Shown: positions 1-64,000 of the stretch, one piece after another | Position numbering within the stretch: the first letter of the stretch is position 1 | How the letters are laid out: every line of letters starts with the position of its first letter | Source: an uncultured Lachnospiraceae bacterium | GTDB taxonomy: Bacteria; Bacillota; Clostridia; Lachnospirales; Lachnospiraceae | Assembly (NCBI GenBank): GCA_946411695.1 | Contig: CAMKEX010000001.1 | Span: forward strand, 23,060 to 87,059 | Reading direction: 5' to 3' | DNA length: 64,000 bases | The notes under the pieces: model-generated | Database searches by the model: none | What the model was told of the DNA's origin: nothing | Seen by the model: only the letters and a program-made list of their open reading frames with translations | Position numbers and translations under genes: made by a program

Positions 1-1
1 A

Positions 2-1771
2 TCCGATGCCTCCTCTTTCCCTTCCGGCGGCCTTCGGGCAACCTTCGAGGCCCGCGGCTACACAGCATGGGATCCCACATCCTTCGCTTTTATTAAGGAA
101 AAGTCTCTGTGCATTCCCACAATCTTCTGTTCCTATTCGGGACATGCACTGGACAAAAAGATGCCCCTTCTGCGCTCCATGGACGCAGTCAGCAAAGAGG
201 CTGTCCGCATCCTGCGTCTGTTCGGAAACAACACTGCCAAGCGTGTCATCGCCCAGGTGGGTTCCGAGCAGGAATATTTCCTGATCGACAAAGAACTGTA
301 CAAGCAGAGGGAAGACCTGATCATGACCGGCCGGACCCTCATCGGCGCCAAACCGCCCCGCGGCCAGGAACTGGAGGACCACTACTACGGCGCGATCCGC
401 CCCCGCGTGCAGTCCTATATGCAGGACCTGGACAATGAACTCTGGAAACTCGGCGTCCTGTCCAAGACCAAGCACAATGAAGTGGCTCCCTCCCAGCATG
501 AGATGGCGCCTATTTTCACCGACGCCAACATGGCATGCGACCAGAACCAGATCACCATGGAGATGATGAAAAAGGTGGCCGACCGCCACGGTCTGGTCTG
601 CCTGCTGCACGAGAAGCCCTTCGCAGGCGTGAACGGCTCCGGCAAGCATGACAACTGGTCCCTCGGCACAGACACCGGCGAAAATCTCTTCAAGCCCGGA
701 TCCACTCCCCGTGAAAACGCCCAGTTCCTGCTGTTTCTGACCGCCTTCATCAAGGGCGTCGACGAATACCAGGATATGCTCCGCGCCACAGTCGCCACCC
801 CCGGCAATGACCACCGCCTGGGTGCTCAGGAGGCTCCGCCCGCTGTTGTTTCCATTTTCATGGGCGAGGAACTGAGCGCCGTCATCGAATCCATCATCGA
901 CGACACCGCCTACACCAATGCAGGCAAGCGCACCCTGGCCATCGGCGTCGACACCATGCCGCCCATTCCCATGGACAATACCGACCGCAACCGCACCTCG
1001 CCCATGGCTTTCACCGGCAACAAGTTTGAGTTCCGCATGGTAGGTTCCTCTCTCTCCATTTCCGGTCCCAACATCGTCCTCAACACCATGATGGCCGAGG
1101 AACTGGGCCGGTTCGCCGACGAGCTGGAAAAGTCCGATGACTTCCACCACGATCTCAATGCCCTGATCCGCCGGGAACTGACTGCCCACAAACGCATTAT
1201 TTTTGACGGCAACGGCTATGACGAGGCATGGATCGAGGAAGCCAAACGCCGCGGTCTCTGCAACAACATCTCCACTGTGGATGCTCTGCCGGCCTATATC
1301 ACCGACAAGAATATCGAACTCTTTACCAGCCACTCGATCTACACGCGCGATGAGGTCTATGCCCGCTACAACATCCACGTGGAGAACTATACCGCCACCA
1401 TCTCCATGGAGGCCAGGACCCTGATCGACATGCTGCGCAAAGAGATCCTTCCCGCCGTCTCACGATACGGCTCCACGCTCTGCCGCGGTGTCGAGAAGCG
1501 CAAAGCACTGGGCTTCCCCGCCAAATATGAAGAGATGAACGCCCTCAACAACTGCATGCTGACCGACTGTCTGAGCGATGCCTGCGACAAACTTGAAAAA
1601 GACCTCCGCATTGTTCCCTCGGATCCGGAAGAAGCCATGCGCTACTGCCACACCGTCATTGTACCGGACATGAACGAGTGCCGCAGCTTCGCCGATGAGC
1701 TTGAGTCCATCACCGCCCGCGATGCATGGCCGATCCCCGTCTACTCCGATCTCCTCTTCAGCGAGATCTGA
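2..1771 (+). CDS. glnN: Glutamine synthetase type III, 5'-truncated by window edge
   Basis: Makes glutamine from glutamate, ammonia and ATP in the cytoplasm. The reading frame is open from base 2, where it already reads [20 protein letters not shown], typical of the GSIII family; the ATG at 161 is internal. The visible part is 589 residues against roughly 700 for the family, so about 110 N-terminal residues lie outside. The ATP/glutamate-binding signatures [11 protein letters not shown] and [11 protein letters not shown] are intact. It stands alone here, and a strong terminator follows the stop by about 40 bases. Family assignment is secure; regulation cannot be judged because the promoter is outside the window. 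Confidence 0.95.
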
Positions 1772-1813
1772 CGGATCCCTAAAGGGATCAGCCCTTTCAA
1801 TCAGATCATATTC

Positions 1814-1855
1814 AAAAATCCCTGCTGCACCAGTCCGGCGCCGCAGGGATTTTTT
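1814..1855 (+). terminator. Rho-independent terminator after glnN
   Basis: The stem AAAAATCCCTGC at 1814-1825 pairs with GCAGGGATTTTT at 1843-1854, with a GC-rich loop and a T run. The A-rich left arm means it could also act on the minus strand. Confidence 0.9.
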
Positions 1856-1859
1856 TGAT

Positions 1860-2138
1860 ATTGTTTTTAAAAAAACAGGCATTTTATGCTGATTTTAGTG
1901 ATATTAGTGTGGATCCGGAGCTCTCCCCTGAGTTCCCCTAAGTTTCCCCTGAGTTTCGCCCGAGCCCTGCGCCATGAAGGATAAACACATGCAGGGGGAT
2001 TACAAATTGTATGGGGCCTGCAGAAGGCAAAGAAATGCAGGCGCAGGATTGATTATAGATGACGCAGGAATGCAAGACAGTACAGGATTCCGACATGCGA
2101 TGGAATACAGAAGGCGCGGGAATGCAGGCAGTGCAGGA
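1860..2138. other. Gene-free spacer with low-complexity DNA
   Basis: No credible gene is seen. Around 1923-1960 a degenerate 12-base motif (CCCCTGAGTTT-like) recurs about three times, and 2020-2140 holds several imperfect copies of a GCAGGAATGCAG-like motif. Both look like decayed minisatellites. The two flanking genes converge here. Confidence 0.5.
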
Positions 2139-2999
2139 TCACTGAGGGATCCTTTCAAGCTCAGAGGGGTCCGGCATCCCCGGAGCTGCCGCGCCCTGCA
2201 CCGGGACGCTTTCTGCGTTTTCGCCCGGCAGGGACCCCTTCTCTCCGGCTCTTCTCTTTTCCCGTCTGATGATCTCGGATTCGCTTTTCTCCAGGATCAT
2301 CAGGGCAAGGCCCTCCCGGACCGTCACTGACGCGCGGCCGGAAGCCGTGCCGCGCACCGTGTCCGCGTTCACTTCATTGCTCACGCCCACCGGGAATGTA
2401 TTGGTAACAGTAACCTCCGAGAGAGGATATTTCATTCCCTTCAGAGTGACGCCAGTCACCTCCCTGTCCAGGGCAAAGAAGGAAAAAGTTCCTTCATAAT
2501 CCGCCGGCAGCAGCACTGTCTCGCCGCCGATGACCGCAGCCAGCGTCGTTTTTCCGATCAGGTATCCTTCCGCGCCCTCTTCCTTCAGCCAGGAAAGGGT
2601 CTGCAGATTGGCGACAGTGTGATCGAGCCGCCCGCCCAGAGCGCCGTAGAACAGGATCTCTCTGCAGCCCCGCTCCAGACACATCCGCGCCGCGTAGATC
2701 GTGTCCGTATCGTCCTTCTCACAGGGAAGCCTGAGCAGACAGCCCGGATGCACGGCTTCGAATTCATCCAGATAGGGTCGGAACCTGTCTTCCAGTGAAT
2801 CAAAATCCCCCAGGACAAGATCGGGCATGATCCCCTGGGCCAGGAGTCTGGGCAGGCCGCCGTCCACGGCAACGACAAGGGGATCCTCCCTGCAATATTC
2901 AAAAGCCTTCGCAGAACGAAGGCTTTTGTGTTTTTCCCCGACCGGAATCGGGATCGGTTCATATTCACCGGCGCACATCAGGATTGCACGTCTCATCAT
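2139..2999 (-). CDS. thiN: Thiamine pyrophosphokinase
   Basis: Transfers pyrophosphate from ATP to thiamine to give thiamine diphosphate. The start chosen is the first ATG of the pair at 2997-2999, which overlaps the pgsA stop in an ATGA arrangement (translational coupling); the open frame further upstream is only antisense space inside pgsA. Family motifs are clear: VAVDGGLPRLL, DLVLGDFDSLED, EKDDTDT and GGRLDHTVANLQ. At 286 residues it is about 65 longer than usual, and the excess is a C-terminal charged tail after the thiamine-binding domain (from about residue 215) that I do not recognise. It is the last gene of the yicC-to-thiN operon. A thiC remnant lies at 55.4 kb, so the cell may rely on imported thiamine (inference). 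Confidence 0.92.
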   Translation of the reverse strand: MMRRAILMCAGEYEPIPIPVGEKHKSLRSAKAFEYCREDPLVVAVDGGLPRLLAQGIMPDLVLGDFDSLEDRFRPYLDEFEAVHPGCLLRLPCEKDDTDTIYAARMCLERGCREILFYGALGGRLDHTVANLQTLSWLKEEGAEGYLIGKTTLAAVIGGETVLLPADYEGTFSFFALDREVTGVTLKGMKYPLSEVTVTNTFPVGVSNEVNADTVRGTASGRASVTVREGLALMILEKSESEIIRREKRRAGEKGSLPGENAESVPVQGAAAPGMPDPSELERIPQ

Positions 3000-3538
3000 T
3001 TTGTCTCCATGGTACGGACTACATCCATATTCTGAGCGATATAGGTCACAAGGGAAACGATGGTCAGCACCAGAGCAACCCACATCACGATCGTGGTCAC
3101 CATCTGCAGCGCAGGGATATTCATGATCATGAGGATGATCATGATCATCTGGAAGGTTGTCTTCCATTTGCCCCAGTAATTTGCCGCAATGACGATCCCA
3201 TGCTCGGTAGCGATCAGCCTGAAGCCGCTGATGATAAATTCTCTCGCCACAATGATCACAACGATCCAGGAGGGAATCCTGCCCAGTTCGATCAGGCAGA
3301 TCATACCGGAAATGGTCAGGATCTTGTCGGCCAGAGGATCCATAAACTTTCCGAAGGTAGTCACCAGATTGCGGCTGCGGGCAATATAGCCGTCCAGCAG
3401 GTCTGTCAGCGACGCAACGATGAAAAGCACCAGAGCGATCCATTTCATTGTTTCCGTTGTCTTGGAAAGAAGCAGGAAGACGACAAAAAACGGAACCAGA
3501 ATAACTCGAAGCACAGTCAGTTTATTCGGCAGATTCAT
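2996..3538 (-). CDS. pgsA: CDP-diacylglycerol-glycerol-3-phosphate 3-phosphatidyltransferase
   Basis: Makes phosphatidylglycerol phosphate, the committed step to phosphatidylglycerol and cardiolipin, in the cytoplasmic membrane. The CDP-alcohol phosphotransferase signature is complete (DGYIAR, then G at +9 and two aspartates, GKFMDPLADK) near residues 45-70. The 180 residues contain about four to five hydrophobic helices, normal for the family. It lies 114 bases after rimO and overlaps thiN by 4 bases. PgsA next to rimO is a common clostridial arrangement. Confidence 0.95.
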   Translation of the reverse strand: MNLPNKLTVLRVILVPFFVVFLLLSKTTETMKWIALVLFIVASLTDLLDGYIARSRNLVTTFGKFMDPLADKILTISGMICLIELGRIPSWIVVIIVAREFIISGFRLIATEHGIVIAANYWGKWKTTFQMIMIILMIMNIPALQMVTTIVMWVALVLTIVSLVTYIAQNMDVVRTMETK

Positions 3539-3652
3539 AATACCCTCCCATCGGTCCGGTGGATTCCCGGCCGTTTTGCTTTACAAAAAACATGAACTAC
3601 AGGGCGCATATCCGTACGATTACGACCAGATCCGGTTCTGCCTGCGGGAAAG

Positions 3653-5011
3653 TCATTCCGCAATGACGCCGATCAGATCATATTCGTCGGATCCCGTGAT
3701 CTTCACACGGACAAAGTCACCCGACATCAGTTCCCGCCTGGTCTCTATGAAAAGAGTTCCGTCTACACCCGGTGCATCCATATAGGTACGCGCCGTATAG
3801 ACATCCTCTCCCACGATCCTGCCCTCTACGATGGCCTCCACTGTCCTGCCCTTCATGCGGCGGGCCTTTTTGAAGGCGATCTCCTGCTGCAGGAGCATCA
3901 GTTCTTTCCGGCGCTTTTTCTTGACCGGTGCCGGGATCTGGGCAGGCATTTTGGCGGCGGGTGTCCCCTCTTCACGGGAATAGGCAAAAACGCCCAGCCG
4001 CTCAAATTTCATTCTGCGGACAAAAGACAGCAGCGTCTTGTGGTCCTTGTCCACTTCACCGGGAAAACCCGTGATCAGAGTCGTCCGGATGCAGATGTCC
4101 GGAATCTCTTTTCTCAGAAGAGAGATGATTTCCTCCAGCTCTTTTCTGTCGGTGCGCCGTCCCATCCTCTTCAGGATGCTGTCGGAGGCATGCTGGATCG
4201 GCATATCAATATAATGAAGGACTTTTGCCTCCTCCTTCATGGTCTGCACCAGTTCCGGAGTGATCTCTTCCGGATAGCAGTACAGAAGGCGGATCCAGCG
4301 GATCTGCTCAATCTGTGCCAGTTTATGAAGCAATTCCGGAAGCATTTTCCTGCCGTACAGGTCTGTGCCGTAAAGAGTAGTCTCCTGGGCAACCAGGATC
4401 AGTTCGCGGACTCCCTGTCCGGCGAGCTGCTTCGCTGTCTCAAGAACGCTCTCCATCGGAATGCTCCTGTAGGAGCCGCGGATGGACGGGATCACGCAAT
4501 AGGTGCAGTGCTTGTTACAGCCCTCCGCAATGCGCAGATATCCATAGCCGTTCGCCGTGGTCAAAACACGCTTTGCGTCAGTCCTGGGGAGCCTGCGGAG
4601 ATCATTTAAGCGCACCAGCGCCCGGTCCTTTTCCTGCCGGCCGCCGTCCGCCTCATCACGTCCGAGTACCTCCTCCAGCGTCTGCAGGAGTGTGTCCTGG
4701 GCAGTTGTACCGATGACCGCATCGACCTCAGGAATCTCGCGGAGGATATCCTGGCTGTAGCGCTGAGCGAGACATCCGGTCACGATCAGGGCACGGAGCT
4801 GTCCGTCTGTCCTTCGCCGGGCAAGTTCCAGAATGCTCTCAATGCTCTCCTTTTTGGCGTCATTGATAAAGCAGCAGGTATTGATGACGGCAGCCTCTGC
4901 CGCTTCCTCGTCATCGGTGATCTCATATCCCGCCTGCGTCAGGTCTCCCAGCATTTCCTCGGAATCAACGAGATTCTTGTCACATCCGAGGGATACAAAC
5001 AGGATTTTCAT
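3653..5011 (-). CDS. rimO: Ribosomal protein S12 methylthiotransferase
   Basis: Radical SAM enzyme that methylthiolates the conserved aspartate of ribosomal protein S12. The N-terminal UPF0004 domain supplies three cysteines for the auxiliary 4Fe-4S cluster (SLGCDKN, INTCCFIND, TGCLAQRY). The radical SAM motif CNKHCTYC follows near residue 166, and a TRAM RNA-binding domain ends the protein. 452 residues is standard. The RimO-type context (SLGCDKNLVDSE) separates it from MiaB. Its start overlaps the rpoZ stop by 4 bases. Confidence 0.95.
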   Translation of the reverse strand: MKILFVSLGCDKNLVDSEEMLGDLTQAGYEITDDEEAAEAAVINTCCFINDAKKESIESILELARRRTDGQLRALIVTGCLAQRYSQDILREIPEVDAVIGTTAQDTLLQTLEEVLGRDEADGGRQEKDRALVRLNDLRRLPRTDAKRVLTTANGYGYLRIAEGCNKHCTYCVIPSIRGSYRSIPMESVLETAKQLAGQGVRELILVAQETTLYGTDLYGRKMLPELLHKLAQIEQIRWIRLLYCYPEEITPELVQTMKEEAKVLHYIDMPIQHASDSILKRMGRRTDRKELEEIISLLRKEIPDICIRTTLITGFPGEVDKDHKTLLSFVRRMKFERLGVFAYSREEGTPAAKMPAQIPAPVKKKRRKELMLLQQEIAFKKARRMKGRTVEAIVEGRIVGEDVYTARTYMDAPGVDGTLFIETRRELMSGDFVRVKITGSDEYDLIGVIAE

Positions 5012-5421
5012 TCCTCAGCTTCCTCATCTGCGATCAGTTCTTCGCCGTCAGCGGCCTCATCTTCCTCTTCCGCGTCTTCAGCATCGGCTTCCTCTGCAGA
5101 TGCCTCCTCAGTATCCCCGGATTCTTCTGCGGAGATCATATCAGCGGAACCTGTTTCCAGGACGGGCTCAGGGAACTCTTCCTCTGCCTCATCCTCAGCC
5201 AGGATCCGGATCTCTCCCTGGTTGAGCTCATCGACTGCGGTCGAGAGGGGCTTTTCGCCTCTGGAAACCTTGACAAGAGGCTCGTCGCCGTCCACGATCT
5301 GGCGCGCGCGCTTGGCAGTCGCCATAACGATGGAATAGCGGCTGTTGATGACGGGAGTCTCTCCCTCCTCAACTCCTTTATTGACAACTTTCATAAGATC
5401 CACATAAGACGGATGAATCAT
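5008..5421 (-). CDS. rpoZ: RNA polymerase omega subunit with long acidic tail
   Basis: Helps assemble RNA polymerase. The start at 5421 is preceded by a purine-rich Shine-Dalgarno (GAAAGGAAAGG) and opens MIHPSYVDLM; the frame upstream is not conserved. The omega fold is in residues 1-70, with SRYSIVMATAKRARQI. Residues 80-137 are almost wholly Glu, Asp and Ala, an acidic tail much longer than in standard omegas (about 70-100 residues in total). It sits between gmk and rimO, as in many Firmicutes. Confidence 0.93.
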   Translation of the reverse strand: MIHPSYVDLMKVVNKGVEEGETPVINSRYSIVMATAKRARQIVDGDEPLVKVSRGEKPLSTAVDELNQGEIRILAEDEAEEEFPEPVLETGSADMISAEESGDTEEASAEEADAEDAEEEDEAADGEELIADEEAEE

Positions 5422-5534
5422 GTAGGTAAACCTTTCCTTTCTATTTAGATATATATCATTCCAAACCAGCTCTCTCCCGCCGGAGCCTGTTTGCTGCGGC
5501 ATGTATCCGGAAAGGGCTGTTCTGTTTTTTTCTG

Positions 5535-6197
5535 TTACAGGATTTTCTCCAGTCCCGCACTGAAAGCAGCGGCGAAGGCCTCTTTTGCAGCCCGGTCGGT
5601 GATGATCTGACCGCCTGAATGATCGCCGTCAGCTGCCTCAGGTGTCCATGTGCCGCTGATCACGGAATGCAGGGACTCTGCGCAGGCTTCTACGTCGTCA
5701 TTGATGATCAGATAAGGATACTCCCCAATGGAGTGTACTTCCGCGGCAGCTCTGCGAAGCCGCTTCATTGCCTTCTCCTCCGATTCTGTCTGACGGCCGA
5801 AAAGTCTGTTTCTGAGTTCCTCCGCGGTCGGGGGTGCAATAAAAACAAGCAGCGTCTCCGGGAACTTTTCCCTGATCTGCATGGCGCCCTGCACCTCGAT
5901 CTCCAGAAGTACATCGCGTCCGGCGCGCCTGTTTTCCTCTACAAAAGCGCTCGGTGTTCCGTAATAGTTGTCCACAAACCCCGCATGCTCGAGCAGTCCG
6001 TCTCTTCTGACCAGATCTTCAAAGACTTCATTTGTGACAAAGTGATATTCGACACCGTCGGTCTCTCCCTCACGGGGCTTGCGCGTAGTCATGGATACCG
6101 AGAGCGCATATCCGTCATGCTCCTGCATCATACGGCGGATGACGGTCCCTTTTCCCGCTCCGCTGAAGCCGGAGATCACGATCAACTTTCCTTCCAT
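5535..6197 (-). CDS. gmk: Guanylate kinase
   Basis: Phosphorylates GMP to GDP with ATP. The P-loop GFSGAGKGT is at residues 9-17, the GMP-binding region has SVSMTTRKPREGE and YHFV, and EIEVQGA follows. The 220 residues include about 15 extra residues near 185-200 (PEAADGDHSGGQ) that interrupt the usual C-terminal helix. It has a good ribosome site (AAGGGGG) and lies in the remA-gmk-rpoZ order typical of Firmicutes. Confidence 0.95.
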   Translation of the reverse strand: MEGKLIVISGFSGAGKGTVIRRMMQEHDGYALSVSMTTRKPREGETDGVEYHFVTNEVFEDLVRRDGLLEHAGFVDNYYGTPSAFVEENRRAGRDVLLEIEVQGAMQIREKFPETLLVFIAPPTAEELRNRLFGRQTESEEKAMKRLRRAAAEVHSIGEYPYLIINDDVEACAESLHSVISGTWTPEAADGDHSGGQIITDRAAKEAFAAAFSAGLEKIL

Positions 6198-6258
6198 TTA
6201 TCTGCCCCCTTTCCACATATCCGGTAAAACGGAAATCTCTGTAAAATGAGTTCAGTTC

Positions 6259-6525
6259 CTATTCTTCCTGGTCGTTTTCGGACTCCGAGAGGGCGCGCCC
6301 CCGGATCGTTTCCGGAAGCAGAGCCGACAGGACGATCCTGTCGTTTTCCATGACGATCACTGACTTTGTCTTCCTGCCCTGGGTCGCATCGATTGTGCGG
6401 CCGTCGTTTTTGGCCTGGGAGACCAGCCTCCTTACCGGGGCCGAATCGGGGCTCACGATCGCTATGATTTTTCCCGCATTGACAATATTGCCGAATCCGA
6501 CATGTATCAGTTTATTAACTGCCAT
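6259..6525 (-). CDS. remA: RemA/DUF370 extracellular matrix regulator
   Basis: DNA-binding regulator; in Bacillus, RemA activates biofilm matrix genes. The family start MAVNKLIHVGFGNIVNAGKI fits the ATG at 6525; an in-frame GTG three codons earlier (6534) is also possible because the Shine-Dalgarno is weak (GGTG). The core SPDSAPVRRLV and DATQGRKTKSVIVM is intact. The 88-residue length is normal. It lies between yicC and gmk in the same operon. Confidence 0.93.
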   Translation of the reverse strand: MAVNKLIHVGFGNIVNAGKIIAIVSPDSAPVRRLVSQAKNDGRTIDATQGRKTKSVIVMENDRIVLSALLPETIRGRALSESENDQEE

Positions 6526-6558
6526 ATACTGCACCGCAAATCTGATCGGATCTACAGA

Positions 6559-7437
6559 TCATTCGATATTCTGCACCTGCTCGCGAATCTTCTCTACAGA
6601 GGTCTTGAGTTCGATCGCATGGTCGGAAATTTCACGGTCATCCGACTTTGAGAGGATCGTGTTGGATTCTCTGTTCATCTCCTGCGCGATAAAGTCGAGC
6701 TTGCGGCCGATACTTCCTCCCCGGGAGAGCTCCTGCCTGGTCGCCTCGATGTGGCTGTGCAGACGGACAAGTTCCTCGTCCACACAGACCTTGTCCGCGT
6801 AGATGGTCACTTCCTGGGCAATCCTGGACTCGTCGATGGAAGACGATTCCAGAAGCTCCGTCACCTTGTCCTGCAGATTCTTTCTGTAGGACTCGATCAG
6901 CCCGGGCGCGCGCAAAGAGATAAATTCCACATGGCCCAGCATCTCCTCAAGCTTGCCGTCCAGGTCATTTTTGAGGAACTCGCCCTCCCGGACCCTGGCT
7001 TCGTCGAACATCACGGCAGCGTCCCTGAGGACCTCCTGGAGATTCTCCCAGATTCCTTCGGGATCGACCGGCTCTTCCTCCATGGACAGGACGTCCGGAA
7101 AACGGGCCAGAGAAGAGACACGGACATCATTCTCGATTCCGAACTCCTCAGCCATCTGCTTCAGATACTTCCAGTACTCCCCGGCTATACGGGCGTTATA
7201 TTTGACCTCCATGTTGGATTCGGTAAGATCCTGGTAGGAGATAAAGACATCCACCTTGCCGCGCTGCATATATTTCTTCAGCTCCTTGCGGATCTGTGCC
7301 TCAAGAGGATTGAGAATCCTGGGCATTTTGATATTAATGTCAAGATACCGGTTGTTGACAGATTTGATCTCCACCGCGATCCTGAAAGAATCGTTCTGTA
7401 ATTCACTTCTGCCGTATCCTGTCATGCTTCTGATCAT
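6559..7437 (-). CDS. yicC: YicC family endoribonuclease/stress protein
   Basis: YicC (YloC) proteins are reported to be RNases or RNase adaptors. The start at 7437 (MIRSMTGYGR) has a strong GGAGG site; an upstream in-frame extension of 23 codons lacks one. The N-terminal YicC domain (MTGYGR, VEIKSVNNRYLDINIKMP) and the C-terminal DUF1732 domain (GGSIGRKLDFIAQEMNRE, KTSVEKIREQVQNIE) are complete at 292 residues. It is the first gene of the operon and has a promoter 85-110 bases upstream. Confidence 0.93.
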   Translation of the reverse strand: MIRSMTGYGRSELQNDSFRIAVEIKSVNNRYLDINIKMPRILNPLEAQIRKELKKYMQRGKVDVFISYQDLTESNMEVKYNARIAGEYWKYLKQMAEEFGIENDVRVSSLARFPDVLSMEEEPVDPEGIWENLQEVLRDAAVMFDEARVREGEFLKNDLDGKLEEMLGHVEFISLRAPGLIESYRKNLQDKVTELLESSSIDESRIAQEVTIYADKVCVDEELVRLHSHIEATRQELSRGGSIGRKLDFIAQEMNRESNTILSKSDDREISDHAIELKTSVEKIREQVQNIE

Positions 7438-7521
7438 GAGCTGTCCTCCTGAGGGGCGCTGCGTGTTCACGCCCTGGTCAGTATGTGGCTGTGTAACGAA
7501 GAGCATATAAAATCAGTATCC

Positions 7522-7549
7522 ATTATAACATTATACTTTCACCCGTCAA
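7522..7549 (-). promoter_or_regulatory. Sigma-A promoter of the yicC-thiN operon
   Basis: On the minus strand, TTGACG (7544-7549) and TATAAT (7522-7527) are separated by 16 bases. It faces yicC. No other clear promoter is seen inside the operon down to thiN. Confidence 0.75.
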
Positions 7550-7644
7550 GAAAGAAGTGTATACTAAATTGACGTGAGCCCATGCAGAATATGGGCTCAG
7601 GACTTTTGTACAGGTCCCGAATAAAGATAAGGAGACTTTTTTTC

Positions 7645-9456
7645 ATGGCTTTTGACGGCATCACCGTCGCCGGTCTGTGCAGTGAGCTGCAGGAAACGGC
7701 CGCCGGCGGACGCATCTATAAAATCGCGCAGACTGATAAAAACGAACTGGTGATCACCATACGCCCTGCCGCCGAACGCGGCAAAGGGCAGATCCGCCTC
7801 TACCTTTGTGCCGATCCCTCTCTTCCCCTGGTCTACCTGACCCGCACCAGCCGCCAGGCTCCCCTGCAGGCACCGGCTTTCTGCATGCTTCTGAGAAAGC
7901 ACCTGCAGAACGGGCGGATCGTCTCGATCACCCAGCCCGGCCTCGAGAGGATCCTGCGCTTCGAAGTCGAGCACCGCAATGAAATGGGCGACCTCTGCAC
8001 ACACTGTCTGGTCGTCGAGATCATGGGCAAACACAGCAACATCATCTTCCTCGATGACAGCGATACGATCGTCGACAGCATCCGGCACGTCTCCTCCCTG
8101 GTCAGTTCCGTGCGCGAGGTCCTGCCCGGCAGGCCCTATTTCATCCCCGACACACAGTCCAAAAAAGACCCCCTGAGCGAGACCCGCGAGGGCTTTATGT
8201 CAGTTCTGGACAATGGCCACATGGATGTCGCAAAGCTCCTCCTCAGGAGTTACACGGGCTTTTCCACCGTTGCGGCACAGGAACTTGCCCACAGGGCACA
8301 GCTCACCCAGGACCGCAGCGCGGCACTGCTTGCCCCCGCGGAAAAAGAGGCGCTCTGGGAGCAGTTCCGGGACCTGATCCTCCAGATCAGAGAAAAAAGA
8401 TTCACCCCGGTCATGTACTGCCGCCGGGGCGAAGGACAGGCAGCCGGGGCCCCCGCGGAATTCTCCCTTGTCAGGCTCGGCCACTATGCGGACTGCATTG
8501 AGGTTCCTTATGAATCTCCCTCCGCTCTGCTGGAGGATTTCTATGCCCGTAAAAATCTCTACACCCGTATCCGTCAGCGCTCCGCGGACCTCCGCCACAT
8601 CGTGCAGACTATCCTTGAGCGCGATGTGCACAAGTACGACCTCCAGTGCCGCCAGATCCGGGATACGGAAAAGAGGGAAAAATACAAAATTTACGGAGAA
8701 CTCCTCAATGCCTACGGTTATTCCGTTCCCGCCGGCGCAGAGAGCTGCCAGGTCCTGAACTACTACACCGGCGAAAACATCCGGATCCCGCTGGATCCCA
8801 CTCTCACGCCCCAGCAGAATGCCCAGAAATACTTTGACCGCTATGCACGCATGAAGCGCACCAACGAAGCGCTCACCCGCCTCACCGCAGAAGTAAGCGC
8901 CGAGATCGACCATTTGCGGAGCATCCAGAATGCCCTCGAATTCTCCACGACTGACGGCGATCTCTCCCAGATCCGCCGCGAAATGGAGGAGAGCGGCTTC
9001 CTTCGCCGCAAATACACCGGCCGCAGGGACTCCCGCTCAGACAGCAGAAAAGGCCGCTCCCGCACACCTCAGAGCAAGCCTCTTCACTATATCAGCAGCG
9101 ACGGATACGATATCTTTGTCGGCAAAAACAACACGCAGAACGACGAGATCACCTTCCATATGGCTGACAGCCGCGACATCTGGTTCCATGCCAATGATAT
9201 GCCCGGTTCCCATGTCCTGCTCAAAAGCGGCGGACGTTCCATGGACGAACTGCCGGACCGCGTTTTTGAAGAAGCCGCTGCCCTTGCCGCCTACTACTCA
9301 AGCGGCCGTGAGCAGGGCAAGGTTGAGATCGATTACCTCGAGCGCCGCAATGTCAAAAAGCCCTCCGGCGCAGCTCCCGGCTTCGTTGTGTACTATACCA
9401 ATTACTCCATACTCGCCAGGACGGATATCAGTGCCCTGCGCGAAGTAGAGGATTAA
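7645..9456 (+). CDS. rqcH: Ribosome quality control factor RqcH (NFACT family)
   Basis: Binds stalled 50S subunits carrying peptidyl-tRNA and adds C-terminal alanine tails that mark nascent chains for proteolysis. The start at 7645 (MAFDGITVAGL) follows AAGGAGA by 9 bases. The order is NFACT-N (residues 1-200), helix-hairpin-helix and coiled coil (about 230-440), then NFACT-R (IFVGKNNTQND, WFHANDMPGSHV). 603 residues, slightly longer than Bacillus RqcH, with a basic low-complexity stretch near 460-475. The catalytic Asp-Arg pair of Bacillus RqcH reads Glu-Arg here (GLERILRF). A perfect inverted repeat in the leader (GAGCCCAT 7576-7583 with ATGGGCTC 7591-7598) could affect expression. Confidence 0.93.
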   Translation: MAFDGITVAGLCSELQETAAGGRIYKIAQTDKNELVITIRPAAERGKGQIRLYLCADPSLPLVYLTRTSRQAPLQAPAFCMLLRKHLQNGRIVSITQPGLERILRFEVEHRNEMGDLCTHCLVVEIMGKHSNIIFLDDSDTIVDSIRHVSSLVSSVREVLPGRPYFIPDTQSKKDPLSETREGFMSVLDNGHMDVAKLLLRSYTGFSTVAAQELAHRAQLTQDRSAALLAPAEKEALWEQFRDLILQIREKRFTPVMYCRRGEGQAAGAPAEFSLVRLGHYADCIEVPYESPSALLEDFYARKNLYTRIRQRSADLRHIVQTILERDVHKYDLQCRQIRDTEKREKYKIYGELLNAYGYSVPAGAESCQVLNYYTGENIRIPLDPTLTPQQNAQKYFDRYARMKRTNEALTRLTAEVSAEIDHLRSIQNALEFSTTDGDLSQIRREMEESGFLRRKYTGRRDSRSDSRKGRSRTPQSKPLHYISSDGYDIFVGKNNTQNDEITFHMADSRDIWFHANDMPGSHVLLKSGGRSMDELPDRVFEEAAALAAYYSSGREQGKVEIDYLERRNVKKPSGAAPGFVVYYTNYSILARTDISALREVED

Positions 9457-9494
9457 AGGCCGTCTCCCCAGATCTGCAGCTGAAAGCGCCCTGA

Positions 9495-11186
9495 TCACAT
9501 CCAGCGCAGCTTTTTCAGCAGACGCGCAATGGCCGCCCCCTTGGGAAGACCCAGGATATCCTCTTCGGTAAAGCTCCCCATCCTGATCAGAATGAAGAAG
9601 TAGACCGGTATGGCCGCCAGAATGGCCGGCACCAGAGCGACGAAGTTCGCGAAATATTCACCCCGCACATGGGAGGCGAGCGCGAAGATCACCCGGTAAA
9701 CCGCAAAAGCGGCGGCTCCCATGACGAGGGCGCTGAAGACAGGCTTCCAGTAGACCTTGACCGCATCAAAGCGCAGTCCCAGATAGTGCCGCAGGAACAT
9801 TTCATTGAGGGCAAAAATGATCGCCGCGTACAGGACGCTGACAAATACCATGGCATAAATGCCCCAGTCGGTAAACCGCAGGAAAAAGATCAGCGCAGCC
9901 GTCTGGATGATCAGGGAAATACCGGCGCTGACGATGGGCATATTCATCTTTCCGATCGCCTGCAGGACCGCGTTCGTGATGGTGCCCACAGACAAAAAGA
10001 TGACAGTGACGGACTGCAGGGCCAAAAGGACCGAGGCCAGTTCCAGCGTCTCCCACTGGGGGAACATCAGCATGGTGACCGGACGGGCCAGCACCAGCAG
10101 ACCCACTGCACAGGGAATGGAAATGATCAGTGCCATCCTGGAGGCGTTGAGGGAACGGCGCCTTGTCTCCAGAAGGTCCCCTGAGGCATAGGCCGTAGCA
10201 ATATTGGGAATGATCGCCGCAGACACTGCCGTCGCGACCGAGATCGGGATATTGGTGATAACTACAGCCTTGTTGGAAAACAGACCGAAAACCGTTGTGA
10301 CCGCGGCCTCGGGAAGGCCTCTTCCGTCGATCAGCATATTCAGATAGATCATCTGGTCCAGTGTTGTCGTCAGATTCAGAATAAAACTGCTCACAATAAA
10401 GGGCGTGACCACCAGGATCGTGCTCTTCATGATCCTGGCATAGGATTCCGTGCGCCCCGTGTCCAGAGCGATCCTGCCAAAGAATCCCTTCCTGTGTCTC
10501 AGATAAGCGATCACCATGAAAATGAGGGCTGTAGCAACACCGATGCCGGTACCCATTGCGCTTCCCATGGCGCCGCGGACAGCCTTTTCTGTCGGGTCTG
10601 CATGGATCGAAGCCGTGCGGATCAGGATCGAGGCCGCTCCGATACTGACCGCCGCATTGGCGATCTGCTCCAGGATCTGCGACACGGAAGTCTGCACCAT
10701 GGACTGGTTGGCCTGGAAATAGCCTCGCACCGCACCCAGAATGCCGAACAGAAAGACCGTCGGCGCGAAGACCCGCAGGACCGGGACCGCATTGTGTTTT
10801 ACCAGGACTCCCGCCCCGAGATACAGGAGCAGGCTTCCGGCTGTTCCTACGATGAGTGAATAGATCAGGGCACAATGAAATGTCCTCTGGGCGTTCCTGT
10901 ACTCTCCCACTGCGATCTTGGTCGACATCTGCCTTGAAATGGCCGCCGGGAGAGAGTTGGAGGAGAGGATCAGAATGATCATATAAATATTATAGGCCGC
11001 ACCGTAATAGCCGTTTCCCTCGTCTCCGATGATCGCAGTCAGCGGGGCGCGGTATAAAAGACCGATAATACGGACCACAATGGTCGCGATCGCCAGGATA
11101 CCTGCCTGCACGGCGATACTGCTGCCCGCAGACTTTCCTTTTCCGCTGTCCGCTTCCTCAATCTCTCGTCTCGCATTCTCACCCAT
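9495..11186 (-). CDS. Polysaccharide flippase, SpoVB/MurJ-like (MOP superfamily)
   Basis: Predicted multi-pass lipid-linked oligosaccharide or lipid II flippase. The start at 11186 follows AAGAGGA; the product is 562 residues. After a hydrophilic 30-residue head come about 14 hydrophobic helices, beginning VQAGILAIATIVVRIIGLLY and ending before a short cytoplasmic tail. GNGYYGAAYNIY and YFQANQSMVQTSVSQILEQI match the SpoVB subgroup common in clostridia with several paralogues. It stands alone between a convergent rqcH and glgA. Spore cortex or peptidoglycan precursor export is possible; the substrate cannot be told from sequence. Confidence 0.85.
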   Translation of the reverse strand: MGENARREIEEADSGKGKSAGSSIAVQAGILAIATIVVRIIGLLYRAPLTAIIGDEGNGYYGAAYNIYMIILILSSNSLPAAISRQMSTKIAVGEYRNAQRTFHCALIYSLIVGTAGSLLLYLGAGVLVKHNAVPVLRVFAPTVFLFGILGAVRGYFQANQSMVQTSVSQILEQIANAAVSIGAASILIRTASIHADPTEKAVRGAMGSAMGTGIGVATALIFMVIAYLRHRKGFFGRIALDTGRTESYARIMKSTILVVTPFIVSSFILNLTTTLDQMIYLNMLIDGRGLPEAAVTTVFGLFSNKAVVITNIPISVATAVSAAIIPNIATAYASGDLLETRRRSLNASRMALIISIPCAVGLLVLARPVTMLMFPQWETLELASVLLALQSVTVIFLSVGTITNAVLQAIGKMNMPIVSAGISLIIQTAALIFFLRFTDWGIYAMVFVSVLYAAIIFALNEMFLRHYLGLRFDAVKVYWKPVFSALVMGAAAFAVYRVIFALASHVRGEYFANFVALVPAILAAIPVYFFILIRMGSFTEEDILGLPKGAAIARLLKKLRWM

Positions 11187-11307
11187 GATGTCCTCTTTCT
11201 TTACCTGATTCTTCTCATTTGCGCCTCCTGCAGAAGGCACAGGTCATCTTCCCTGGATTCTTCTATCCGTAAATCTCTACCACTATATCATAAGTCTGCA
11301 GAAAAAC

Positions 11308-11336
11308 CAATCGAGCAGGATGCTCCTGCTCGATTG
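11308..11336 (-). terminator. Perfect 13-bp hairpin, terminator-like
   Basis: CAATCGAGCAGGA (11308-11320) pairs perfectly with TCCTGCTCGATTG (11324-11336) around a 3-base loop. On the minus strand it is followed by GGTTTTTC. It is a second possible stop for glgA transcripts. Confidence 0.65.
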
Positions 11337-11343
11337 ACCGTTG

Positions 11344-11388
11344 GCCGCCAAATGCATCTTCGTGCAAGCACGAGATGCGCCCGGCGGC
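11344..11388. repeat. Nested palindromic intergenic element
   Basis: GCCGCC (11344-11349) pairs with GGCGGC (11383-11388), enclosing GCATCTTCGTGC / GCACGAGATGC arms. It lies between two terminator hairpins and resembles in style the palindromic elements at 13.7 and 40.8 kb, though it is not an exact copy. Confidence 0.55.
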
Positions 11389-11401
11389 TTATCGCACAAA
11401 A

Positions 11402-11440
11402 AACTGCGGCAGGACAGCATATATGCCCTGCCGCAGTTTT
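11402..11440 (-). terminator. Terminator of glgA
   Basis: AACTGCGGCAGG (11402-11413) pairs with CCTGCCGCAGTT (11428-11439), 37 bases after the glgA stop. On the minus strand the hairpin is followed by a run of T. Confidence 0.85.
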
Positions 11441-11476
11441 CAAATTCAGATCATCAGATCATTTTGCAAATAATCC

Positions 11477-12925
11477 TCAGCCGATGAGCCAGTCATACAT
11501 CTCCTGATACTTGGCAGCGGACTGTGCCCAGGAGAAGTCTGCGCGCATAGCACGTTCAACCATCTTGTTCCACTCGAGGCGCTTGTCATAGTAGACCTGC
11601 TCGGCATAGCGGATGGAGTGCATCATCTCATGCGCATTGTAATTTGCAAATGTGAAGCCTGTACCGGTTCCCTCATATTCATTGTAAGGCTCAACGGTAT
11701 CTTTCAGGCCGCCGGTCTCGCGTACGATCGGAAGTGTGCCGTAGCGCAGGGACATCAGCTGGCTGAGTCCGCAGGGCTCAAACAGGGAAGGCATCAGGAA
11801 GGCATCGGAGGAAGCATAGATCTTGTGGGACAGTTCATCCGAATAGTAGATGTTCGCAGAGATCTTGTCATTGTACTTCCAGTCGAAGTAGCGGAACATG
11901 TTCTCATAGCGCTCTTCGCCGGTACCCAGAACGACCATCTGGATGGCGTCGAGGGAGAGGATCTCCTCGAGCACATAGGCGATCAGATCGAAGCCCTTCT
12001 GGTCTGTCAGACGGGAGACGATACCGATCATGAAGCACTTCTCGTCAACCTTGAGTCCCAGTTCCTTCTGAAGCGCAAGTTTATTCTTGACTTTCATCTT
12101 GCGGAAGTTGTCAACTGTATAAGGCTGCGGAATCTTCTTGTCATTGTCCGGTGAGAAATCAGTGTAGTCGATGCCGTTGATGATACCGCGCAGGTCGTTG
12201 CTCCTGGCATTCATCAGACCGTCAAGACCCTCGCCGTAGAACTGTGTCTTGATCTCTTCCGCATAGGTCGGAGAAACGGTAGTAATGGCATCTGCGTAGA
12301 CCAGACCGCCCTTGAGGAGGTTGGCATCCTTGTAAGCCTCGAGCTTATCCGGTGTGAAATAGTAGCCGGAAAGACCGGTGATATCTTCAACATCGCGGAC
12401 ATTCCACTTGCCCTGGAACTTCAGGTTGTGGATGGTCATGACGGACTTGATGCCCTGGAAGAACTCATTGCCGGCAAAACGCTCTTTGAGATAAACAGGG
12501 ACAAGACCTGTCTGCCAGTCATGGCAGTGGATCAGGTCGGGACGGAAATCGATTGCAGGAAGCGCGGACAGCACTGCCTTGGAGAAGAATGCGAAACGAG
12601 TGATCTCAAACAGAGGATCATCCGTATAAGGCTTGTCACTGGTAAAGAATCCTTCATTATCAATGAAGTAGAAGGTGATTCCCTCAACCTCTGCTTTCAG
12701 CACGCCTACATACTCGCTCTTCCAGTGGAAGTCCATGTAGAAGTGTGTGACATACTCCATCTTGTCCTTCATATCCTGCTTCATGCAGGAATACTTGGGC
12801 ATGATCACTCTGACGTCATAATACTCTTTGTCAAGTTCCTTCGGAAGAGAACCGACAACATCCGCCAGTCCGCCGGTCTTAATAAAAGGAACGCCCTCAG
12901 ATGCCACAAAAAGAATCTTCTTCAT
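11477..12925 (-). CDS. glgA: Glycogen synthase (ADP-glucose)
   Basis: Elongates alpha-1,4-glucan from ADP-glucose. GT5 fold: the ADP-glucose loop KTGGLADVVGSLP is at residues 16-28, HDWQTGLVP is in the N-terminal half, and the C-terminal domain has IGIVSRLTDQKG and PSLFEPCGLSQL. 482 residues from the ATG at 12925, about 9 bases after AGGGGG; a TTG two codons upstream is too close to that site. A -10-like TATAAT is at 13036-13041, giving a leader of about 100 bases. No other glg gene is adjacent. Confidence 0.95.
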   Translation of the reverse strand: MKKILFVASEGVPFIKTGGLADVVGSLPKELDKEYYDVRVIMPKYSCMKQDMKDKMEYVTHFYMDFHWKSEYVGVLKAEVEGITFYFIDNEGFFTSDKPYTDDPLFEITRFAFFSKAVLSALPAIDFRPDLIHCHDWQTGLVPVYLKERFAGNEFFQGIKSVMTIHNLKFQGKWNVRDVEDITGLSGYYFTPDKLEAYKDANLLKGGLVYADAITTVSPTYAEEIKTQFYGEGLDGLMNARSNDLRGIINGIDYTDFSPDNDKKIPQPYTVDNFRKMKVKNKLALQKELGLKVDEKCFMIGIVSRLTDQKGFDLIAYVLEEILSLDAIQMVVLGTGEERYENMFRYFDWKYNDKISANIYYSDELSHKIYASSDAFLMPSLFEPCGLSQLMSLRYGTLPIVRETGGLKDTVEPYNEYEGTGTGFTFANYNAHEMMHSIRYAEQVYYDKRLEWNKMVERAMRADFSWAQSAAKYQEMYDWLIG

Positions 12926-13102
12926 ATTCAATGACCCCCTGTTACAATAATGAAAATTGGGTATGCAGTCTATAGGTATTCTGATGATTGTTCCGGCAAA
13001 GAAGCGAAAATTCCCGAAATAATCAATCTTCCATCATTATACCTTATTCTCTGGCATTTTGCTTAATATTTTTGGAAAATATGAGCTTTTTTTGTCACAA
13101 AT

Positions 13103-13645
13103 TTAATCTCTGCAGCCCGCAATGTCATAATATTTCTGCATGGACGCCCTGCGTATACCCAGAAGTGACTGGACAGCTGCCGGGTCGGTCCCTCCTCTGA
13201 GCAAAGAAACCGCCAGTGAAGTCCTCAGGTCCTCAGGTGACACTCCCCTGTCGATCCCGGCAGACAGCGCATATTTTCTGACGATCTTCCACACAGCCTG
13301 CCTGGTCAGCTGCTCTCCTCCTCTGCCGGGAAAGAGTAAAGACCCGGGTCCCTGCACATCCCCGCGCACATCAAAGAGATACTTCATCAGGCTCTCCCTG
13401 GTCCGGCTTCCGAACGGGATCATCCTCTGAGCCCCTCCCGAGAGCAGGATACAGGAAATCTGCAGATCAACATTCTCAATCCGAAGCGCCGCAAGTTCAC
13501 GGACCTTCAGTCCGGCACCTCCCAGAAGCTCCAGGATCGCTCTGTCCCTGATCCCTGCATGGCTCTGCCGGTCCGGTGCATCCAAAATGCGCAGTCGTTC
13601 TTCTTTCGTCAGGATCATCTCCGATCCTCTTTGGCTTTCATTCAT
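13103..13645 (-). CDS. Degenerate tyrosine recombinase (Xer-like catalytic domain only)
   Basis: The 180 residues match only the C-terminal catalytic domain of XerC/XerD-type integrases; the N-terminal core-binding domain is missing. Compared with XerD, GLRVSEL reads GLKVREL (first catalytic Arg to Lys), HxxR in SPHVLRH reads SPEDLRT (His to Glu, Arg kept), and LLGH reads LLGI. The tyrosine in KYYDIA is kept. Start at 13645 after AGAGG; a second ATG at 13618 is possible. The frame is uninterrupted, so the gene seems maintained, but strand exchange is doubtful. It lies between rny and glgA with no mobile genes near it. A regulatory or structural DNA-binding role is conceivable. Confidence 0.7.
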   Translation of the reverse strand: MNESQRGSEMILTKEERLRILDAPDRQSHAGIRDRAILELLGGAGLKVRELAALRIENVDLQISCILLSGGAQRMIPFGSRTRESLMKYLFDVRGDVQGPGSLLFPGRGGEQLTRQAVWKIVRKYALSAGIDRGVSPEDLRTSLAVSLLRGGTDPAAVQSLLGIRRASMQKYYDIAGCRD

Positions 13646-13739
13646 ACTAACCTCTGATGGCGGAAGGCTTTTGTCCGGCGGCAGCACTTGCTGCGTAAGC
13701 GGGCCAAGTGTTTTGCACGCACGAAGGTAAAAAATGGTA

Positions 13740-13778
13740 AAGGATCATGCAATTTGGGCCGCTCCGGCGGCACAAATG
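13740..13778. repeat. Dispersed intergenic repeat, copy 1
   Basis: A 39-base block (AAGGATCATGCAATTT..., then GCCGC/GCGGC arms and ACAAATG) that recurs almost unchanged at 40818-40855. Upstream sequence at both sites (13660-13739 and 40740-40817) shares weaker similarity and GC-rich palindromes. Confidence 0.75.
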
Positions 13779-13781
13779 AAA

Positions 13782-13816
13782 AGTGCTGCGGATTCCTTCC
13801 GGCCTTCCGCAGCACT
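13782..13816 (-). terminator. Terminator of rny
   Basis: AGTGCTGCGGA (13782-13792) pairs perfectly with TCCGCAGCACT (13806-13816). On the minus strand TTTTC follows. It starts about 43 bases past the rny stop. Confidence 0.75.
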
Positions 13817-13858
13817 AACAATCATTTTCTCAATAAATAAAAATATTAATATATGGTA

Positions 13859-15409
13859 TTATTTCGCATAATCCGTAACTCTGGACTCACGGATTAAGTT
13901 TACTTTGATCTGACCGGGATATTCCATATCTGCTTCGATCTTCTTGGAAATATCTCTTGCCAGAATTACCATATCAGCATCACTGATCTGCTCAGGAACT
14001 ACCATTACGCGAACTTCTCTGCCTGCCTGTATGGCATAAGAATTACTGACCCCTTTAAAACTGTTGGTGATTTCTTCTAATTGTTTCAGTCTTGTCGTAT
14101 ATGCTTCAAGAGTTTCTCTCCTTGCACCCGGACGGGCTGCGGAGATCGTATCTGCCGCCTGTATGATACATGCGATCAGACTTGCCGGCTCTACGTCACC
14201 GTGGTGCGCTTCCACGGAATTAATGACTGTCTGTGATTCTTTATATTTCCTGCAGAGTTCGGCACCCAGCTGTACATGAGAACCTTCCATCTCATGATCG
14301 ACCGCCTTGCCGATATCATGCAGAAGTCCGGCGCGTTTAGCAAGACGGACATCAAGCCCGAGCTCACTCGCCAGAAGACCGGATAACTGTGCAACTTCGA
14401 TGGAATGCTTGAGTGCATTCTGTCCGTAACTTGTGCGGAAACGCATCTTGCCCAGGAGACGAACGAGTTCGGGATGAATCCCGTGTACGCCGACTTCCAA
14501 TGTGGCGGCTTCTCCTTCTTCTTTGATCCTGGCTTCCACTTCACGCTGTGCCTTGCCGACCATTTCCTCGATCCTGGCAGGATGGATTCTGCCATCGACG
14601 ATCAGCTTCTCCAGCGCTACACGTGCAACCTCGCGGCGAATCGGGTCAAATGCCGATATTACAACCGCTTCCGGTGTATCATCGATAATCAAGTCGACGC
14701 CTGTCATCGTCTCAAGAGTACGAATATTGCGTCCTTCACGTCCGATGATTCTGCCCTTCATTTCATCACCGGGCAGCTGGACAACAGAAATTGTAGCTTC
14801 GGAAACATGATCTGCCGCACAGCGCTGTATGGCATTGACCACATATTCCTTGGCCCGCTTATCTGCTTCTTCCTTGGCTTCCGCCTCGATCTCCTTGATC
14901 ATTCTGGCGGAATCCAGTTTCACTTCATCTTCAACAATCTTTAAAAGGTGTTCTTTTGCCTGTTCGGAGGTCAGGCCCGAAATACGCTCGAGTTCCTGTA
15001 TGCGCTGCTCATTAAGCATTGAAACTTCTTTCTGAAGTTTCTGCAGGTTTTCTTCCTTGGCTGCAAGACTCTGTTCCCTGCGCTCCAGCTGTTCGACTTT
15101 ATTATCGATCTGCTCTTCCTTCTGCTGAATCCTTCGCTCATTTTTCTGAACTTCATTGCGCCTGTTCTGGATCTCTTTCTCGAGTTCGTTCTTGGATTTG
15201 AACGTCTCCTCGCGGATCTCCAGCATAGCTTCGCGCTTCTTGGATTCGGCTTCGCGAAGGGCTTCGTCGATGATCGTTCTTGCCCTTGCATCTGCGCTGT
15301 CCACCTTGATCTCATCCTGCTTTCTGTGATTGCTGGATGTGATATACCAGGTGACGGGAACTGCCACTGCCATTGTAAGAATCACTGCAATAATGATTCC
15401 TATATTCAT
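13859..15409 (-). CDS. rny: Ribonuclease Y
   Basis: Membrane-anchored endoribonuclease that starts mRNA decay in Firmicutes. One N-terminal transmembrane helix (about residues 3-24), a long charged coiled coil (about 30-190), a KH domain with [15 protein letters not shown] near 215, and an HD domain with [12 protein letters not shown] near 365. 516 residues is standard. The ribosome site is GGAGG. A consensus promoter lies about 130 bases upstream, so it can be transcribed apart from recA-recX. Confidence 0.97.
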
Positions 15410-15538
15410 ACAGGAGCACCTCCATATTCAATTGAACTGTTTGCTTTATTGTATAGAACACAAATTCCTGCAAATTCTGTTTCCCAGACAACAACAGAAT
15501 ATTCATTGTATTCTATCGAACAAACTCACAACATATTG

Positions 15539-15567
15539 ATTCTAAACTTAATATGTTCGCATGTCAA
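15539..15567 (-). promoter_or_regulatory. Sigma-A promoter of rny
   Basis: TTGACA (15562-15567) and TAGAAT (15539-15544), spacing exactly 17, on the minus strand. The leader of about 125 bases to rny contains AT-rich inverted sequence. Confidence 0.8.
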
Positions 15568-15654
15568 GTCATTCCTGAGTATGGGGTCCTGCCCGTAACG
15601 CCGTCCCCGGACCTCTTCAAATCCTGTCGGGACCGCTCCGGCAGGGTTTTGGTC

Positions 15655-16323
15655 TCAACTATAATCTCCTTCTGCCGAGCGCCGGATCAGGTCTGCCGGA
15701 TAACCTTTTCTGTGCAGAAAAGCCATGGTCTTCTGCCTCTCCTCGTAGGTCGCCCTGTCAGGATCAAATCCGCGCTTTCTCAGAAGACGGAGCACCTGTT
15801 CCTTCTGCGCCTCCTCAATGTCTTCCTCCAGGCCGACTTCCGCGAAAGCCTCTTCAATATCTGTCCCGGAGATCCCTCTTTCAGTCAGGTCCCGCGTGAT
15901 CCGAAGTCTGCTTCTGTCCTGCAGATGACTTCTCACATAGCTGCGGGCATAGCGGCGGTCATCCAGGTAACCTGCCCTGTGCAGTTTATCGACCGCATCC
16001 TCCACAAGGGAGGCGGGAAAGCCGGCATCGCACAGTTTCTCCCGGAGCCGCTGCTCGGAATAATCCCTGCTTCCCAGAAGTGTGCCGCAGCGCTGCATGC
16101 ATGCCGCGCGCAGAGATCTCATGATCTCTTCAAACGTCTCCTCTGCGATTTCTCCGCCTTCCTCAAGTCCCAGCCGGGACACCTTTGAAGAGGACAGGAC
16201 AAAACTCTCCCCGTCCTCCAAAGTCACCCGCACACGGCCCCGCGCCGGACGGGAAGCTGTGTCCCCGCCGCACCCCTGCCGGGTCCTGTTCCCAATCTGT
16301 TCGATCGAAAGAATTTCGTGCAA
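15655..16323 (-). CDS. recX: Regulatory protein RecX
   Basis: Modulates RecA filaments. The three-helix repeats are visible: SRDYSEQRLREKLCDAGFP, then VEDAVDKLHRAGYLDDRRYA with YVRS and ITRDLTERGIS, and a third repeat near the C-terminus (RKRGFDPDRATYEERQKTMA). The 222 residues include an N-terminal 75-residue segment typical of clostridial RecX. It lies 41 bases after recA and is probably cotranscribed under SOS control. Confidence 0.9.
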   Translation of the reverse strand: MHEILSIEQIGNRTRQGCGGDTASRPARGRVRVTLEDGESFVLSSSKVSRLGLEEGGEIAEETFEEIMRSLRAACMQRCGTLLGSRDYSEQRLREKLCDAGFPASLVEDAVDKLHRAGYLDDRRYARSYVRSHLQDRSRLRITRDLTERGISGTDIEEAFAEVGLEEDIEEAQKEQVLRLLRKRGFDPDRATYEERQKTMAFLHRKGYPADLIRRSAEGDYS

Positions 16324-16364
16324 AGCCTGTCCCTCACTGCCTTTCTGTCACATCATTCGCAGGA

Positions 16365-17420
16365 TCATTCGCCGTCAGTTCCTTCCTCCCGGGCAGGAGC
16401 CGGCATCTTGGCTCCGTCCGGATCAAGATTGTAGTACTCCCGCACTTTGCGGTCGATCTCTGCGAGAAGGTCCGGATGATCCAGCAGGAACTGCTTGGAA
16501 TTTTCACGTCCCTGCCCCACGCGGCTGCCCTCGTAGTTGTACCAGGCGCCGCTCTTATTGACAATATCACACGCTGCGGCAAGGTCCAGAACATCGCCTA
16601 CATAGGAAATGCCTTTGCCGTACATGATATCAAACTCCGCCTCTTTGAAAGGAGGTGCGATCTTGTTCTTCACGATCCTGACTCTTGTGCGGTTACCGAT
16701 GCTCTCTCCGCTCTGCTTGAGGGTCTCGATCCTGCGAACGTCCATGCGGACAGAGGCATAGAATTTCAGCGCGCGTCCGCCGGTGGTCACCTCGGGATTG
16801 CCGAACATAACACCGACCTTCTCACGCAGCTGGTTGATAAAGACCACCGAGCAGTTGGATTTGCTGATCACTGCCGTGAGCTTGCGGAGCGCCTGTGACA
16901 TCAGGCGCGCATGAAGGCCGACATGGGAATCTCCCATATCGCCGTCGATCTCCGCCTTGGGCACCAGCGCCGCCACAGAGTCAACGACGACGATATCGAT
17001 CGCGCCGGAGCGGACCATGGTCTCGGTGATCTCCAGCGCCTGCTCGCCGCTGTCGGGCTGGGAGATATACAGATTGTCGATATCCACGCCGATATTCTTG
17101 GCATAAACCGGGTCAAGTGCGTGCTCGGCATCAATGAATCCCGCAATGCCGCCGCGCCGCTGGACTTCCGCGATCATATGCAGTGTGACGGTCGTCTTAC
17201 CGGAGGATTCAGGTCCGTAGATCTCAATGATCCTGCCCTTGGGAATTCCGCCCAGTCCCAGAGCGATATCCAGGCTGAGGGAACCCGTGGGGATCGTCTC
17301 CACACTCAGCTGCGCTGCGGGATCGCCCAGTTTCATCACGGCGCCCTTGCCGAACTGTTTCTCTATCTGTGAGAGCGCTGCATCCAGCGCCTTCTGTCTG
17401 TCATCTTTTGCAATAGCCAT
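16365..17420 (-). CDS. recA: Recombinase A
   Basis: Strand exchange and SOS co-protease. Walker A GPESSGKT, the MAW motif and [17 protein letters not shown] are all intact; 351 residues. The ATG at 17420 is 8 bases from AAAGGAG; an in-frame GTG at 17426 is too close to it. A consensus promoter and LexA box lie directly upstream. The gene order recA-recX-rny on one strand is common in clostridia. Confidence 0.98.
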
Positions 17421-17441
17421 TTTCACGTCTCCTTTAGATTC

Positions 17442-17455
17442 AGAACATCTGTTCG
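17442..17455 (-). promoter_or_regulatory. LexA (SOS) operator of recA
   Basis: On the minus strand the site reads CGAACAGATGTTCT, one mismatch from the Gram-positive LexA palindrome CGAAC-N4-GTTCG. It starts 7 bases after the -10 hexamer, so LexA would cover the transcription start. Confidence 0.85.
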
Positions 17456-17462
17456 CTTTCTC

Positions 17463-17491
17463 AGTATAGCATTCCGTATTCCGGCCTGCAA
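17463..17491 (-). promoter_or_regulatory. Sigma-A promoter of recA
   Basis: TTGCAG (17486-17491) and TATACT (17463-17468) with a 17-base spacer on the minus strand. The rest of the 312-base gap up to the next gene at 17733 shows no gene and no clear terminator. Confidence 0.85.
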
Positions 17492-17732
17492 GTGTTTTTT
17501 CCGGTGTTTTTTATGACCCAAAAAGAGCCGCACGCAAAAAACCATCGATTTTCCGCGTCCGACTCCGTAAATAACAATTCTATATATGCAGACTGTTCCG
17601 CCCTGCTTTTGTACTGTCAGAATAGGTTTTCAGTATAATCCAAAGTCCGATGTCAGTCAATCCTGCGCCGCCCCCGCAAACAGTCGGCGGATGCACACAG
17701 GCCCCCGTCCGGGTCCTGTCGGGGAATGACAG

Positions 17733-18485
17733 TTACTGCGGAATATCCAGGTCCTCGATCCTGCCGCCTGTGAGACGGACAGCTTCCGCGATCTGTTCCG
17801 CGGACACATCTCCCTCTCCCGCAAGTTCCATGGGAGTCACCTTTCTGCCCAGTTCCTCAGCCAGTTCGTGCGCCTTGTCCGCGACCAGATTGACCATATC
17901 CTCCATCTGTCTGTCCATGGCGTGGTCATCCAGCATGGCAGAGATGAGGTCCTCCATACTGTCCATCACTCTTCTGCCCAGCTCTCCGTCCACCTCCTGC
18001 GGGCTGTCTAGGTGCCCCAGGAGTTTGACGCCTGTCACCAGCGCCTCATTGCCCGCACCGATCAGTTCCTCAATGCTGACGCCCTGACCGGAATAGAGTT
18101 TTGCGATATCCACAACAGAGGCCAGCATCTGCTCGGAGAGTTCCTTCTGGGCGGAGTGCTCTCCCGCCATGGCCGAGATCTTCACCGCCTCCAGAACTGG
18201 GTCGGAGAGCCGGGGAATCTCTTCGAGCATCTCCATATAGGATGCAAGGAAATTCTTCTCCTCATCCGGAAGGGCATCCGGATCGCCGGCCTGAGCGCCC
18301 ACGACGATCCTGTTGGCCTTCAGATAGTCCTCGACCTGCTGCAGCTGCTTATCCTCCAGTGACAGACCGCTGAAGATCTCCGAGATCTCTTCTCTGGAAA
18401 TCCTTCCTCCGTCACGCCTGGCCTGCTTCAGAGTGTCCTGCAGCAGGGCCATAAATTTCTGTTCTCTCTGAACACTGTTGTCCAT
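17733..18485 (-). CDS. Sigma-70-like protein lacking DNA-binding regions
   Basis: Residues 9-60 (FMALLQDTLKQARRDGGRIS...) resemble sigma-70 region 1.1. Residues 120-160 (YSGQGVSIEELIGAGNEAL) resemble the start of region 2 (core-binding helices), and residues 195-245 (MVNLVADKAHELAEELGRKVTPMELAG) resemble region 3. The promoter-reading parts of region 2.3-2.4 and all of region 4 are absent at 250 residues. It is highly acidic. It may bind core RNA polymerase without recognising promoters, or act as a sigma mimic. No operon partner is close; recA lies downstream behind its own promoter. Confidence 0.65.
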   Translation of the reverse strand: MDNSVQREQKFMALLQDTLKQARRDGGRISREEISEIFSGLSLEDKQLQQVEDYLKANRIVVGAQAGDPDALPDEEKNFLASYMEMLEEIPRLSDPVLEAVKISAMAGEHSAQKELSEQMLASVVDIAKLYSGQGVSIEELIGAGNEALVTGVKLLGHLDSPQEVDGELGRRVMDSMEDLISAMLDDHAMDRQMEDMVNLVADKAHELAEELGRKVTPMELAGEGDVSAEQIAEAVRLTGGRIEDLDIPQ

Positions 18486-18576
18486 AAACAGTCATCCTCC
18501 CTGTCCGTCACACCCTTTCCGATCATGCCGGAACATGTCTGCTCCATGGCATCACCTGTAAAAAAATGCAGCGGCC

Positions 18577-19479
18577 CTACTTTTCGATCTTCATCATGTG
18601 CGGGGTCTCTCCCGCTTTTACATGCACATGGGAAAAGAGATGGTCCTGACAGTATTCAAGACCTCCCTCGCATTTACTGCAGTAGCGGAATTCCAGCTGA
18701 TCCGAATCTTTTTCCGTTCGTCCGCAGATGGCGCAGCGGTGAATGGCATCAGACCCCGGCGAGCTCTTTCTGCCCTCGGCGACCGAGCGCCGGAACTGCT
18801 GCCTGCGGCGCACCTGCCGGGGAGTATAGCTCATCCAGCTGCGGGAACGCATATACAGAAGGACCACATTCAGCAGGGCAGCCGCGATCACAAAGCGCTC
18901 CGCACTGTTGCCGCCGATCATGCTCATGACCAGGAAGCCCGCATCGATCCAGCCCAGATACTTGACCTTGATGGGAAGGACAAAAAACAGGTAGACCTGT
19001 GCCTCCGGGAATGTCAGCGCAAACGCCAGAAATATGGACATATTGATGTAATAAGTACTGAAGCAGCTGGCGTAATATCTGGTCTGCCCCGCCAGATCGA
19101 TGCCGCTCAGACCGCTGACCCGCAGAGAGACATACCACAGAAGGGCACTCAGGATAGTCAGGAGTATTCCCAGGAATATATAAACATTGTACTTGTAATC
19201 ACCCCAGACCCGCTCCAGCGCGGTGCCGATACTGTAGTAAAAATACAGCATGATAGCGACAAAGAAGAGATTTCCTCCTGCCGACGGGGGTACCAGGAGC
19301 CAGGAAATAATACGCCAGAACTGGCCGTGAAGCAGAGCCGTCACATCCAGGACAAGATAGGAAAAAACCCTGCCCGGCCAGGCAAAATAGAGCACATAGC
19401 CTAAAATATATAGAACCACGAGCTTCAGAGACAGATTGCTCAGGGCATATTTGCCGAATTTCTTTTCACAATTACTCAT
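18577..19479 (-). CDS. Rhomboid-like membrane protein with C-terminal zinc ribbon
   Basis: The start at 19479 follows GGAGGAAAC. The 300 residues have about five to six membrane helices (residues 15-220) with a rhomboid-like layout: LHGQFWRIISWLLVP in loop 1 and ALERVWGDYKYNVY after the second helix. I see no GxSG serine motif, so protease activity is unlikely. The cytosolic tail carries four cysteines (CAICG and YCSKCEGG) plus CQDH, a probable zinc ribbon. It is divergent from the large activase gene and shares a promoter region with it. Function unknown. Confidence 0.65.
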   Translation of the reverse strand: MSNCEKKFGKYALSNLSLKLVVLYILGYVLYFAWPGRVFSYLVLDVTALLHGQFWRIISWLLVPPSAGGNLFFVAIMLYFYYSIGTALERVWGDYKYNVYIFLGILLTILSALLWYVSLRVSGLSGIDLAGQTRYYASCFSTYYINMSIFLAFALTFPEAQVYLFFVLPIKVKYLGWIDAGFLVMSMIGGNSAERFVIAAALLNVVLLYMRSRSWMSYTPRQVRRRQQFRRSVAEGRKSSPGSDAIHRCAICGRTEKDSDQLEFRYCSKCEGGLEYCQDHLFSHVHVKAGETPHMMKIEK

Positions 19480-19582
19480 CAGTTTCCTCCGGGAACGATT
19501 GATCACCGCCGTGCTTTTCGGACAGCTTTCTTTACTGCATTTTAACATCGGCCATTGCGATTGTAAATCCCGCTCTGCATCG

Positions 19583-19611
19583 TTGATTTTTGCCCTTCCT
19601 TCTATTATAAT
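19583..19611 (+). promoter_or_regulatory. Promoter of the activase gene, overlapping a divergent -10
   Basis: TTGATT (19583-19588) and TATAAT (19606-19611), spacing 17, point right. The hexamer lies in ATTATAAT, which also reads TATAAT on the minus strand, so the rhomboid-like gene could start from the same bases. Confidence 0.7.
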
Positions 19612-19672
19612 CATAGTTTCAGAATCGCATTACAGATACTTCTTAATTTTAATCTGAAAGGAATTATCACCC

Positions 19673-22600
19673 TTGATTTCAAAAGACTATACGCTGGGAA
19701 TAGATATCGGATCCACGACCGTCAAAATCGCCATCCTGGACCCGTCCTGTAATATCATGTTTGCCGACTACCGCAGACACCACGCAGACATCCAGGGAAC
19801 ACTCCGCGCCCTTGTTCAGGATGCCCACAAACAGCTGGGAGACATCACTGTGCACCCTGTCATCACGGGTTCCGGAGGCCTGACGCTTGCGACCCATCTT
19901 CAGGTCCCTTTTGTCCAGGAAGTTGTCTCCGTCTCCACTGCCCTTGAGAGGATCGCACCCAAGACTGACGTCGCGATCGAACTGGGCGGAGAGGATGCCA
20001 AGATCATCTACTTCGAAAACGGCAGTATCGAACAGCGGATGAACGGCATCTGCGCCGGCGGCACCGGTTCCTTTATCGATCAGATGGCCAGCCTTCTGCA
20101 GACTGATGCGGCAGGCCTGAACCGCTATGCCCGCGGATACCGCTCTCTTTATACCATCGCCGCCCGCTGCGGCGTTTTCGCCAAATCCGACATTCAGCCC
20201 CTGATCAATGAGGGCGCGACCAAGGAAGACCTGGCAGCTTCGATCTTCCAGGCGGTCGTCAACCAGACCATCAGCGGTCTGGCCTGCGGAAAGCCCATTC
20301 GGGGACATGTTGCCTTCCTGGGCGGTCCTCTGCATTTCCTTCCGGAGCTGAAGGCAGCCTTTGTGCGCACATTAAATCTCGATGACGAGCACACCATCGA
20401 TGTGGACAACTCCCACCTGTTCGCAGCCATGGGCAGTGCAATGAACGCACAGGAGGACAATTCCGCCCTCCTCTCCGAAATGGCAGACCGCCTGTCCGGA
20501 AAACTGCACATGGAATTTGAGATCGGCAGGATGGATCCGCTCTTCTCGTCACAGGAGGAATACGACGAGTTCTGCCACCGCCACGAAAAGGCCCGTGTGC
20601 AGCGCGCTGACCTGACCGAATACCGCGGAAACTGCTTCCTCGGTATCGATGCCGGTTCCACGACTACCAAGCTGGCCCTGGTCGGCGAGGACGGCTCTCT
20701 TCTCTACTCTTTTTACAGCAACAATAACGGCAGCCCTGTCAGGACTGCCATTTCGTCGATCGCGGAAATCCACCGCCTGCTTCCCGAAGGGGCAAAGATC
20801 GTGCGCAGCTGCTCCACCGGTTACGGCGAGGCCCTGCTCAAGGCGGCCTTCCTTCTGGATGAAGGTGAGGTGGAGACCATCGCCCATTACTATGCGGCGG
20901 CTTTCTTCGATCCCGAAGTCGACTGCATCCTCGATATCGGCGGACAGGACATGAAATGCATCCGCATCAAGAACCATGCGGTGGACAATGTCCTGCTCAA
21001 CGAGGCCTGCTCCTCGGGCTGCGGCTCCTTTATCGAGACATTTGCCAAATCGCTTGATTTTTCCGTACAGGATTTCGCAAAAGCCGCCCTGTTTGCAAAG
21101 CATCCCATCGATCTGGGAACGCGCTGCACCGTATTTATGAATTCCCGCGTCAAACAGGCGCAGAAGGAAGGAGCGGATGTCTCCGACATCTCCGCAGGCC
21201 TTGCATACTCGGTCATCAAAAATGCCCTCTTCAAGGTCATCAAGGTCTCCGATGCCTCCCAGCTGGGCAGAAATATCGTCGTCCAGGGCGGCACCTTCTA
21301 TAATGACGCCGTTCTGCGCAGTGTGGAGACCATCTCCGGCGGGCAGGTCACACGCCCTGACATCGCCGGCATTATGGGCGCCTTCGGCGCGGCTCTGATC
21401 GCCCGCGAGCGCTATACCGGCAGACAGAAGACGACCATGCTCTCCTTCGACGAAATCGAAAACCTCCGGTTTGAGACAACTCTGACCACCTGCGGGCGCT
21501 GCACCAACAACTGCCGCCTGACCATCAATCATTTCCTGCGCGGCGAGAGTGAGAATATGACGGACAATGCCTCTGTGTTTGAGGAATCCGTTCCCGTGAG
21601 CGGCGAAGGCAGTCACCGCAGAAAGGAATCCGGCCTTGCCGCCCGCGCCCTGGAGACAGGACGTGAAGTGGCGGACCGTGCCGCAAAAGCCATTGAGGAA
21701 AGCGCCATCGGAGAAGCCGCCGGACGCGCCAGAGATTCCGCCTTCGAGACCGCCGGGCGCGCGGCCAAAGCCATCGAGGAAAGCGCCATCGGCGGTGCCG
21801 CCGGACGCGCCAGAGATTCCGCTTTCGAGACCGCCGGACGCGCGGCCAAAGCCATCGAGGAAAGCGCCATCGGAGAGGCCGCTTCCAGAGCTCTTGAATC
21901 TGCAGGAAAGGCAAAGGACTCCGCCCTTGAGACTGCCGGACGCGCCAAAGATACCGCCCTCGACAGGGGGAACAAAAAGTCCAGGACCGGTAAAGAGGAG
22001 AAGGAAGACAGGAAACTCAGAGAGGACAAGAAGGATAAGGCCGCCTCCGCGAAACGCGGCCATGCCGCGCCGGCTCAGGAGCGCCTGTTTATCTCCGGCA
22101 ACCGCTGCGAGCGGGGTCTGGGCAAGGAAGCGGCACAGAACAATATGCCCAACCTCTATAAATATAAGCTGGGAAGGATATTCGGCTATCGTCCCCTCTC
22201 TGCCAGTGAGGCACACCGCGGAACGGTCGGAATCCCCCGTGTACTGAATATGTACGAGGACTACCCCTTCTGGGCGACCTTCTTCACAAAGCTCGGTTAC
22301 CGCGTGGTCCTCTCGCCTCTGTCCACACACAGGATCTACGAGATGGGAATTGAATCCATCCCCAGCGAGTCCGCGTGCTACCCTGCCAAGATTGCTCACG
22401 GTCATGTGATGTGGCTCATTGAAAAGGGCGTGGACTTCATCTTCTACCCCTCCCTGTTCTATGAGCGCCCGGAGTTTGCCTCCTCGGACAACCACTACAA
22501 CTGCCCGATCGTCACCTCCTATCCGGAGAACATCCGCAATAACGTCGAGGAGATCACGGAAGGAAAGATCAGGTTCCGCAACCCCTTCATGGCTTTCACC

Positions 22601-24679
22601 AGCGTGCGCACCATCACCGACGCCATGGAAAAGGAATTCGCCGGAGAGATTCCCGCCGAGGAAATCCGCCAGGCCTGCATCGCCGGCTGGCAGGAACTCG
22701 AACAGTCCCGCAGAGATATCCGCAAAAAGGGAGAGGAAGTCCTGAAATTCATGGAGGAAAACCATGTCAAGGGCATTGTCCTTGCAGGCCGTCCCTATCA
22801 TATTGACCCGGAGATCAACCACGGCATCCCGGAGATGATCACCTCCTACGGTATAGCTGTACTCTCCGAGGACTCCATCTCCCACCTGTCCACACCGGAT
22901 CGTCCGATCACCGTCCTGGACCAGTGGATGTATCACTCCCGCCTGTATGCAGCCGCCAACTACGTGCGCCTGCGCGACGATCTGGAAATGATCCAGCTCA
23001 ACTCCTTCGGCTGCGGTATTGACGCCGTCACGACAGATCAGGTCAATGACATCCTGGCAGGCTCTGACAAGATCTACACCTGCCTCAAGATCGATGAGGT
23101 CAACAACCTGGGCAGCGCCCGCATCCGCGTCCGCTCCCTGATCGCCGCCATCCGCATCCGCGACCAGAAAAACACCAGGCGCAATATCCGGTCCACGGCG
23201 ATCAAGAAGGTGCCGTTTACTGTGGAGATGCGCAAAAACTACACCATCCTGTGTCCGCAGATGTCGCCGATCCATTTCGACCTTCTCGAACCTGCTGTGC
23301 GCGCCTGCGGCTACAATCTCGTGATCCTGCCCAACGACAACCGCAGGGCAGTCGATTTCGGCCTCAAGTACGTCAATAACGACGCCTGCTATCCGTCCCT
23401 CTTCGTCGTGGGACAGATCATGGAGGCTCTTGACTCCGGCAAATACGATCTGGACAGGACAGCGGTCCTGATGACCCAGACCGGCGGCGGCTGCCGCGCC
23501 TCCAACTACGTCGGCTTTATCCGCCGGGCACTGACAAAGGCAGGCATGGGCCAGATCCCTGTTGTCTCGGTCAATATGTCCGGCCTTGAAGAGAATCCTG
23601 GCTTCAAGCTCGATCTCAGACTCATCACCCGCGCGGCATATGCCGTTGTCTTCGGCGATGTCATGATGCGCTGCGTCTACCGCATACGCCCCTATGAACT
23701 CAAAAAGGGCAATGTAGAGGCCAAGCATCAGAAGTGGATCCGGATCTGCACCGACTTCCTGACAAAGACCAACGGCCTGAATCTTCCCAAGGTCCAGCGT
23801 CTTGCCATACAGATGATCCGGGATTTCGATTCCATCCCGATCCGCGAGGAGAGAAAGCCCCGCGTCGGTATCGTCGGCGAAATCCTTGTCAAATACGCTC
23901 CTGCAGCCAACAACTACCTGGTCGACCTCCTCGAACAGGAGGGCGCGGAGGCCACTGTCCCCGACCTGATGGGCTTTATGCTCTACTGCTTCTACAACCA
24001 GGTCTACAAGGCTGAACACCTGGGCACGAGCAAAAAGACCGCCAGAAAGAGCACACTCGGCATCCGTGCCATCGAAGCCGCGCTCAAGCCCATTTACAGG
24101 GCATACGAAAAGAGTGTCCACTTCGAGGCACCCGCCAGCATTTATGATCTCGTCAAATTCGCCGAGCCCATCGTTTCCATCGGCAACGAGACAGGCGAAG
24201 GATGGTTCCTCACCGGGGAGATGATCGAACTGATCAATGACGGAGTTGAAAATATCGTCTGTATCCAGCCTTTCGGCTGCCTGCCCAACCACGTAGTCGG
24301 CAAGGGCGTCATCAAGGCTATCCGCAGGGAATACCCTCTGGCCAATATTGCCGCCATCGACTATGATCCCGGCGCCAGCGAAGTCAATCAGCTCAACCGG
24401 ATCAAGCTGATGCTGGCTACTGCCCAGAAAAATCTGGAGAAGAAAAAGGCAGGCCTGATCCCCGGCACCGCTGCAGCCGCGGAAAATACTGCTGATGAGC
24501 GTGCTGCCATGGAGACCGCCCCCGAGATCGACAGTGAAAATGCTTCCATCGGCTGTGTCCCCGACACCACTTCCTCAGAGGAAAAGGCAGGTCATGCAGC
24601 CCGCAGCGGCAAAGCTTCCGGTCCTCTCGATTCCGGCCGCAGAGGCCGCGGGCTTTCCCGCCTCTTCCGCAGAAAATAA
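19673..24679 (+). CDS. Giant 2-hydroxyacyl-CoA dehydratase activase/reductase-like protein
   Basis: A 1668-residue fusion of two BadF/BcrAD ATPase domains with DUF2229 and HgdB-like parts. Domain 1 (residues 6-265) has GIDIGSTTVK and GICAGGTGSFIDQMA; domain 2 (about 323-585) has GIDAGSTTTK and ACSSGCGSFIETFA. Cluster cysteines are at 607, 610 and 614 (CGRCTNNC) and 812 (NRCERG). In relatives these motifs are close together; here about 170 residues of Ala/Glu/Lys/Arg-rich repeats are inserted between them. DUF2229 (from about 845) and the HgdB-like C-terminal half follow, then a low-complexity tail. Start is TTG at 19673 after AAAGGA; no ATG is near. It probably couples ATP hydrolysis to low-potential electron transfer, but the target is unknown and no dehydratase subunits are adjacent. 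Confidence 0.88.
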   Translation: MISKDYTLGIDIGSTTVKIAILDPSCNIMFADYRRHHADIQGTLRALVQDAHKQLGDITVHPVITGSGGLTLATHLQVPFVQEVVSVSTALERIAPKTDVAIELGGEDAKIIYFENGSIEQRMNGICAGGTGSFIDQMASLLQTDAAGLNRYARGYRSLYTIAARCGVFAKSDIQPLINEGATKEDLAASIFQAVVNQTISGLACGKPIRGHVAFLGGPLHFLPELKAAFVRTLNLDDEHTIDVDNSHLFAAMGSAMNAQEDNSALLSEMADRLSGKLHMEFEIGRMDPLFSSQEEYDEFCHRHEKARVQRADLTEYRGNCFLGIDAGSTTTKLALVGEDGSLLYSFYSNNNGSPVRTAISSIAEIHRLLPEGAKIVRSCSTGYGEALLKAAFLLDEGEVETIAHYYAAAFFDPEVDCILDIGGQDMKCIRIKNHAVDNVLLNEACSSGCGSFIETFAKSLDFSVQDFAKAALFAKHPIDLGTRCTVFMNSRVKQAQKEGADVSDISAGLAYSVIKNALFKVIKVSDASQLGRNIVVQGGTFYNDAVLRSVETISGGQVTRPDIAGIMGAFGAALIARERYTGRQKTTMLSFDEIENLRFETTLTTCGRCTNNCRLTINHFLRGESENMTDNASVFEESVPVSGEGSHRRKESGLAARALETGREVADRAAKAIEESAIGEAAGRARDSAFETAGRAAKAIEESAIGGAAGRARDSAFETAGRAAKAIEESAIGEAASRALESAGKAKDSALETAGRAKDTALDRGNKKSRTGKEEKEDRKLREDKKDKAASAKRGHAAPAQERLFISGNRCERGLGKEAAQNNMPNLYKYKLGRIFGYRPLSASEAHRGTVGIPRVLNMYEDYPFWATFFTKLGYRVVLSPLSTHRIYEMGIESIPSESACYPAKIAHGHVMWLIEKGVDFIFYPSLFYERPEFASSDNHYNCPIVTSYPENIRNNVEEITEGKIRFRNPFMAFTSVRTITDAMEKEFAGEIPAEEIRQACIAGWQELEQSRRDIRKKGEEVLKFMEENHVKGIVLAGRPYHIDPEINHGIPEMITSYGIAVLSEDSISHLSTPDRPITVLDQWMYHSRLYAAANYVRLRDDLEMIQLNSFGCGIDAVTTDQVNDILAGSDKIYTCLKIDEVNNLGSARIRVRSLIAAIRIRDQKNTRRNIRSTAIKKVPFTVEMRKNYTILCPQMSPIHFDLLEPAVRACGYNLVILPNDNRRAVDFGLKYVNNDACYPSLFVVGQIMEALDSGKYDLDRTAVLMTQTGGGCRASNYVGFIRRALTKAGMGQIPVVSVNMSGLEENPGFKLDLRLITRAAYAVVFGDVMMRCVYRIRPYELKKGNVEAKHQKWIRICTDFLTKTNGLNLPKVQRLAIQMIRDFDSIPIREERKPRVGIVGEILVKYAPAANNYLVDLLEQEGAEATVPDLMGFMLYCFYNQVYKAEHLGTSKKTARKSTLGIRAIEAALKPIYRAYEKSVHFEAPASIYDLVKFAEPIVSIGNETGEGWFLTGEMIELINDGVENIVCIQPFGCLPNHVVGKGVIKAIRREYPLANIAAIDYDPGASEVNQLNRIKLMLATAQKNLEKKKAGLIPGTAAAAENTADERAAMETAPEIDSENASIGCVPDTTSSEEKAGHAARSGKASGPLDSGRRGRGLSRLFRRK
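21680..21890 (+). repeat. 81-bp in-frame tandem repeat inside the activase gene
   Basis: Units begin at 21680, 21761 and 21842 (the third is partial). Each full unit encodes 27 residues starting AAKAIEESAIG. Units 1 and 2 differ by only a few bases, mostly silent, so the expansion is recent. Confidence 0.9.
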
Positions 24680-24806
24680 AGATCTGAAAGGAAAACCCCT
24701 TAATGAAAACCGTTAACGCAACCAGATAATGAAATTCGATCATCATTCCAGATCATCAGGTCTTCATCCATCAGATCTTCATGCCACGTAAACAATAATC
24801 ACGCAC

Positions 24807-24845
24807 AAAAACTCCGGAATCAGTCATCTGAATCCGGAGTTTTTT
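24807..24845 (+). terminator. Terminator after the activase gene
   Basis: AAAACTCCGGA pairs with TCCGGAGTTTT around a 14-base loop, followed by T. It lies about 130 bases past the stop. Confidence 0.9.
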
Positions 24846-24904
24846 ATATCATCTATATACAGATCTACGGCAAATATGGGATGTCCGGACTGTATTTTGC
24901 GCAG

Positions 24905-24972
24905 AAAAAAGGAAGAGTATTCATCTGCCGTCTTTTCCAACGGTCTTACTGCGACGAATACTCTTCCTTAGA
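24905..24972 (-). terminator. Terminator of the candidate noncoding RNA
   Basis: AAGGAAGAGTATTC (24909-24922) pairs perfectly with GAATACTCTTCCTT (24956-24969). Read leftward, the stem ends in TTTTTTC. The 33-base loop is long for a terminator and may itself be part of the RNA structure. Confidence 0.7.
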
Positions 24973-25659
24973 AAACACCATCCAATGGACTTATCCTCCT
25001 TTTTGTCTGGCTTTCCGCTCTCTTTCCTCTTCATCTTTTGTACTGATTGTACTGTGATGTCCGCACTCAGATCTCCGCTGCACTCTCTGGTGCTTTCTCC
25101 GGATCTACAATCTGTTTCCTGAATTACTGGTCCCTTCGAAACTTACCTCTCAATCCCTTTCCTCTACTATCTGATCGATGCGATAATCCGAAAGAGGACT
25201 GTTCCATCCTGATTCCCATCCTGCATCTTTCCGGTTTCCGATTCCAGTTCCTGTCGGGTTTTTATTCGTCAGGTGAATTCATTCATCAGAGCTGTGATCT
25301 TTCAAAATATCCGATGCTGTGATTCATCACTTCTCTTTGTGTACTCAATTGCGGAACATATTCAATTGTAACTGATTGATGGAGCTTAGATTAAATGTTT
25401 CCGGTGGCATGTACCTACCTTTCTTCTTCTTTTTGTCCGTCCTCTGACTGCCTGTCGGGATGTCCGAAAAATATGGGAGAGACCGGCGGCTGTCTGCCTT
25501 CCTGATCTGATCCTGCGAAACTGCTCTTTGAAGCAGCCTCCTTACGGAAAGTCCTTTGAGACTGTCCGATCATTCGAAACTGTCTCCGCTGGCATCTGAA
25601 CTTATATAAAAGAAGATTGATCGGTGAGCTTCTCGTCACCTTTTCTTGAAGTACTTTAT
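24909..25659 (-). ncRNA. Candidate large noncoding RNA (about 750 nt)
   Basis: Read leftward, this stretch starts just after a full-consensus promoter and ends at a strong hairpin plus T run. No conserved protein is encoded: the longest frame (25415-25639, 74 codons from GTG) has no spaced ribosome site and a random-looking composition. The transcript is purine-rich, with many GGAAAC/GAAAG segments and local hairpins such as GGTGA/TCACC near 25625, CTGCT/AGCAG near 25530 and CAATTG/CAATTG near 25355. It does not match what I can recognise of RNase P RNA, tmRNA, 6S or SRP RNA. Possibilities are a large ornate RNA class (OLE, ROOL or GOLLD-like), a leader for tiny peptides (for example a 21-codon frame at 25350 after AAAGG), or a decayed gene. 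Confidence 0.5.
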
Positions 25660-25665
25660 GTGATT

Positions 25666-25694
25666 ATTATAGCGACTAACCTTTATTTTGTCAA
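25666..25694 (-). promoter_or_regulatory. Full-consensus sigma-A promoter
   Basis: TTGACA (25689-25694) and TATAAT (25666-25671) with a 17-base spacer, on the minus strand in AT-rich DNA. It is the only promoter I found in the window with both hexamers perfect. It points into the gene-free stretch. Confidence 0.85.
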
Positions 25695-25842
25695 TTAATT
25701 AGCGTGAAAAATCTATTATTATCGGAATATTCAGTCATTTGTCTACAATTTCGATCCAATTCTCTGTAGGCGCGGAATCTCACAGACTGACATTCCCTGA
25801 CTCCACGATCCCTCTTTCAGAGGCTTAAACCAGTCAAAAAAA

Positions 25843-25867
25843 CGGCACCGCCGTAAAGACGGTGCCG
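25843..25867 (-). terminator. Terminator of glyA
   Basis: CGGCACCG (25843-25850) pairs with CGGTGCCG (25860-25867). On the minus strand seven T follow. It starts 36 bases past the glyA stop and separates glyA from the RNA promoter. Confidence 0.9.
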
Positions 25868-25903
25868 CTGTCGCTGCGGATTCTTTTGTTCTGATCTCTG
25901 TGA

Positions 25904-27142
25904 TCAGTCCAGGGGATACTTTGCCGTAATTCCGGCGATGATCGCCTTTGCGGGCTCGATGCCTGCTTCCCTGTCCCTGATGACAAGGGCAATGGCCTCT
26001 GCGACCTGGTCCATATCCTCTTCCTTGAGGCCGCGGGTTGTCGCAGCGGGAGATCCGAGACGGATACCGCTGGTAACAAAAGGAGAACGCTGCTCATTGG
26101 GGATGGTATTCTTGTTGGCTGTGATATGTGCCTCATCAAGCCACTTCTCGACTTCCTTACCGGTGAGATCCTGTTTTGTGAGGTCGATCAGCATCAGGTG
26201 GTTGTCTGTGCCGCCGGATACAATATCAACGCCTCTCTTCTTGAGGCCTTCGCAGAGTGCAGCCGCATTGTTGATGACCTGCTGCTGGTAAACCTTGAAG
26301 GAAGGATCGAGAGCTTCTTTGAAGCAGACAGCCTTGGCTGCGATCACATGTTCAAGAGGGCCGCCCTGGGTTCCGGGGAACACACACTTGTTGAAGTTGT
26401 ACTTCTTCGCTGTCTCTTCCATAGCCAGGATCAGTCCGCCTCTGGGGCCGCGCAGAGTCTTGTGGGTCGTAGTTGTCACAACATCTGCATAGGGGAAGGG
26501 ACTGGGATGAAGGCCGGCCACGACGAGACCTGCAATGTGGGCGATGTCAGCCATCAGGACTGCACCGCAGGCATCGGCTGCTTCGCGGAACTTCTTGAAA
26601 TCGATGGTTCTGCAGTAAGCGGAAGCGCCGGCGATGATCATCTTGGGCTTTGCTTCGATCGCGATCCGTTTGAGTTCGTCGTAATCGATAAAGCCGTTCT
26701 CATCTACGCCGTAAGGAACGATATTATAATAAGTACCGGAGATATTGGCAGCACTGCCGTGGGTAAGATGTCCGCCCTGATTGAGGTTCATGCCCATCAG
26801 AGTGTCGCCGGGCTTGAGAATGGCAAACTCTACCGCGAGATTGGCGGAAGCGCCGGAGTGAGGCTGTACGTTTGCATATGTGCACCCGAAAAGCTCTTTT
26901 GCGCGCTCGACTGCGATGGTCTCGACGACGTCGATCACCTGGCATCCGCCATAATAGCGCTTGCCGGAATAGCCTTCCGCATACTTGTTGGTAAGGGGAC
27001 TGCCCATGGCTGCCATAACGGCCTTGCTGGTCCAGTTTTCGGAGGCAATCAATTCTATATGATCGTTCTGGCGCTGAACTTCCTGCTCAATAGCTGCCGC
27101 AATATCGGGATCAACCTTTCTGACTTCCTCAATTGAATACAT
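25904..27142 (-). CDS. glyA: Serine hydroxymethyltransferase
   Basis: PLP enzyme converting serine and tetrahydrofolate to glycine and methylene-tetrahydrofolate. The PLP lysine is in [16 protein letters not shown], with HSGASAN and [10 protein letters not shown] also intact. 412 residues is normal. The ribosome site is GAAGGGAG. A single gene with its own promoter and terminator. Confidence 0.98.
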
Positions 27143-27237
27143 CTAATTCTCCCTTCTGGTACGTTTGTAAGATGCTTATGTATAAAGATGCCGGCAAATA
27201 ACGCCGCAGTCATTACTTTAAGCTGTCACAGAATCAA

Positions 27238-27266
27238 AGTATAGCAAGAAGCTTCTCGTTGTGCAA
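27238..27266 (-). promoter_or_regulatory. Sigma-A promoter of glyA
   Basis: TTGCAC (27261-27266) and TATACT (27238-27243), spacing 17, minus strand, about 95 bases before glyA. No riboswitch or T-box is recognisable in the leader. Confidence 0.8.
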
Positions 27267-27405
27267 GCGAAAAATAATTCATAATCTATTCCGCAAAATG
27301 GTCATCTTTTATATGTTTTTACCAATATAAGTCTGTATATTCCCCTTTTCCGCCCCCTGTACGGCATGATTTTATGAACAATTCATAAATGATTGAAAAA
27401 AAATA

Positions 27406-27434
27406 TTGCCAAGAAAACCATAAAGTTGTAACAT
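27406..27434 (+). promoter_or_regulatory. Promoter of the PAP2-like gene
   Basis: TTGCCA (27406-27411) and TAACAT (27429-27434), spacing 17. The 352-base gap 27143-27494 otherwise holds only AT-rich DNA and the divergent glyA promoter. Confidence 0.55.
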
Positions 27435-27494
27435 GCCTGTAGCCAATGGAAAAAACAATTTTTTAACAATCAGTCACCAAAGAGGGTATTTTTC

Positions 27495-28247
27495 ATGAAT
27501 AAAAGAAAGGAATCTTTCGCAGGAGGTCGTTTTAGCGGAGCCTTTCCTTTAGAAAAGCTCAGGACAGTGAGGCCGATGATCGGCTATACGATCGCATATC
27601 TGTTGTCTTTCATGCTGATCGAGCATTGGAACCGCCTGCACTATACAGTAATCCATACCAATGTAGATGACATGATCCCCTTCTCACCGGTTTTTGTCAT
27701 CCCTTACTTGATCTGGTTTCCTTATGTAACCGTCTTCTGTGTTTTTCTCCTGATCAAAAATGAGGAGTTCTACCACAGGCTCTGCACGACACTGGTGATC
27801 GGAATGACAATCTTCATTGTTGTCTCCGTCATCTTTCCCAACATTCATCTGCTCAGACCCGAGACCATGCCGGTTGACAATGTGTTCACGCATATGATCT
27901 CAATGCTCTATCTCGCTGACACGCCGACAAATCTGACACCCAGCATTCATGTGTTCAACAGTCTCGCGATCATCGCAGCCGCGTGGGAGTGGAACTGGCA
28001 GACCGATGACGGTCATGTCTACGGGAATCAGGTGCGCGGAATCTGGCGCGCAGTCATCACTGTAATCGGCATTTTGATCTCACTCTCCACCATGCTGATC
28101 AAACAGCATTCTTTCTCCGATGTTGTGATCGCCGCAGGCCTCTTCCTGTTTACACACCTGCTTGTGTACCGCTTCGATTTTATGTTTATCGGCGGCAGGA
28201 GGCGCGTACGCCGTCCGGTCCTCCAGCCCAGATCGGCTCGTTCCTGA
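27495..28247 (+). CDS. PAP2-superfamily membrane phosphatase/transferase
   Basis: About six membrane helices in 250 residues. The C-terminal half has TPSIHVFNS (PSxH) and KQHSFSDVVIA (histidine and aspartate of the third PAP2 motif), as in lipid phosphatases and inositol phosphorylceramide synthase-like proteins. The first, lysine/arginine-rich motif is not obvious. It is probably a phospholipid or undecaprenyl-phosphate phosphatase or head-group transferase. It ends in an Arg-rich tail. A single gene with a strong terminator. Confidence 0.75.
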   Translation: MNKRKESFAGGRFSGAFPLEKLRTVRPMIGYTIAYLLSFMLIEHWNRLHYTVIHTNVDDMIPFSPVFVIPYLIWFPYVTVFCVFLLIKNEEFYHRLCTTLVIGMTIFIVVSVIFPNIHLLRPETMPVDNVFTHMISMLYLADTPTNLTPSIHVFNSLAIIAAAWEWNWQTDDGHVYGNQVRGIWRAVITVIGILISLSTMLIKQHSFSDVVIAAGLFLFTHLLVYRFDFMFIGGRRRVRRPVLQPRSARS

Positions 28248-28267
28248 GCATATACAAACCGAAACTG

Positions 28268-28301
28268 AAAAGCCCCCCGGCAAATCTGCCGGGGGGCTTT
28301 T
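28268..28301 (+). terminator. Terminator of the PAP2-like gene
   Basis: AAAAGCCCCCCGGCA pairs with TGCCGGGGGGCTTTTT around a 4-base loop; a very stable hairpin. Confidence 0.95.
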
Positions 28302-28359
28302 TGACTGTCTCTTCAGTTCTTACTTCTGTATCACGCCCTCTCCCGGGGCAAAACATCCG

Positions 28360-28398
28360 GAGTAAAACAAAGATTGCATCGGCAGGATTATTTTACTC
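28360..28398. repeat. Palindromic element, copy A (downstream of the LCP gene)
   Basis: GAGTAAAA (28360-28367) pairs with TTTTACTC (28391-28398), with GCATCGGC in the loop. It is related to copies B (28429-28464) and C (41217-41252). All three share the flank ACATCCGG or ACATGCGG on the left. Confidence 0.75.
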
Positions 28399-28428
28399 TT
28401 CCGCAGCATACCGGAGCACAAACATCCG

Positions 28429-28464
28429 GAGTGAAAAATCCTGCATCGGCAGTATTTTTTACTC
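28429..28464 (-). repeat. Palindromic element, copy B, overlapping the LCP stop codon
   Basis: A 36-base imperfect palindrome: GAGTGAAAAATCCTGC against GCAGTATTTTTTACTC. On the minus strand its first six bases are the last codon and stop (GAG TAA) of the LCP gene. It probably serves as that gene's terminator. Confidence 0.8.
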
Positions 28465-29982
28465 TGCGGGTCTCTCATCCAGGACGATCCTCATGCGGGC
28501 GGTGTTCTTCTTGACACTGTACTCATCAGGCCATGTGACAGATGCGACGCCTCCGGAGTAGGTGTTTTCCATGCCTCCGCCGCCGCTCTCGGCTGCCTGG
28601 CGGAGAATGACCCAGTCAGTTCCCTCAGAGAGCTGCTGGTTGATGAGCTCCGCGATCTTGGTCTCGGGGAGGTCTGTCTGGAAAGAGCCGCTCATGCTGT
28701 CGAGCAGGGCACTCGCGTTGACGATCAGCGAGGGGGAAGTGACCTTCTCAATGATCGCCTTGAGCACTGCCTCCTGGTCCTTGCCTCGCTGGTTATCACC
28801 GTCCGGGAAGCTGTAGCGCTCACGGCAGAAAGCCAGGGCCTCGCGGCCGTTGAGGTGATTCCAGCCCTGGTTGATGTGGACCTTGTCGTCTGTGAAGCAG
28901 TCGAAGTCATAGTCGGACCAGACATCAACGCCGTCAATGGCATCGACGATGTCGATCAGGGTCGTGAAGTTGACGCGGACATAATAGCTGATATCAATTC
29001 CGTAGAGGTTTTCCAGGGTACGGATCGATGCGTCCTCGCCGTAGATTCCCGCATGGGTGAGCTTATCGCGCTGCCCGTAGGACACTTCGGGGATCTCCAC
29101 GTAGTAATCTCTGGGCGTCGTGGTCATGAGGATCTTCTTGGTCTTGGGATTGATCGTGACAATAATGTTGACATCACTTCGGCTGGCCTGTGAGATATCA
29201 CCCTTGACATCGATTCCGCTGATCAGCAGGTGGAAGGGCTCTCCGGGTTCGACCGACTCATATTCCATTTCCGTGCGAACCTCGTAATTCCAGACTGAGC
29301 GCACCTTGTCCTCATAAGAATCTATGACCTCTTCCAGGACAGAGCCGTAAGCCTCTCTGTAGACTGCGGCATCCACTTCCCCGTCCAGCAGAGCCTGCGC
29401 TGCTTCGAGGGCGGAGCTGTAGGTTTTGTACTCAATATCTTCTGTGCTTTTTTTCTTCGTTTCTCTGCGCAGGGTCTCCAGAAGCGCAGCCTTTTCATCC
29501 TTGCTGAGGTCGTCTACAATGCCGAGTTGATATCCTGCCGTGTCTGCAATCTCCTGGGCAGAATCATCGCTGCGCACAACAAGGTCCAGATAATCTGTCT
29601 TGTAGGAGCTTTCCGAATTCTTGAGAAGATTCATGGTCCGGTACAGGTAATTGCATCCGACCAGCTGGACAATGATCATGAGAATACTCAGGACGATACC
29701 TGCGATCCTGGCCCTGCGGTTTCGTATATTGATCAGCAGGATCACTGCCAGTACCATACACGCAAGTATGGCAAAAGCCGTCATGATGTATTTCCAGGGA
29801 ATCATCCCTGTTCCGTTGAGCAGATAGATCAGCAGAGCCGCAATGACTGCATGCAGCAGGGATAAGATCGCACCGGCTGAGCGGAGCTTTTTCATGGAAA
29901 CGGGCTTTTTCTCATTCGTACCGTAAGACCCTCTTCCCTTTTCTTTCTGCATTCTGGAGTTCTTTTTTTCGTTCGTGGACAT
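28459..29982 (-). CDS. LytR-CpsA-Psr (LCP) family protein
   Basis: Attaches anionic polymers or capsule to peptidoglycan from undecaprenyl-linked precursors. The start at 29982 follows GAGAGGGAAG. A basic cytosolic head leads to three membrane helices (about residues 35-120), then a linker domain resembling a solute-binding fold (about 130-240), then the LCP domain (about 250-420) with SRSDVNIIVTINPKTKKI, TTPRDYYVEIP and FCRERYSFPDGDNQRG, which hold the conserved Arg and Asp for pyrophosphate binding. The 507 residues match the long form common in this family. The dlt-like operon and flippase nearby fit envelope polymer work. Confidence 0.9.
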   Translation of the reverse strand: MSTNEKKNSRMQKEKGRGSYGTNEKKPVSMKKLRSAGAILSLLHAVIAALLIYLLNGTGMIPWKYIMTAFAILACMVLAVILLINIRNRRARIAGIVLSILMIIVQLVGCNYLYRTMNLLKNSESSYKTDYLDLVVRSDDSAQEIADTAGYQLGIVDDLSKDEKAALLETLRRETKKKSTEDIEYKTYSSALEAAQALLDGEVDAAVYREAYGSVLEEVIDSYEDKVRSVWNYEVRTEMEYESVEPGEPFHLLISGIDVKGDISQASRSDVNIIVTINPKTKKILMTTTPRDYYVEIPEVSYGQRDKLTHAGIYGEDASIRTLENLYGIDISYYVRVNFTTLIDIVDAIDGVDVWSDYDFDCFTDDKVHINQGWNHLNGREALAFCRERYSFPDGDNQRGKDQEAVLKAIIEKVTSPSLIVNASALLDSMSGSFQTDLPETKIAELINQQLSEGTDWVILRQAAESGGGGMENTYSGGVASVTWPDEYSVKKNTARMRIVLDERPAE

Positions 29983-30100
29983 TCTTCCCTCTCTGATGTT
30001 CAATACCGAGTGCGTTTTTTTGTTATGACACATAAACAGCACCTGCCTCGCCGGGCTTTCCGCAGATTACACGGGAAACAGGTGATGGAATCCTGCTGTA

Positions 30101-30802
30101 TTATTTCTTCACTCCGGACTTGACGGAGGTGATGAAAAAGGTGCCGTCATCGCGCAGCACCATGCCTGTCAGGCGGTTGCCGTAGACACACCCCGTGTCC
30201 AGTGCTATCATACCCGTTTCGGGCAGGACTGTCCATACATCTTCTTTGATTTTTCCGTACTGTCCGCCCAGAAAATAGAGCGGAGCCTTGTAGGGCGTGT
30301 GGCCTGTCATGACTATTTTTCCTGAGTAATCCGTATCGCGGCCCCAGATCAGGGTCTCGATCGAATTGGCAGCCGGGTCGGGATCCGTCAGGGATGCATG
30401 AACACAGTTGAAGGTCTCTGCAGCATAGTAAAAGGGCATGGCCTCATACCAGTCGAGAAATTCCTGCACCCTGTGTTTATTATGAAGAAAAGAAAACACC
30501 GTTTTCTCGCCGCTGTTATAATACCACAGGTCCCTGCTTCTTCCGCCCTCCGCACATGCGTCGAGCATCATCTGTTCGTGGTTGCCCCGGATCAGGACAA
30601 GGCGTTCGCCCATCCTCTCCTTGAGATCCCGCAGGAACACAAAAGTCTCAAAGATTTTCGGTCCCCTGTCAATGGTATCTCCGAGATTGATCAGTGTGTC
30701 ATTTTCTTCGTCAAAGGCCATTTTGTCCAGGAGTTCTCTGCATTCATCATAGCAGCCATGCAGATCAGTAATGATAAGTGTCCTGTTTTCTCCCACTGAC
30801 AT
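30101..30802 (-). CDS. Metallophosphoesterase (PrpA/PP2A-like)
   Basis: All motifs of the family are present in order: DLHGCYDE, GDTIDRGP, RGNHEQ, VHASL and GHTPYK, giving a dimetal site. 233 residues is typical of bacterial serine/threonine or Ap4A-type phosphatases. The substrate is unknown. Cytoplasmic. It follows the barnase-barstar pair on the same strand but starts 42 bases after barstar ends and need not be related in function. Confidence 0.88.
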   Translation of the reverse strand: MSVGENRTLIITDLHGCYDECRELLDKMAFDEENDTLINLGDTIDRGPKIFETFVFLRDLKERMGERLVLIRGNHEQMMLDACAEGGRSRDLWYYNSGEKTVFSFLHNKHRVQEFLDWYEAMPFYYAAETFNCVHASLTDPDPAANSIETLIWGRDTDYSGKIVMTGHTPYKAPLYFLGGQYGKIKEDVWTVLPETGMIALDTGCVYGNRLTGMVLRDDGTFFITSVKSGVKK

Positions 30803-30843
30803 CTCCTTTCGGGTAATCGCCGGTGACTTTTCAGGCGGCAGTT

Positions 30844-31311
30844 TCAGTCCTCCCCGGAATGCGGCCCGTAAGGGCCGGTATCCTCCGGAACAAAAATCTC
30901 CTCCGGAACAAAAAGCTCCTCCGCAGGAATGTCCCCCTCCGTGCTGTCCTGTTCAGCAAAAATATTCCCGGATTCGTAATCATCTTCCGGCGAAGCGGTT
31001 TTCTCCGCGGCATAAAAGTCTTCAGGTCTCTGTGCAAAGGCAAAGGTGCTTTCAGGAAGCACAGATTCCACATCCCGGAGGACACGGCAGAAGCGCTCAA
31101 AATAATCCGGCTCCGCCTCCTGCAGTTCCTCCCAGGAAGTAAAAAAGATCTTAAGGGGAGCCGGTTCGTCTGTCAGAACATCGTACAGAGCATCCAGATT
31201 TCTGCCGTACCATGAAGGCAGACCGAGCGAATCCTGAAGTCTTGCGTGAAGTGATGCCCGGTCACAGACACCGGACAGGTCAACCGTGTGATCTTGCGTT
31301 TTTCTATCCAT
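30844..31311 (-). CDS. Barstar-like ribonuclease inhibitor with acidic tail
   Basis: Residues 1-90 match barstar: a small beta-alpha fold with LQDSLGLPSWYGRNLDALYDVL, the helix and loop that plug the barnase active site, then LKIFFTSWEEL. Residues 95-155 are an added tail, very rich in Glu/Asp/Pro and not part of barstar, ending GPYGPHSGED. Its ATG overlaps the barnase stop codon (TAATG), so the pair is coupled. It presumably protects the cytosol from the enzyme encoded by the preceding gene. Confidence 0.88.
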   Translation of the reverse strand: MDRKTQDHTVDLSGVCDRASLHARLQDSLGLPSWYGRNLDALYDVLTDEPAPLKIFFTSWEELQEAEPDYFERFCRVLRDVESVLPESTFAFAQRPEDFYAAEKTASPEDDYESGNIFAEQDSTEGDIPAEELFVPEEIFVPEDTGPYGPHSGED

Positions 31312-31934
31312 TATTCGCTGCTCCTGTACAGAAGTGTGAATGTCTCATAGTGGTCGTCCGTATAATAGATCCGGCCGTCATCAGAATAGATCAGACGTTC
31401 CGCACCTCTGCGCTTTGCGCCGAGTGTGTTGATATCACACTCGTGATATTTTCCTTCCGGAAGAATCCCCTCATAGTTTCCGAAGTAGTCGCCGCCTATG
31501 CACATGCCGGGAGCGTAATCTTCCAGGGAGCCTCCCGACCAGCCAAGAGCCCTCGCTTCTTTTTTGGTCATGAAGTTGAGCGGCAGTTTCCCGTAAGTGT
31601 GGAGATAGAGGGCAACATCATCCCTGGTGGTGTATACACCGTTCTCCACGATCTCTCCGCTTCCGGAATCCCGGCTGTCAGTCTCCTCTCCTCCGTAATC
31701 GGATTCCGGGTCGTAGGAATCTCCGCCCTCGTCCGCGTCGGTTTCCTGCAGGTCGTCAAATTCTCCCGATGCGAGGTTTTCTGCAGCGGCCTCAATTCTC
31801 TGCAGTTCCTGCCCGTCCTGTCTGTCCCCGCTGTCTGACGAACCGGTCCCGCCGCATCCTCCGGCCAGCGCCAGCAGGATACACAGGAAAGGAATCAGGA
31901 ACCATCTTTTCCAGTTATTGAATCGGGTTGTCAT
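31311..31934 (-). CDS. Barnase-type ribonuclease, predicted lipoprotein
   Basis: The N-terminus is a lipoprotein signal: basic start, LIPFLCILLALAGGC with the lipobox cysteine at about 27. A Ser/Asp/Glu-rich linker follows (28-95), then a guanyl-specific ribonuclease domain from about 100. It has YLHTYGKLPLNFMTKKEA, ALGW, APGMCIGGD and the catalytic residues Glu (HECDIN), Arg (GAERLIYS) and His (DDHYETFTLLY). 207 residues, longer than secreted barnase because of the tether. Possible roles are RNA scavenging at the surface or killing of neighbours. It follows the hybrid kinase by 9 bases, so cotranscription is likely. Confidence 0.9.
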   Translation of the reverse strand: MTTRFNNWKRWFLIPFLCILLALAGGCGGTGSSDSGDRQDGQELQRIEAAAENLASGEFDDLQETDADEGGDSYDPESDYGGEETDSRDSGSGEIVENGVYTTRDDVALYLHTYGKLPLNFMTKKEARALGWSGGSLEDYAPGMCIGGDYFGNYEGILPEGKYHECDINTLGAKRRGAERLIYSDDGRIYYTDDHYETFTLLYRSSE

Positions 31935-31943
31935 ATCTTCCAG

Positions 31944-34676
31944 CTACTCCTTTCCCGGGGGGCGTCCGGCAGCGTCCGGAACATAGGTCTTCTTATTCCT
32001 GGGTGCGATCCTGCCGTGTGCGTGCAGAACCGGCGTGAGCGTGCGGATCACCTTCTCCGACTCGATCGGTTTTGCAATAAAGGCATCCATCCCCGCCTCA
32101 AGGCATTTGCGCATGTCTTCCTCGAACACATTGGCAGTCATAGCCACAATGGGAATGCCGGCGTGATCGAGGTCCTGCATACTCCTGATCCTGGAGGTCG
32201 CCTCATAGCCGTCCATGACCGGCATCTGGACATCCATCAGGATCGCGTCATAATATTCCTTCTCGGAGACCGCCACCATACGGACTGCCTCCCGGCCGTT
32301 GCAGGCTTTCTCAACCTCGAATCCGGCCTCCCGGAGCAGTTCACAGGCAATCTCCATATTGAGTTCATTGTCCTCTACAATAAGGATCCTCTTCCCGTGG
32401 GGGTCAAGTTCCACAAAGAGCTCACTGGAGGAAAAGTCTCTGTCTGCGGCGGGACGTCCGGCCTGTCCGTCGGATCCTCCTTCGCCGGAGATACTCTGTC
32501 TGTTCTCCTGTGCCGCCCTCCTGTCGCGGGATTTGTCTTCCACAAGATTTCTCTGGGCGCTGTCCTCCGGATCTCTGTCCTTGTCCTGGAGGCGCAGAGA
32601 GAGATGGATGACAACTTCTGTTCCGACGCCCTGCTCGGTGTGGACATCAATGGTGCCGCCCATTGATTCGACAATTCCCTTGCAGATTGCCATACCCAGC
32701 CCGTTTCCGGGCACTTTGCTCAGAGTTGAGTTATATTCCCTCTCAAAGGGTTCAAAAATCCGATCTACGAACTCCTCGCTCATTCCGATCCCGTTATCGC
32801 GGACACTGATCCTGAGTGCCGCATATCCCCGGGGCGAGGGTTCTTCTTTTTCGATCGACAGGTGGATCCTGCCTCCGATGCCGGTAAACTTCACGGCATT
32901 ATTCAGAAGATTGAGCAGGAGCTGCCGCATGACCAGGGGGTCGTAGCGGAACTGGGCACCGGCGCCCGATCCCAACTCCACCGTTAAATTCTGCTGTTTA
33001 TTCCTGATCTGGGGGAGCAGGGCATCCTGTACATAATTGACTGTGTCCTCCAGGGCACAATCGGTCTCATGCAGTTCCATGCGTCCGCTCTCGATCCGGC
33101 TCATATCCAGGACATTGTTGATGAGTTCCAGCAGATGATCTCCGGAATCCAGAATCTTGTCGAGGCAGTCCTGCACCCGTTCTTCATCGCCGATATTTTT
33201 GAGTGCGATCCGCGTGAATCCCAGAATCGCGTTCATGGGTGTCCGGATATCGTGGGACATATTAGTCAGGAACAGGCTCTTGGCCCGGTCCGCGTTCCTG
33301 GCCCTCTCCAGAGCGTTTTCCAGAAGACGCCTCTGCTGCTGTTCTGCCTGCCGCTCGTCCTCGATACAGGCAAATCCGACAACCACTTCATTGAGGACAT
33401 CCGCGCTCTCGCCCACCCGAACGACCTTTGCCCTGTAATACATGGGCGCGCGCGTCCTGCCCGCGCGGAAAGTAAAGGTAAAGAGATCCTTATCCGTCAT
33501 ATTTCTGCGGAGTGTATCAGTTTCCAGAAAATAGACGAATTTTTCTCTGTCCTGTTCATAGATCACCTGTTCCGAGAAAAGCCTGGCCGTCTCCTGGAAA
33601 GAAGACACAAAGCAATCCGAATACGAGGTCATGATATGCTCATCGCGGCGGTAGATCTCATAGGAATCGTTATCAAGATTTACCAGATAGACTGTCGAAT
33701 AATCCAGGGAGAGCGCCGCGATCAGGTTCATACGCCTGCGGCTCTCCCTCTCTACGGTCTTCTGTTCTGTAATATCCCGCATTACAGCCAGTCCGGTCAC
33801 ATCTCCCGTGTGGACATCCTTTGTCATCAGAATGGTCTCACGCAGATAGATCTCCCTGCCCCGTCTGTCCCTGACCTGGTAGGTGAAGTCAATTTTCCCG
33901 TGCCCGTTCCCATAGGCCTCCAGCAATGCATCCCGGTTGAAGATCCGGTCATAGACCTCTCTTTCCTCAGGAATGACCAGCCTTTCCCGCCAGGATTCCG
34001 CGAGCTGTCTGAAAGGTCCCGGAACATCCACTCCCGGAACATAATAGAACAGATCCGGGTTGTCCATTTCTACAGAAAGCACAATTCCCTTGGTGATGTT
34101 GAGTTCAAAGACGGCCTCTGCTTCCTCCAGCATGGTGACCTTGTACCTCTGCTCCTGCTCCAGGCGGCGCCGAAGAACATCCAGATAATCCTCCAGCTCC
34201 TGCGAGTATGCAATATCATTGGACACTGCAATGGGAGAGCCGGCAGGGCCTCGCCCCGGCAAAGGCTGCCCGATCATGACAAGTTTAGGAAGGCCGTTCT
34301 TTTTTTCGAGCAGACGCACATCAATCCGCATCCATTTGCTGCGGTTGCGGAGGGGGAAAACAAAGCTGAAAAAATCCTTTTTCTCCAGCACTTTGCATAT
34401 ATTCTCCCTGCTTCCCGCGACTTCCCGCCAGGCAGTAAAAGAGGTGTCCGGCAGCAGCTGGCTGTTCAGCCGGTTAAAGACCGAGTAGGTTGAAGCATTG
34501 CGAACCAGTTCCGCAAGAACAGGATCCTCCTCTTTCTCATACAGCAGCCGATAACTGTCTGTTTCGAGATCGACCAGGAACATCCTGATATAATCAGACA
34601 TAAAGGACCGCAGAAGCATACCTTCCGAGACCGGAAGCGCCATATTCTCTTTCTGTTTTCCAATCCCGTTTTCCAT
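31944..34676 (-). CDS. Hybrid histidine kinase with C-terminal receiver
   Basis: 910 residues without clear membrane helices, so probably cytoplasmic. Several PAS-like sensing segments (about 20-440), then HisKA with MSHDIRTPMNAILG near 475, HATPase with LLNLLNNAVKFT, DNGIGMS and GNGLGMAICKGIV, a low-complexity linker (about 705-755), and a REC domain with ILIVEDNELN and the phospho-acceptor in LMDVQMPVMDG. No separate output protein is adjacent. The signal is unknown. Good AGGAGG site. Confidence 0.92.
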   Translation of the reverse strand: MENGIGKQKENMALPVSEGMLLRSFMSDYIRMFLVDLETDSYRLLYEKEEDPVLAELVRNASTYSVFNRLNSQLLPDTSFTAWREVAGSRENICKVLEKKDFFSFVFPLRNRSKWMRIDVRLLEKKNGLPKLVMIGQPLPGRGPAGSPIAVSNDIAYSQELEDYLDVLRRRLEQEQRYKVTMLEEAEAVFELNITKGIVLSVEMDNPDLFYYVPGVDVPGPFRQLAESWRERLVIPEEREVYDRIFNRDALLEAYGNGHGKIDFTYQVRDRRGREIYLRETILMTKDVHTGDVTGLAVMRDITEQKTVERESRRRMNLIAALSLDYSTVYLVNLDNDSYEIYRRDEHIMTSYSDCFVSSFQETARLFSEQVIYEQDREKFVYFLETDTLRRNMTDKDLFTFTFRAGRTRAPMYYRAKVVRVGESADVLNEVVVGFACIEDERQAEQQQRRLLENALERARNADRAKSLFLTNMSHDIRTPMNAILGFTRIALKNIGDEERVQDCLDKILDSGDHLLELINNVLDMSRIESGRMELHETDCALEDTVNYVQDALLPQIRNKQQNLTVELGSGAGAQFRYDPLVMRQLLLNLLNNAVKFTGIGGRIHLSIEKEEPSPRGYAALRISVRDNGIGMSEEFVDRIFEPFEREYNSTLSKVPGNGLGMAICKGIVESMGGTIDVHTEQGVGTEVVIHLSLRLQDKDRDPEDSAQRNLVEDKSRDRRAAQENRQSISGEGGSDGQAGRPAADRDFSSSELFVELDPHGKRILIVEDNELNMEIACELLREAGFEVEKACNGREAVRMVAVSEKEYYDAILMDVQMPVMDGYEATSRIRSMQDLDHAGIPIVAMTANVFEEDMRKCLEAGMDAFIAKPIESEKVIRTLTPVLHAHGRIAPRNKKTYVPDAAGRPPGKE

Positions 34677-34765
34677 AAACCGCCAGCCTCCTGATCAAAT
34701 CACCCGCAGAGCGGGGCATCCGTCATATCCGGGGTAATAATGTACCGGTTCAGACACTCTTTTTC

Positions 34766-34795
34766 TTGACATCCGGCATTTCAGGCGATTATCTT
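34766..34795 (+). promoter_or_regulatory. Promoter of the SHOCT-domain gene
   Basis: TTGACA (34766-34771), 18 bases, TATCTT (34790-34795). It is about 70 bases before the start. Confidence 0.6.
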
Positions 34796-34867
34796 AAATA
34801 GTGATCTACTTAGAAACACTGTATACCCGGACACAATCCGGCTCATGGCCGTACAACAGGACAAAAT

Positions 34868-35311
34868 ATGAATAAAATCACTATCGAAGGAACCTATACA
34901 ACCCCCAACGCTGTTTTCCAGGACTCCTGCGTCAAAATCGGACGAAAGAAATATGCCTATGAAGACATCACCGATGTCCGTTCTGTCTCAGCGCCTGCAC
35001 GTCTCGTGAACGGACTGGTACAGCTCTCCATGCGCGACGGTGAAGTCCTTCATGTAACCTATTTCCTCAAAGATACTGAAAAAATGCGTCAGGCCATGCA
35101 GCTCATCATGCCTTATGTCCGTAAAAACAGAGCGTCTGACGCGGAATCCGCTTTTCTTGAGGGAGACGTATTCGGCAGTCACGAAGCTCCCGAACCCGTG
35201 AAGACCAGCATTGCCGACGAGATCCTCAAACTCTCACGCCTTCGTGACAAGGGAGATATCTCTCAGGAGGAGTATGACCTCCTCAAGGCCCGCCTGATCG
35301 AAAAAGCATAA
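34868..35311 (+). CDS. PH-like/SHOCT domain protein
   Basis: 147 residues. The N-terminal 85 form a small beta-rich PH-like fold (IGRKKYAYEDITDVRS, SMRDGEVLHVTYF). The C-terminus is a SHOCT motif: EILKLSRLRDKGDISQEEYDLLKARLI. No signal or membrane segment, so cytoplasmic. SHOCT proteins are often membrane-polymer associated but function is unknown. It has its own promoter and terminator. Confidence 0.75.
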   Translation: MNKITIEGTYTTPNAVFQDSCVKIGRKKYAYEDITDVRSVSAPARLVNGLVQLSMRDGEVLHVTYFLKDTEKMRQAMQLIMPYVRKNRASDAESAFLEGDVFGSHEAPEPVKTSIADEILKLSRLRDKGDISQEEYDLLKARLIEKA

Positions 35312-35335
35312 AGGAACAGGATCTCTCCTGTGAAT

Positions 35336-35371
35336 CCGGCCGCAGCAGGGCACAGCCCGGCTGCGGTTTTT
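35336..35371 (+). terminator. Terminator of the SHOCT-domain gene
   Basis: CCGCAGC pairs with GCTGCGG, with partly paired AGGGC/GCCC inside, followed by TTTTTT. Confidence 0.85.
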
Positions 35372-35399
35372 TGCAGGCTGCAGTACACAAAACATTGCA

Positions 35400-35475
35400 C
35401 TGTAAACCGCACAATGCGCCGTATACTGCACAGTGCGCATATACCGCACAATGCGCTGTAAACTGCACAATGGCG
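35400..35475. repeat. Four tandem 18-20-bp repeats
   Basis: Units start at 35400, 35419, 35438 and 35456; the consensus is CTGTAAACYGCACAATGCG. It is iteron-like but lies between convergent genes with no replication gene near. On the minus strand it is downstream of the carrier-protein stop. Confidence 0.85.
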
Positions 35476-35504
35476 GCGGGGCAAAACATCCTGCTGTGTC
35501 CTCC

Positions 35505-35744
35505 TTATTCCTCCTGAAGCTTTTTGATCAGGGCAAGGATGGCATCCACGGAGTTAAAGTTCTCCGGCAGAAGGTCGTTTACATTGATACTGATATCAAA
35601 CGTATCGTTGATCTCACTGACGATGGAAATAATATCAAAGGAATCCAGAAGCTGATCGTCGATCAGTGCTGTCTCATTTTCAAAATCAAGTTCAGGTCTG
35701 GTATCTTCCAGAATCTCCATAAGTTCTTCTCTGTTTTCTTCCAT
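35505..35744 (-). CDS. Acyl/D-alanyl carrier protein (DltC-like)
   Basis: 79 residues, acidic, four-helix carrier fold. The phosphopantetheine serine is in LLDSFDIIS near residue 34, and FDISINVNDLLPENFNSVDAI follows as in DltC-type carriers. It is the last gene after the ligase, MBOAT and DltD-like genes, so it probably carries the activated residue to the membrane acyltransferase. Separated from the ligase by 194 bases with a CACATGC/GCATGTG palindrome. Confidence 0.85.
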   Translation of the reverse strand: MEENREELMEILEDTRPELDFENETALIDDQLLDSFDIISIVSEINDTFDISINVNDLLPENFNSVDAILALIKKLQEE

Positions 35745-35840
35745 TTTTGCTGATTACCTCTTTTGCTGTATTTTGTGTTTATTAAATCTGTTAGTTTTTA
35801 TCCGACTTCCTGCCGGACATGCCGCTCCTGCGGGCTTCAG

Positions 35841-35857
35841 CACATGCCCGGCATGTG
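35841..35857. repeat. CACATGC-N3-GCATGTG palindrome
   Basis: Perfect 7-base arms at 35841-35847 and 35851-35857. The same arms recur at 40769-40785; both sit near an ACATGCCGC motif a few tens of bases to the left. The two sites flank the dlt-like operon on its inside and upstream end. Confidence 0.6.
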
Positions 35858-35938
35858 CAAGGAGCTTTATGCATGGAGTTTTTTGCAGGAAACTCTTCTG
35901 CAGGGATCCGCAGCGCATGGGCGCAATGCGGGAAGGGG

Positions 35939-37471
35939 TTACATGGCGGCCAGTTTCTTCCGGTCGATCTTGCCGTTCGCGTTGTGGGGCAGGGCATCGA
36001 GCAGGATATATTTTGAGGGAAACATGTATTTGGGGAGTTTCTCCCGGACCTGCTTTCCGATCTCCTTTTTCAGATCCCTCTCTGCCTGATAGTAGAAAAA
36101 GATCTTTTTCTTCTCTTCGTCGTAGACACAGCAGCACTCCCCGATCTCCGGGATCGCGCCCAGGGTGATCTCGATCTCACTCAGCTCGATCCTGTAGCCC
36201 ATATGTTTGATCTGGAAGTCTTTGCGTGAAGCCCAGACAATATTGCCGTCCTCGTCATAAGTCGCAAGGTCTCCGGTTTTGTACATGATCTCCCGATACG
36301 CCGAGAAGGGATTCTGCACGAAGACCTCTCCCGTCATCTCCGGCTTGCCGTAATAGCCCAGGGAGAGCGTATTGCTGACCACACAGATCTCGCCCATCTC
36401 CCCTGTATTCTGCACCAGGGTCCCGTCCTCTTTGAGGAGGAAGACCTTTGTGTCCGGGAAAGGGATGCCGGTGGGAAGGCGCCTGTCGTCCGGTAATATT
36501 TTATCATAAATGTAGTATAAAAAGTTGCCTGCAGTCTCGGTTGCGCCGTAAATATTGATAAATTCAACCTGCGGCATCAGATTTTTCCAGTAATTGAGCT
36601 GCTTGACCGGCATCTGCTCCCCGACGAAAAAGACCTTGGTGAGGGTCTCCGGAATCCCGAAATTCCGCAGGCTGTCCGTATTTGCCACCAGTGACAGCGC
36701 AGAGGGGACCCAGATGATCTTTGTGATCTTCTGGTCGATCAGATAATTGATCAGATACTGGGGGAAGGAAAAATACTTCTTGGGGATAATGTGGACCGTC
36801 AGTCCGCACTTGAGGCAGCAGAAGAGATCCTTGGTCGACGCATCGAAATAGAAGGGGAACTGATTTCCCAGAACATCTGATTCCTCAAAGCCGAACATCT
36901 CCGTAAACATGTCAATGAAGCCCGCAAGTGAGGAATGGCTCTTGACTACCAGCTTGGGATCGCCGGTCGTCCCGGAAGTAAAAATGCCGTAGAGGGGATC
37001 AAAGGAACAGCTTTTTGCAAGACGGTCGGCGACAAATCTGTCCACTTCCTCCTGTGTGCAGGCAACAGCCGCAGAGGAGCCCGCATCAGTCTCATAGACA
37101 TCCGAAAACAGAAGTCTGTCATTCTCATACCGCTCTTTGCTGCAGCTGACGGCGCCTATAAAATCGACCACTTCCAGCATCTTCTCAATGCGCGCCCTGG
37201 GGAGTGAAGAATCCACGAGCACATAAAAATTGCCGCTGTAGACACAGGCCAGCATGCAGACCAGGGCATTGATATCCCTCTCTCCGATCACACAGACGGG
37301 ACGTCTTGTCTGAAAGCCCGCATCCTTTGCGATCTGCATGCCGTAGGACGCCGCCCTCCGGCGCAGTTGGGAAAATGTGATCCTGTCCTCCTCGCAGACA
37401 AAAGCCACCTTGTCGGGGAGTCTGCGGGCAGTTTTTTCCAGGTATTCCAGAATATTTCTCGTATTACTCAT
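35939..37471 (-). CDS. Amino-acid adenylating ligase (DltA-like)
   Basis: ANL-family enzyme that adenylates an amino acid or acid and loads it onto the carrier. The core motif FTSGTTGDPKLVVKSH, then NIYGATETAG, YKTGDLATYDEDG, GYRIELSEIE and the catalytic lysine in NANGKIDRKKL are all present. 510 residues from the ATG at 37471 after AGAGAGG. The gene order with MBOAT and carrier suggests D-alanine loading, but the family also activates other acids; substrate is inferred. Confidence 0.85.
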   Translation of the reverse strand: MSNTRNILEYLEKTARRLPDKVAFVCEEDRITFSQLRRRAASYGMQIAKDAGFQTRRPVCVIGERDINALVCMLACVYSGNFYVLVDSSLPRARIEKMLEVVDFIGAVSCSKERYENDRLLFSDVYETDAGSSAAVACTQEEVDRFVADRLAKSCSFDPLYGIFTSGTTGDPKLVVKSHSSLAGFIDMFTEMFGFEESDVLGNQFPFYFDASTKDLFCCLKCGLTVHIIPKKYFSFPQYLINYLIDQKITKIIWVPSALSLVANTDSLRNFGIPETLTKVFFVGEQMPVKQLNYWKNLMPQVEFINIYGATETAGNFLYYIYDKILPDDRRLPTGIPFPDTKVFLLKEDGTLVQNTGEMGEICVVSNTLSLGYYGKPEMTGEVFVQNPFSAYREIMYKTGDLATYDEDGNIVWASRKDFQIKHMGYRIELSEIEITLGAIPEIGECCCVYDEEKKKIFFYYQAERDLKKEIGKQVREKLPKYMFPSKYILLDALPHNANGKIDRKKLAAM

Positions 37472-37537
37472 TTTTTTGCCTCTCTGCTCTGAAAACACAT
37501 ACAGCCCGGCCCCGCATCCGCGGGGCCAGGCATCTGA

Positions 37538-39160
37538 TCAGAACTGTGCATAAATAAAGGAAGACATATTGAAACCGGGGCCGTACATGCCGAAGACGAG
37601 CACAGCCGCAATAGCCGCAAGGTAGACCACCCAGCGGAAAGGGAACTGCTGTCTGGCAATGATGCCGCGCACTGTCTGTCCCCGCTCGTTGATGACATCC
37701 ACGGCGGCGATCAGCAGGATCATCAGGATCAGGATCCCGAAATTCCGTTCATCCACTCCAAGGGTATAGAGACTTCCGTCAAAGAAAATATACGGATTGA
37801 AAGTGGAGAAAGTCGCCTTCAGTGCGCGGATGACTGTGGGCATATCCGGCACCACATCGACGTAGCGGCCGATGGAAAGGATGGTCAGGGTGCGGATCAT
37901 CTGGAACAGCTTCCAGCCCGCAGCCTCCTCCCTGACACGGCAGATGCGGCGCAGGTCTGCATAGGGCTTCTCAAACAGGGTCTCCGTGGAGACGAAGGTC
38001 GCCTGATAGAGACCGTAGTAGACAAACTTCCAGTTGGCTCCGTGCCAGATACCGACCAGTACAAAGACCATAAAGGACGCCAGAAAAGAGGGAAATACCT
38101 TTCCGAAATAGGGATTGACGTTCTTTTTCAGAGTCTTCTGCATCTTTGCAAAAGGCTTGGACAGGGCGATGGGATAAAAGACATAGTCTTTCATCCAGTT
38201 GCCCAGAGAAATATGCCATCTCTGCCAGAATTCGGAGACGCTCCGCGCCATGTAGGGCTGACGGAAGTTTTCCCTGAGATGGATACCGAACATCTGGGAC
38301 GCGCCGAAGACAATGTCCATGCCGCCGGCGAAGTCGCAGTAGAGCTGAACACTGTACAGAAGGATTCCCACCACCAAGGTAAAACCAGCGTAGCGGCTTG
38401 CCTCGAAGTTGCCGAACACCTCGTTGACAATGATAGCGGCGCGCTCCGCGATGATCATCTTCTTGAAGATACCCCACAGCATGCGCAGAAGGCCTTCCCT
38501 GAACTGCAGATCATCAAAGGAGTGCGGCTCGTAGAGCTGCTTTGCCAGGTCGTCAAAGCGGTTGATCGGTCCCTGCAGGACTGACGGGAAATAGGTCGTG
38601 AACAGGCACAGACGCAGAATATTGCGCTCGGCGCTGTATTTTCCCCGGTAGACGTCGATCAGATAGCCCATGGTCTGGAAGGTATAGAAAGACAGACCCA
38701 GGGGGATCAGAAAGCTGACCTCCGGAAGGCGGCCGGAAGTGTGGAAGCGCTCCAGCAGACCGTTCAGATTGGTGCTGAGGAAAAAGCCGTATTTGAGCAC
38801 GATCAGGATTCCGAAGTTGATCAGAAGGACCAGGACCAGGACTCTTTTCTTTTTCTTCTGTCCCAGAGCCTTGAGCTGCTTTTTCTCCTCGCGGGAAAGC
38901 TTGACCGTGCCTGCCTCCGTGGACCTGCCCTTGAGCTGCTCGTCCACCTTCCTCTGCATATTGTCGATGATGACAGCGCCCAGATAGATCGTGATGACCG
39001 TGACCAGCACATAGACGCAGGATTTAAGGCCTCCGCCGACGACATAATACCAGGAACTGGAAGCCAGCAGGACCAGCCACCTGAATCTGCCGGGCACAAT
39101 ATAGTAGACAGCGAGTGACACTGTCAGAAACAGAATAAACTGCCATGAAAAAAATGCCAT
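37538..39160 (-). CDS. MBOAT-family acyltransferase (DltB/AlgI-like)
   Basis: 540 residues with about eleven membrane helices. The MBOAT signature is present: NRFDDLAKQLYEPHSFDD, EFWQRWHISLGNWMKDYVFYP and the catalytic histidine in VGIWHGANWKFV. It transfers the carried acyl or aminoacyl group across the membrane. Between helix 2 and 3 is a basic charged loop (about 75-115). Encoded 18 bases after the DltD-like gene. Confidence 0.9.
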   Translation of the reverse strand: MAFFSWQFILFLTVSLAVYYIVPGRFRWLVLLASSSWYYVVGGGLKSCVYVLVTVITIYLGAVIIDNMQRKVDEQLKGRSTEAGTVKLSREEKKQLKALGQKKKKRVLVLVLLINFGILIVLKYGFFLSTNLNGLLERFHTSGRLPEVSFLIPLGLSFYTFQTMGYLIDVYRGKYSAERNILRLCLFTTYFPSVLQGPINRFDDLAKQLYEPHSFDDLQFREGLLRMLWGIFKKMIIAERAAIIVNEVFGNFEASRYAGFTLVVGILLYSVQLYCDFAGGMDIVFGASQMFGIHLRENFRQPYMARSVSEFWQRWHISLGNWMKDYVFYPIALSKPFAKMQKTLKKNVNPYFGKVFPSFLASFMVFVLVGIWHGANWKFVYYGLYQATFVSTETLFEKPYADLRRICRVREEAAGWKLFQMIRTLTILSIGRYVDVVPDMPTVIRALKATFSTFNPYIFFDGSLYTLGVDERNFGILILMILLIAAVDVINERGQTVRGIIARQQFPFRWVVYLAAIAAVLVFGMYGPGFNMSSFIYAQF

Positions 39161-39178
39161 GAAAACCTCCCGCCGTCG

Positions 39179-40726
39179 TCAGTGATTGTCGTGGTTACAG
39201 CTCAGCGCATAGCTGTTGATATCCAGCCAGCAGGCATCCAGCAATTCCCCTGTGGACTTTTCGAATACTGCAAAGTGAAGACCGCGGTTGTCTGAGGTGT
39301 ACTCCACATTGTTGACTGTAATGGAGGCATCGCTCCGGATCGCTCCGGTCTCTTCCTCCACTCTGCCGCTGGTCACCCTGTAATTCAGAAGACCTGCGGT
39401 CCCCTCATAGGCGTCGGTGGAATCCTCTTCTCCGGGAACAGTCTCATACACCAGCTTTCCTCCGTCGATCACTGCAATCCAGGAGTGGGTCTCGAGCTCG
39501 CTCAGATCCTGCTGAATGCCGAAGCCCTGGATCACTTTGGCCTGCTCCTCCGTGAGAATATCGTCGTTGACCATTCCGTTGAGAGTGATCAGTACAAGAG
39601 CGTCCTCGACAGGCGCCCCTTCCGCCTCGCTGGCGTCGCTCCTGAGAGCTGCGGCATAGTCCCGCAGAAACAGGGCTCTGCGCAGGGAATCGCGCATACG
39701 GCTGATCGGATATTTCTCCAGATCCGCATCGATCACTTTATAGGCGCCGCCGCTTCCTCTTCTGTCCGGCAGATCATAGTGCTCCTTCATGTAGCTGCCC
39801 AGGAAATTGGTAAAGCGGGCAGCTCCCCAGCGGTTGAGGTGCTCACCGTCCATGGCGTCCCTGTCAAGGTCAAATCCCAGTTCCTCCCATCCGGCGAAAT
39901 ACTCGAGATAGGGGACATTGTTCTCCTCCGCGATCTTGCCGATCTCCTGCGCCGCAGTCCAGCGCTGGTTAAAGCCGGACTGGTCAAAGAACTTGTTTTT
40001 GCCCAGAACCGGAATATTGATCAGCAGCAGTTCTGTGTCATTTTCCCTGCACAGATCGATGATCTTCTGCAGATACTTGACAGATGTCTTCGGCACGGTC
40101 ACGCCTTCCACGTACTTGGGTTCCTTAAAGGGATTGGAGATCTCGACACGGCTGGTCACCTTGCACCCGTAAACCATCTCCTTGGCCTGGGGAAGGGCAT
40201 CCTCATAGGTCAGCTCCTGCCATCTGCTGTGGTAGGCGATCAGAGGGAACATGATAGGCTTGAGATCCTCTCCCTCCTCGGCAAGATTTCTGATGATCTC
40301 AAGGCGGCTCTTGGAGAGATAGGGCATTGTATCCGTAATATAGTGGATATACTGGGATTTCATCGTCTCCTGATCGACCCATGCCATGTTGCAGTCCATG
40401 ACGATCAGAGAGGGATGGTCCTTTTCGATCGATTCTTTTGCCAGATAATAAGAGGCCTCGATGGACTGATTGCCCGTGGCCAGATTGTAGGAGGCGATCC
40501 CGAAATCGCGGTAGAGCTCCATGGGATAAATCCCGTACAGGGCAAACGAAGACCCGAGGAAGGTCACATCAAAGGTATCGTCCGGATAGTCATAAAACCG
40601 GCCGCACAGATTGTCCTCCTGAATCAGCTTCAGCGAGCTGTCCAGCCGAAGCACCATAACGGCCAGGATCGCGAGAAACAATACCGCGCCCAGAGCACGT
40701 TTCAGCCATTTTTTCAGATTCTCCAT
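39179..40726 (-). CDS. DltD/SGNH-like envelope protein
   Basis: 515 residues from the ATG at 40726 after AAAGGAG. One N-terminal membrane anchor (about 8-27), then an extracytoplasmic hydrolase-like domain: GSSFALYG (nucleophile block), GNQS and DGEHLNRWGA (Asp-His pair). The C-terminal 150 residues are an added beta-rich domain not in DltD. It is the first gene of the operon and may deliver the acyl group to the polymer outside. Confidence 0.8.
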   Translation of the reverse strand: MENLKKWLKRALGAVLFLAILAVMVLRLDSSLKLIQEDNLCGRFYDYPDDTFDVTFLGSSFALYGIYPMELYRDFGIASYNLATGNQSIEASYYLAKESIEKDHPSLIVMDCNMAWVDQETMKSQYIHYITDTMPYLSKSRLEIIRNLAEEGEDLKPIMFPLIAYHSRWQELTYEDALPQAKEMVYGCKVTSRVEISNPFKEPKYVEGVTVPKTSVKYLQKIIDLCRENDTELLLINIPVLGKNKFFDQSGFNQRWTAAQEIGKIAEENNVPYLEYFAGWEELGFDLDRDAMDGEHLNRWGAARFTNFLGSYMKEHYDLPDRRGSGGAYKVIDADLEKYPISRMRDSLRRALFLRDYAAALRSDASEAEGAPVEDALVLITLNGMVNDDILTEEQAKVIQGFGIQQDLSELETHSWIAVIDGGKLVYETVPGEEDSTDAYEGTAGLLNYRVTSGRVEEETGAIRSDASITVNNVEYTSDNRGLHFAVFEKSTGELLDACWLDINSYALSCNHDNH

Positions 40727-40817
40727 CAATTCTCCTTTTTTCGAACATGCCGCCCGCCGGAGTGTCAACACATGCTCCGCATGTGTATGTGGCATTTTCG
40801 CGGAGGCGGAAACGGTG

Positions 40818-40855
40818 AAGGATCATGCAATTTAAGCCGCCATGCGGCACAAATG
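40818..40855. repeat. Dispersed intergenic repeat, copy 2
   Basis: Near-identical to 13740-13778 (AAGGATCATGCAATTT, then GCCGC..GCGGCACAAATG). The loop bases differ (CAT versus TCCG region), which suggests conserved arms. Confidence 0.75.
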
Positions 40856-41018
40856 CGTGAGTAAAAAAACATGTAAGCGAACAGGTATGTGCAAAAAAGC
40901 GCCCGATATACGGTTGGCATCAGAGCACACAATCACACAAGAGTTTACCTTTTCAGGCCTTTCTTTTCAATCCTTTCTCCAGTATTTTATCAGTTTTTAT
41001 TGACAAATAACAGCGTGT

Positions 41019-41124
41019 TGAGTTGCTGCCGCTTCGTGCACGCCGCAAGGAACAGTGATCGGAGCTGCTTCGTTCGGGGGCACACTGCAATGAACATTTA
41101 CCGGAGCTGCTTCGTTCGGGGGCA
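41019..41124. repeat. 42-bp tandem repeat, two good and one degenerate copy
   Basis: GGAGCTGCTTCGTTCGGGGG begins at 41061 and again at 41103. A weaker copy starts near 41019. On the minus strand the unit would read as 14 codons without stop, but no ribosome site supports a gene. Confidence 0.8.
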
Positions 41125-41216
41125 GGACGCAAAGAGCCCCGGCTCAAGGCCGGAGCTCTGACTGAACCGGGAAGCCCGCATGGATTCCCGCTTCCTGTTT
41201 CCTATTTAAACATGCG

Positions 41217-41252
41217 GAGTGAAAGACCCTGTATCGGCAATATTTTTCACTC
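41217..41252 (-). repeat. Palindromic element, copy C, overlapping the galE stop codon
   Basis: A 36-base palindrome of the same layout as 28429-28464. On the minus strand it begins with the last codon and stop of galE (GAG TGA). Probable terminator. Confidence 0.8.
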
Positions 41253-42263
41253 TACGTAACCATCGGGATTATTGGACTGCCAGCGCCATGCGTCTGCGCA
41301 CATGTCCTGAAGATTCTTTTCCGCAGACCATCCCAGGATTTCCTTTGCCTTTGCCGGATCGGAATAGCAGGTCGCGATATCGCCGGGGCGGCGGGGATCG
41401 ATGACATAGGGGAGTTCCTTGCCGCAGGCCTTGGAAAATGCCTTGATGATGTCGAGAACACTGTAGCCGATGCCGGTGCCGAGATTGAAGACATTGACGC
41501 CTTCCAGCTTCTCCATTCCCTCGATGGCTTTCACATGGCCCTTAGCCAGATCGACGACGTGGATGTAATCACGGACACCTGTGCCGTCGGGCGTATCGTA
41601 GTCGTTGCCGAATACGTGGACCATCTCCAGCTTGCCGGAAGCAACCTGGGCAACATAGGGGAGAAGGTTGTTGGGGATTCCCTTGGGATCTTCGCCGATG
41701 AGACCGCTCACATGGGCGCCGATCGGATTGAAATACCGCAGCAGCATGACGCGCCACTCATTGTCTGCACGCCAGATATCTGTCAGGATCCTCTCCTGCA
41801 TGGATTTGGTCTCACCGTAGGGATTGGTTGTGATCCCCTTGGGGCACTCCTCGGTGATCGGCACAAAGGCGGGATCGCCGTAGACTGTTGCAGACGAGGA
41901 AAAGACAAGCTTCTTGCAGCCGTGTTTTCTCATCACATCACAGAGTGTGAGCGTGGAATCCAGATTGTTGCGGTAATATTCGATGGGCATGCGGGTGGAT
42001 TCGCCGACAGCCTTATAGCCCGCAAAATGGATCACGGCATCAATCTTCTCTTTTTCAAAAATCTCTTCGAGGCCCTCGCGGTCACAAATATCCTGCTTAT
42101 AAAATTTCGGGCGTTTACCTGCGATCTTCTCGATGCGGTCAACCACCATCTCCTTGGCATTGTAGAGATTGTCAGCGATCACCACATCGTATCCTGCATC
42201 CAGAAGCTCCACAACCGTGTGGCTTCCGATAAATCCTGCTCCGCCTGTCACTAAAATAGCCAT
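41247..42263 (-). CDS. galE: UDP-glucose 4-epimerase
   Basis: Interconverts UDP-glucose and UDP-galactose. The NAD motif GGAGFIGSH is at residues 7-15, the catalytic SSSATVYG and YGETK (Tyr-x3-Lys) are present, and RRPGDIATCYS is in the C-terminal sugar-binding part. 338 residues. It lies 143 bases after galT, forming the end of the Leloir pathway here; no galK is in view. Confidence 0.97.
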   Translation of the reverse strand: MAILVTGGAGFIGSHTVVELLDAGYDVVIADNLYNAKEMVVDRIEKIAGKRPKFYKQDICDREGLEEIFEKEKIDAVIHFAGYKAVGESTRMPIEYYRNNLDSTLTLCDVMRKHGCKKLVFSSSATVYGDPAFVPITEECPKGITTNPYGETKSMQERILTDIWRADNEWRVMLLRYFNPIGAHVSGLIGEDPKGIPNNLLPYVAQVASGKLEMVHVFGNDYDTPDGTGVRDYIHVVDLAKGHVKAIEGMEKLEGVNVFNLGTGIGYSVLDIIKAFSKACGKELPYVIDPRRPGDIATCYSDPAKAKEILGWSAEKNLQDMCADAWRWQSNNPDGYVE

Positions 42264-42406
42264 ACTATCCCTCCGGCACTTCTTCTGCGTCGTTTTTTCA
42301 GATTCAACTATTACAATGTGTTACTTGCAATGATTACTAATGATTACTATTACACTGTGTCACACAGGCAGGCTGCTGCCGGCATGCGTATGACCACATT
42401 CATAGT

Positions 42407-44173
42407 CTACACCGTTTCCGCGAAATGTTCAAATTGAAGATGTCCTTCCTCCGTATCCGCAAACACAGCGCAGTGTTCGAGGACCTTTGCGAAGACAAGA
42501 CCGATCTCCTCCTCGATGATGCGGTCCAGACCTGCGCGGAGACCATCCCGGTCTGCGGCAGAAGCCGTTTTTTCCGGCGCATAGGCAGGATATTTTTTCA
42601 AAAATGCCTCTGCCCAGTCCGCATGTGCCTCTGTCTGCGGATCCTCCCTCAGATCCTTTCCTTCCATGATCGCTGCGGCCAGGACATCCATCTCTGACAG
42701 AAGGCGTGCCGGCAGAACGGCCAGGCCCATGACCTCGATCAGACCGATGTTTTCCTTTTTAATATGGTGCAGCTCCTGGTGGGGATGGAAAATTCCAAGA
42801 GGGTATTCCTCCGAGGTGCGGTTATTGCGCAGGACCAGATCCAGCTCATAGACAAGATCTGCGCCGCCGCAGCCATTGGCTTCCCCTTCCTTTCCGCAGG
42901 CCTGTGAGGAAGTCTTTCCGGGAACATCGATGCCGCAGGCAGCAGCATCCCGCATCCTGGCAATGGGAGTGATCGTATTGTGGGGTGTACCTTCCGTGAA
43001 TGCGAAGACCCCTGCGGATTCATCCGTATATCCGCGCCATGCAGACAGGATCCTGTCCGCGAGCTCGACAAGTCTCCCGGGATCCCTGCCGTCCAGGCGG
43101 ATGACCGACATAGGCCAGTCCACGATCCCCGCCGCGATATCAGGGAAGTCTGCAAAGCGGATCTGCTCCCTGCAGGGAGCCTTTGCCATGGCGAAGGTAT
43201 AATTGCCTCCCTGATAATGCTCATGGGTCAGGATCGAGCCTCCCACGATCGGAAGGTCCGCATTGGATCCGATGGTGTAATGCGGGAACTTCTGCAGGAA
43301 CTGAAGCAGTCTCTCGAAAGTCTTGCGCTCGATCTTCATGGGGCGGTGTTCACCGGAGAGGACGATGCAGTGTTCGTTATAATAGACATAGGGAGAATAC
43401 TGCATGTACCACTGCTCTCCCGCCAGAGACAGGGGGATCAGACGGATATTCTGCCTGGCCGGATGGTCCAGACGCCCCGCGTAGCCGACATTCTGGCTGC
43501 AGAGCAGGCATCTGGGATACTTGTCGCCCTGTTTTGCGGTCAGAGCCGCGGCGATCGCCTTGGGGTCCTTCTCCGGCTTGGAGAGATTGATCGTGATATC
43601 GAGATCTCCGTAGCGGGTGGGGGCGATCCACTTTCTGTCTTTCACAATGCGGTAGCGGCGGATGTAGTCGACATCCTGACAGAGCCTGTAAAAATAGTCC
43701 GTCGCCAGGCGGGGGGACTTACTGTACCTGGATGCCATGACACGGACCACTTCCGAGGGACGGGGCGTGATGCAGCCCATGATCCTGGTGTCAAACAGAT
43801 CCCTGCTTGCGACTCCGCTGTCGATGATCCCGCGTGCCGCAGCATCGTCCAGGAGCACCTTCAGGATCGAAGCAAGTTCCGAGCCGTCGTCCGCGCTTCT
43901 GTCGGCATCCCCGGCGTCCTGACAGCCGCCTTTTGCTGAATCAGAGGCGTCTGAAAGAGCTGTGAAATCCTTCGGTGCGCCTTCTTCCAGAGGCATATAT
44001 TCGCCGGGGGGATCCATCTTCATGATATCGAAAATACTGTTTGCAGCAAAGACCGCATCATCTGCAGTGATCAGTCCCCTGTTTACTCCGTAACGGACCA
44101 GTGCGGTCACAGCCGCTGTGACGCTGCTCATGTTTTCCTTCATTTCCTTACCTGTGTCCCTGTTCTCAGCCAT
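42407..44173 (-). CDS. galT: Galactose-1-phosphate uridylyltransferase, Firmicutes type
   Basis: Exchanges UMP between UDP-glucose and galactose-1-phosphate. Type 2 GalT family: RYGDLDITINLSKPEKDP, RCLLCSQNVGY and the catalytic region ILTHEHYQGG. The 588 residues exceed the usual near-500 because of two low-complexity insertions, about residues 73-98 (Ala/Asp/Ser-rich) and about 420-442 (Gly/Glu/Cys-rich). Start at 44173 after AGGAGG. Operon with galE. Confidence 0.93.
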   Translation of the reverse strand: MAENRDTGKEMKENMSSVTAAVTALVRYGVNRGLITADDAVFAANSIFDIMKMDPPGEYMPLEEGAPKDFTALSDASDSAKGGCQDAGDADRSADDGSELASILKVLLDDAAARGIIDSGVASRDLFDTRIMGCITPRPSEVVRVMASRYSKSPRLATDYFYRLCQDVDYIRRYRIVKDRKWIAPTRYGDLDITINLSKPEKDPKAIAAALTAKQGDKYPRCLLCSQNVGYAGRLDHPARQNIRLIPLSLAGEQWYMQYSPYVYYNEHCIVLSGEHRPMKIERKTFERLLQFLQKFPHYTIGSNADLPIVGGSILTHEHYQGGNYTFAMAKAPCREQIRFADFPDIAAGIVDWPMSVIRLDGRDPGRLVELADRILSAWRGYTDESAGVFAFTEGTPHNTITPIARMRDAAACGIDVPGKTSSQACGKEGEANGCGGADLVYELDLVLRNNRTSEEYPLGIFHPHQELHHIKKENIGLIEVMGLAVLPARLLSEMDVLAAAIMEGKDLREDPQTEAHADWAEAFLKKYPAYAPEKTASAADRDGLRAGLDRIIEEEIGLVFAKVLEHCAVFADTEEGHLQFEHFAETV

Positions 44174-44289
44174 TCCCTTCCTCCTGTTCTCTCCCGATCC
44201 GGCTTCCGCTGCCTGCTGTTAAACAGCCTGAAACTTCCGGTGCCAAAATGCATAATCGGATAAATCCTGTAGTCTGCGTTTACAGGCAT
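44140..44289 (-). CDS. Small ORF overlapping the galT start
   Basis: 49 codons from the ATG at 44289, with a strong GGGAGG site. The product starts MPVNADYRIYPIMHFGTG and has a basic C-terminus. It overlaps galT by 34 bases in another frame. It could be a leader peptide, a remnant of an upstream sugar gene, or chance. No family recognised. Confidence 0.35.
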   Translation of the reverse strand: MPVNADYRIYPIMHFGTGSFRLFNSRQRKPDRERTGGREWLRTGTQVRK

Positions 44290-44409
44290 AACTGCCTCCC
44301 GCTTTCTATTTAATTGTGCATTCAGCCTTTTCAAAAGACAATGAACAAAAGGTTCCTAAATATGTAGTTTTGTAACAACTTGTACTTCTGCCTGCCGGGC
44401 TGCCGCAAA

Positions 44410-44553
44410 ACCTGTGCGCCGACCTGCGAAAAGACCCGGGCAGAAGCCTGCTTGCCGTCCCTGGCAAAGGCCTGGACAGGGGCCTGCGTGCCGTCCCTGG
44501 TAAAGGCCCGGGCAGAAGCCTGCTTGCCGTCCCTGGCAAAGTCACTGACAAAG
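44410..44553. repeat. Four tandem 36-bp repeats with internal palindrome
   Basis: Units start at 44410 (degenerate), 44446, 44482 and 44518. The consensus contains TTGCCGTCCCTGGCAA, a TTGCC/GGCAA hairpin. There are no spacers. It lies in the gap 44290-44723 between divergent galT and PTS-IIC genes; 36 is 12 codons, but neither strand shows a supported gene across it. Confidence 0.9.
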
Positions 44554-44606
44554 GCCTGCGTACTGAAAAAAACATGAAAAAAACACACATGATTCTGCGG
44601 AACAGC

Positions 44607-44635
44607 TTGACAAATCCGCATGCTTTACATATCAT
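44607..44635 (+). promoter_or_regulatory. Sigma-A promoter of the PTS-IIC/PfoR gene
   Basis: TTGACA (44607-44612), 17 bases, TATCAT (44630-44635), about 90 bases before the start. Confidence 0.75.
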
Positions 44636-44723
44636 TTACATCGACGCGACAGCTGACAAGACAGCTATTATTACAGGCTGCCTACTCACTGTTTTTACCA
44701 CCGGAAAGGAAAAGGAAAAAGAA

Positions 44724-45785
44724 ATGGCAAAAGAAAAACAGGGTTTCCTGGCCCGCAAAAATATCGAGATCTCCGCGCGGCGCTATGGAATTGATGCGCT
44801 CGGTGCTATGGCACAGGGTCTCTTCGCATCTCTCCTGATCGGAACGATCCTCAACACAGCCGGCACACAGCTGGGAATCGAGGCGCTGGTCAAAGTCGGC
44901 GCCTATGCCTCCTCTATGAGCGGTCCGGCAATGGCAGTCGCGATCGGATTTGCCCTGCAGGCTCCCCCGCTGGTGCTCTTCTCTCTGGTTACTGTAGGTG
45001 CGGCAGCCAACGAGCTGGGCGGCGCAGGCGGCCCGCTCTCCGTTCTCATCATTGCAATCATAGCCGCAGAGCTGGGCAAAATCGTTTCCAAAGAGACCAA
45101 GATCGATATTCTGGTCACTCCCCTTGTGACTATTCTCTCCGGTGTCGGCCTCGCCTCGCTGATCGCTCCCGCCATCGGCAGGGCAGCCTCCAGCGTCGGT
45201 GCCCTCATCATGTGGGCTACCAACCAGCAGCCCTTCATCATGGGCATCCTGGTCTCCGTCATCGTCGGAATCGCACTGACACTGCCCATCTCCTCCGCAG
45301 CCATCTGCGCGGCCCTGAGCCTGACCGGCCTTGCCGGAGGCGCCGCTGTTGCCGGATGCTGTGCACAGATGATCGGCTTTGCCTTCATGTCCTTTAAGGA
45401 AAATAAGTGGGGCGGTCTTGTCTCCCAGGGTATCGGCACTTCCATGCTGCAGATGGGCAACATTGTCCGCAATCCCATGATCTGGCTTCCTCCCATCATC
45501 ACCTCCGCCATCACCGGCCCCATCGCCACCTGCCTTTTCAGGCTGCAGATGAACGGCGCACCCGTCGCTTCCGGCATGGGCACCTGCGGACTGGTCGGAC
45601 AGATCGGTGTCTACACCGGCTGGATCAATGACATGGCGGCAGGCACCAAAGCAGCCATCACTGCTGCCGACTGGATCGGACTGATCCTGATCTGCTTTGT
45701 CCTTCCTGCAGTCCTCACTCCCCTGATCGCCATCCCCTTCCGCAAAGCCGGAATGATCAAGGACGGCGACCTCAAACTTGACTGA
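44724..45785 (+). CDS. PTS-IIC-like membrane protein (PfoR family)
   Basis: 353 residues, about nine to ten membrane helices, matching the PTS_EIIC_2 family that includes the PfoR protein once proposed as a regulator of perfringolysin. Start at 44724 follows AAGGAAAAGG; a longer frame from 44574 would include no conserved residues. Motifs GALGAMAQGLFASLLIGTIL-type and MGTCGLVGQIGVYTG are seen. No IIA or IIB partner adjoins. The substrate is unknown; the adjacent gal genes are only suggestive. Confidence 0.8.
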   Translation: MAKEKQGFLARKNIEISARRYGIDALGAMAQGLFASLLIGTILNTAGTQLGIEALVKVGAYASSMSGPAMAVAIGFALQAPPLVLFSLVTVGAAANELGGAGGPLSVLIIAIIAAELGKIVSKETKIDILVTPLVTILSGVGLASLIAPAIGRAASSVGALIMWATNQQPFIMGILVSVIVGIALTLPISSAAICAALSLTGLAGGAAVAGCCAQMIGFAFMSFKENKWGGLVSQGIGTSMLQMGNIVRNPMIWLPPIITSAITGPIATCLFRLQMNGAPVASGMGTCGLVGQIGVYTGWINDMAAGTKAAITAADWIGLILICFVLPAVLTPLIAIPFRKAGMIKDGDLKLD

Positions 45786-45848
45786 ATCATTGAGTCAGCA
45801 GCTGAGTCAGCAAGAAAACTCATCTGCATAATTCAAAGATCTGACCAA

Positions 45849-45887
45849 AAAACCACCTCCGCAGAGCAGCCTGCAGAGGTGGTTTTC
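45849..45887 (+). terminator. Terminator of the PTS-IIC gene
   Basis: AAAACCACCTC pairs with GAGGTGGTTTT. It also suits the convergent minus-strand gene. Confidence 0.85.
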
Positions 45888-45973
45888 TTATGCTGTTGTT
45901 TTATTCACTTTTCATATCCGGGATCAAAAGCTTTCCTGTACGGCCCAACTTCCCCGTCTTACCCGCGGCCGAT

Positions 45974-47098
45974 TTATTCCTCCAGGGTCCTCAGCTGGCC
46001 GGCGGCCTCTTCCAGGGACTGGCCGAAGCGGCCGTACTGCTGGACCAGTTCCTGCATGGTGCTGCGCACGCGCGCGGCCGCCTGCAGGCGTGTATTCTCC
46101 TGCTCCTGCAGAACAGTGAGGTCCTCCCGGGTCTTCTCGAGTTCATCGCGCGCATTCTGCGCCTCCCGGCGGTACTGTTCCGTGTCGGCAGCAAGTTTGT
46201 CCGCAAAGTTCTTTTCAAGAGCGGCAAGTTTCTTTTTGATATTCTCGCCGTTCAAAAGCGCTATATCGAGCTGCGATTTGAGTTTTTTGTTCTCCTCTTC
46301 AGCCGCACTAAGAGACTTGCGGAGATTCTCCGCCTCTGCCTTTGCGGCATCCAGCTGTCCGGAGAGCTTTTTCCTTGTATCGGCGAGTTCTCGCTGCAGA
46401 GAGCTTTCGCGGTCTTTCAGGGCCTTTGCGCTGTCCGCGTTCCGCGCGTTCATCTCCTGGCGGTGGGAGCTCTGAAGATCCTGGACTTCCCTTTTGCGCT
46501 GTGCCTCGGAGGCCGCAAGCTGCTGTTCGAGGCCTGTTTTGGTCCTGTTGAGTTCGCTCTGCATGTTCTCGCGGGTCTGGGCAAGTTCCCTGCGGAGACG
46601 CTCGACCGCCTTGTCTGACTCCGCCTTGCTCCTGCGGAGAGCATCCAGTTCCTCTGTCAGCTTATCAGCCCGGCTCTTTTCAGCGCCAAACCGCTTGTTT
46701 GCGGAATTTTCCGCCGCTGCCGCGCGCTGTGCCTTGTCCCGCAGCCCTGCCGTATCCGCCTCCAGTACACTGATCCTGGATGCCGACGCCTGGGCAGCTG
46801 CCTGCATCTCTTCCAGTTCCTGCAGGGCCTGGTCCCGATGCTCTCCCAGTTCCTGCACCCGGTCCTCGAGTTCCTGTGCCCGGCTGCGCTCCTTGAAATA
46901 ATCGTCTGCCAGGTTCAGCTGCAGCATCACATTGCGCATGTCATTGGGCAGCTTCCAATAAGCCGCATCATCAGAGAAATCTTTCAGCTTCGCATTCAGA
47001 TAAGAGGCGACTTCACGAAGATAGGCTTCGCTCTCCACACCGCTGAGCGTAAAGGTCTTGCCTCCGATTGTAATATCGATATCATTTTTTGCTGCCAT
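45974..47098 (-). CDS. ZapA-like protein fused to a long coiled coil
   Basis: Start at 47098 after GGGAGG. Residues 1-95 are a ZapA domain (IDITIGGKTFTLSGVESEAYLREVASYLNAKL-type, NVMLQLNLADDYF), which binds FtsZ and bundles filaments. Residues 100-370 are one almost unbroken coiled coil rich in Glu, Lys, Ala, Arg and Gln. ZapA alone is about 90-130 residues, so this 374-residue form resembles a ZapA-ZapB-like combination in one chain. Cytoplasmic division role is inferred. It is a single gene. Confidence 0.8.
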   Translation of the reverse strand: MAAKNDIDITIGGKTFTLSGVESEAYLREVASYLNAKLKDFSDDAAYWKLPNDMRNVMLQLNLADDYFKERSRAQELEDRVQELGEHRDQALQELEEMQAAAQASASRISVLEADTAGLRDKAQRAAAAENSANKRFGAEKSRADKLTEELDALRRSKAESDKAVERLRRELAQTRENMQSELNRTKTGLEQQLAASEAQRKREVQDLQSSHRQEMNARNADSAKALKDRESSLQRELADTRKKLSGQLDAAKAEAENLRKSLSAAEEENKKLKSQLDIALLNGENIKKKLAALEKNFADKLAADTEQYRREAQNARDELEKTREDLTVLQEQENTRLQAAARVRSTMQELVQQYGRFGQSLEEAAGQLRTLEE

Positions 47099-47500
47099 AG
47101 AGCTTATCCTCCCGGAATCCATTCTGCAGTCGGCCGCCTTCAGCAGAGGCGTCTGTGCCGCAATTATTGTAACACACCTCGAATGACTTTCCCAGACTGT
47201 TTTCATCCGTCCGCAGCAGGCACAGCACACCATAAGCGCCTGGCGCATCGTAAACTGCAGCAGACCGCCGGAATCCGGAAAAATGATACACAGGTCCCGG
47301 CTGAAGCGCCTGTGACAGAAGACCAGAAGGTCCGGCCCTTGTTTTTTACCTTTCCTGCATCTTACCCGCGCATTACTATTCTCTTACTTATTTTTACAAT
47401 TCATAGTTTTCTTTTCCTGATTTTTTCTGTTTTCGTACAGAAAAAGCGTGCCGGTTTTATAAATTTAACATAAAGATAACATTCCTGCTTCTTTTTCCCA

Positions 47501-47530
47501 TTGACGCTTCCGTGCTCTTGCTGTTATTTT
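47501..47530 (+). promoter_or_regulatory. Possible promoter of the Na/Pi transporter
   Basis: TTGACG (47501-47506) with TATTTT (47525-47530) at spacing 18; the -10 match is poor. Confidence 0.4.
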
Positions 47531-47542
47531 AAAGAATGATTT

Positions 47543-47563
47543 TTCATAAGCATCGATTATGAA
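47543..47563 (+). promoter_or_regulatory. 21-bp palindrome, possible operator
   Basis: TTCATAA and TTATGAA arms, 7-base centre. If the upstream promoter is right it would sit just after the transcription start. Confidence 0.4.
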
Positions 47564-47658
47564 TACATTGGGACAGGTTCCATCATCATCATAAATACCG
47601 AAAACCGATCGGAATCTTTCCTCATTGGGCCTTATTGATTAAGGCAAAAGGAGAAATC

Positions 47659-49512
47659 ATGAATTTTTTTAGCGCATTGACGCTGCTGGGCGGTCTTGCC
47701 ATGTTCCTCTATGGCATGCGCCTGATGGGCGACGGACTCAAAGAGAGCTCTTCCGGCACGCTCAAGCAAATTATGGAGCGCGTGACCAACAACTCCTTCA
47801 AGGCATTCCTTCTGGGTGTTGCCGTCACAGCGATCATTCAGTCATCGACAGCAACCATTGTCATCACATCCGGCCTGGTAGGCGCCGGTCTTCTCACACT
47901 CCGGCAGTCCCTGGGCATCATCATCGGCGCCAACGTAGGTACAACCGTCACCGGCCAGATCATCCGACTGCTCGATATGGATGCAGGCGGCTCCTGGCTG
48001 CAGATCTTCCAGCCCTCCTCGCTGGCACCCATCGCCCTCATCATCGGCATCGTCATGATCATGGGCATGGACAAAAGGGTCCGCAATGCCCGCACGATCG
48101 GCAACATAGCCATCGGCTTCGGCATTCTCTTTTCCGGACTTCTCAACATGACTTCCGCAGTGAGTGCCCTTTCGGACTCACCTTTTATCCAGAACCTCTT
48201 TGCCAGCATCGGTGAGAATCCTCTCGCAGGCTATGCCGCCGGTACAGCCGTCGCTTTCGTTCTGCAGAGCTCCTCTGCCACGATCGGTATCCTGCAGGCC
48301 TTCTCATCCTCAGGCCTCCTGATCTGGCACGGCGTCTATCCCATCATTGTCGGTGTCTACCTGGGAGACTGCGTGACAACCGCCATCGTATGTTCCATCG
48401 GCGCCAGCCCGGATTCCCGCCGCGTCGGTATCATCAACATCGCCTACAACCTGATCAAGTCCGCCTATGTCCTGATCGGAGTCGCGATCGCGCATTATGC
48501 AGGATTTCTGGACGGTCTGTGGAATCAGGTGGTCAACTCCAGTCTGATCGCAAACACCAACACACTTTTCAACATTGTCTGCGCACTGCTCATTCTCCCC
48601 GTGATCCCGCTGCTGGAGAAGCTCAGCTACCGCCTGGTCAAGGAGGAGCCGGTAGAAGTCGACAGATATCAGGAGAAGTTCGAGGCCCTCAACCCCAATT
48701 TCTTCAATACGCCTGCGATCGCCCTGAACAGCTGCTATGACCTGCTTCTGACACAGTTCCAACTCGCCAAAAAGAATATCATCCTCGCTTACGGACTGCT
48801 CTCCGATTATGATGAAAAAATCTATAATGAGATCCAGGAGGACGAGGTTTATATCGACAGGTTTGCCGACCGGATCAGCGCCTATCTGGTCTCTCTGCTG
48901 CCCCACCTCAAGGATGACCAGCACACCGCCATCCTCGACGAGTATTACAGAGTCTTCACGGAATTTGAACGTCTGGGCGACCATGCCGTCAATATCTCTG
49001 ATAACGCACGGAGTCTGGCAGATAAAAACATGGCCTTTTCCGTGACCGCCATGGGCGATCTGGATGTCATGATGTCACTCCTGAAGCAGATCCTGGACGA
49101 GACCGAACTGGCCTTCAAAAAGCGCGATATCAATGCCGCCTACCGGATCCAGCCCCTGCGCAAGGTTGCCGCAGACATGGTCCTGGAGCTCAAGGAAAGC
49201 CACCTGGCCCGCATGGGACACGGCACCTGCAACGTTTTCCTCGACCCCAACTTCGAGAACCTGCTCTCCGATATGATCCGTATCGCGGATGTCAGTTCCA
49301 ACGTCGGTGAGGCCGTCATCGTCCGTGTCCGCCCCGAAGTCGCCAGCCGGGAACACACCTATTTCGCAGATCTGCGCCACGAGAATGAAGATTACAGCCG
49401 TATCTATCAGGAATCCCGCAAAAAGTACTTCGATATGCTTCCTGAAAATGCCTACGGCGAATCCGGTTCCGACCGCAAGAATAATGCCCTGCCCCAGTTC
49501 AATGATGCCTGA
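47659..49512 (+). CDS. Na/Pi cotransporter family protein with PhoU domain
   Basis: Start at 47659 after AAAAGGAG. 617 residues. The first 320 hold about eight to nine helices with the duplicated QSSTAT / QSSSAT motifs typical of NptA (SLC34-like) transporters. Residues 350-590 form a PhoU-like helical domain (FERLGDHAVNISDNA). It imports phosphate with sodium, or exports in some organisms; PhoU part probably senses or gates. The only phosphate-related gene in the window. Confidence 0.92.
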   Translation: MNFFSALTLLGGLAMFLYGMRLMGDGLKESSSGTLKQIMERVTNNSFKAFLLGVAVTAIIQSSTATIVITSGLVGAGLLTLRQSLGIIIGANVGTTVTGQIIRLLDMDAGGSWLQIFQPSSLAPIALIIGIVMIMGMDKRVRNARTIGNIAIGFGILFSGLLNMTSAVSALSDSPFIQNLFASIGENPLAGYAAGTAVAFVLQSSSATIGILQAFSSSGLLIWHGVYPIIVGVYLGDCVTTAIVCSIGASPDSRRVGIINIAYNLIKSAYVLIGVAIAHYAGFLDGLWNQVVNSSLIANTNTLFNIVCALLILPVIPLLEKLSYRLVKEEPVEVDRYQEKFEALNPNFFNTPAIALNSCYDLLLTQFQLAKKNIILAYGLLSDYDEKIYNEIQEDEVYIDRFADRISAYLVSLLPHLKDDQHTAILDEYYRVFTEFERLGDHAVNISDNARSLADKNMAFSVTAMGDLDVMMSLLKQILDETELAFKKRDINAAYRIQPLRKVAADMVLELKESHLARMGHGTCNVFLDPNFENLLSDMIRIADVSSNVGEAVIVRVRPEVASREHTYFADLRHENEDYSRIYQESRKKYFDMLPENAYGESGSDRKNNALPQFNDA

Positions 49513-49532
49513 GGCAGTGAAAAGATAAACTT

Positions 49533-49583
49533 TATGCATCCGGTATAAATATGCATCCGGGATCAATATGCATCCGGGATAAA
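49533..49583. repeat. Three tandem 17-bp repeats
   Basis: TATGCATCCGGGATAAA units at 49533, 49550 and 49567, just after the Na/Pi gene stop and before its terminator. A further partial CGCATC follows. Confidence 0.9.
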
Positions 49584-49616
49584 ACCGCATCAGGTCAAAA
49601 AACTGCTGACTACAGC

Positions 49617-49659
49617 AAAAACGTCTCTTCTGCCGCAATGACAGAAGAGACGTTTTTTT
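49617..49659 (+). terminator. Terminator of the Na/Pi gene
   Basis: AAACGTCTCTTCTG pairs with CAGAAGAGACGTTT, 9-base loop, then T run. Confidence 0.95.
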
Positions 49660-49680
49660 GTTTTGAAAACTCCTTTTGAC

Positions 49681-49786
49681 GGTCAGGAGGACTTCAGGAA
49701 CCGGAACCTCCCCGTCGGAAGGGATCATCATCAGGATCTGACTTGTGGTCAGGAGGGCTGTCGAAAGCTGAGCCTCCCCGTCAGAA
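49681..49786. repeat. Two copies of a 40-bp hairpin repeat, the second overlapping a stop codon
   Basis: GGTCAGGAGG...CCTCCCCGTC occurs at 49681-49720 and 49747-49786. Arms GGTCAGGAGG and CCTCCCCGTC are nearly complementary. The second copy contains the end of the histidine phosphatase gene (stop at 49781-49783). Confidence 0.75.
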
Positions 49787-50350
49787 CAGTTCCTCAGGTA
49801 CAGAAAACCTGCCCTCGGTGAGCTGCGCCCTATAGACCGCGCAGTTACCGATATGTTTGGACCAGTAGCCTCCGCCCGAGTCAGGTGTCAGATACTCCAG
49901 AAGCCCCTTCATCAAAAGGGCATGCGTAGAGATCAGTATATCGCCTTCCAGGTGCCGGATCTTATCCAGAAACCTCCCCGCTCTCTCCACGACAGCGGGC
50001 AGCTGTTCCATCCCCTCCGGGGCCGGATTGTGCACAAAATCACTGAAGAATGTGATGAGTTCTGCCGGAAGGCGGGTCAGATCCGTACCCTCAAAAGGCC
50101 CGTAGTCCATCTCGATCAGGAGCTCATCGACCACAGGCTTTACTGCCGGCACAACGATGGCAGCGGTCTGCAGGGCGCGGCCCAGAGGACTGCTGAACAC
50201 ATGATCAAAATGAACATCCCGCAGCAGCTCTGCCGCCTTTTGGGCCTGCCGGATTCCCTCTTCATTGAGAGGGTAATCGCTTCTCCCCTGCAGAAGATTG
50301 GCCTTATTCATCTCTGTTTTTCCGTGCCGGACTATATAAATCTTCCCCAT
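49781..50350 (-). CDS. Histidine phosphatase family protein (PGM-like)
   Basis: 189 residues. The phosphohistidine is in IYIVRHGKTEMN, SSPLGRALQTA follows, and the second histidine is in ISTHALLM. The start at 50350 is preceded by AGGGAAAG; an in-frame GTG at 50377 is possible. Cytoplasmic; substrate unknown. It could be a phosphoglycerate mutase relative or cobalamin-type phosphatase, but no pathway genes are near. Confidence 0.85.
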   Translation of the reverse strand: MGKIYIVRHGKTEMNKANLLQGRSDYPLNEEGIRQAQKAAELLRDVHFDHVFSSPLGRALQTAAIVVPAVKPVVDELLIEMDYGPFEGTDLTRLPAELITFFSDFVHNPAPEGMEQLPAVVERAGRFLDKIRHLEGDILISTHALLMKGLLEYLTPDSGGGYWSKHIGNCAVYRAQLTEGRFSVPEELF

Positions 50351-50521
50351 ACTCTTTCCCTGTTTTTCATTTCCCACGCCTTCCGAAACCTCAAGCAGCT
50401 GTTATGAAGTCACCAGAACGCGCCGGGTTTATGGAAATCTTCCCCGCTGACAGTCCTCTCCGGCATTCCCTGCAATCGTTCCCCGCATACCTTCCTCGCA
50501 GTCATGCCTGCCGGCTGACGC

Positions 50522-51853
50522 TCAAAACTCCCCCATGAGGAAAGCATGGACAGTCTCCTGTGCCTGCACGGTCTCTCCCGCCGGGATCTCCGCAAAAGCA
50601 TTGCTGCCCGCCACACTGCTGAGGACCTGGTTGCCCTGTCCGCCCGTGATCTCCATTTCCTGAACGACCGCCGTCAGATCCACCTTCCCCCGCAGCAGAC
50701 GGGCAGACTGGTTTTTGCGGCTGTAGTCCTTTGACAGACGGACACGGATCTGCGGAGGCAGGCATGCCCCGGGCGCAAAGCCCATCTGCCTGCGAAGAAC
50801 CGGCAGGACCACTGCGTAAAAAGCCGTCATGCAGGCGGCCGGATTGCCGGAAAGTCCGAAAACAGGGACCGCCCTGCTCCCGTCTCCGCTATAAGAGCTC
50901 TTGTCTCCGCTATAAGGGCCGTTTTCTCCGCTATAAGAGCTCTTGTCCCCGCTATAAGGACCGTTTTCATTGCTACTGTCATAAATACCATAGGCTCCCG
51001 CCATACCGGGCTTGAGGGCAAGGCCATGAGCCAGAAGCCGGACGCCGGACAGGACCATGGCCTCCGGCGTGCAGTCAAAATCACCTACAGACACACCGCC
51101 GGACAGGATCACCGCGTCGCAGGTCCGGAAAGCTTCCCCGATGAGTCCCGCGATCACATCCCGATCATCCCCGGCCGTGCCCATATAGACAGTTCTGCAC
51201 CCCGCCAGTTCACAGGCAGCCTGCAGGGAATAGCGGTTTGAATTATAGATATGTCCCGGTGAGGGCTCCTCGTTCTCTTCCAGGATCTCGGAGCCTGTTG
51301 AGATGACACCTACCAGGGGTTTTTTATAGACACAGGGGGTAAAAATGCCCTGGCCCGCCAGGGTACCGGCCAGTCCCGCATCAATGCGGACTCCGGGGCT
51401 GCACAGAATCGTCCCCTTCCGTACATCCTCCCCGGCATAGACCACGTTGGAACCGGACTTCACAGGGGTATCGATTGTCACCGCTTCCTCTGTAAAACGC
51501 GTCCTCTCAAAAGGCAGCACAGCATCCGCCCCCTCCGGAACAGGCGCGCCGGTCATCAGATGAGCCGCCTCTCCCGCCCTGATACAGGTATGCGGCACGT
51601 CTCCCGCCGCGATATAATCTACGATCCGCAGGGTCACCGGGGACTGTTCCGACGCATTTTCCACATCCTGAGACCGGAAGGCATAGCCGTCATAAGGGGA
51701 GCGGTCAAAAGGAGGAATATCCGCCCGGGCAACGACCTGCCGGGCAAGCACACGCCCCGCACAGGCACTGAGGGCAGCCGTCTCTGTTCCGACAGGTCCG
51801 ACCTGTTCCAGCATGGCATCTCTCGCTTTCCTGTAATCACATCCTTGCAGCAT
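50522..51853 (-). CDS. moeA: Molybdopterin molybdenumtransferase
   Basis: Inserts molybdate into adenylated molybdopterin. N-terminal RARPPFDRS-type loop reads ADIPPFDRSPYDGYA; GVISTGSEI, the MoCF motif SGGVSVGDFD and GLSGNP are intact. 443 residues from the ATG at 51853 (AAAGG site). An in-frame 14-residue repeat, NGPYSGDKSSYSGE twice, is inserted between ALKPGMAGAYG and VPVFGLSGNP. No other molybdopterin gene is adjacent. The frame extends further upstream through a 15-bp repeat, which I exclude. Confidence 0.93.
   Translation of the reverse strand: MLQGCDYRKARDAMLEQVGPVGTETAALSACAGRVLARQVVARADIPPFDRSPYDGYAFRSQDVENASEQSPVTLRIVDYIAAGDVPHTCIRAGEAAHLMTGAPVPEGADAVLPFERTRFTEEAVTIDTPVKSGSNVVYAGEDVRKGTILCSPGVRIDAGLAGTLAGQGIFTPCVYKKPLVGVISTGSEILEENEEPSPGHIYNSNRYSLQAACELAGCRTVYMGTAGDDRDVIAGLIGEAFRTCDAVILSGGVSVGDFDCTPEAMVLSGVRLLAHGLALKPGMAGAYGIYDSSNENGPYSGDKSSYSGENGPYSGDKSSYSGDGSRAVPVFGLSGNPAACMTAFYAVVLPVLRRQMGFAPGACLPPQIRVRLSKDYSRKNQSARLLRGKVDLTAVVQEMEITGGQGNQVLSSVAGSNAFAEIPAGETVQAQETVHAFLMGEF
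50883..50966 (-). repeat. 42-bp tandem repeat inside moeA
   Basis: Two units, 50883-50924 and 50925-50966, nearly identical, in frame (14 residues each). Each unit itself holds two TCCGCTATAA blocks. Confidence 0.9.
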
Positions 51854-51884
51854 CTTTTCTGTACCTTTCCGGTCAAACCCTTTT

Positions 51885-51959
51885 CCAGACAAAACCATTC
51901 CGGACAAAACCATTCCGGACAAAACTACTCCGGACAGAACCACTCCGGTCAAAACTCAA
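51885..51959. repeat. Five tandem 15-bp repeats upstream of moeA
   Basis: CCGGACAAAACCATT-like units at 51885, 51900, 51915, 51930 and 51945. On the minus strand they would encode GVVLS/GMVLS repeats in frame with moeA if translation began upstream, but the ribosome site favours 51853. They may alter the leader length. Confidence 0.9.
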
Positions 51960-52078
51960 CAGTTTCTTTTTATATTATTTAACGGCTTCAGACAGCAGTC
52001 TGTATCTCCAGACAGCACTCCGCCAGCTCATTATGCACGGCCGTGGATCCGCAGGTCCCGGCAGGTCCTCCGTCACAT

Positions 52079-53479
52079 TCATTCCCCGAACTTCAGGGTA
52101 TATCTGCCGTCTCCTGTGCTATGAACAGAGCCGGAGAAGAGGACGCGGGCAGCTTCGATGAGGTAGGCAGTGTCCTTTGCGCCCGCTGTCTCGTAAGGGG
52201 AGTGCATGGCGAGCTGGGGCAGACCGATATCGACCGCATTGAGGGAGACCTGGCTCAGGGCGATCTGCCCCAGAGTGGATCCGCCTAACATATCCGAGCG
52301 GTTGGCAAAAGTCTGGAAGGGGACACCCGCTTTCCTGCAGATGGACCGGAAGATCGAGGCAGAGACCGCGTCGGTGACATAGCGCTGGCTGGCATTGTAC
52401 TTGATCACAATCCCCCTGTTCATATAGGGACGGTTGGTCGGATCCGACTTGTCCGGGTGGTTGGGATGAACGGCGTGGGCATTGTCTGCAGAGACCAGAA
52501 AACTGGAGGCGACTGCACGCATGTAGTCTTCCTCCGTCCGCCCGAAGGCCGCATTGATCCTGTGCAGGGTGTCATAGAGGAAAGTGCCGCCGGCACCCTG
52601 TTTTGAGCCGCTGCCGACCTCCTCATTGTCAAAAACACAGTGGACTGCCACGCTCTCAGCCGGTTCAGCCCGCAGAAATCCCTGCAGAGAGGCAAAAGCG
52701 CACTGCAGGTCATCCAGCCTGCCGCTGCAGATATATTCATTGTGAAGGCCCACATGGGCTGCCTTCATCCTGCAGTAGATGTAGAGATCCGCATCCAGAA
52801 TCTGCGCAGGCCTGACACCGGCCTCTTCGGCGATGAGGTCAAGGAAGCGGCTGCCCGGATCGACGGTCTCTCTCTCCCCGCCTCCTGCGGCAGCATGATC
52901 CGACATCTCCCCCAGAAGAGGAAGCAGGTCTTTCTGCAGGTTAAAGCGATATCCGTCATTTACCTCGCGGTTAAAATGGATGGCCAGATTGGGAATGATC
53001 AGAAGATCCCTGTCGATATTGACAAGTCTCGTCTCGATCCCGTCCTCCGTCTCCGCGATCACACGGCCCGCGACCGACAGAGGGCGGTCCAGCCAGGGGG
53101 CATACAGCGCTCCGCCGTATTTTTCCACATTGAGTTTGATATACTTTTTTTCAACGGTGATCTCCGAATTTGTCTTGATCTTGAAGACAGGGGAATCGCA
53201 GTGGCTGGCCATGATCTGGAAGCCCGTAAACTCCTTGCCGGGGATCCTGAACGCGATCAGAGCGGAATCATTGCGGGTTACGTAATAGGCGCAGCCGGCC
53301 CTCAGATCCCAGCGCTCACTCTCCAGCAGCTGCACAAAGCCCGCCGCCTCCAGAGCCTCTTTCATATTGCGCACCGCAAAAAAGGGGACGGGGCTGCGGT
53401 CCAGAAAGTCAAACAGAGCCGCATTTGTTGTTTCGAAATCCAGGTCTTTTATCATGCTCTGTTCTAAAGTCTTATCCAT
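52079..53479 (-). CDS. M18 family aminopeptidase
   Basis: Dizinc aminopeptidase. MASHCDSPVFKIK supplies a zinc histidine; DNEEVGSGSKQGAGG carries the catalytic and bridging acids; NAHAVHPNHPDK and LAMHSPYETAG complete the site. 466 residues is normal. A single gene on its strand with a terminator not obvious. Possible peptide turnover in the cytosol. Confidence 0.93.
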   Translation of the reverse strand: MDKTLEQSMIKDLDFETTNAALFDFLDRSPVPFFAVRNMKEALEAAGFVQLLESERWDLRAGCAYYVTRNDSALIAFRIPGKEFTGFQIMASHCDSPVFKIKTNSEITVEKKYIKLNVEKYGGALYAPWLDRPLSVAGRVIAETEDGIETRLVNIDRDLLIIPNLAIHFNREVNDGYRFNLQKDLLPLLGEMSDHAAAGGGERETVDPGSRFLDLIAEEAGVRPAQILDADLYIYCRMKAAHVGLHNEYICSGRLDDLQCAFASLQGFLRAEPAESVAVHCVFDNEEVGSGSKQGAGGTFLYDTLHRINAAFGRTEEDYMRAVASSFLVSADNAHAVHPNHPDKSDPTNRPYMNRGIVIKYNASQRYVTDAVSASIFRSICRKAGVPFQTFANRSDMLGGSTLGQIALSQVSLNAVDIGLPQLAMHSPYETAGAKDTAYLIEAARVLFSGSVHSTGDGRYTLKFGE

Positions 53480-53535
53480 ACGTATGTCCGTTTCCTTTCA
53501 AAACTCCATTCACGTTTCATGAAAGATAAATCCGA

Positions 53536-54090
53536 TCACCAGATTTTCAGAAGATATCCGCCCACGATATCTATGAGAAAGAGAACAGGCAGAAGGAGGG
53601 AGACCACACGGAAGAGGGTCGTCGGCAGCATCCGGGACAGCCCTCTGATGAGCGGCACCGCGATATAGACCAGAAAAAGGCCTCCGAAGGCAAACAGCAG
53701 GATCGACCGCAGACAGACATAGCCGCCGATATTGCCCCAGTTCCATATTTCCGTGTTGTAGTCCCACAGGCGCAGACCGTCGAGGAAAGTATACAGGACC
53801 CAGCCGGTCGCGTATTCGAGCACACCGCTGACCAGCGCGCTCACTAAAAAGACAGCGGCCTTGGACCTCTGAAAATGTACGGCAATCAGGCAGATGAACA
53901 CAGAGCCGAAGCCATAGATGGGAAGCCAGGGCCCCAGGCCCTGCCCGCGCTCCACAAACATGCCGTCGTTGATGCGGTAAAAAAGCATCTCATAAATCCA
54001 TCCCGCTATGCCTCCTCCCGCAAACAAAAGGCCCAGGCAGCAGAGATTGTCAATATCACGCAGATCACGTAAGTCCATGTAGTCATTCAT
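53536..54090 (-). CDS. Putative ABC-transporter type IV (CmpB/PF06541) membrane protein
   Basis: 184 residues, about five membrane helices. Family hallmarks: GGGIAGWIYEMLFY, GPWLPIYGFGSV, SGVLEYATGWVLY, RLWDYN and NIGGYVCLRSILLF. Common in Firmicutes. The function is unknown despite the transporter label, and no ATPase is adjacent. It follows the M18 gene's start region by 56 bases on the same strand, upstream of it. Confidence 0.85.
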   Translation of the reverse strand: MNDYMDLRDLRDIDNLCCLGLLFAGGGIAGWIYEMLFYRINDGMFVERGQGLGPWLPIYGFGSVFICLIAVHFQRSKAAVFLVSALVSGVLEYATGWVLYTFLDGLRLWDYNTEIWNWGNIGGYVCLRSILLFAFGGLFLVYIAVPLIRGLSRMLPTTLFRVVSLLLPVLFLIDIVGGYLLKIW

Positions 54091-54436
54091 CTTCCGGTAT
54101 CCTCACTTTTTGCTCATTTTTTTCTACATGCCGCCCGCACATACTTCCGCATGAGCGGCAGCCGCAGGGAGAATATGCGCAGCGTGAAAAGCACACCTTT
54201 CCTGTCGGCGATTTCTCCCATGCAATCACAGCATATCTGTGCACCGGCACTGATACTGCTGCTCTATTATAACCCAAATCGGTCAAAAACGGGAGACAGA
54301 GGACAGCAATGGTAATCAGATGGCAATCAGACTCTTATTGAATGAATTTCGGCCGGATGACTTTTTTTTGAAAGAACTGGATTTTCCCGGCTTTTGTGCT
54401 ACAATGTCATTTGCTGTGTACAGGAGGAAATACATT
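54091..54436. other. 346-bp divergent spacer
   Basis: No gene. The left half is GC-rich with an ACATGCCGCCCGC motif also seen at 40745 and imperfect inverted repeats; the right half carries the promoter for the EamA gene. Confidence 0.5.
54400..54405 (+). promoter_or_regulatory. Extended -10 promoter element of the EamA gene
   Basis: TGCTACAAT is an extended -10 (TG, one base, TACAAT). The -35 is poorly defined. About 30 bases before the ATG. Confidence 0.55.
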
Positions 54437-55354
54437 ATGAATAACAGCTCTGTTTTACAGGACAAACGCATGAAGGTCTTTTTGGCGGTTTTCGTCATGA
54501 TCGGCTGGTCACTGGCCTATCCCCTGATCAAGCTAGGCTATCAGGAGTTTCAGATTGACGGCACTGATCTGGGAGGAAAGATCCTGTTTGCCGGCGTCCG
54601 CTTTTTTATGGCCGGCACTGCCGTGACGCTCTACTGCCATTTCAAAAAAATAAAATCGGATATCACCGGCTCGGGCGACATCGCCTGGCTGGTCCTGCTG
54701 GGTATCGTAAACACCGCCCTGCATTACATGTTTGCCTATATAGGACTCGGATACAACAGCAGCGCCAGATCCACGATCCTGGATTCCATGGGAGGCTTTA
54801 TCCTGATCCTGCTCTCGACCCTGATCTTCCCGGATGACAGGATGAACTGGAGGAAGGCTCTCGGAATCATCCTGGGCGTAGCCGGAATCATCTCCATCAA
54901 TATCCAGCCGGGCGCGGACTTTTTTTCCGACGTCACATTTATGGGAGACGGCATGATCCTGCTCAATGCCTGCTGCACAGCCCTGGGCGGTCTGATCACC
55001 AGAGTCGTGTCCCGCAGAATGAACATCACCCGCGCGACAGGATACAGCATGCAGATCGGCGGTGCTCTGCTGCTTCTGACCGCTCTCGTGATCCGTCCCC
55101 GGACTGCATGGGTATTCACACCTGCGGGCGTCTTTATCCTGCTCTGTCTGATCACCATCTCCGCAGTGTGCTTCGCCATTTACAACGCACTGCTGTCCTG
55201 CCATCCGATCAGCGAGATTGCCATTTACAATGCCCTGATCCCCGTGCTGGGTGTCATTTTTGCGGCTCTGCTTCTGCATGAAAAGCTCAGACTCCAGTAT
55301 ATTATTGCGGTCATTCTGGTTGCGGTGGGTATACACGTCGTAAACAAAAGGTAG
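54437..55354 (+). CDS. DMT-superfamily (EamA) transporter
   Basis: 305 residues from the ATG at 54437 after AGGAGG. Ten membrane helices as two EamA repeats (GWSLAYPLIKLGYQ in the first; ALLSCHPISEIAIYNALIPVLGVIFAALLLHEKL in the second). It is probably an exporter or importer of a small metabolite. It sits directly before a thiC remnant, so a thiamine-related substrate is a guess only. Confidence 0.88.
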   Translation: MNNSSVLQDKRMKVFLAVFVMIGWSLAYPLIKLGYQEFQIDGTDLGGKILFAGVRFFMAGTAVTLYCHFKKIKSDITGSGDIAWLVLLGIVNTALHYMFAYIGLGYNSSARSTILDSMGGFILILLSTLIFPDDRMNWRKALGIILGVAGIISINIQPGADFFSDVTFMGDGMILLNACCTALGGLITRVVSRRMNITRATGYSMQIGGALLLLTALVIRPRTAWVFTPAGVFILLCLITISAVCFAIYNALLSCHPISEIAIYNALIPVLGVIFAALLLHEKLRLQYIIAVILVAVGIHVVNKR

Positions 55355-55578
55355 ATCCCCATGCCCGCGACATCGACGACAGAATGGGCGATGTACGCCG
55401 CGTCCTTGACTGGGATGCCCAGTTCGAGTGCGCGCTTGATCCCGTGACCGCAAAGGCGATCCGCGATTCACGCCGTCCGGAAGACGATCACAGCGACACC
55501 TGCAGCATGTGCGGCAAGTTCTGTGCTGTCCGCAGCATGAACAAAGCACTGGCAGGCGAATACATCGATATCCTGTAA
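55355..55578 (+). pseudogene. thiC: 3' remnant of thiC (phosphomethylpyrimidine synthase)
   Basis: The frame from right after the EamA stop reads ARDIDDRMGDVRRVLDWDAQ and ends with the ThiC C-terminal cluster motif CSMCGKFCAVR and EYIDIL. Only about 74 of more than 430 residues remain. No ribosome site or proper start exists (an ATG at 55384 is internal). The catalytic barrel is gone, so this is a deletion remnant; the junction is at the EamA gene's end. Confidence 0.85.
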
Positions 55579-55628
55579 AAGGCTTGAAGAAGCTGACCAG
55601 GCTGTAAACAGCGTAAATGCTTTCCTTA

Positions 55629-55940
55629 TCACATCCGGATGATCCTGCGCAGCTGCTCCACAGCTGCCGGCAGGTCCTCCGGAGATCCTATCCTGACACG
55701 CCGGTTTTCCGGAACAGCCAGGTTAAATTCACTGGTACAGGCATTCGGACATCCATGGACCACCAGCAGCGCGGCGTATCGGATGCCGCTCTGCGCAGTC
55801 ACAAACGATGCCTCAGGCAGAAGGCCGGGCAGCCGGCGCACCAGATCATCCCGGTCATAGGTCAGATTACAGGCTCCGCAGAGACGGAGTCCTATCTCAG
55901 GAAGCTTTTTTCCGGGGGCAGTACTTTCAGAGAGGCACAT
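55629..55940 (-). CDS. Small cysteine-motif protein of unknown function
   Basis: 103 residues with a strong AGGAGG site. Two Cys pairs: LRLCGACNLTYDRDD (C-x2-C) and VHGCPNACTSE (C-x3-C), suggesting metal or cluster binding. The rest is a small alpha/beta fold (FVTAQSGIRYAALLVVHGC). No signal. I do not recognise a named family. The gene starts 92 bases from a structured element. Confidence 0.6.
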   Translation of the reverse strand: MCLSESTAPGKKLPEIGLRLCGACNLTYDRDDLVRRLPGLLPEASFVTAQSGIRYAALLVVHGCPNACTSEFNLAVPENRRVRIGSPEDLPAAVEQLRRIIRM

Positions 55941-56023
55941 CTTAATTCTTCCACCTCCTTGCAGCAGGTGAATCTGTATAGGCAGGTAAATTAATATAGG
56001 TATGTAAATCCGTATAGGTATAT

Positions 56024-56203
56024 AAATAAAGGTAACTATTCAGCTTTCCACGGCTCGCAATGACAGGCATTGCTCGCTGTGGAAAGTCCGGGGGGCTCCG
56101 CCCCCAGGCCTTCACCGGATTATGTCTCAAACCTGTCCGGTGAGCAAGCTTCCCGACCAGGTTTGATCCAAAATCCGGTGAAGCTGAATAGTTACAAATA
56201 AAG
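56024..56203. mobile_element. MITE-like element with 15-bp inverted ends
   Basis: GTAACTATTCAGCTT (56032-56046) and AAGCTGAATAGTTAC (56181-56195) are perfect inverted ends of a 164-bp unit. An 8-bp direct repeat AAATAAAG flanks it (56024-56031 and 56196-56203), like a target-site duplication. Inside are three hairpins: TTTCCAC/GTGGAAA with GCAATG/CATTGC nested; GGGGG/CCCCC; and CACCGGATT/AATCCGGTG with CAAACCTG/CAGGTTTG nested. No coding. Confidence 0.7.
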
Positions 56204-56206
56204 TAA

Positions 56207-56254
56207 CAAAAAGGCACTTTGAAAGACCCTGAAGTCACTCAAAGCGCCTTTTTT
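56207..56254 (-). terminator. Terminator of the DUF805 gene
   Basis: AAGGCACTTTGA pairs with TCAAAGCGCCTT (one mismatch). T runs on both sides make it bidirectional. Confidence 0.8.
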
Positions 56255-56338
56255 CAGGCCATTTTATTATATGCCGGAAGAATCTTCTGCCAGTATCTTT
56301 TCAAAAGTCTCTTCTCCGGCAGGATCGGAAGATTCCGA

Positions 56339-57091
56339 TCAGATGACAGGATATTTGGGGCTCATGCCGAACTGATTCTCTCCGGGCTGGCTGTCTGTCA
56401 GTTCAAATACCAGCAGTACGATACTGCCGACGCAGGGGACCAGGTTGAGGAAAAACCATGCGCCCGATTTCCCGATATCATGCATGCGGCGCCAGAAGAC
56501 TGCAAGCGAAGGTATAAAGGTAGCCAGCGAGAAGATCGACATCAAAATATTGGGCCCATCTTCAGGCGATGCTCCCAGGATGATCTTTCCCAGAACAGCG
56601 AGGATTCCCTGCACTATACAAATAAACAATGTATAGAACCAGTACTCACTTCTTCTGGCACGGCCTTCGAAGGTTGCGTACTTTGAAAAACAGGTCTGGA
56701 TCGCTTCTACAAAACCTACACCGGGAGTCGGTCCTCCGATTTGTCCCGAAGTACCCGCTGAGTAAGCCGGACCATAGGATGCACCGGATCCATAAGCAGG
56801 ACCGGTCTGCTGCTGGCCGCCATAGGAGTAGGACTGCTGGGTCTGGGCCTGCTGGCCGTCGCCATAGCTGTATGTCTCCTGGGATTGCTGGCTACCGCTG
56901 TTTGCATTCTGCTGCTGAGATTCAGTATGCAGGTCGCCGGCTGAAAACAGATTTTGATGAACGGAATCACCGGCTGCACTCTGAAAATCCTGTGCAGCCT
57001 GGGAGACTGCCTGCATATGAGGTGCCCCGCAGTTCTCACAGAACTTTGCGTCGTCAGCAATTACCGATCCACAGTTTCCACAATATGCCAT
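56339..57091 (-). CDS. DUF805 membrane protein with zinc ribbon
   Basis: 250 residues. N-terminal zinc ribbon YCGNCG/FCENCG (residues 3-23), a long Gln/Ser/Gly/Tyr-rich linker (30-125), then the DUF805 domain with about four helices and the family motifs FEGRARRSEYWFY and VFWRRMHDIGKSG. Probable integral membrane protein, function unknown. Confidence 0.9.
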   Translation of the reverse strand: MAYCGNCGSVIADDAKFCENCGAPHMQAVSQAAQDFQSAAGDSVHQNLFSAGDLHTESQQQNANSGSQQSQETYSYGDGQQAQTQQSYSYGGQQQTGPAYGSGASYGPAYSAGTSGQIGGPTPGVGFVEAIQTCFSKYATFEGRARRSEYWFYTLFICIVQGILAVLGKIILGASPEDGPNILMSIFSLATFIPSLAVFWRRMHDIGKSGAWFFLNLVPCVGSIVLLVFELTDSQPGENQFGMSPKYPVI

Positions 57092-57277
57092 AATAATAGT
57101 TCCTTTCCGTCTTTTTCATCATTCTGTCCATGCTCCGGATGAGCACGATCAATTCTTGTCAATATGGGATTGTACCACCATTCAGCGGATGTAAAAAGAT
57201 GTCCTCCCATAAAAATTTACAGTTTTGAAGAAATTTTGTCCATGAATCTCCCGGTCCCCTCCGAAAAAGCTGCCTCT

Positions 57278-58087
57278 CTACTGCTTTTTTTCCAGCCACC
57301 TGATCCGCTCTGCGGTGTATCTTTCAATCTCCTTCCACAGGCTGTGCAGCTGCTTCTTGTGAGCACATAGTTTTTCCGTACAGTTTTCACAGTGCAGATA
57401 CCCGTTTGTGACAGGGGAAAACCGTTCAGGGTGCAGATAGAATGTGATCTCCCACCGCAGCATCAGAATGACCGACATGACCAGCAGAGTCCATGAATAG
57501 GTTTTTCTGACGAAGAACAGGGGCGTGAAGATCATGGCATAGTCCCAGTTATAAATCCGGCAGGAGCTGCAGCACTTGTTTTTCATAAACCAGCTCTGAA
57601 AAGGGCAGAAAAACAGGATACAGATCATATCGCAGACGGAGTAGGCGCAGCTGATCAGGATCATGATACCGTCATCAAAAATGCCGGACATGTACAAGGC
57701 ACCGAAAACGGCATTGAAGCAGATCCAGATCAGAGCCACCAGCATGGTGCCGTTGTTGTCCTGAATCAGGATCCTCGTCTTGCCGGTACGTATATAGTTT
57801 CGGGCAAACTGCTTCTGACAGCCGGGGCTTTCCAGCCTGGAAGGGAAAAACCGCAGGATCATCTCTACCGTAAAGACGACCCACAGGACAATCAGGACAG
57901 CGGGTCTGCTCTCAAGAAGGTCTGTGATCTCACCCCCCGAACCGCCTTTGCCGAGTCTGAAACGGATATACAATATAAGGACTGCAAGCAAAAGCACCGA
58001 CCGGTAGACAAGCCGGAAATAGTGATACATACCCACAGGTGTGAGTTTCACACGCATGCTGCCTCTGCGTGCTCTTTTCTCTGTCAT
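57278..58087 (-). CDS. Membrane protein of unknown function with cysteine motifs
   Basis: 269 residues, about five to six membrane helices. Cysteines cluster in KNKCCSSCRIYNWD and HCENCTEKLC, suggesting a metal site on the cytosolic loops. No family recognised. Good AGAGG site. Neighbours do not indicate a role. Confidence 0.6.
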   Translation of the reverse strand: MTEKRARRGSMRVKLTPVGMYHYFRLVYRSVLLLAVLILYIRFRLGKGGSGGEITDLLESRPAVLIVLWVVFTVEMILRFFPSRLESPGCQKQFARNYIRTGKTRILIQDNNGTMLVALIWICFNAVFGALYMSGIFDDGIMILISCAYSVCDMICILFFCPFQSWFMKNKCCSSCRIYNWDYAMIFTPLFFVRKTYSWTLLVMSVILMLRWEITFYLHPERFSPVTNGYLHCENCTEKLCAHKKQLHSLWKEIERYTAERIRWLEKKQ

Positions 58088-58123
58088 TTTGCCATCCTCT
58101 TTAAAGTAAGAATTGAGACGCCG

Positions 58124-58143
58124 GGGACGGTTCTGACTGTCCC
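58124..58143. repeat. Short REP-like palindrome, copy 1
   Basis: GGGACGGTTCTGACTGTCCC, between genes. A near copy is at 61919-61938. Confidence 0.7.
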
Positions 58144-58189
58144 GCTCTTCCTGAGGACTCCTTGTTTACTTACATCTTCCGCAATCAGC

Positions 58190-59290
58190 TCACACCTGGT
58201 AGAGGGAGAGGAAGTCTCTGTCTGTCTTCCATTTTTCGATGTTTTCTTCCTCAATGCGGGCAAATGGATTATCCTTTCCGATCTTGATCAGATCCTCCAG
58301 ATAACCGACAGTGGCGGAGGCATTGATCAGTCTGTGCTCGACGAGGGAGGCCAGTATGGTCTGCCTCTGTTTGTCACTCAGATTTGCCAGGTCAAAAATC
58401 GTGTAGCCGTACTGCTCCATGAGGGCGCGGGGATTGGTCGAATAGGCGGGATTTTTAAACTCCTTCTCGTAATCTTTTTTGGCCAGCATTCTGCAGAGCG
58501 GAACGCCCTCTTTCTTCATGGACACTGCCTCTCTGAGCAATGTGTAGTAATGGCCGCACTCCTCACAGTATCCCACTCCGAATGTATGGAATTTTCGTCT
58601 GCCCTCCGCATCCATCAGGACAGCCAGTCCCTTTCCGGGAGTGATCGTGTGGCCTTCGTGCAGGCATTTGATCATCTGCACCTGGATCACCTTGTTCTCG
58701 TATCCGATCGGAAAGACGGGTTCGACAGGGGTATTCACTTCCGCCCTGATCTTGAGAACGTCCTCCATCAGGCTGAGAGCATTATCGTATACTTTCTTCT
58801 TCTCATCATTGGAAAGGATCCAAGTGATTCTGTCAAAAGCCTCCGGGTTCTCCTGCACAAAGGAGAAGACGGTGCGGACCGCGATCGCCGCCGCTTTTTC
58901 AACAGGGACTTTACGTTTGCCGGTCCCGATCGAAGAAAGACCTATGGAGCGGATCCCGCAGGAAGAAGCGATCTGCAGTACATTTTTATAGCAGGATTCC
59001 AGAACCTTTTGCTCGCCGTGACGTCCGTCTTTCCATACCGGCGCGACCGTGTGGATAATATATTTGCAGGGAAGAGCATAGGCATCTGTTATTCTGGCTT
59101 CTCCGGGCCTGCATCCGCCCAGTTTCTCACAGGCTGTCCGCAGCTGATCGCCGGCCGCTTTATGAACGGCACCATTCATGCCGCCATCTCCAAAGAGCTC
59201 CTCATTAGAAGAATTGACAATGGCATCTGCGAAATCTGCTTTTGTAATGTCGCCGGATAATGTATTGATCTCAGTGCGGTTCATTCTCAT
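58190..59290 (-). CDS. Macro domain protein with C-terminal extension
   Basis: Macro domain in residues 1-170: NTLSGDITKADFADAIVNSSNEEL, then GDGGMNGAVHKAAG and SSIGTGKRKVP contact ADP-ribose in the family. Residues 185-366 are an additional domain with a CEECGH motif and a charged helical C-terminus that I do not recognise. Start at 59290 (MRMNRTE); an in-frame earlier start is possible. It may hydrolyse or read ADP-ribosylation. No toxin partner adjoins. Confidence 0.85.
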   Translation of the reverse strand: MRMNRTEINTLSGDITKADFADAIVNSSNEELFGDGGMNGAVHKAAGDQLRTACEKLGGCRPGEARITDAYALPCKYIIHTVAPVWKDGRHGEQKVLESCYKNVLQIASSCGIRSIGLSSIGTGKRKVPVEKAAAIAVRTVFSFVQENPEAFDRITWILSNDEKKKVYDNALSLMEDVLKIRAEVNTPVEPVFPIGYENKVIQVQMIKCLHEGHTITPGKGLAVLMDAEGRRKFHTFGVGYCEECGHYYTLLREAVSMKKEGVPLCRMLAKKDYEKEFKNPAYSTNPRALMEQYGYTIFDLANLSDKQRQTILASLVEHRLINASATVGYLEDLIKIGKDNPFARIEEENIEKWKTDRDFLSLYQV

Positions 59291-59442
59291 ATTGCTCTTT
59301 AGCTCTCCTTTCAAATCCGGGTGTCCTGCCGTCACAGCGGTCTCCTGTCATGTTCGCGGAACTCAGCCTCTTGCCGGTCATAGGGTTATTGCGTCATAGT
59401 ATCGTGCGGTCACAGCAGTCCCCTGTTCCCGCCGCGGAATCC

Positions 59443-61116
59443 TCACACAATTATGTCATATTTCACGATATTGCGGAAGAAGGCTTTGCCGTTTTCCGCA
59501 AAGAACTGAACCCCTGTATCTGTATCAAGGTCAGGGTAGACATTTCCCGTCATGACATGACGGCCGCCGTCAATAAAGGCCTCGATCGAGCTGACATCCA
59601 GAAACACCTGCAGTTCCACGACATCAACCGCTCCGATGCTGCAGACCCTGCGGTGGACATCCTCTTCCTGGCCGGTAAAGGGAATACCCGACCTGGTGCG
59701 GTCAAATACGATCTCACCCGTTTCTCTGTCATAATACAGAAGCGTCTCGTGTTCACTGCCGCAGAACAGCTTCAGCCCCGCCCTTGCAGCTGTGCCCGGT
59801 TCAATGGTGACCGACAGTTCAATGGTGCTGCCGCCGATCCCATCTATGCAGACACTGGTTTCGTCTGCCTCAAGGGATGAGGCGGTGACCTTGTTGCAGC
59901 GATAGTTTTCTATCTCAGTGACCGGTCTCTGGATCAGAGTATCCCCCTCGACATACAGTTCGCGGGGCAGTGTATAGGTGCCCGCCCAGCCCTCTTCCCG
60001 GGTCGGGAAGTTGCGGTCCCACATCTCCTTCCATGCGATCATGATGACACGGTCATCCGGCATACGGAGTGTCTGGGCGGCATAAAAGTCAAATCCGCTG
60101 TCCACTTCACCGATTTTGTCGATTCTGAAACGCCCGGTCTCAAAATTCAGCTCGCCGATCAGATAGATACCGGAGTGGACATTCTGATAAAGGCTTCCCA
60201 TCCGGGGAAGGTTCTGAGGACTGGAAAGAATGACCTCCTTACCGTCCATACAGATATAATCAGGACATTCGTAGACACCGTTCAGTGTGAAATATTCCCC
60301 GGCCATGGGGATCTGTCCCTCGGTGTCCTCATCAATCAGATGACCGACATATTCCCAGTGAAACAGGTCTTTGCTCCTTGCAAGAATCAGGTTCCCATAT
60401 CCCTCCTTCTCCTTCTCCTCCTCTTCCGCACCGGAAAGAGAACCGGCAGAAACCGGATGTATTTGCAGTTCGGTGCTGCTGCCGGACACAAAATCCGTTT
60501 CTTGCAGAGATACCCCCGGATCATCCGGATCAACGCTGCTGCCGGAGACACTTCCTGAAGGTGCGTGGGATATCCCTGCAGTCCGCTCTGCCCCGGCTGC
60601 CTGTGCGGCTTTTGCAGCCGCCAGTTCTTCCCTGGTCAGGACACGCGCACCAGCGATAAAATAAAAATCATCGCCGATACGGAACAGCCTGGGATCCCGG
60701 CAGTCCGTCTCTGTGACCTCCAGATCCAACATACCTGACGTCAGGATCGGATTATCAGGATTTTTGTCAAAATGAACACCGCCGTCCGTGGAAACAGCAA
60801 GACATTGCCGCTGCCGTTCCGGCTGAGCTGCTGTATACATCAGCCACAGGTCACCGTCTTTTTCAATCGTACTGCCGGAACAGCACCCGCAGATCACTTC
60901 ATAATCCTGATCCGGCACCAGCACGACAGGAAGGTTCTCCCATTTTATGAAATCTTTGGTGGTAAAATGCCCCCAGTGCATCGTCCCCCACTCAGCCTTG
61001 TGCGGATAGTGCTGAAAAAACAGATGTGCTTTTCCGTCATAATAAATGGTTCCGTTCGGATCATTCGACCAGCCGGACTGAACACTTGCATGGTATGTCG
61101 GCCTGTAGCTACGCAT
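59443..61116 (-). CDS. Glycoside hydrolase family 32 (sucrose/fructan hydrolase)
   Basis: No signal peptide, so likely intracellular sucrose(-phosphate) or fructo-oligosaccharide hydrolase. The nucleophile is in WSNDPNG (residues 17-23), the stabiliser in CRDPRLF and the acid/base in ECPDYI; FQHYP and the C-terminal beta-sandwich are also present. 557 residues from the ATG at 61116 after AAAGGAG (a TTG is two codons upstream). A disordered insertion (about 165-240, Ala/Ser/Glu-rich) interrupts the five-bladed propeller. No PTS or kinase adjacent. Confidence 0.93.
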   Translation of the reverse strand: MRSYRPTYHASVQSGWSNDPNGTIYYDGKAHLFFQHYPHKAEWGTMHWGHFTTKDFIKWENLPVVLVPDQDYEVICGCCSGSTIEKDGDLWLMYTAAQPERQRQCLAVSTDGGVHFDKNPDNPILTSGMLDLEVTETDCRDPRLFRIGDDFYFIAGARVLTREELAAAKAAQAAGAERTAGISHAPSGSVSGSSVDPDDPGVSLQETDFVSGSSTELQIHPVSAGSLSGAEEEEKEKEGYGNLILARSKDLFHWEYVGHLIDEDTEGQIPMAGEYFTLNGVYECPDYICMDGKEVILSSPQNLPRMGSLYQNVHSGIYLIGELNFETGRFRIDKIGEVDSGFDFYAAQTLRMPDDRVIMIAWKEMWDRNFPTREEGWAGTYTLPRELYVEGDTLIQRPVTEIENYRCNKVTASSLEADETSVCIDGIGGSTIELSVTIEPGTAARAGLKLFCGSEHETLLYYDRETGEIVFDRTRSGIPFTGQEEDVHRRVCSIGAVDVVELQVFLDVSSIEAFIDGGRHVMTGNVYPDLDTDTGVQFFAENGKAFFRNIVKYDIIV

Positions 61117-61240
61117 CTTCAATCTCCTTTTAACAAGAAAACCTCATACATCTTACAATAGTAACAAAAATCTATTTTTGAGAACCAATATATCCATTGG
61201 TAATTTACATTTTCCCTTGGTGACAAGTACCTTTCATGAT

Positions 61241-61268
61241 AAAAGACGGGGCAGATACTTCTGCCCCG
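61241..61268 (-). terminator. Terminator of the DUF1653 gene
   Basis: CGGGGCAGA and TCTGCCCCG pair perfectly around 5 bases; on the minus strand TCTTTT follows. Confidence 0.8.
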
Positions 61269-61379
61269 TGACTGTTTACTTTGTTTTCCCACCATGATGC
61301 AACTAATTATTCTTGGCGCCGGGACCCAGCCCGGCCCACCGGGAATGATTATCATTATTCTGTTCGTTTGAACTGCCGT

Positions 61380-61637
61380 TTATGCATCATCCCAGTTGTG
61401 GATCGCATCAGCGATTCTGCTGAAACGAGGATACTCAGTGCCATCAATTTCAACTGTCTCATTCCACATGGCTGCAGGCCTCACCCAGACTTCCTCATCT
61501 CCGTACAGGGCGCGATAGACCACCATCGGCTCTGAAGTCTCGCTGTGTTTGGCAATATAAAGAACCTCGTACTCTTTGCCCTTGAAATGCCTGTATTTAC
61601 CCGGAAGGATCGTGTTTAATGCCTGTTCAAAGTCCAT
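61380..61637 (-). CDS. DUF1653 protein
   Basis: 85 residues. GKYRHFKGKEYEVLYIAKHSET and VVYRALYGDEEVWVRP match the DUF1653 family of small proteins with no known function. AAGGGG site. Single gene with its own terminator. Confidence 0.9.
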   Translation of the reverse strand: MDFEQALNTILPGKYRHFKGKEYEVLYIAKHSETSEPMVVYRALYGDEEVWVRPAAMWNETVEIDGTEYPRFSRIADAIHNWDDA

Positions 61638-62013
61638 AACCTACCCCTTTCTATTTGTAAAATACCATCAAAAAGACGAATGAATACTGCTCCGGAACAG
61701 CTCGATCTGAAGACTGCACCGCTGTTTTTATTATACCCTAATCTTATCTATTTAGGGGTAAAAAATTAACAATTACCCGAAAGATACCCGAATACAGCCC
61801 GGCAAGTACCGGAATACAGCCCGGGGCACCGGGAAGGGACCTTTCTGCTTGTCCCAGGCGGGTAGAGACGGTTCCGGGACACGATCCGGGACACGTGACG
61901 GTTCCGGGACATGTAAAAGGGACGGTTCTGATTGTTCCGGAACCGCCCCTCAATGACACTCTCCTAATGAAAAGGTCCTTCTCTAATTAACAGTTAACAG
62001 TATATTTATCTTC
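61638..62013. other. 376-bp spacer with short repeats
   Basis: No gene. 61780-61840 has a degenerate ACCCGAATACAGCCCGG-type repeat; 61860-61930 repeats ACGGTTCCGGGACA. The right end is AT-rich. Confidence 0.5.
61918..61949 (-). terminator. Terminator of the surface protein gene and REP-like copy 2
   Basis: GGGACGGTTC pairs with GAACCGCCCC (one G-T), followed on the minus strand by TTTT. It contains GGGACGGTTCTGATTGTTCC, similar to 58124-58143. Confidence 0.65.
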
Positions 62014-64000
62014 TTATTTTATGATAAACGATCCGATGTTCGCACTGGCAGAAGGCATGGGCACAGTACAGAAGACGCCGTTGCGCTTTCTTCTTGTGAC
62101 AATGCGGACATAATACCTGGTGTTCTTTTTGAGCTTGGATCCTCTGTACTGAGTGATCACCGCGCCGGTGGCGTCCGCCTTTGTGGCAGTGGACTGGTTC
62201 CAGTACCAGGTTCCTTTCGGATTTGTTGTGAGGAATACATTATATCCGTTGCAGCCGTAGATGATGTTCCAGCTGATATTCATCTTCAGGCTGGTCCCTT
62301 TACTCGTGTTCCTGGTGGTAAGCTTTGCGGGTGAAGGTGTGATGTATTCAATATTTGACCAGGGTCCGAAAATGCGCTGACCGTTCAGCATGTAGAATGC
62401 TCTTACCTTCATCTGGCTGACATGCTGAGGATGGACTGTGCAGTTGCGGTAGAGGACATTTGCCTTCACGATCGTAGAGCTGGCATGACTGCCGTCTGTC
62501 CAGGACAGAAGGGTCTGGTATCCACCCGCACCGTCCACCTTCTTCCAGGCAATCTGGCAGCCGGTGTATTTGGAATTATTCCATTTGGCGAAGTGGCAGT
62601 TGCCGGGTTTCTTCAGCACCTTTTTGACAGTGATCTTTACACTTGCCGACCCAGCCTGGTAATTTTTCGTCTCAGAAAATGATACGGTGATGGTAACCGT
62701 TCCCACACCCTTGCCGGTCACAGTGCCGTTGGAAGAAACCGTGGCAATCGCGTTGTTGGAGGACCTATAGGTGTATGCGGGTGTCTCCTTCGCTCCCGTA
62801 AGGGTCACCTTCGTTGTCTTGCCGACTTCCAGAGTGGACGCTGCCTTAGCCGTGATCTGCTGCTTCGCCTTATTGATCTTCTGGATGGATCTCTGGCTGC
62901 CCTCTTTGATCTCATCACAGATTGCGCAGTGGATGGATTCGGATCCCTCTTCTGTTTCTGTGGGCTGTTTGTCGACTGTATATTCTGTCTTCCACTTGTG
63001 ACCTGCTGCGGCGATGGTCTCTGTCGCCTTGTCTCCGCAGACTGTGCAGATCTTTTCCCTGCTGCCGGCCTCGGTGCAGGTGGCCGCTTTGGTAATTGTC
63101 CAGTCGCAATATTTATGTGCTGTCTTGTGAATTGCCCTTTCAGAGCCTTCCTTAACTTCGTTACAGACTTCACAGTGAATGGACTCGATGCCCTCTTCCT
63201 TGCAGGTTGCTTCCTTATCTACCGTGTAATCTGTCTCCCACTTGTGGCCTGTTGCAGGGATGACCTCGGTGACCTTATCTCCGCAGTCTGCGCAAACCTT
63301 TTCCCTGCTTCCGTCTTCCGTGCAGGTAGCTTCCTTTGCGACTATCCAATCTCCATAATGGTGAGTTGTCTTCGGAATCGCCCTTTCGGAGCCCTCCTGA
63401 ACTGCGTCACAGACGGCGCAGTGGATGGATTCGGATCCCTCTTCTGTTTCTGTGGGTTCTTTGTCGACAGTATATGTGTCTTTCCACTGATGCGCCGCAG
63501 GGATTTCCTCAGTCACCTTGTTTCCACATTCTGTGCAGACTTTTTCCCTGCTGCCTGCTTCCGTGCAGGTAGCTTCTTTGGTAATCGTCCAATCACCATA
63601 GTGGTGGGATGTCTTGGGAATTACTCTTTCGGAGCCTTCCTTGACTGCGTCACAGACAGAGCAGTGGATGGACTCGGTGCCCTCTTCCTTGCAGGTTGCT
63701 TCCTTGTCTACCGTGTAGTCTGTCTCCCACTTGTGGCCAGTTGCGGCGATGGCCTCAGTCACCTTGTCTCCGCAGGCTGCGCAGACCTTTTCCCTGCTGC
63801 CGGCTTCTGTGCAGGTGGGCTCTTTGGCGGTTGTCCAGTCCCCATAGCTGTGACCCGTTGCAGCAATGGTCTCGATCACCTTGTCCCCGCAGTCGGCACA
63901 GACCTTCTCCCTGCTTCCTGCCTCGGTGCAGGTGGCTTCTTTGGTAGTCGTCCAATCACCATAGTGGTGGGACGTCTTGGGAATTGCCCTCTCGGATCCT
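62014..64000 (-). CDS. Large repeat surface protein, N-terminus outside window
   Basis: The frame is open to the right edge (662 codons visible). It has about four tandem units of roughly 80 residues, each with paired Cys motifs: ATCTEAGSREKVCADCG and ATCKEEGTESIHCxVCD separated by ATGHKWETDYTVDKE. Then comes a bacterial Ig-like domain (about 160 residues after the last unit; SNNAIATVSSNGTVTGKGVG) and a fibronectin-III-like C-terminus ending IGSFIIK. Typical of secreted adhesin-like proteins of clostridia; the signal and anchor would be on the missing side. No sortase motif at this end. Units are very similar, so recombination can change their number. Confidence 0.85.
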   Translation of the reverse strand, partial: GSERAIPKTSHHYGDWTTTKEATCTEAGSREKVCADCGDKVIETIAATGHSYGDWTTAKEPTCTEAGSREKVCAACGDKVTEAIAATGHKWETDYTVDKEATCKEEGTESIHCSVCDAVKEGSERVIPKTSHHYGDWTITKEATCTEAGSREKVCTECGNKVTEEIPAAHQWKDTYTVDKEPTETEEGSESIHCAVCDAVQEGSERAIPKTTHHYGDWIVAKEATCTEDGSREKVCADCGDKVTEVIPATGHKWETDYTVDKEATCKEEGIESIHCEVCNEVKEGSERAIHKTAHKYCDWTITKAATCTEAGSREKICTVCGDKATETIAAAGHKWKTEYTVDKQPTETEEGSESIHCAICDEIKEGSQRSIQKINKAKQQITAKAASTLEVGKTTKVTLTGAKETPAYTYRSSNNAIATVSSNGTVTGKGVGTVTITVSFSETKNYQAGSASVKITVKKVLKKPGNCHFAKWNNSKYTGCQIAWKKVDGAGGYQTLLSWTDGSHASSTIVKANVLYRNCTVHPQHVSQMKVRAFYMLNGQRIFGPWSNIEYITPSPAKLTTRNTSKGTSLKMNISWNIIYGCNGYNVFLTTNPKGTWYWNQSTATKADATGAVITQYRGSKLKKNTRYYVRIVTRRKRNGVFCTVPMPSASANIGSFIIK

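Follow-up and report, generated by a model that had tools for sequence, protein, structure and literature searches.

What is a short non-coding sequence with perfect inverted ends doing between two genes of an uncultured Lachnospiraceae bacterium, and is its elaborate folding of any consequence to it? The locus lies in a window of 64,000 nucleotides (the whole stretch of DNA analysed), where a sequence-only reading had proposed, at 56024-56203, a 164-bp element of MITE or REP type. The length holds for the element itself (56032-56195), and the wider coordinates take in the element plus both flanking duplications. Its features are as follows.

56024..56031, no strand: left target-site duplication AAATAAAG, the same bases as 56196-56203
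56032..56195, plus strand: MITE, 164 bp, non-coding and complete in length, with copies in its own genome and in relatives, and member of a family defined by a covariance model
56032..56046, plus strand: left terminal inverted repeat GTAACTATTCAGCTT, its first 12 bases being those of the IS66-type end of element L075
56044..56086, plus strand: arm A, hairpin CTTTCCACGGCTCGCAATG/CATTGCTCGCTGTGGAAAG, with two-sided change in 13 of the 14 pairs of the family helix
56088..56108, plus strand: arm B, G+C-rich hairpin with core GGGGGGCTCCGCCCCC, recognised from the fold and covariation
56110..56183, plus strand: arm C, a long hairpin whose tip CCGGTGAGCAAGC is conserved, with two-sided change in 23 of the 24 pairs that make up helices 4 and 5
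56181..56195, minus strand: right terminal inverted repeat GTAACTATTCAGCTT, complementary to the left arm
56196..56203, no strand: right target-site duplication AAATAAAG, the same bases as 56024-56031

This anatomy reproduces what had been read from the letters: the 15-bp inverted ends (56032-56046 and 56181-56195) are complementary at all 15 positions, AAATAAAG stands on both flanks as a perfect 8-bp duplication, the three internal hairpins are present at 56044-56086, 56088-56108 and 56110-56183, and coding capacity is lacking, the sole open reading frame of at least 60 aa spanning the element being a 98-aa chance frame. On one side lies a minus-strand DUF805-like gene (56339-57091, named from the appearance of its translation), whose terminator-like hairpin (56208-56253) is close to the element, and on the other a small gene that begins at 55940, likewise on the minus strand. 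Directly to the left of the element, in the region upstream of the small gene, are degenerate 18-bp tandem repeats, three to four in number, resembling GTAAATCCGTATAGGTAT (55967-56039), and the orthologous locus of another species of the genus (G011) differs there.

The folding is far stronger than base composition would give. With DNA parameters the element reaches -56.4 kcal/mol, against -20.7 ± 2.9 for shuffled sequences (z -12.5), and with RNA parameters -95.0 against -48.1 ± 4.2 (z -11.3); under neither set did any shuffled sequence fold as well. The earlier statement that the nested stems exceed chance is therefore upheld, with z of about -11 to -12. The minimum-energy fold is a single closed structure, in which the ends are paired and three arms branch off.

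The element is multi-copy and dispersed. Its own genome contains three further full-length copies (C151, C31 and C190, at 90-92% identity) and two partial ones (C149 and C108), and near-identical copies occur in four other species of the genus (G008, G011, G027 and G470). The genome search suggested by the sequence-only reading thus returned copies, and the outcome that it had named as fatal to its proposal, a single copy without relatives and conserved at the same place in all strains, is not what we observed. The insertion sites are unrelated, and several carry perfect 8-bp duplications of their own (AAAAAATG, AAAATATT, AAGATATG and others). Among 52 aligned copies, exact 8-bp duplications were found in 11, against an expectation of 0.28 when flanks are re-paired (never more than 3 in 2000 shuffles), and duplications with at most one mismatch in 19, against 1.6 expected, while exact 9-bp duplications were found in none; in many of these 52 copies the duplication is undetectable. 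The left-hand 8-bp flanks are A+T-rich (79%).

An insertion-free relative, also foreseen as a check, was found as well: on contig C99 of G011, the orthologous locus has both genes and the terminator hairpin in place and lacks the element. This allele is free of the element without being a clean empty site, as the intergenic sequence left of the site has diverged and the joined flanks scored no better than the filled site in global alignment. Most copies are intergenic (by rough calling, 31 of 42 are free of overlap with any chosen open reading frame of at least 90 aa), often lying less than 150 bp from genes. Two copies in different species, L221 (G462 C41) and L202 (G466 C15), agree in 8-bp duplication and flank (tttaAAATTTGG...aggt) and apparently descend, to judge from these sequences, from one inherited insertion. 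Long-arm fragments of the element also lie ~25-35 bp upstream of full copies (L049, 4569-4622; L047, 7260-7296), and are possibly remnants of older insertions beside newer ones.

We recognised as MITEs non-coding sequences shorter than ~500 bp with terminal inverted repeats, a fixed-length duplication, dispersed copies and ends common to an autonomous element. The sequence at 56032-56195 is short and non-coding, has the inverted repeats and the fixed-length duplication, and is dispersed. It contains no transposase open reading frame (PF03050) and is therefore a derivative or hitch-hiker, and no IS in its own right. Of the two types originally offered, dispersed copies, 8-bp duplications, IS66-type ends and the insertion-free locus retain the MITE. 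A palindromic repeat of REP/BIME type, moved by a RAYT (Y1 HUH) transposase, would likewise be intergenic, palindromic and multi-copy; REP elements are, however, RAYT-linked palindromes of 20-40 bp that make no target duplication, and the 8-bp duplications, on which we rejected this reading, together with the 164-bp length and the IS66-type ends, make it very improbable. The probability that the locus is a non-mobile terminator cluster, fortuitous or locally conserved, is close to nil: nothing beyond the nearby hairpin at 56208-56253 speaks for it, and it is refuted by copies found at unrelated sites and flanked by duplications of their own.

Ends starting with GTAA combined with 8-bp duplications, both present here as in IS66/ISBst12 derivatives, point to IS66 as the source of the transposase. 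Single-ORF IS66-type elements of the genus (L073, L075, L085, L094 and L096) have ends of the form GTNAC-NTTCA and exact 8-bp duplications, and the proteins of L073, L075 and L085 match PF03050. Two of them were delimited as follows.

L075, 613-2600: single-ORF IS66-type element of 1988 bp, duplication AATCTTAC
L073, 1367-3209: single-ORF IS66-type element of 1843 bp, duplication ACAAAAAC

The end of L075, GTAACTATTCAGAACCCC, is identical to the consensus of the MITE family, GTAACTATTCAGCACCCC, at 17 of 18 positions, and the genome that carries it (G003) contains six matches to the MITE model. The end of the window's own subfamily, GTAACTATTCAGCTTTCC, agrees with that of L075 at 14 of 18 positions, though at all of the first 12. 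The likeness is confined to the ends, the element sharing only chance-level short matches with the body of the IS elements. ISDge4, a single-ORF member of the ISBst12 group observed transposing, is bounded by GTAACTGCTCAGCA/GTGACTACTCAGCA and makes a duplication of 8 bases (PMC12898284). ISDge4, L073 and L075 thus have in common with the MITE GTAAC-TATTCAG-type ends and the 8-bp duplication; the MITE differs in having no transposase, only the ends being shared.

For a transposase with the same ends, which the sequence-only reading had put forward as a further check, the IS66-type element of G003 is a candidate, at 17 of 18 positions of the family consensus, and no autonomous element with the MITE ends was found among the 301 contigs (about 90% complete) of the window's own genome. 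The three IS66 elements of that genome were rejected as partners, as they have different ends (GTAAGCGTC..., GTAAACGTAAAA...); the window copy's direct partner is therefore absent from the assembly, lost, or horizontally supplied. Matches to GTAACTATTCAGC at C122, C3, C49 and C113, few beyond chance expectation, were discarded as further elements, having no convincing paired end with a duplication, and so were, as a transposon, the 4-5-kb contigs sharing GTAACTATTCAGCAT (G027, G033 and G473), the one inspected, that of G027, being an ABC-transporter region. Searches of phage, plasmid and viral collections gave no match to the MITE. Two further observations concern the IS66-type elements of the genus. 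A small extra open reading frame (MxxVKxxxKxxxxTYVYESxSYWDxE-like) lies upstream of the transposase in L044, L045 and L075. Another MITE, unrelated to the first and 154 bp long (L056, G008 C17, 597-750), with a perfect 8-bp duplication CCGAAGAC, has ends GTTACTATTCACAG that match those of the IS66-type element L085 (G014).

Many Lachnospiraceae carry members of the MITE family. Ten close copies were used to build a covariance model, which found matches in 27 of the 62 genomes of the genus and, outside it, in ~10 of 298 family genomes (six with E < 1e-8) belonging to a few other genera. Within the genus, G466 accounts for 27 matches, G031 for 15 and G462 for 13; DNA sequence search alone returned no copy outside the genus. 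The sister copies are only 48-64% identical to the window copy (about 58%) and keep the length (~160-165 bp), the arm layout and the end consensus GTAACTATTCAGCACCCC and GTAATTATTCAGCACCCC; the three-arm layout and the ~164-bp length are constant across genera.

The base pairs were maintained through this divergence. RNAalifold, applied to a MAFFT alignment (A4) that was not fitted to structure, although its members were found by a structure-aware model, recovered arms B and C together with the outer stem; of the 40 pairs, 34 show two-sided changes. In the full three-arm fold, whose pairs we assigned from the window fold and the alignment, two-sided compensatory change affects 52 of 67 base pairs, and the cells with such change number 366, against 95 in shuffled columns and at most 94 with slid partners. 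The three-arm fold is a family trait, kept via compensatory mutation despite divergence to ~58% identity.

At which level the fold matters can be approached through its tolerated mismatches. A structure selected as RNA on one strand is expected to tolerate G.U over A.C, whereas the well-paired columns contain 33 G.U and 50 A.C cells. Since there is no G.U excess, we read the fold as a DNA-level or strand-neutral property, which favours its maintenance as DNA, in a cruciform or hairpin, over RNA. We consider it unlikely that the element is a structured non-coding RNA (a regulatory leader, RNase III-type processing site or terminator) that is also mobile and whose fold is selected as RNA. Such a combination has a described precedent in the NEMIS/Correia elements of Neisseria, and the RNA folding energy of -95 kcal/mol (z -11.3), the strong covariation and the mostly intergenic copies, frequently less than 150 bp from genes, would suit it. 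Neither strand is clearly favoured by the mismatch counts, however, and no Rfam family corresponds to the element: a scan against Rfam 15 gave no match above the gathering score and only two sub-threshold ones at chance level. A gene-orientation bias, considered as a sign of a regulatory role, was rejected, as copies show no clear orientation to co-directional neighbours (8 sense and 14 antisense, by rough ORF calls). Mostly intergenic placement without clear orientation bias is more in keeping with a parasite than with a dedicated regulator.

Selection itself has a competitor, since either selection or hairpin-templated repair could be the source of the covariation. Quasi-palindrome repair, by copying arm onto arm, would let palindromes renew themselves without any selection; the symmetric G.U/A.C pattern suits such a DNA process, and long near-perfect hairpin arms are known substrates of template switching. 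Certain internal mismatches and loops nevertheless recur at constant positions in the copies (such as column pair 28/43, and the loop that separates columns 106-111 from 130-136), where repair would have been expected to erase them, which argues mildly for selection, and the ~164-bp length and three-arm layout do not change between genera. We regard this non-selective origin as possible, though well short of probable. The original proposal of selection on RNA or DNA folding finds support in the strong covariation, and the evidence leans towards DNA, biased template-switch repair being a possible non-selective alternative.

Taken as a whole, 56032-56195 is very probably a non-autonomous, ISBst12-type MITE of the IS66 family, mobilised in trans and carrying a family-wide three-arm fold. 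Judging from its ends and duplications, it most likely jumps with a borrowed IS66 (ISBst12-group) transposase. This single-ORF enzyme, made elsewhere, would recognise the GTAAYTATTCAG ends in trans and mobilise the element into A+T-rich, mostly intergenic targets, where an 8-bp staggered cut would give the AAATAAAG duplication. The geneless interior has three hairpin arms that, with the paired ends closing them, make up a four-way cruciform-like fold, which as DNA may join the two ends, make or protect a single-stranded or cruciform intermediate, or serve as the preferred substrate. More tentatively, and with doubt prevailing, the DNA cruciform or hairpin itself could be a conserved substrate feature across the whole element family, beyond end sequence alone, such that the DDE (IS66-type) transposase or a host factor would recognise or require the three-arm DNA for end pairing or for replication of the element.

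MITEs, IS66 and folded bacterial repeats are already known. Correia, ERIC and RUP elements make TA duplications and, with YPAL and NEMIS, have ends that differ from the IS66 type, whereas the present family combines 8 bp with IS66-type ends, the comparison at the sequence level being the Rfam scan. Correia/NEMIS, RUP, ERIC and YPAL have been reviewed as folded mobile repeats (Delihas 2007, PMC2229807) and are, like the MITE, small, mobile, intergenic and strongly structured. Other bacterial MITEs, such as MITEAba12 of Moraxellaceae, are likewise short and non-coding with inverted ends and many dispersed copies, but MITEAba12 is reported to have only a weak secondary structure of -24 to -27 kcal/mol (PMC6382973), against -95 kcal/mol (RNA parameters) and cross-species base-pair covariation here, and differs in ends and host group. 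The literature searched, which excluded ISfinder and subscription papers, contained no IS66/ISBst12-type MITE and no folded Lachnospiraceae MITE; within that scope and in Rfam the family is undescribed, and its depth of covariation seems unusual for a DDE-type MITE.

Folded DNA is functional in the transposition of HUH elements such as IS200/IS605. A three-arm fold kept across species at less than 60% identity, with most pairs compensated, offers a test case for whether folded DNA may also be functional in DDE transposition. The family moreover links a MITE to ISBst12, a group of IS66 that has been little studied, and supplies a missing repeat family for the annotation of Lachnospiraceae genomes.
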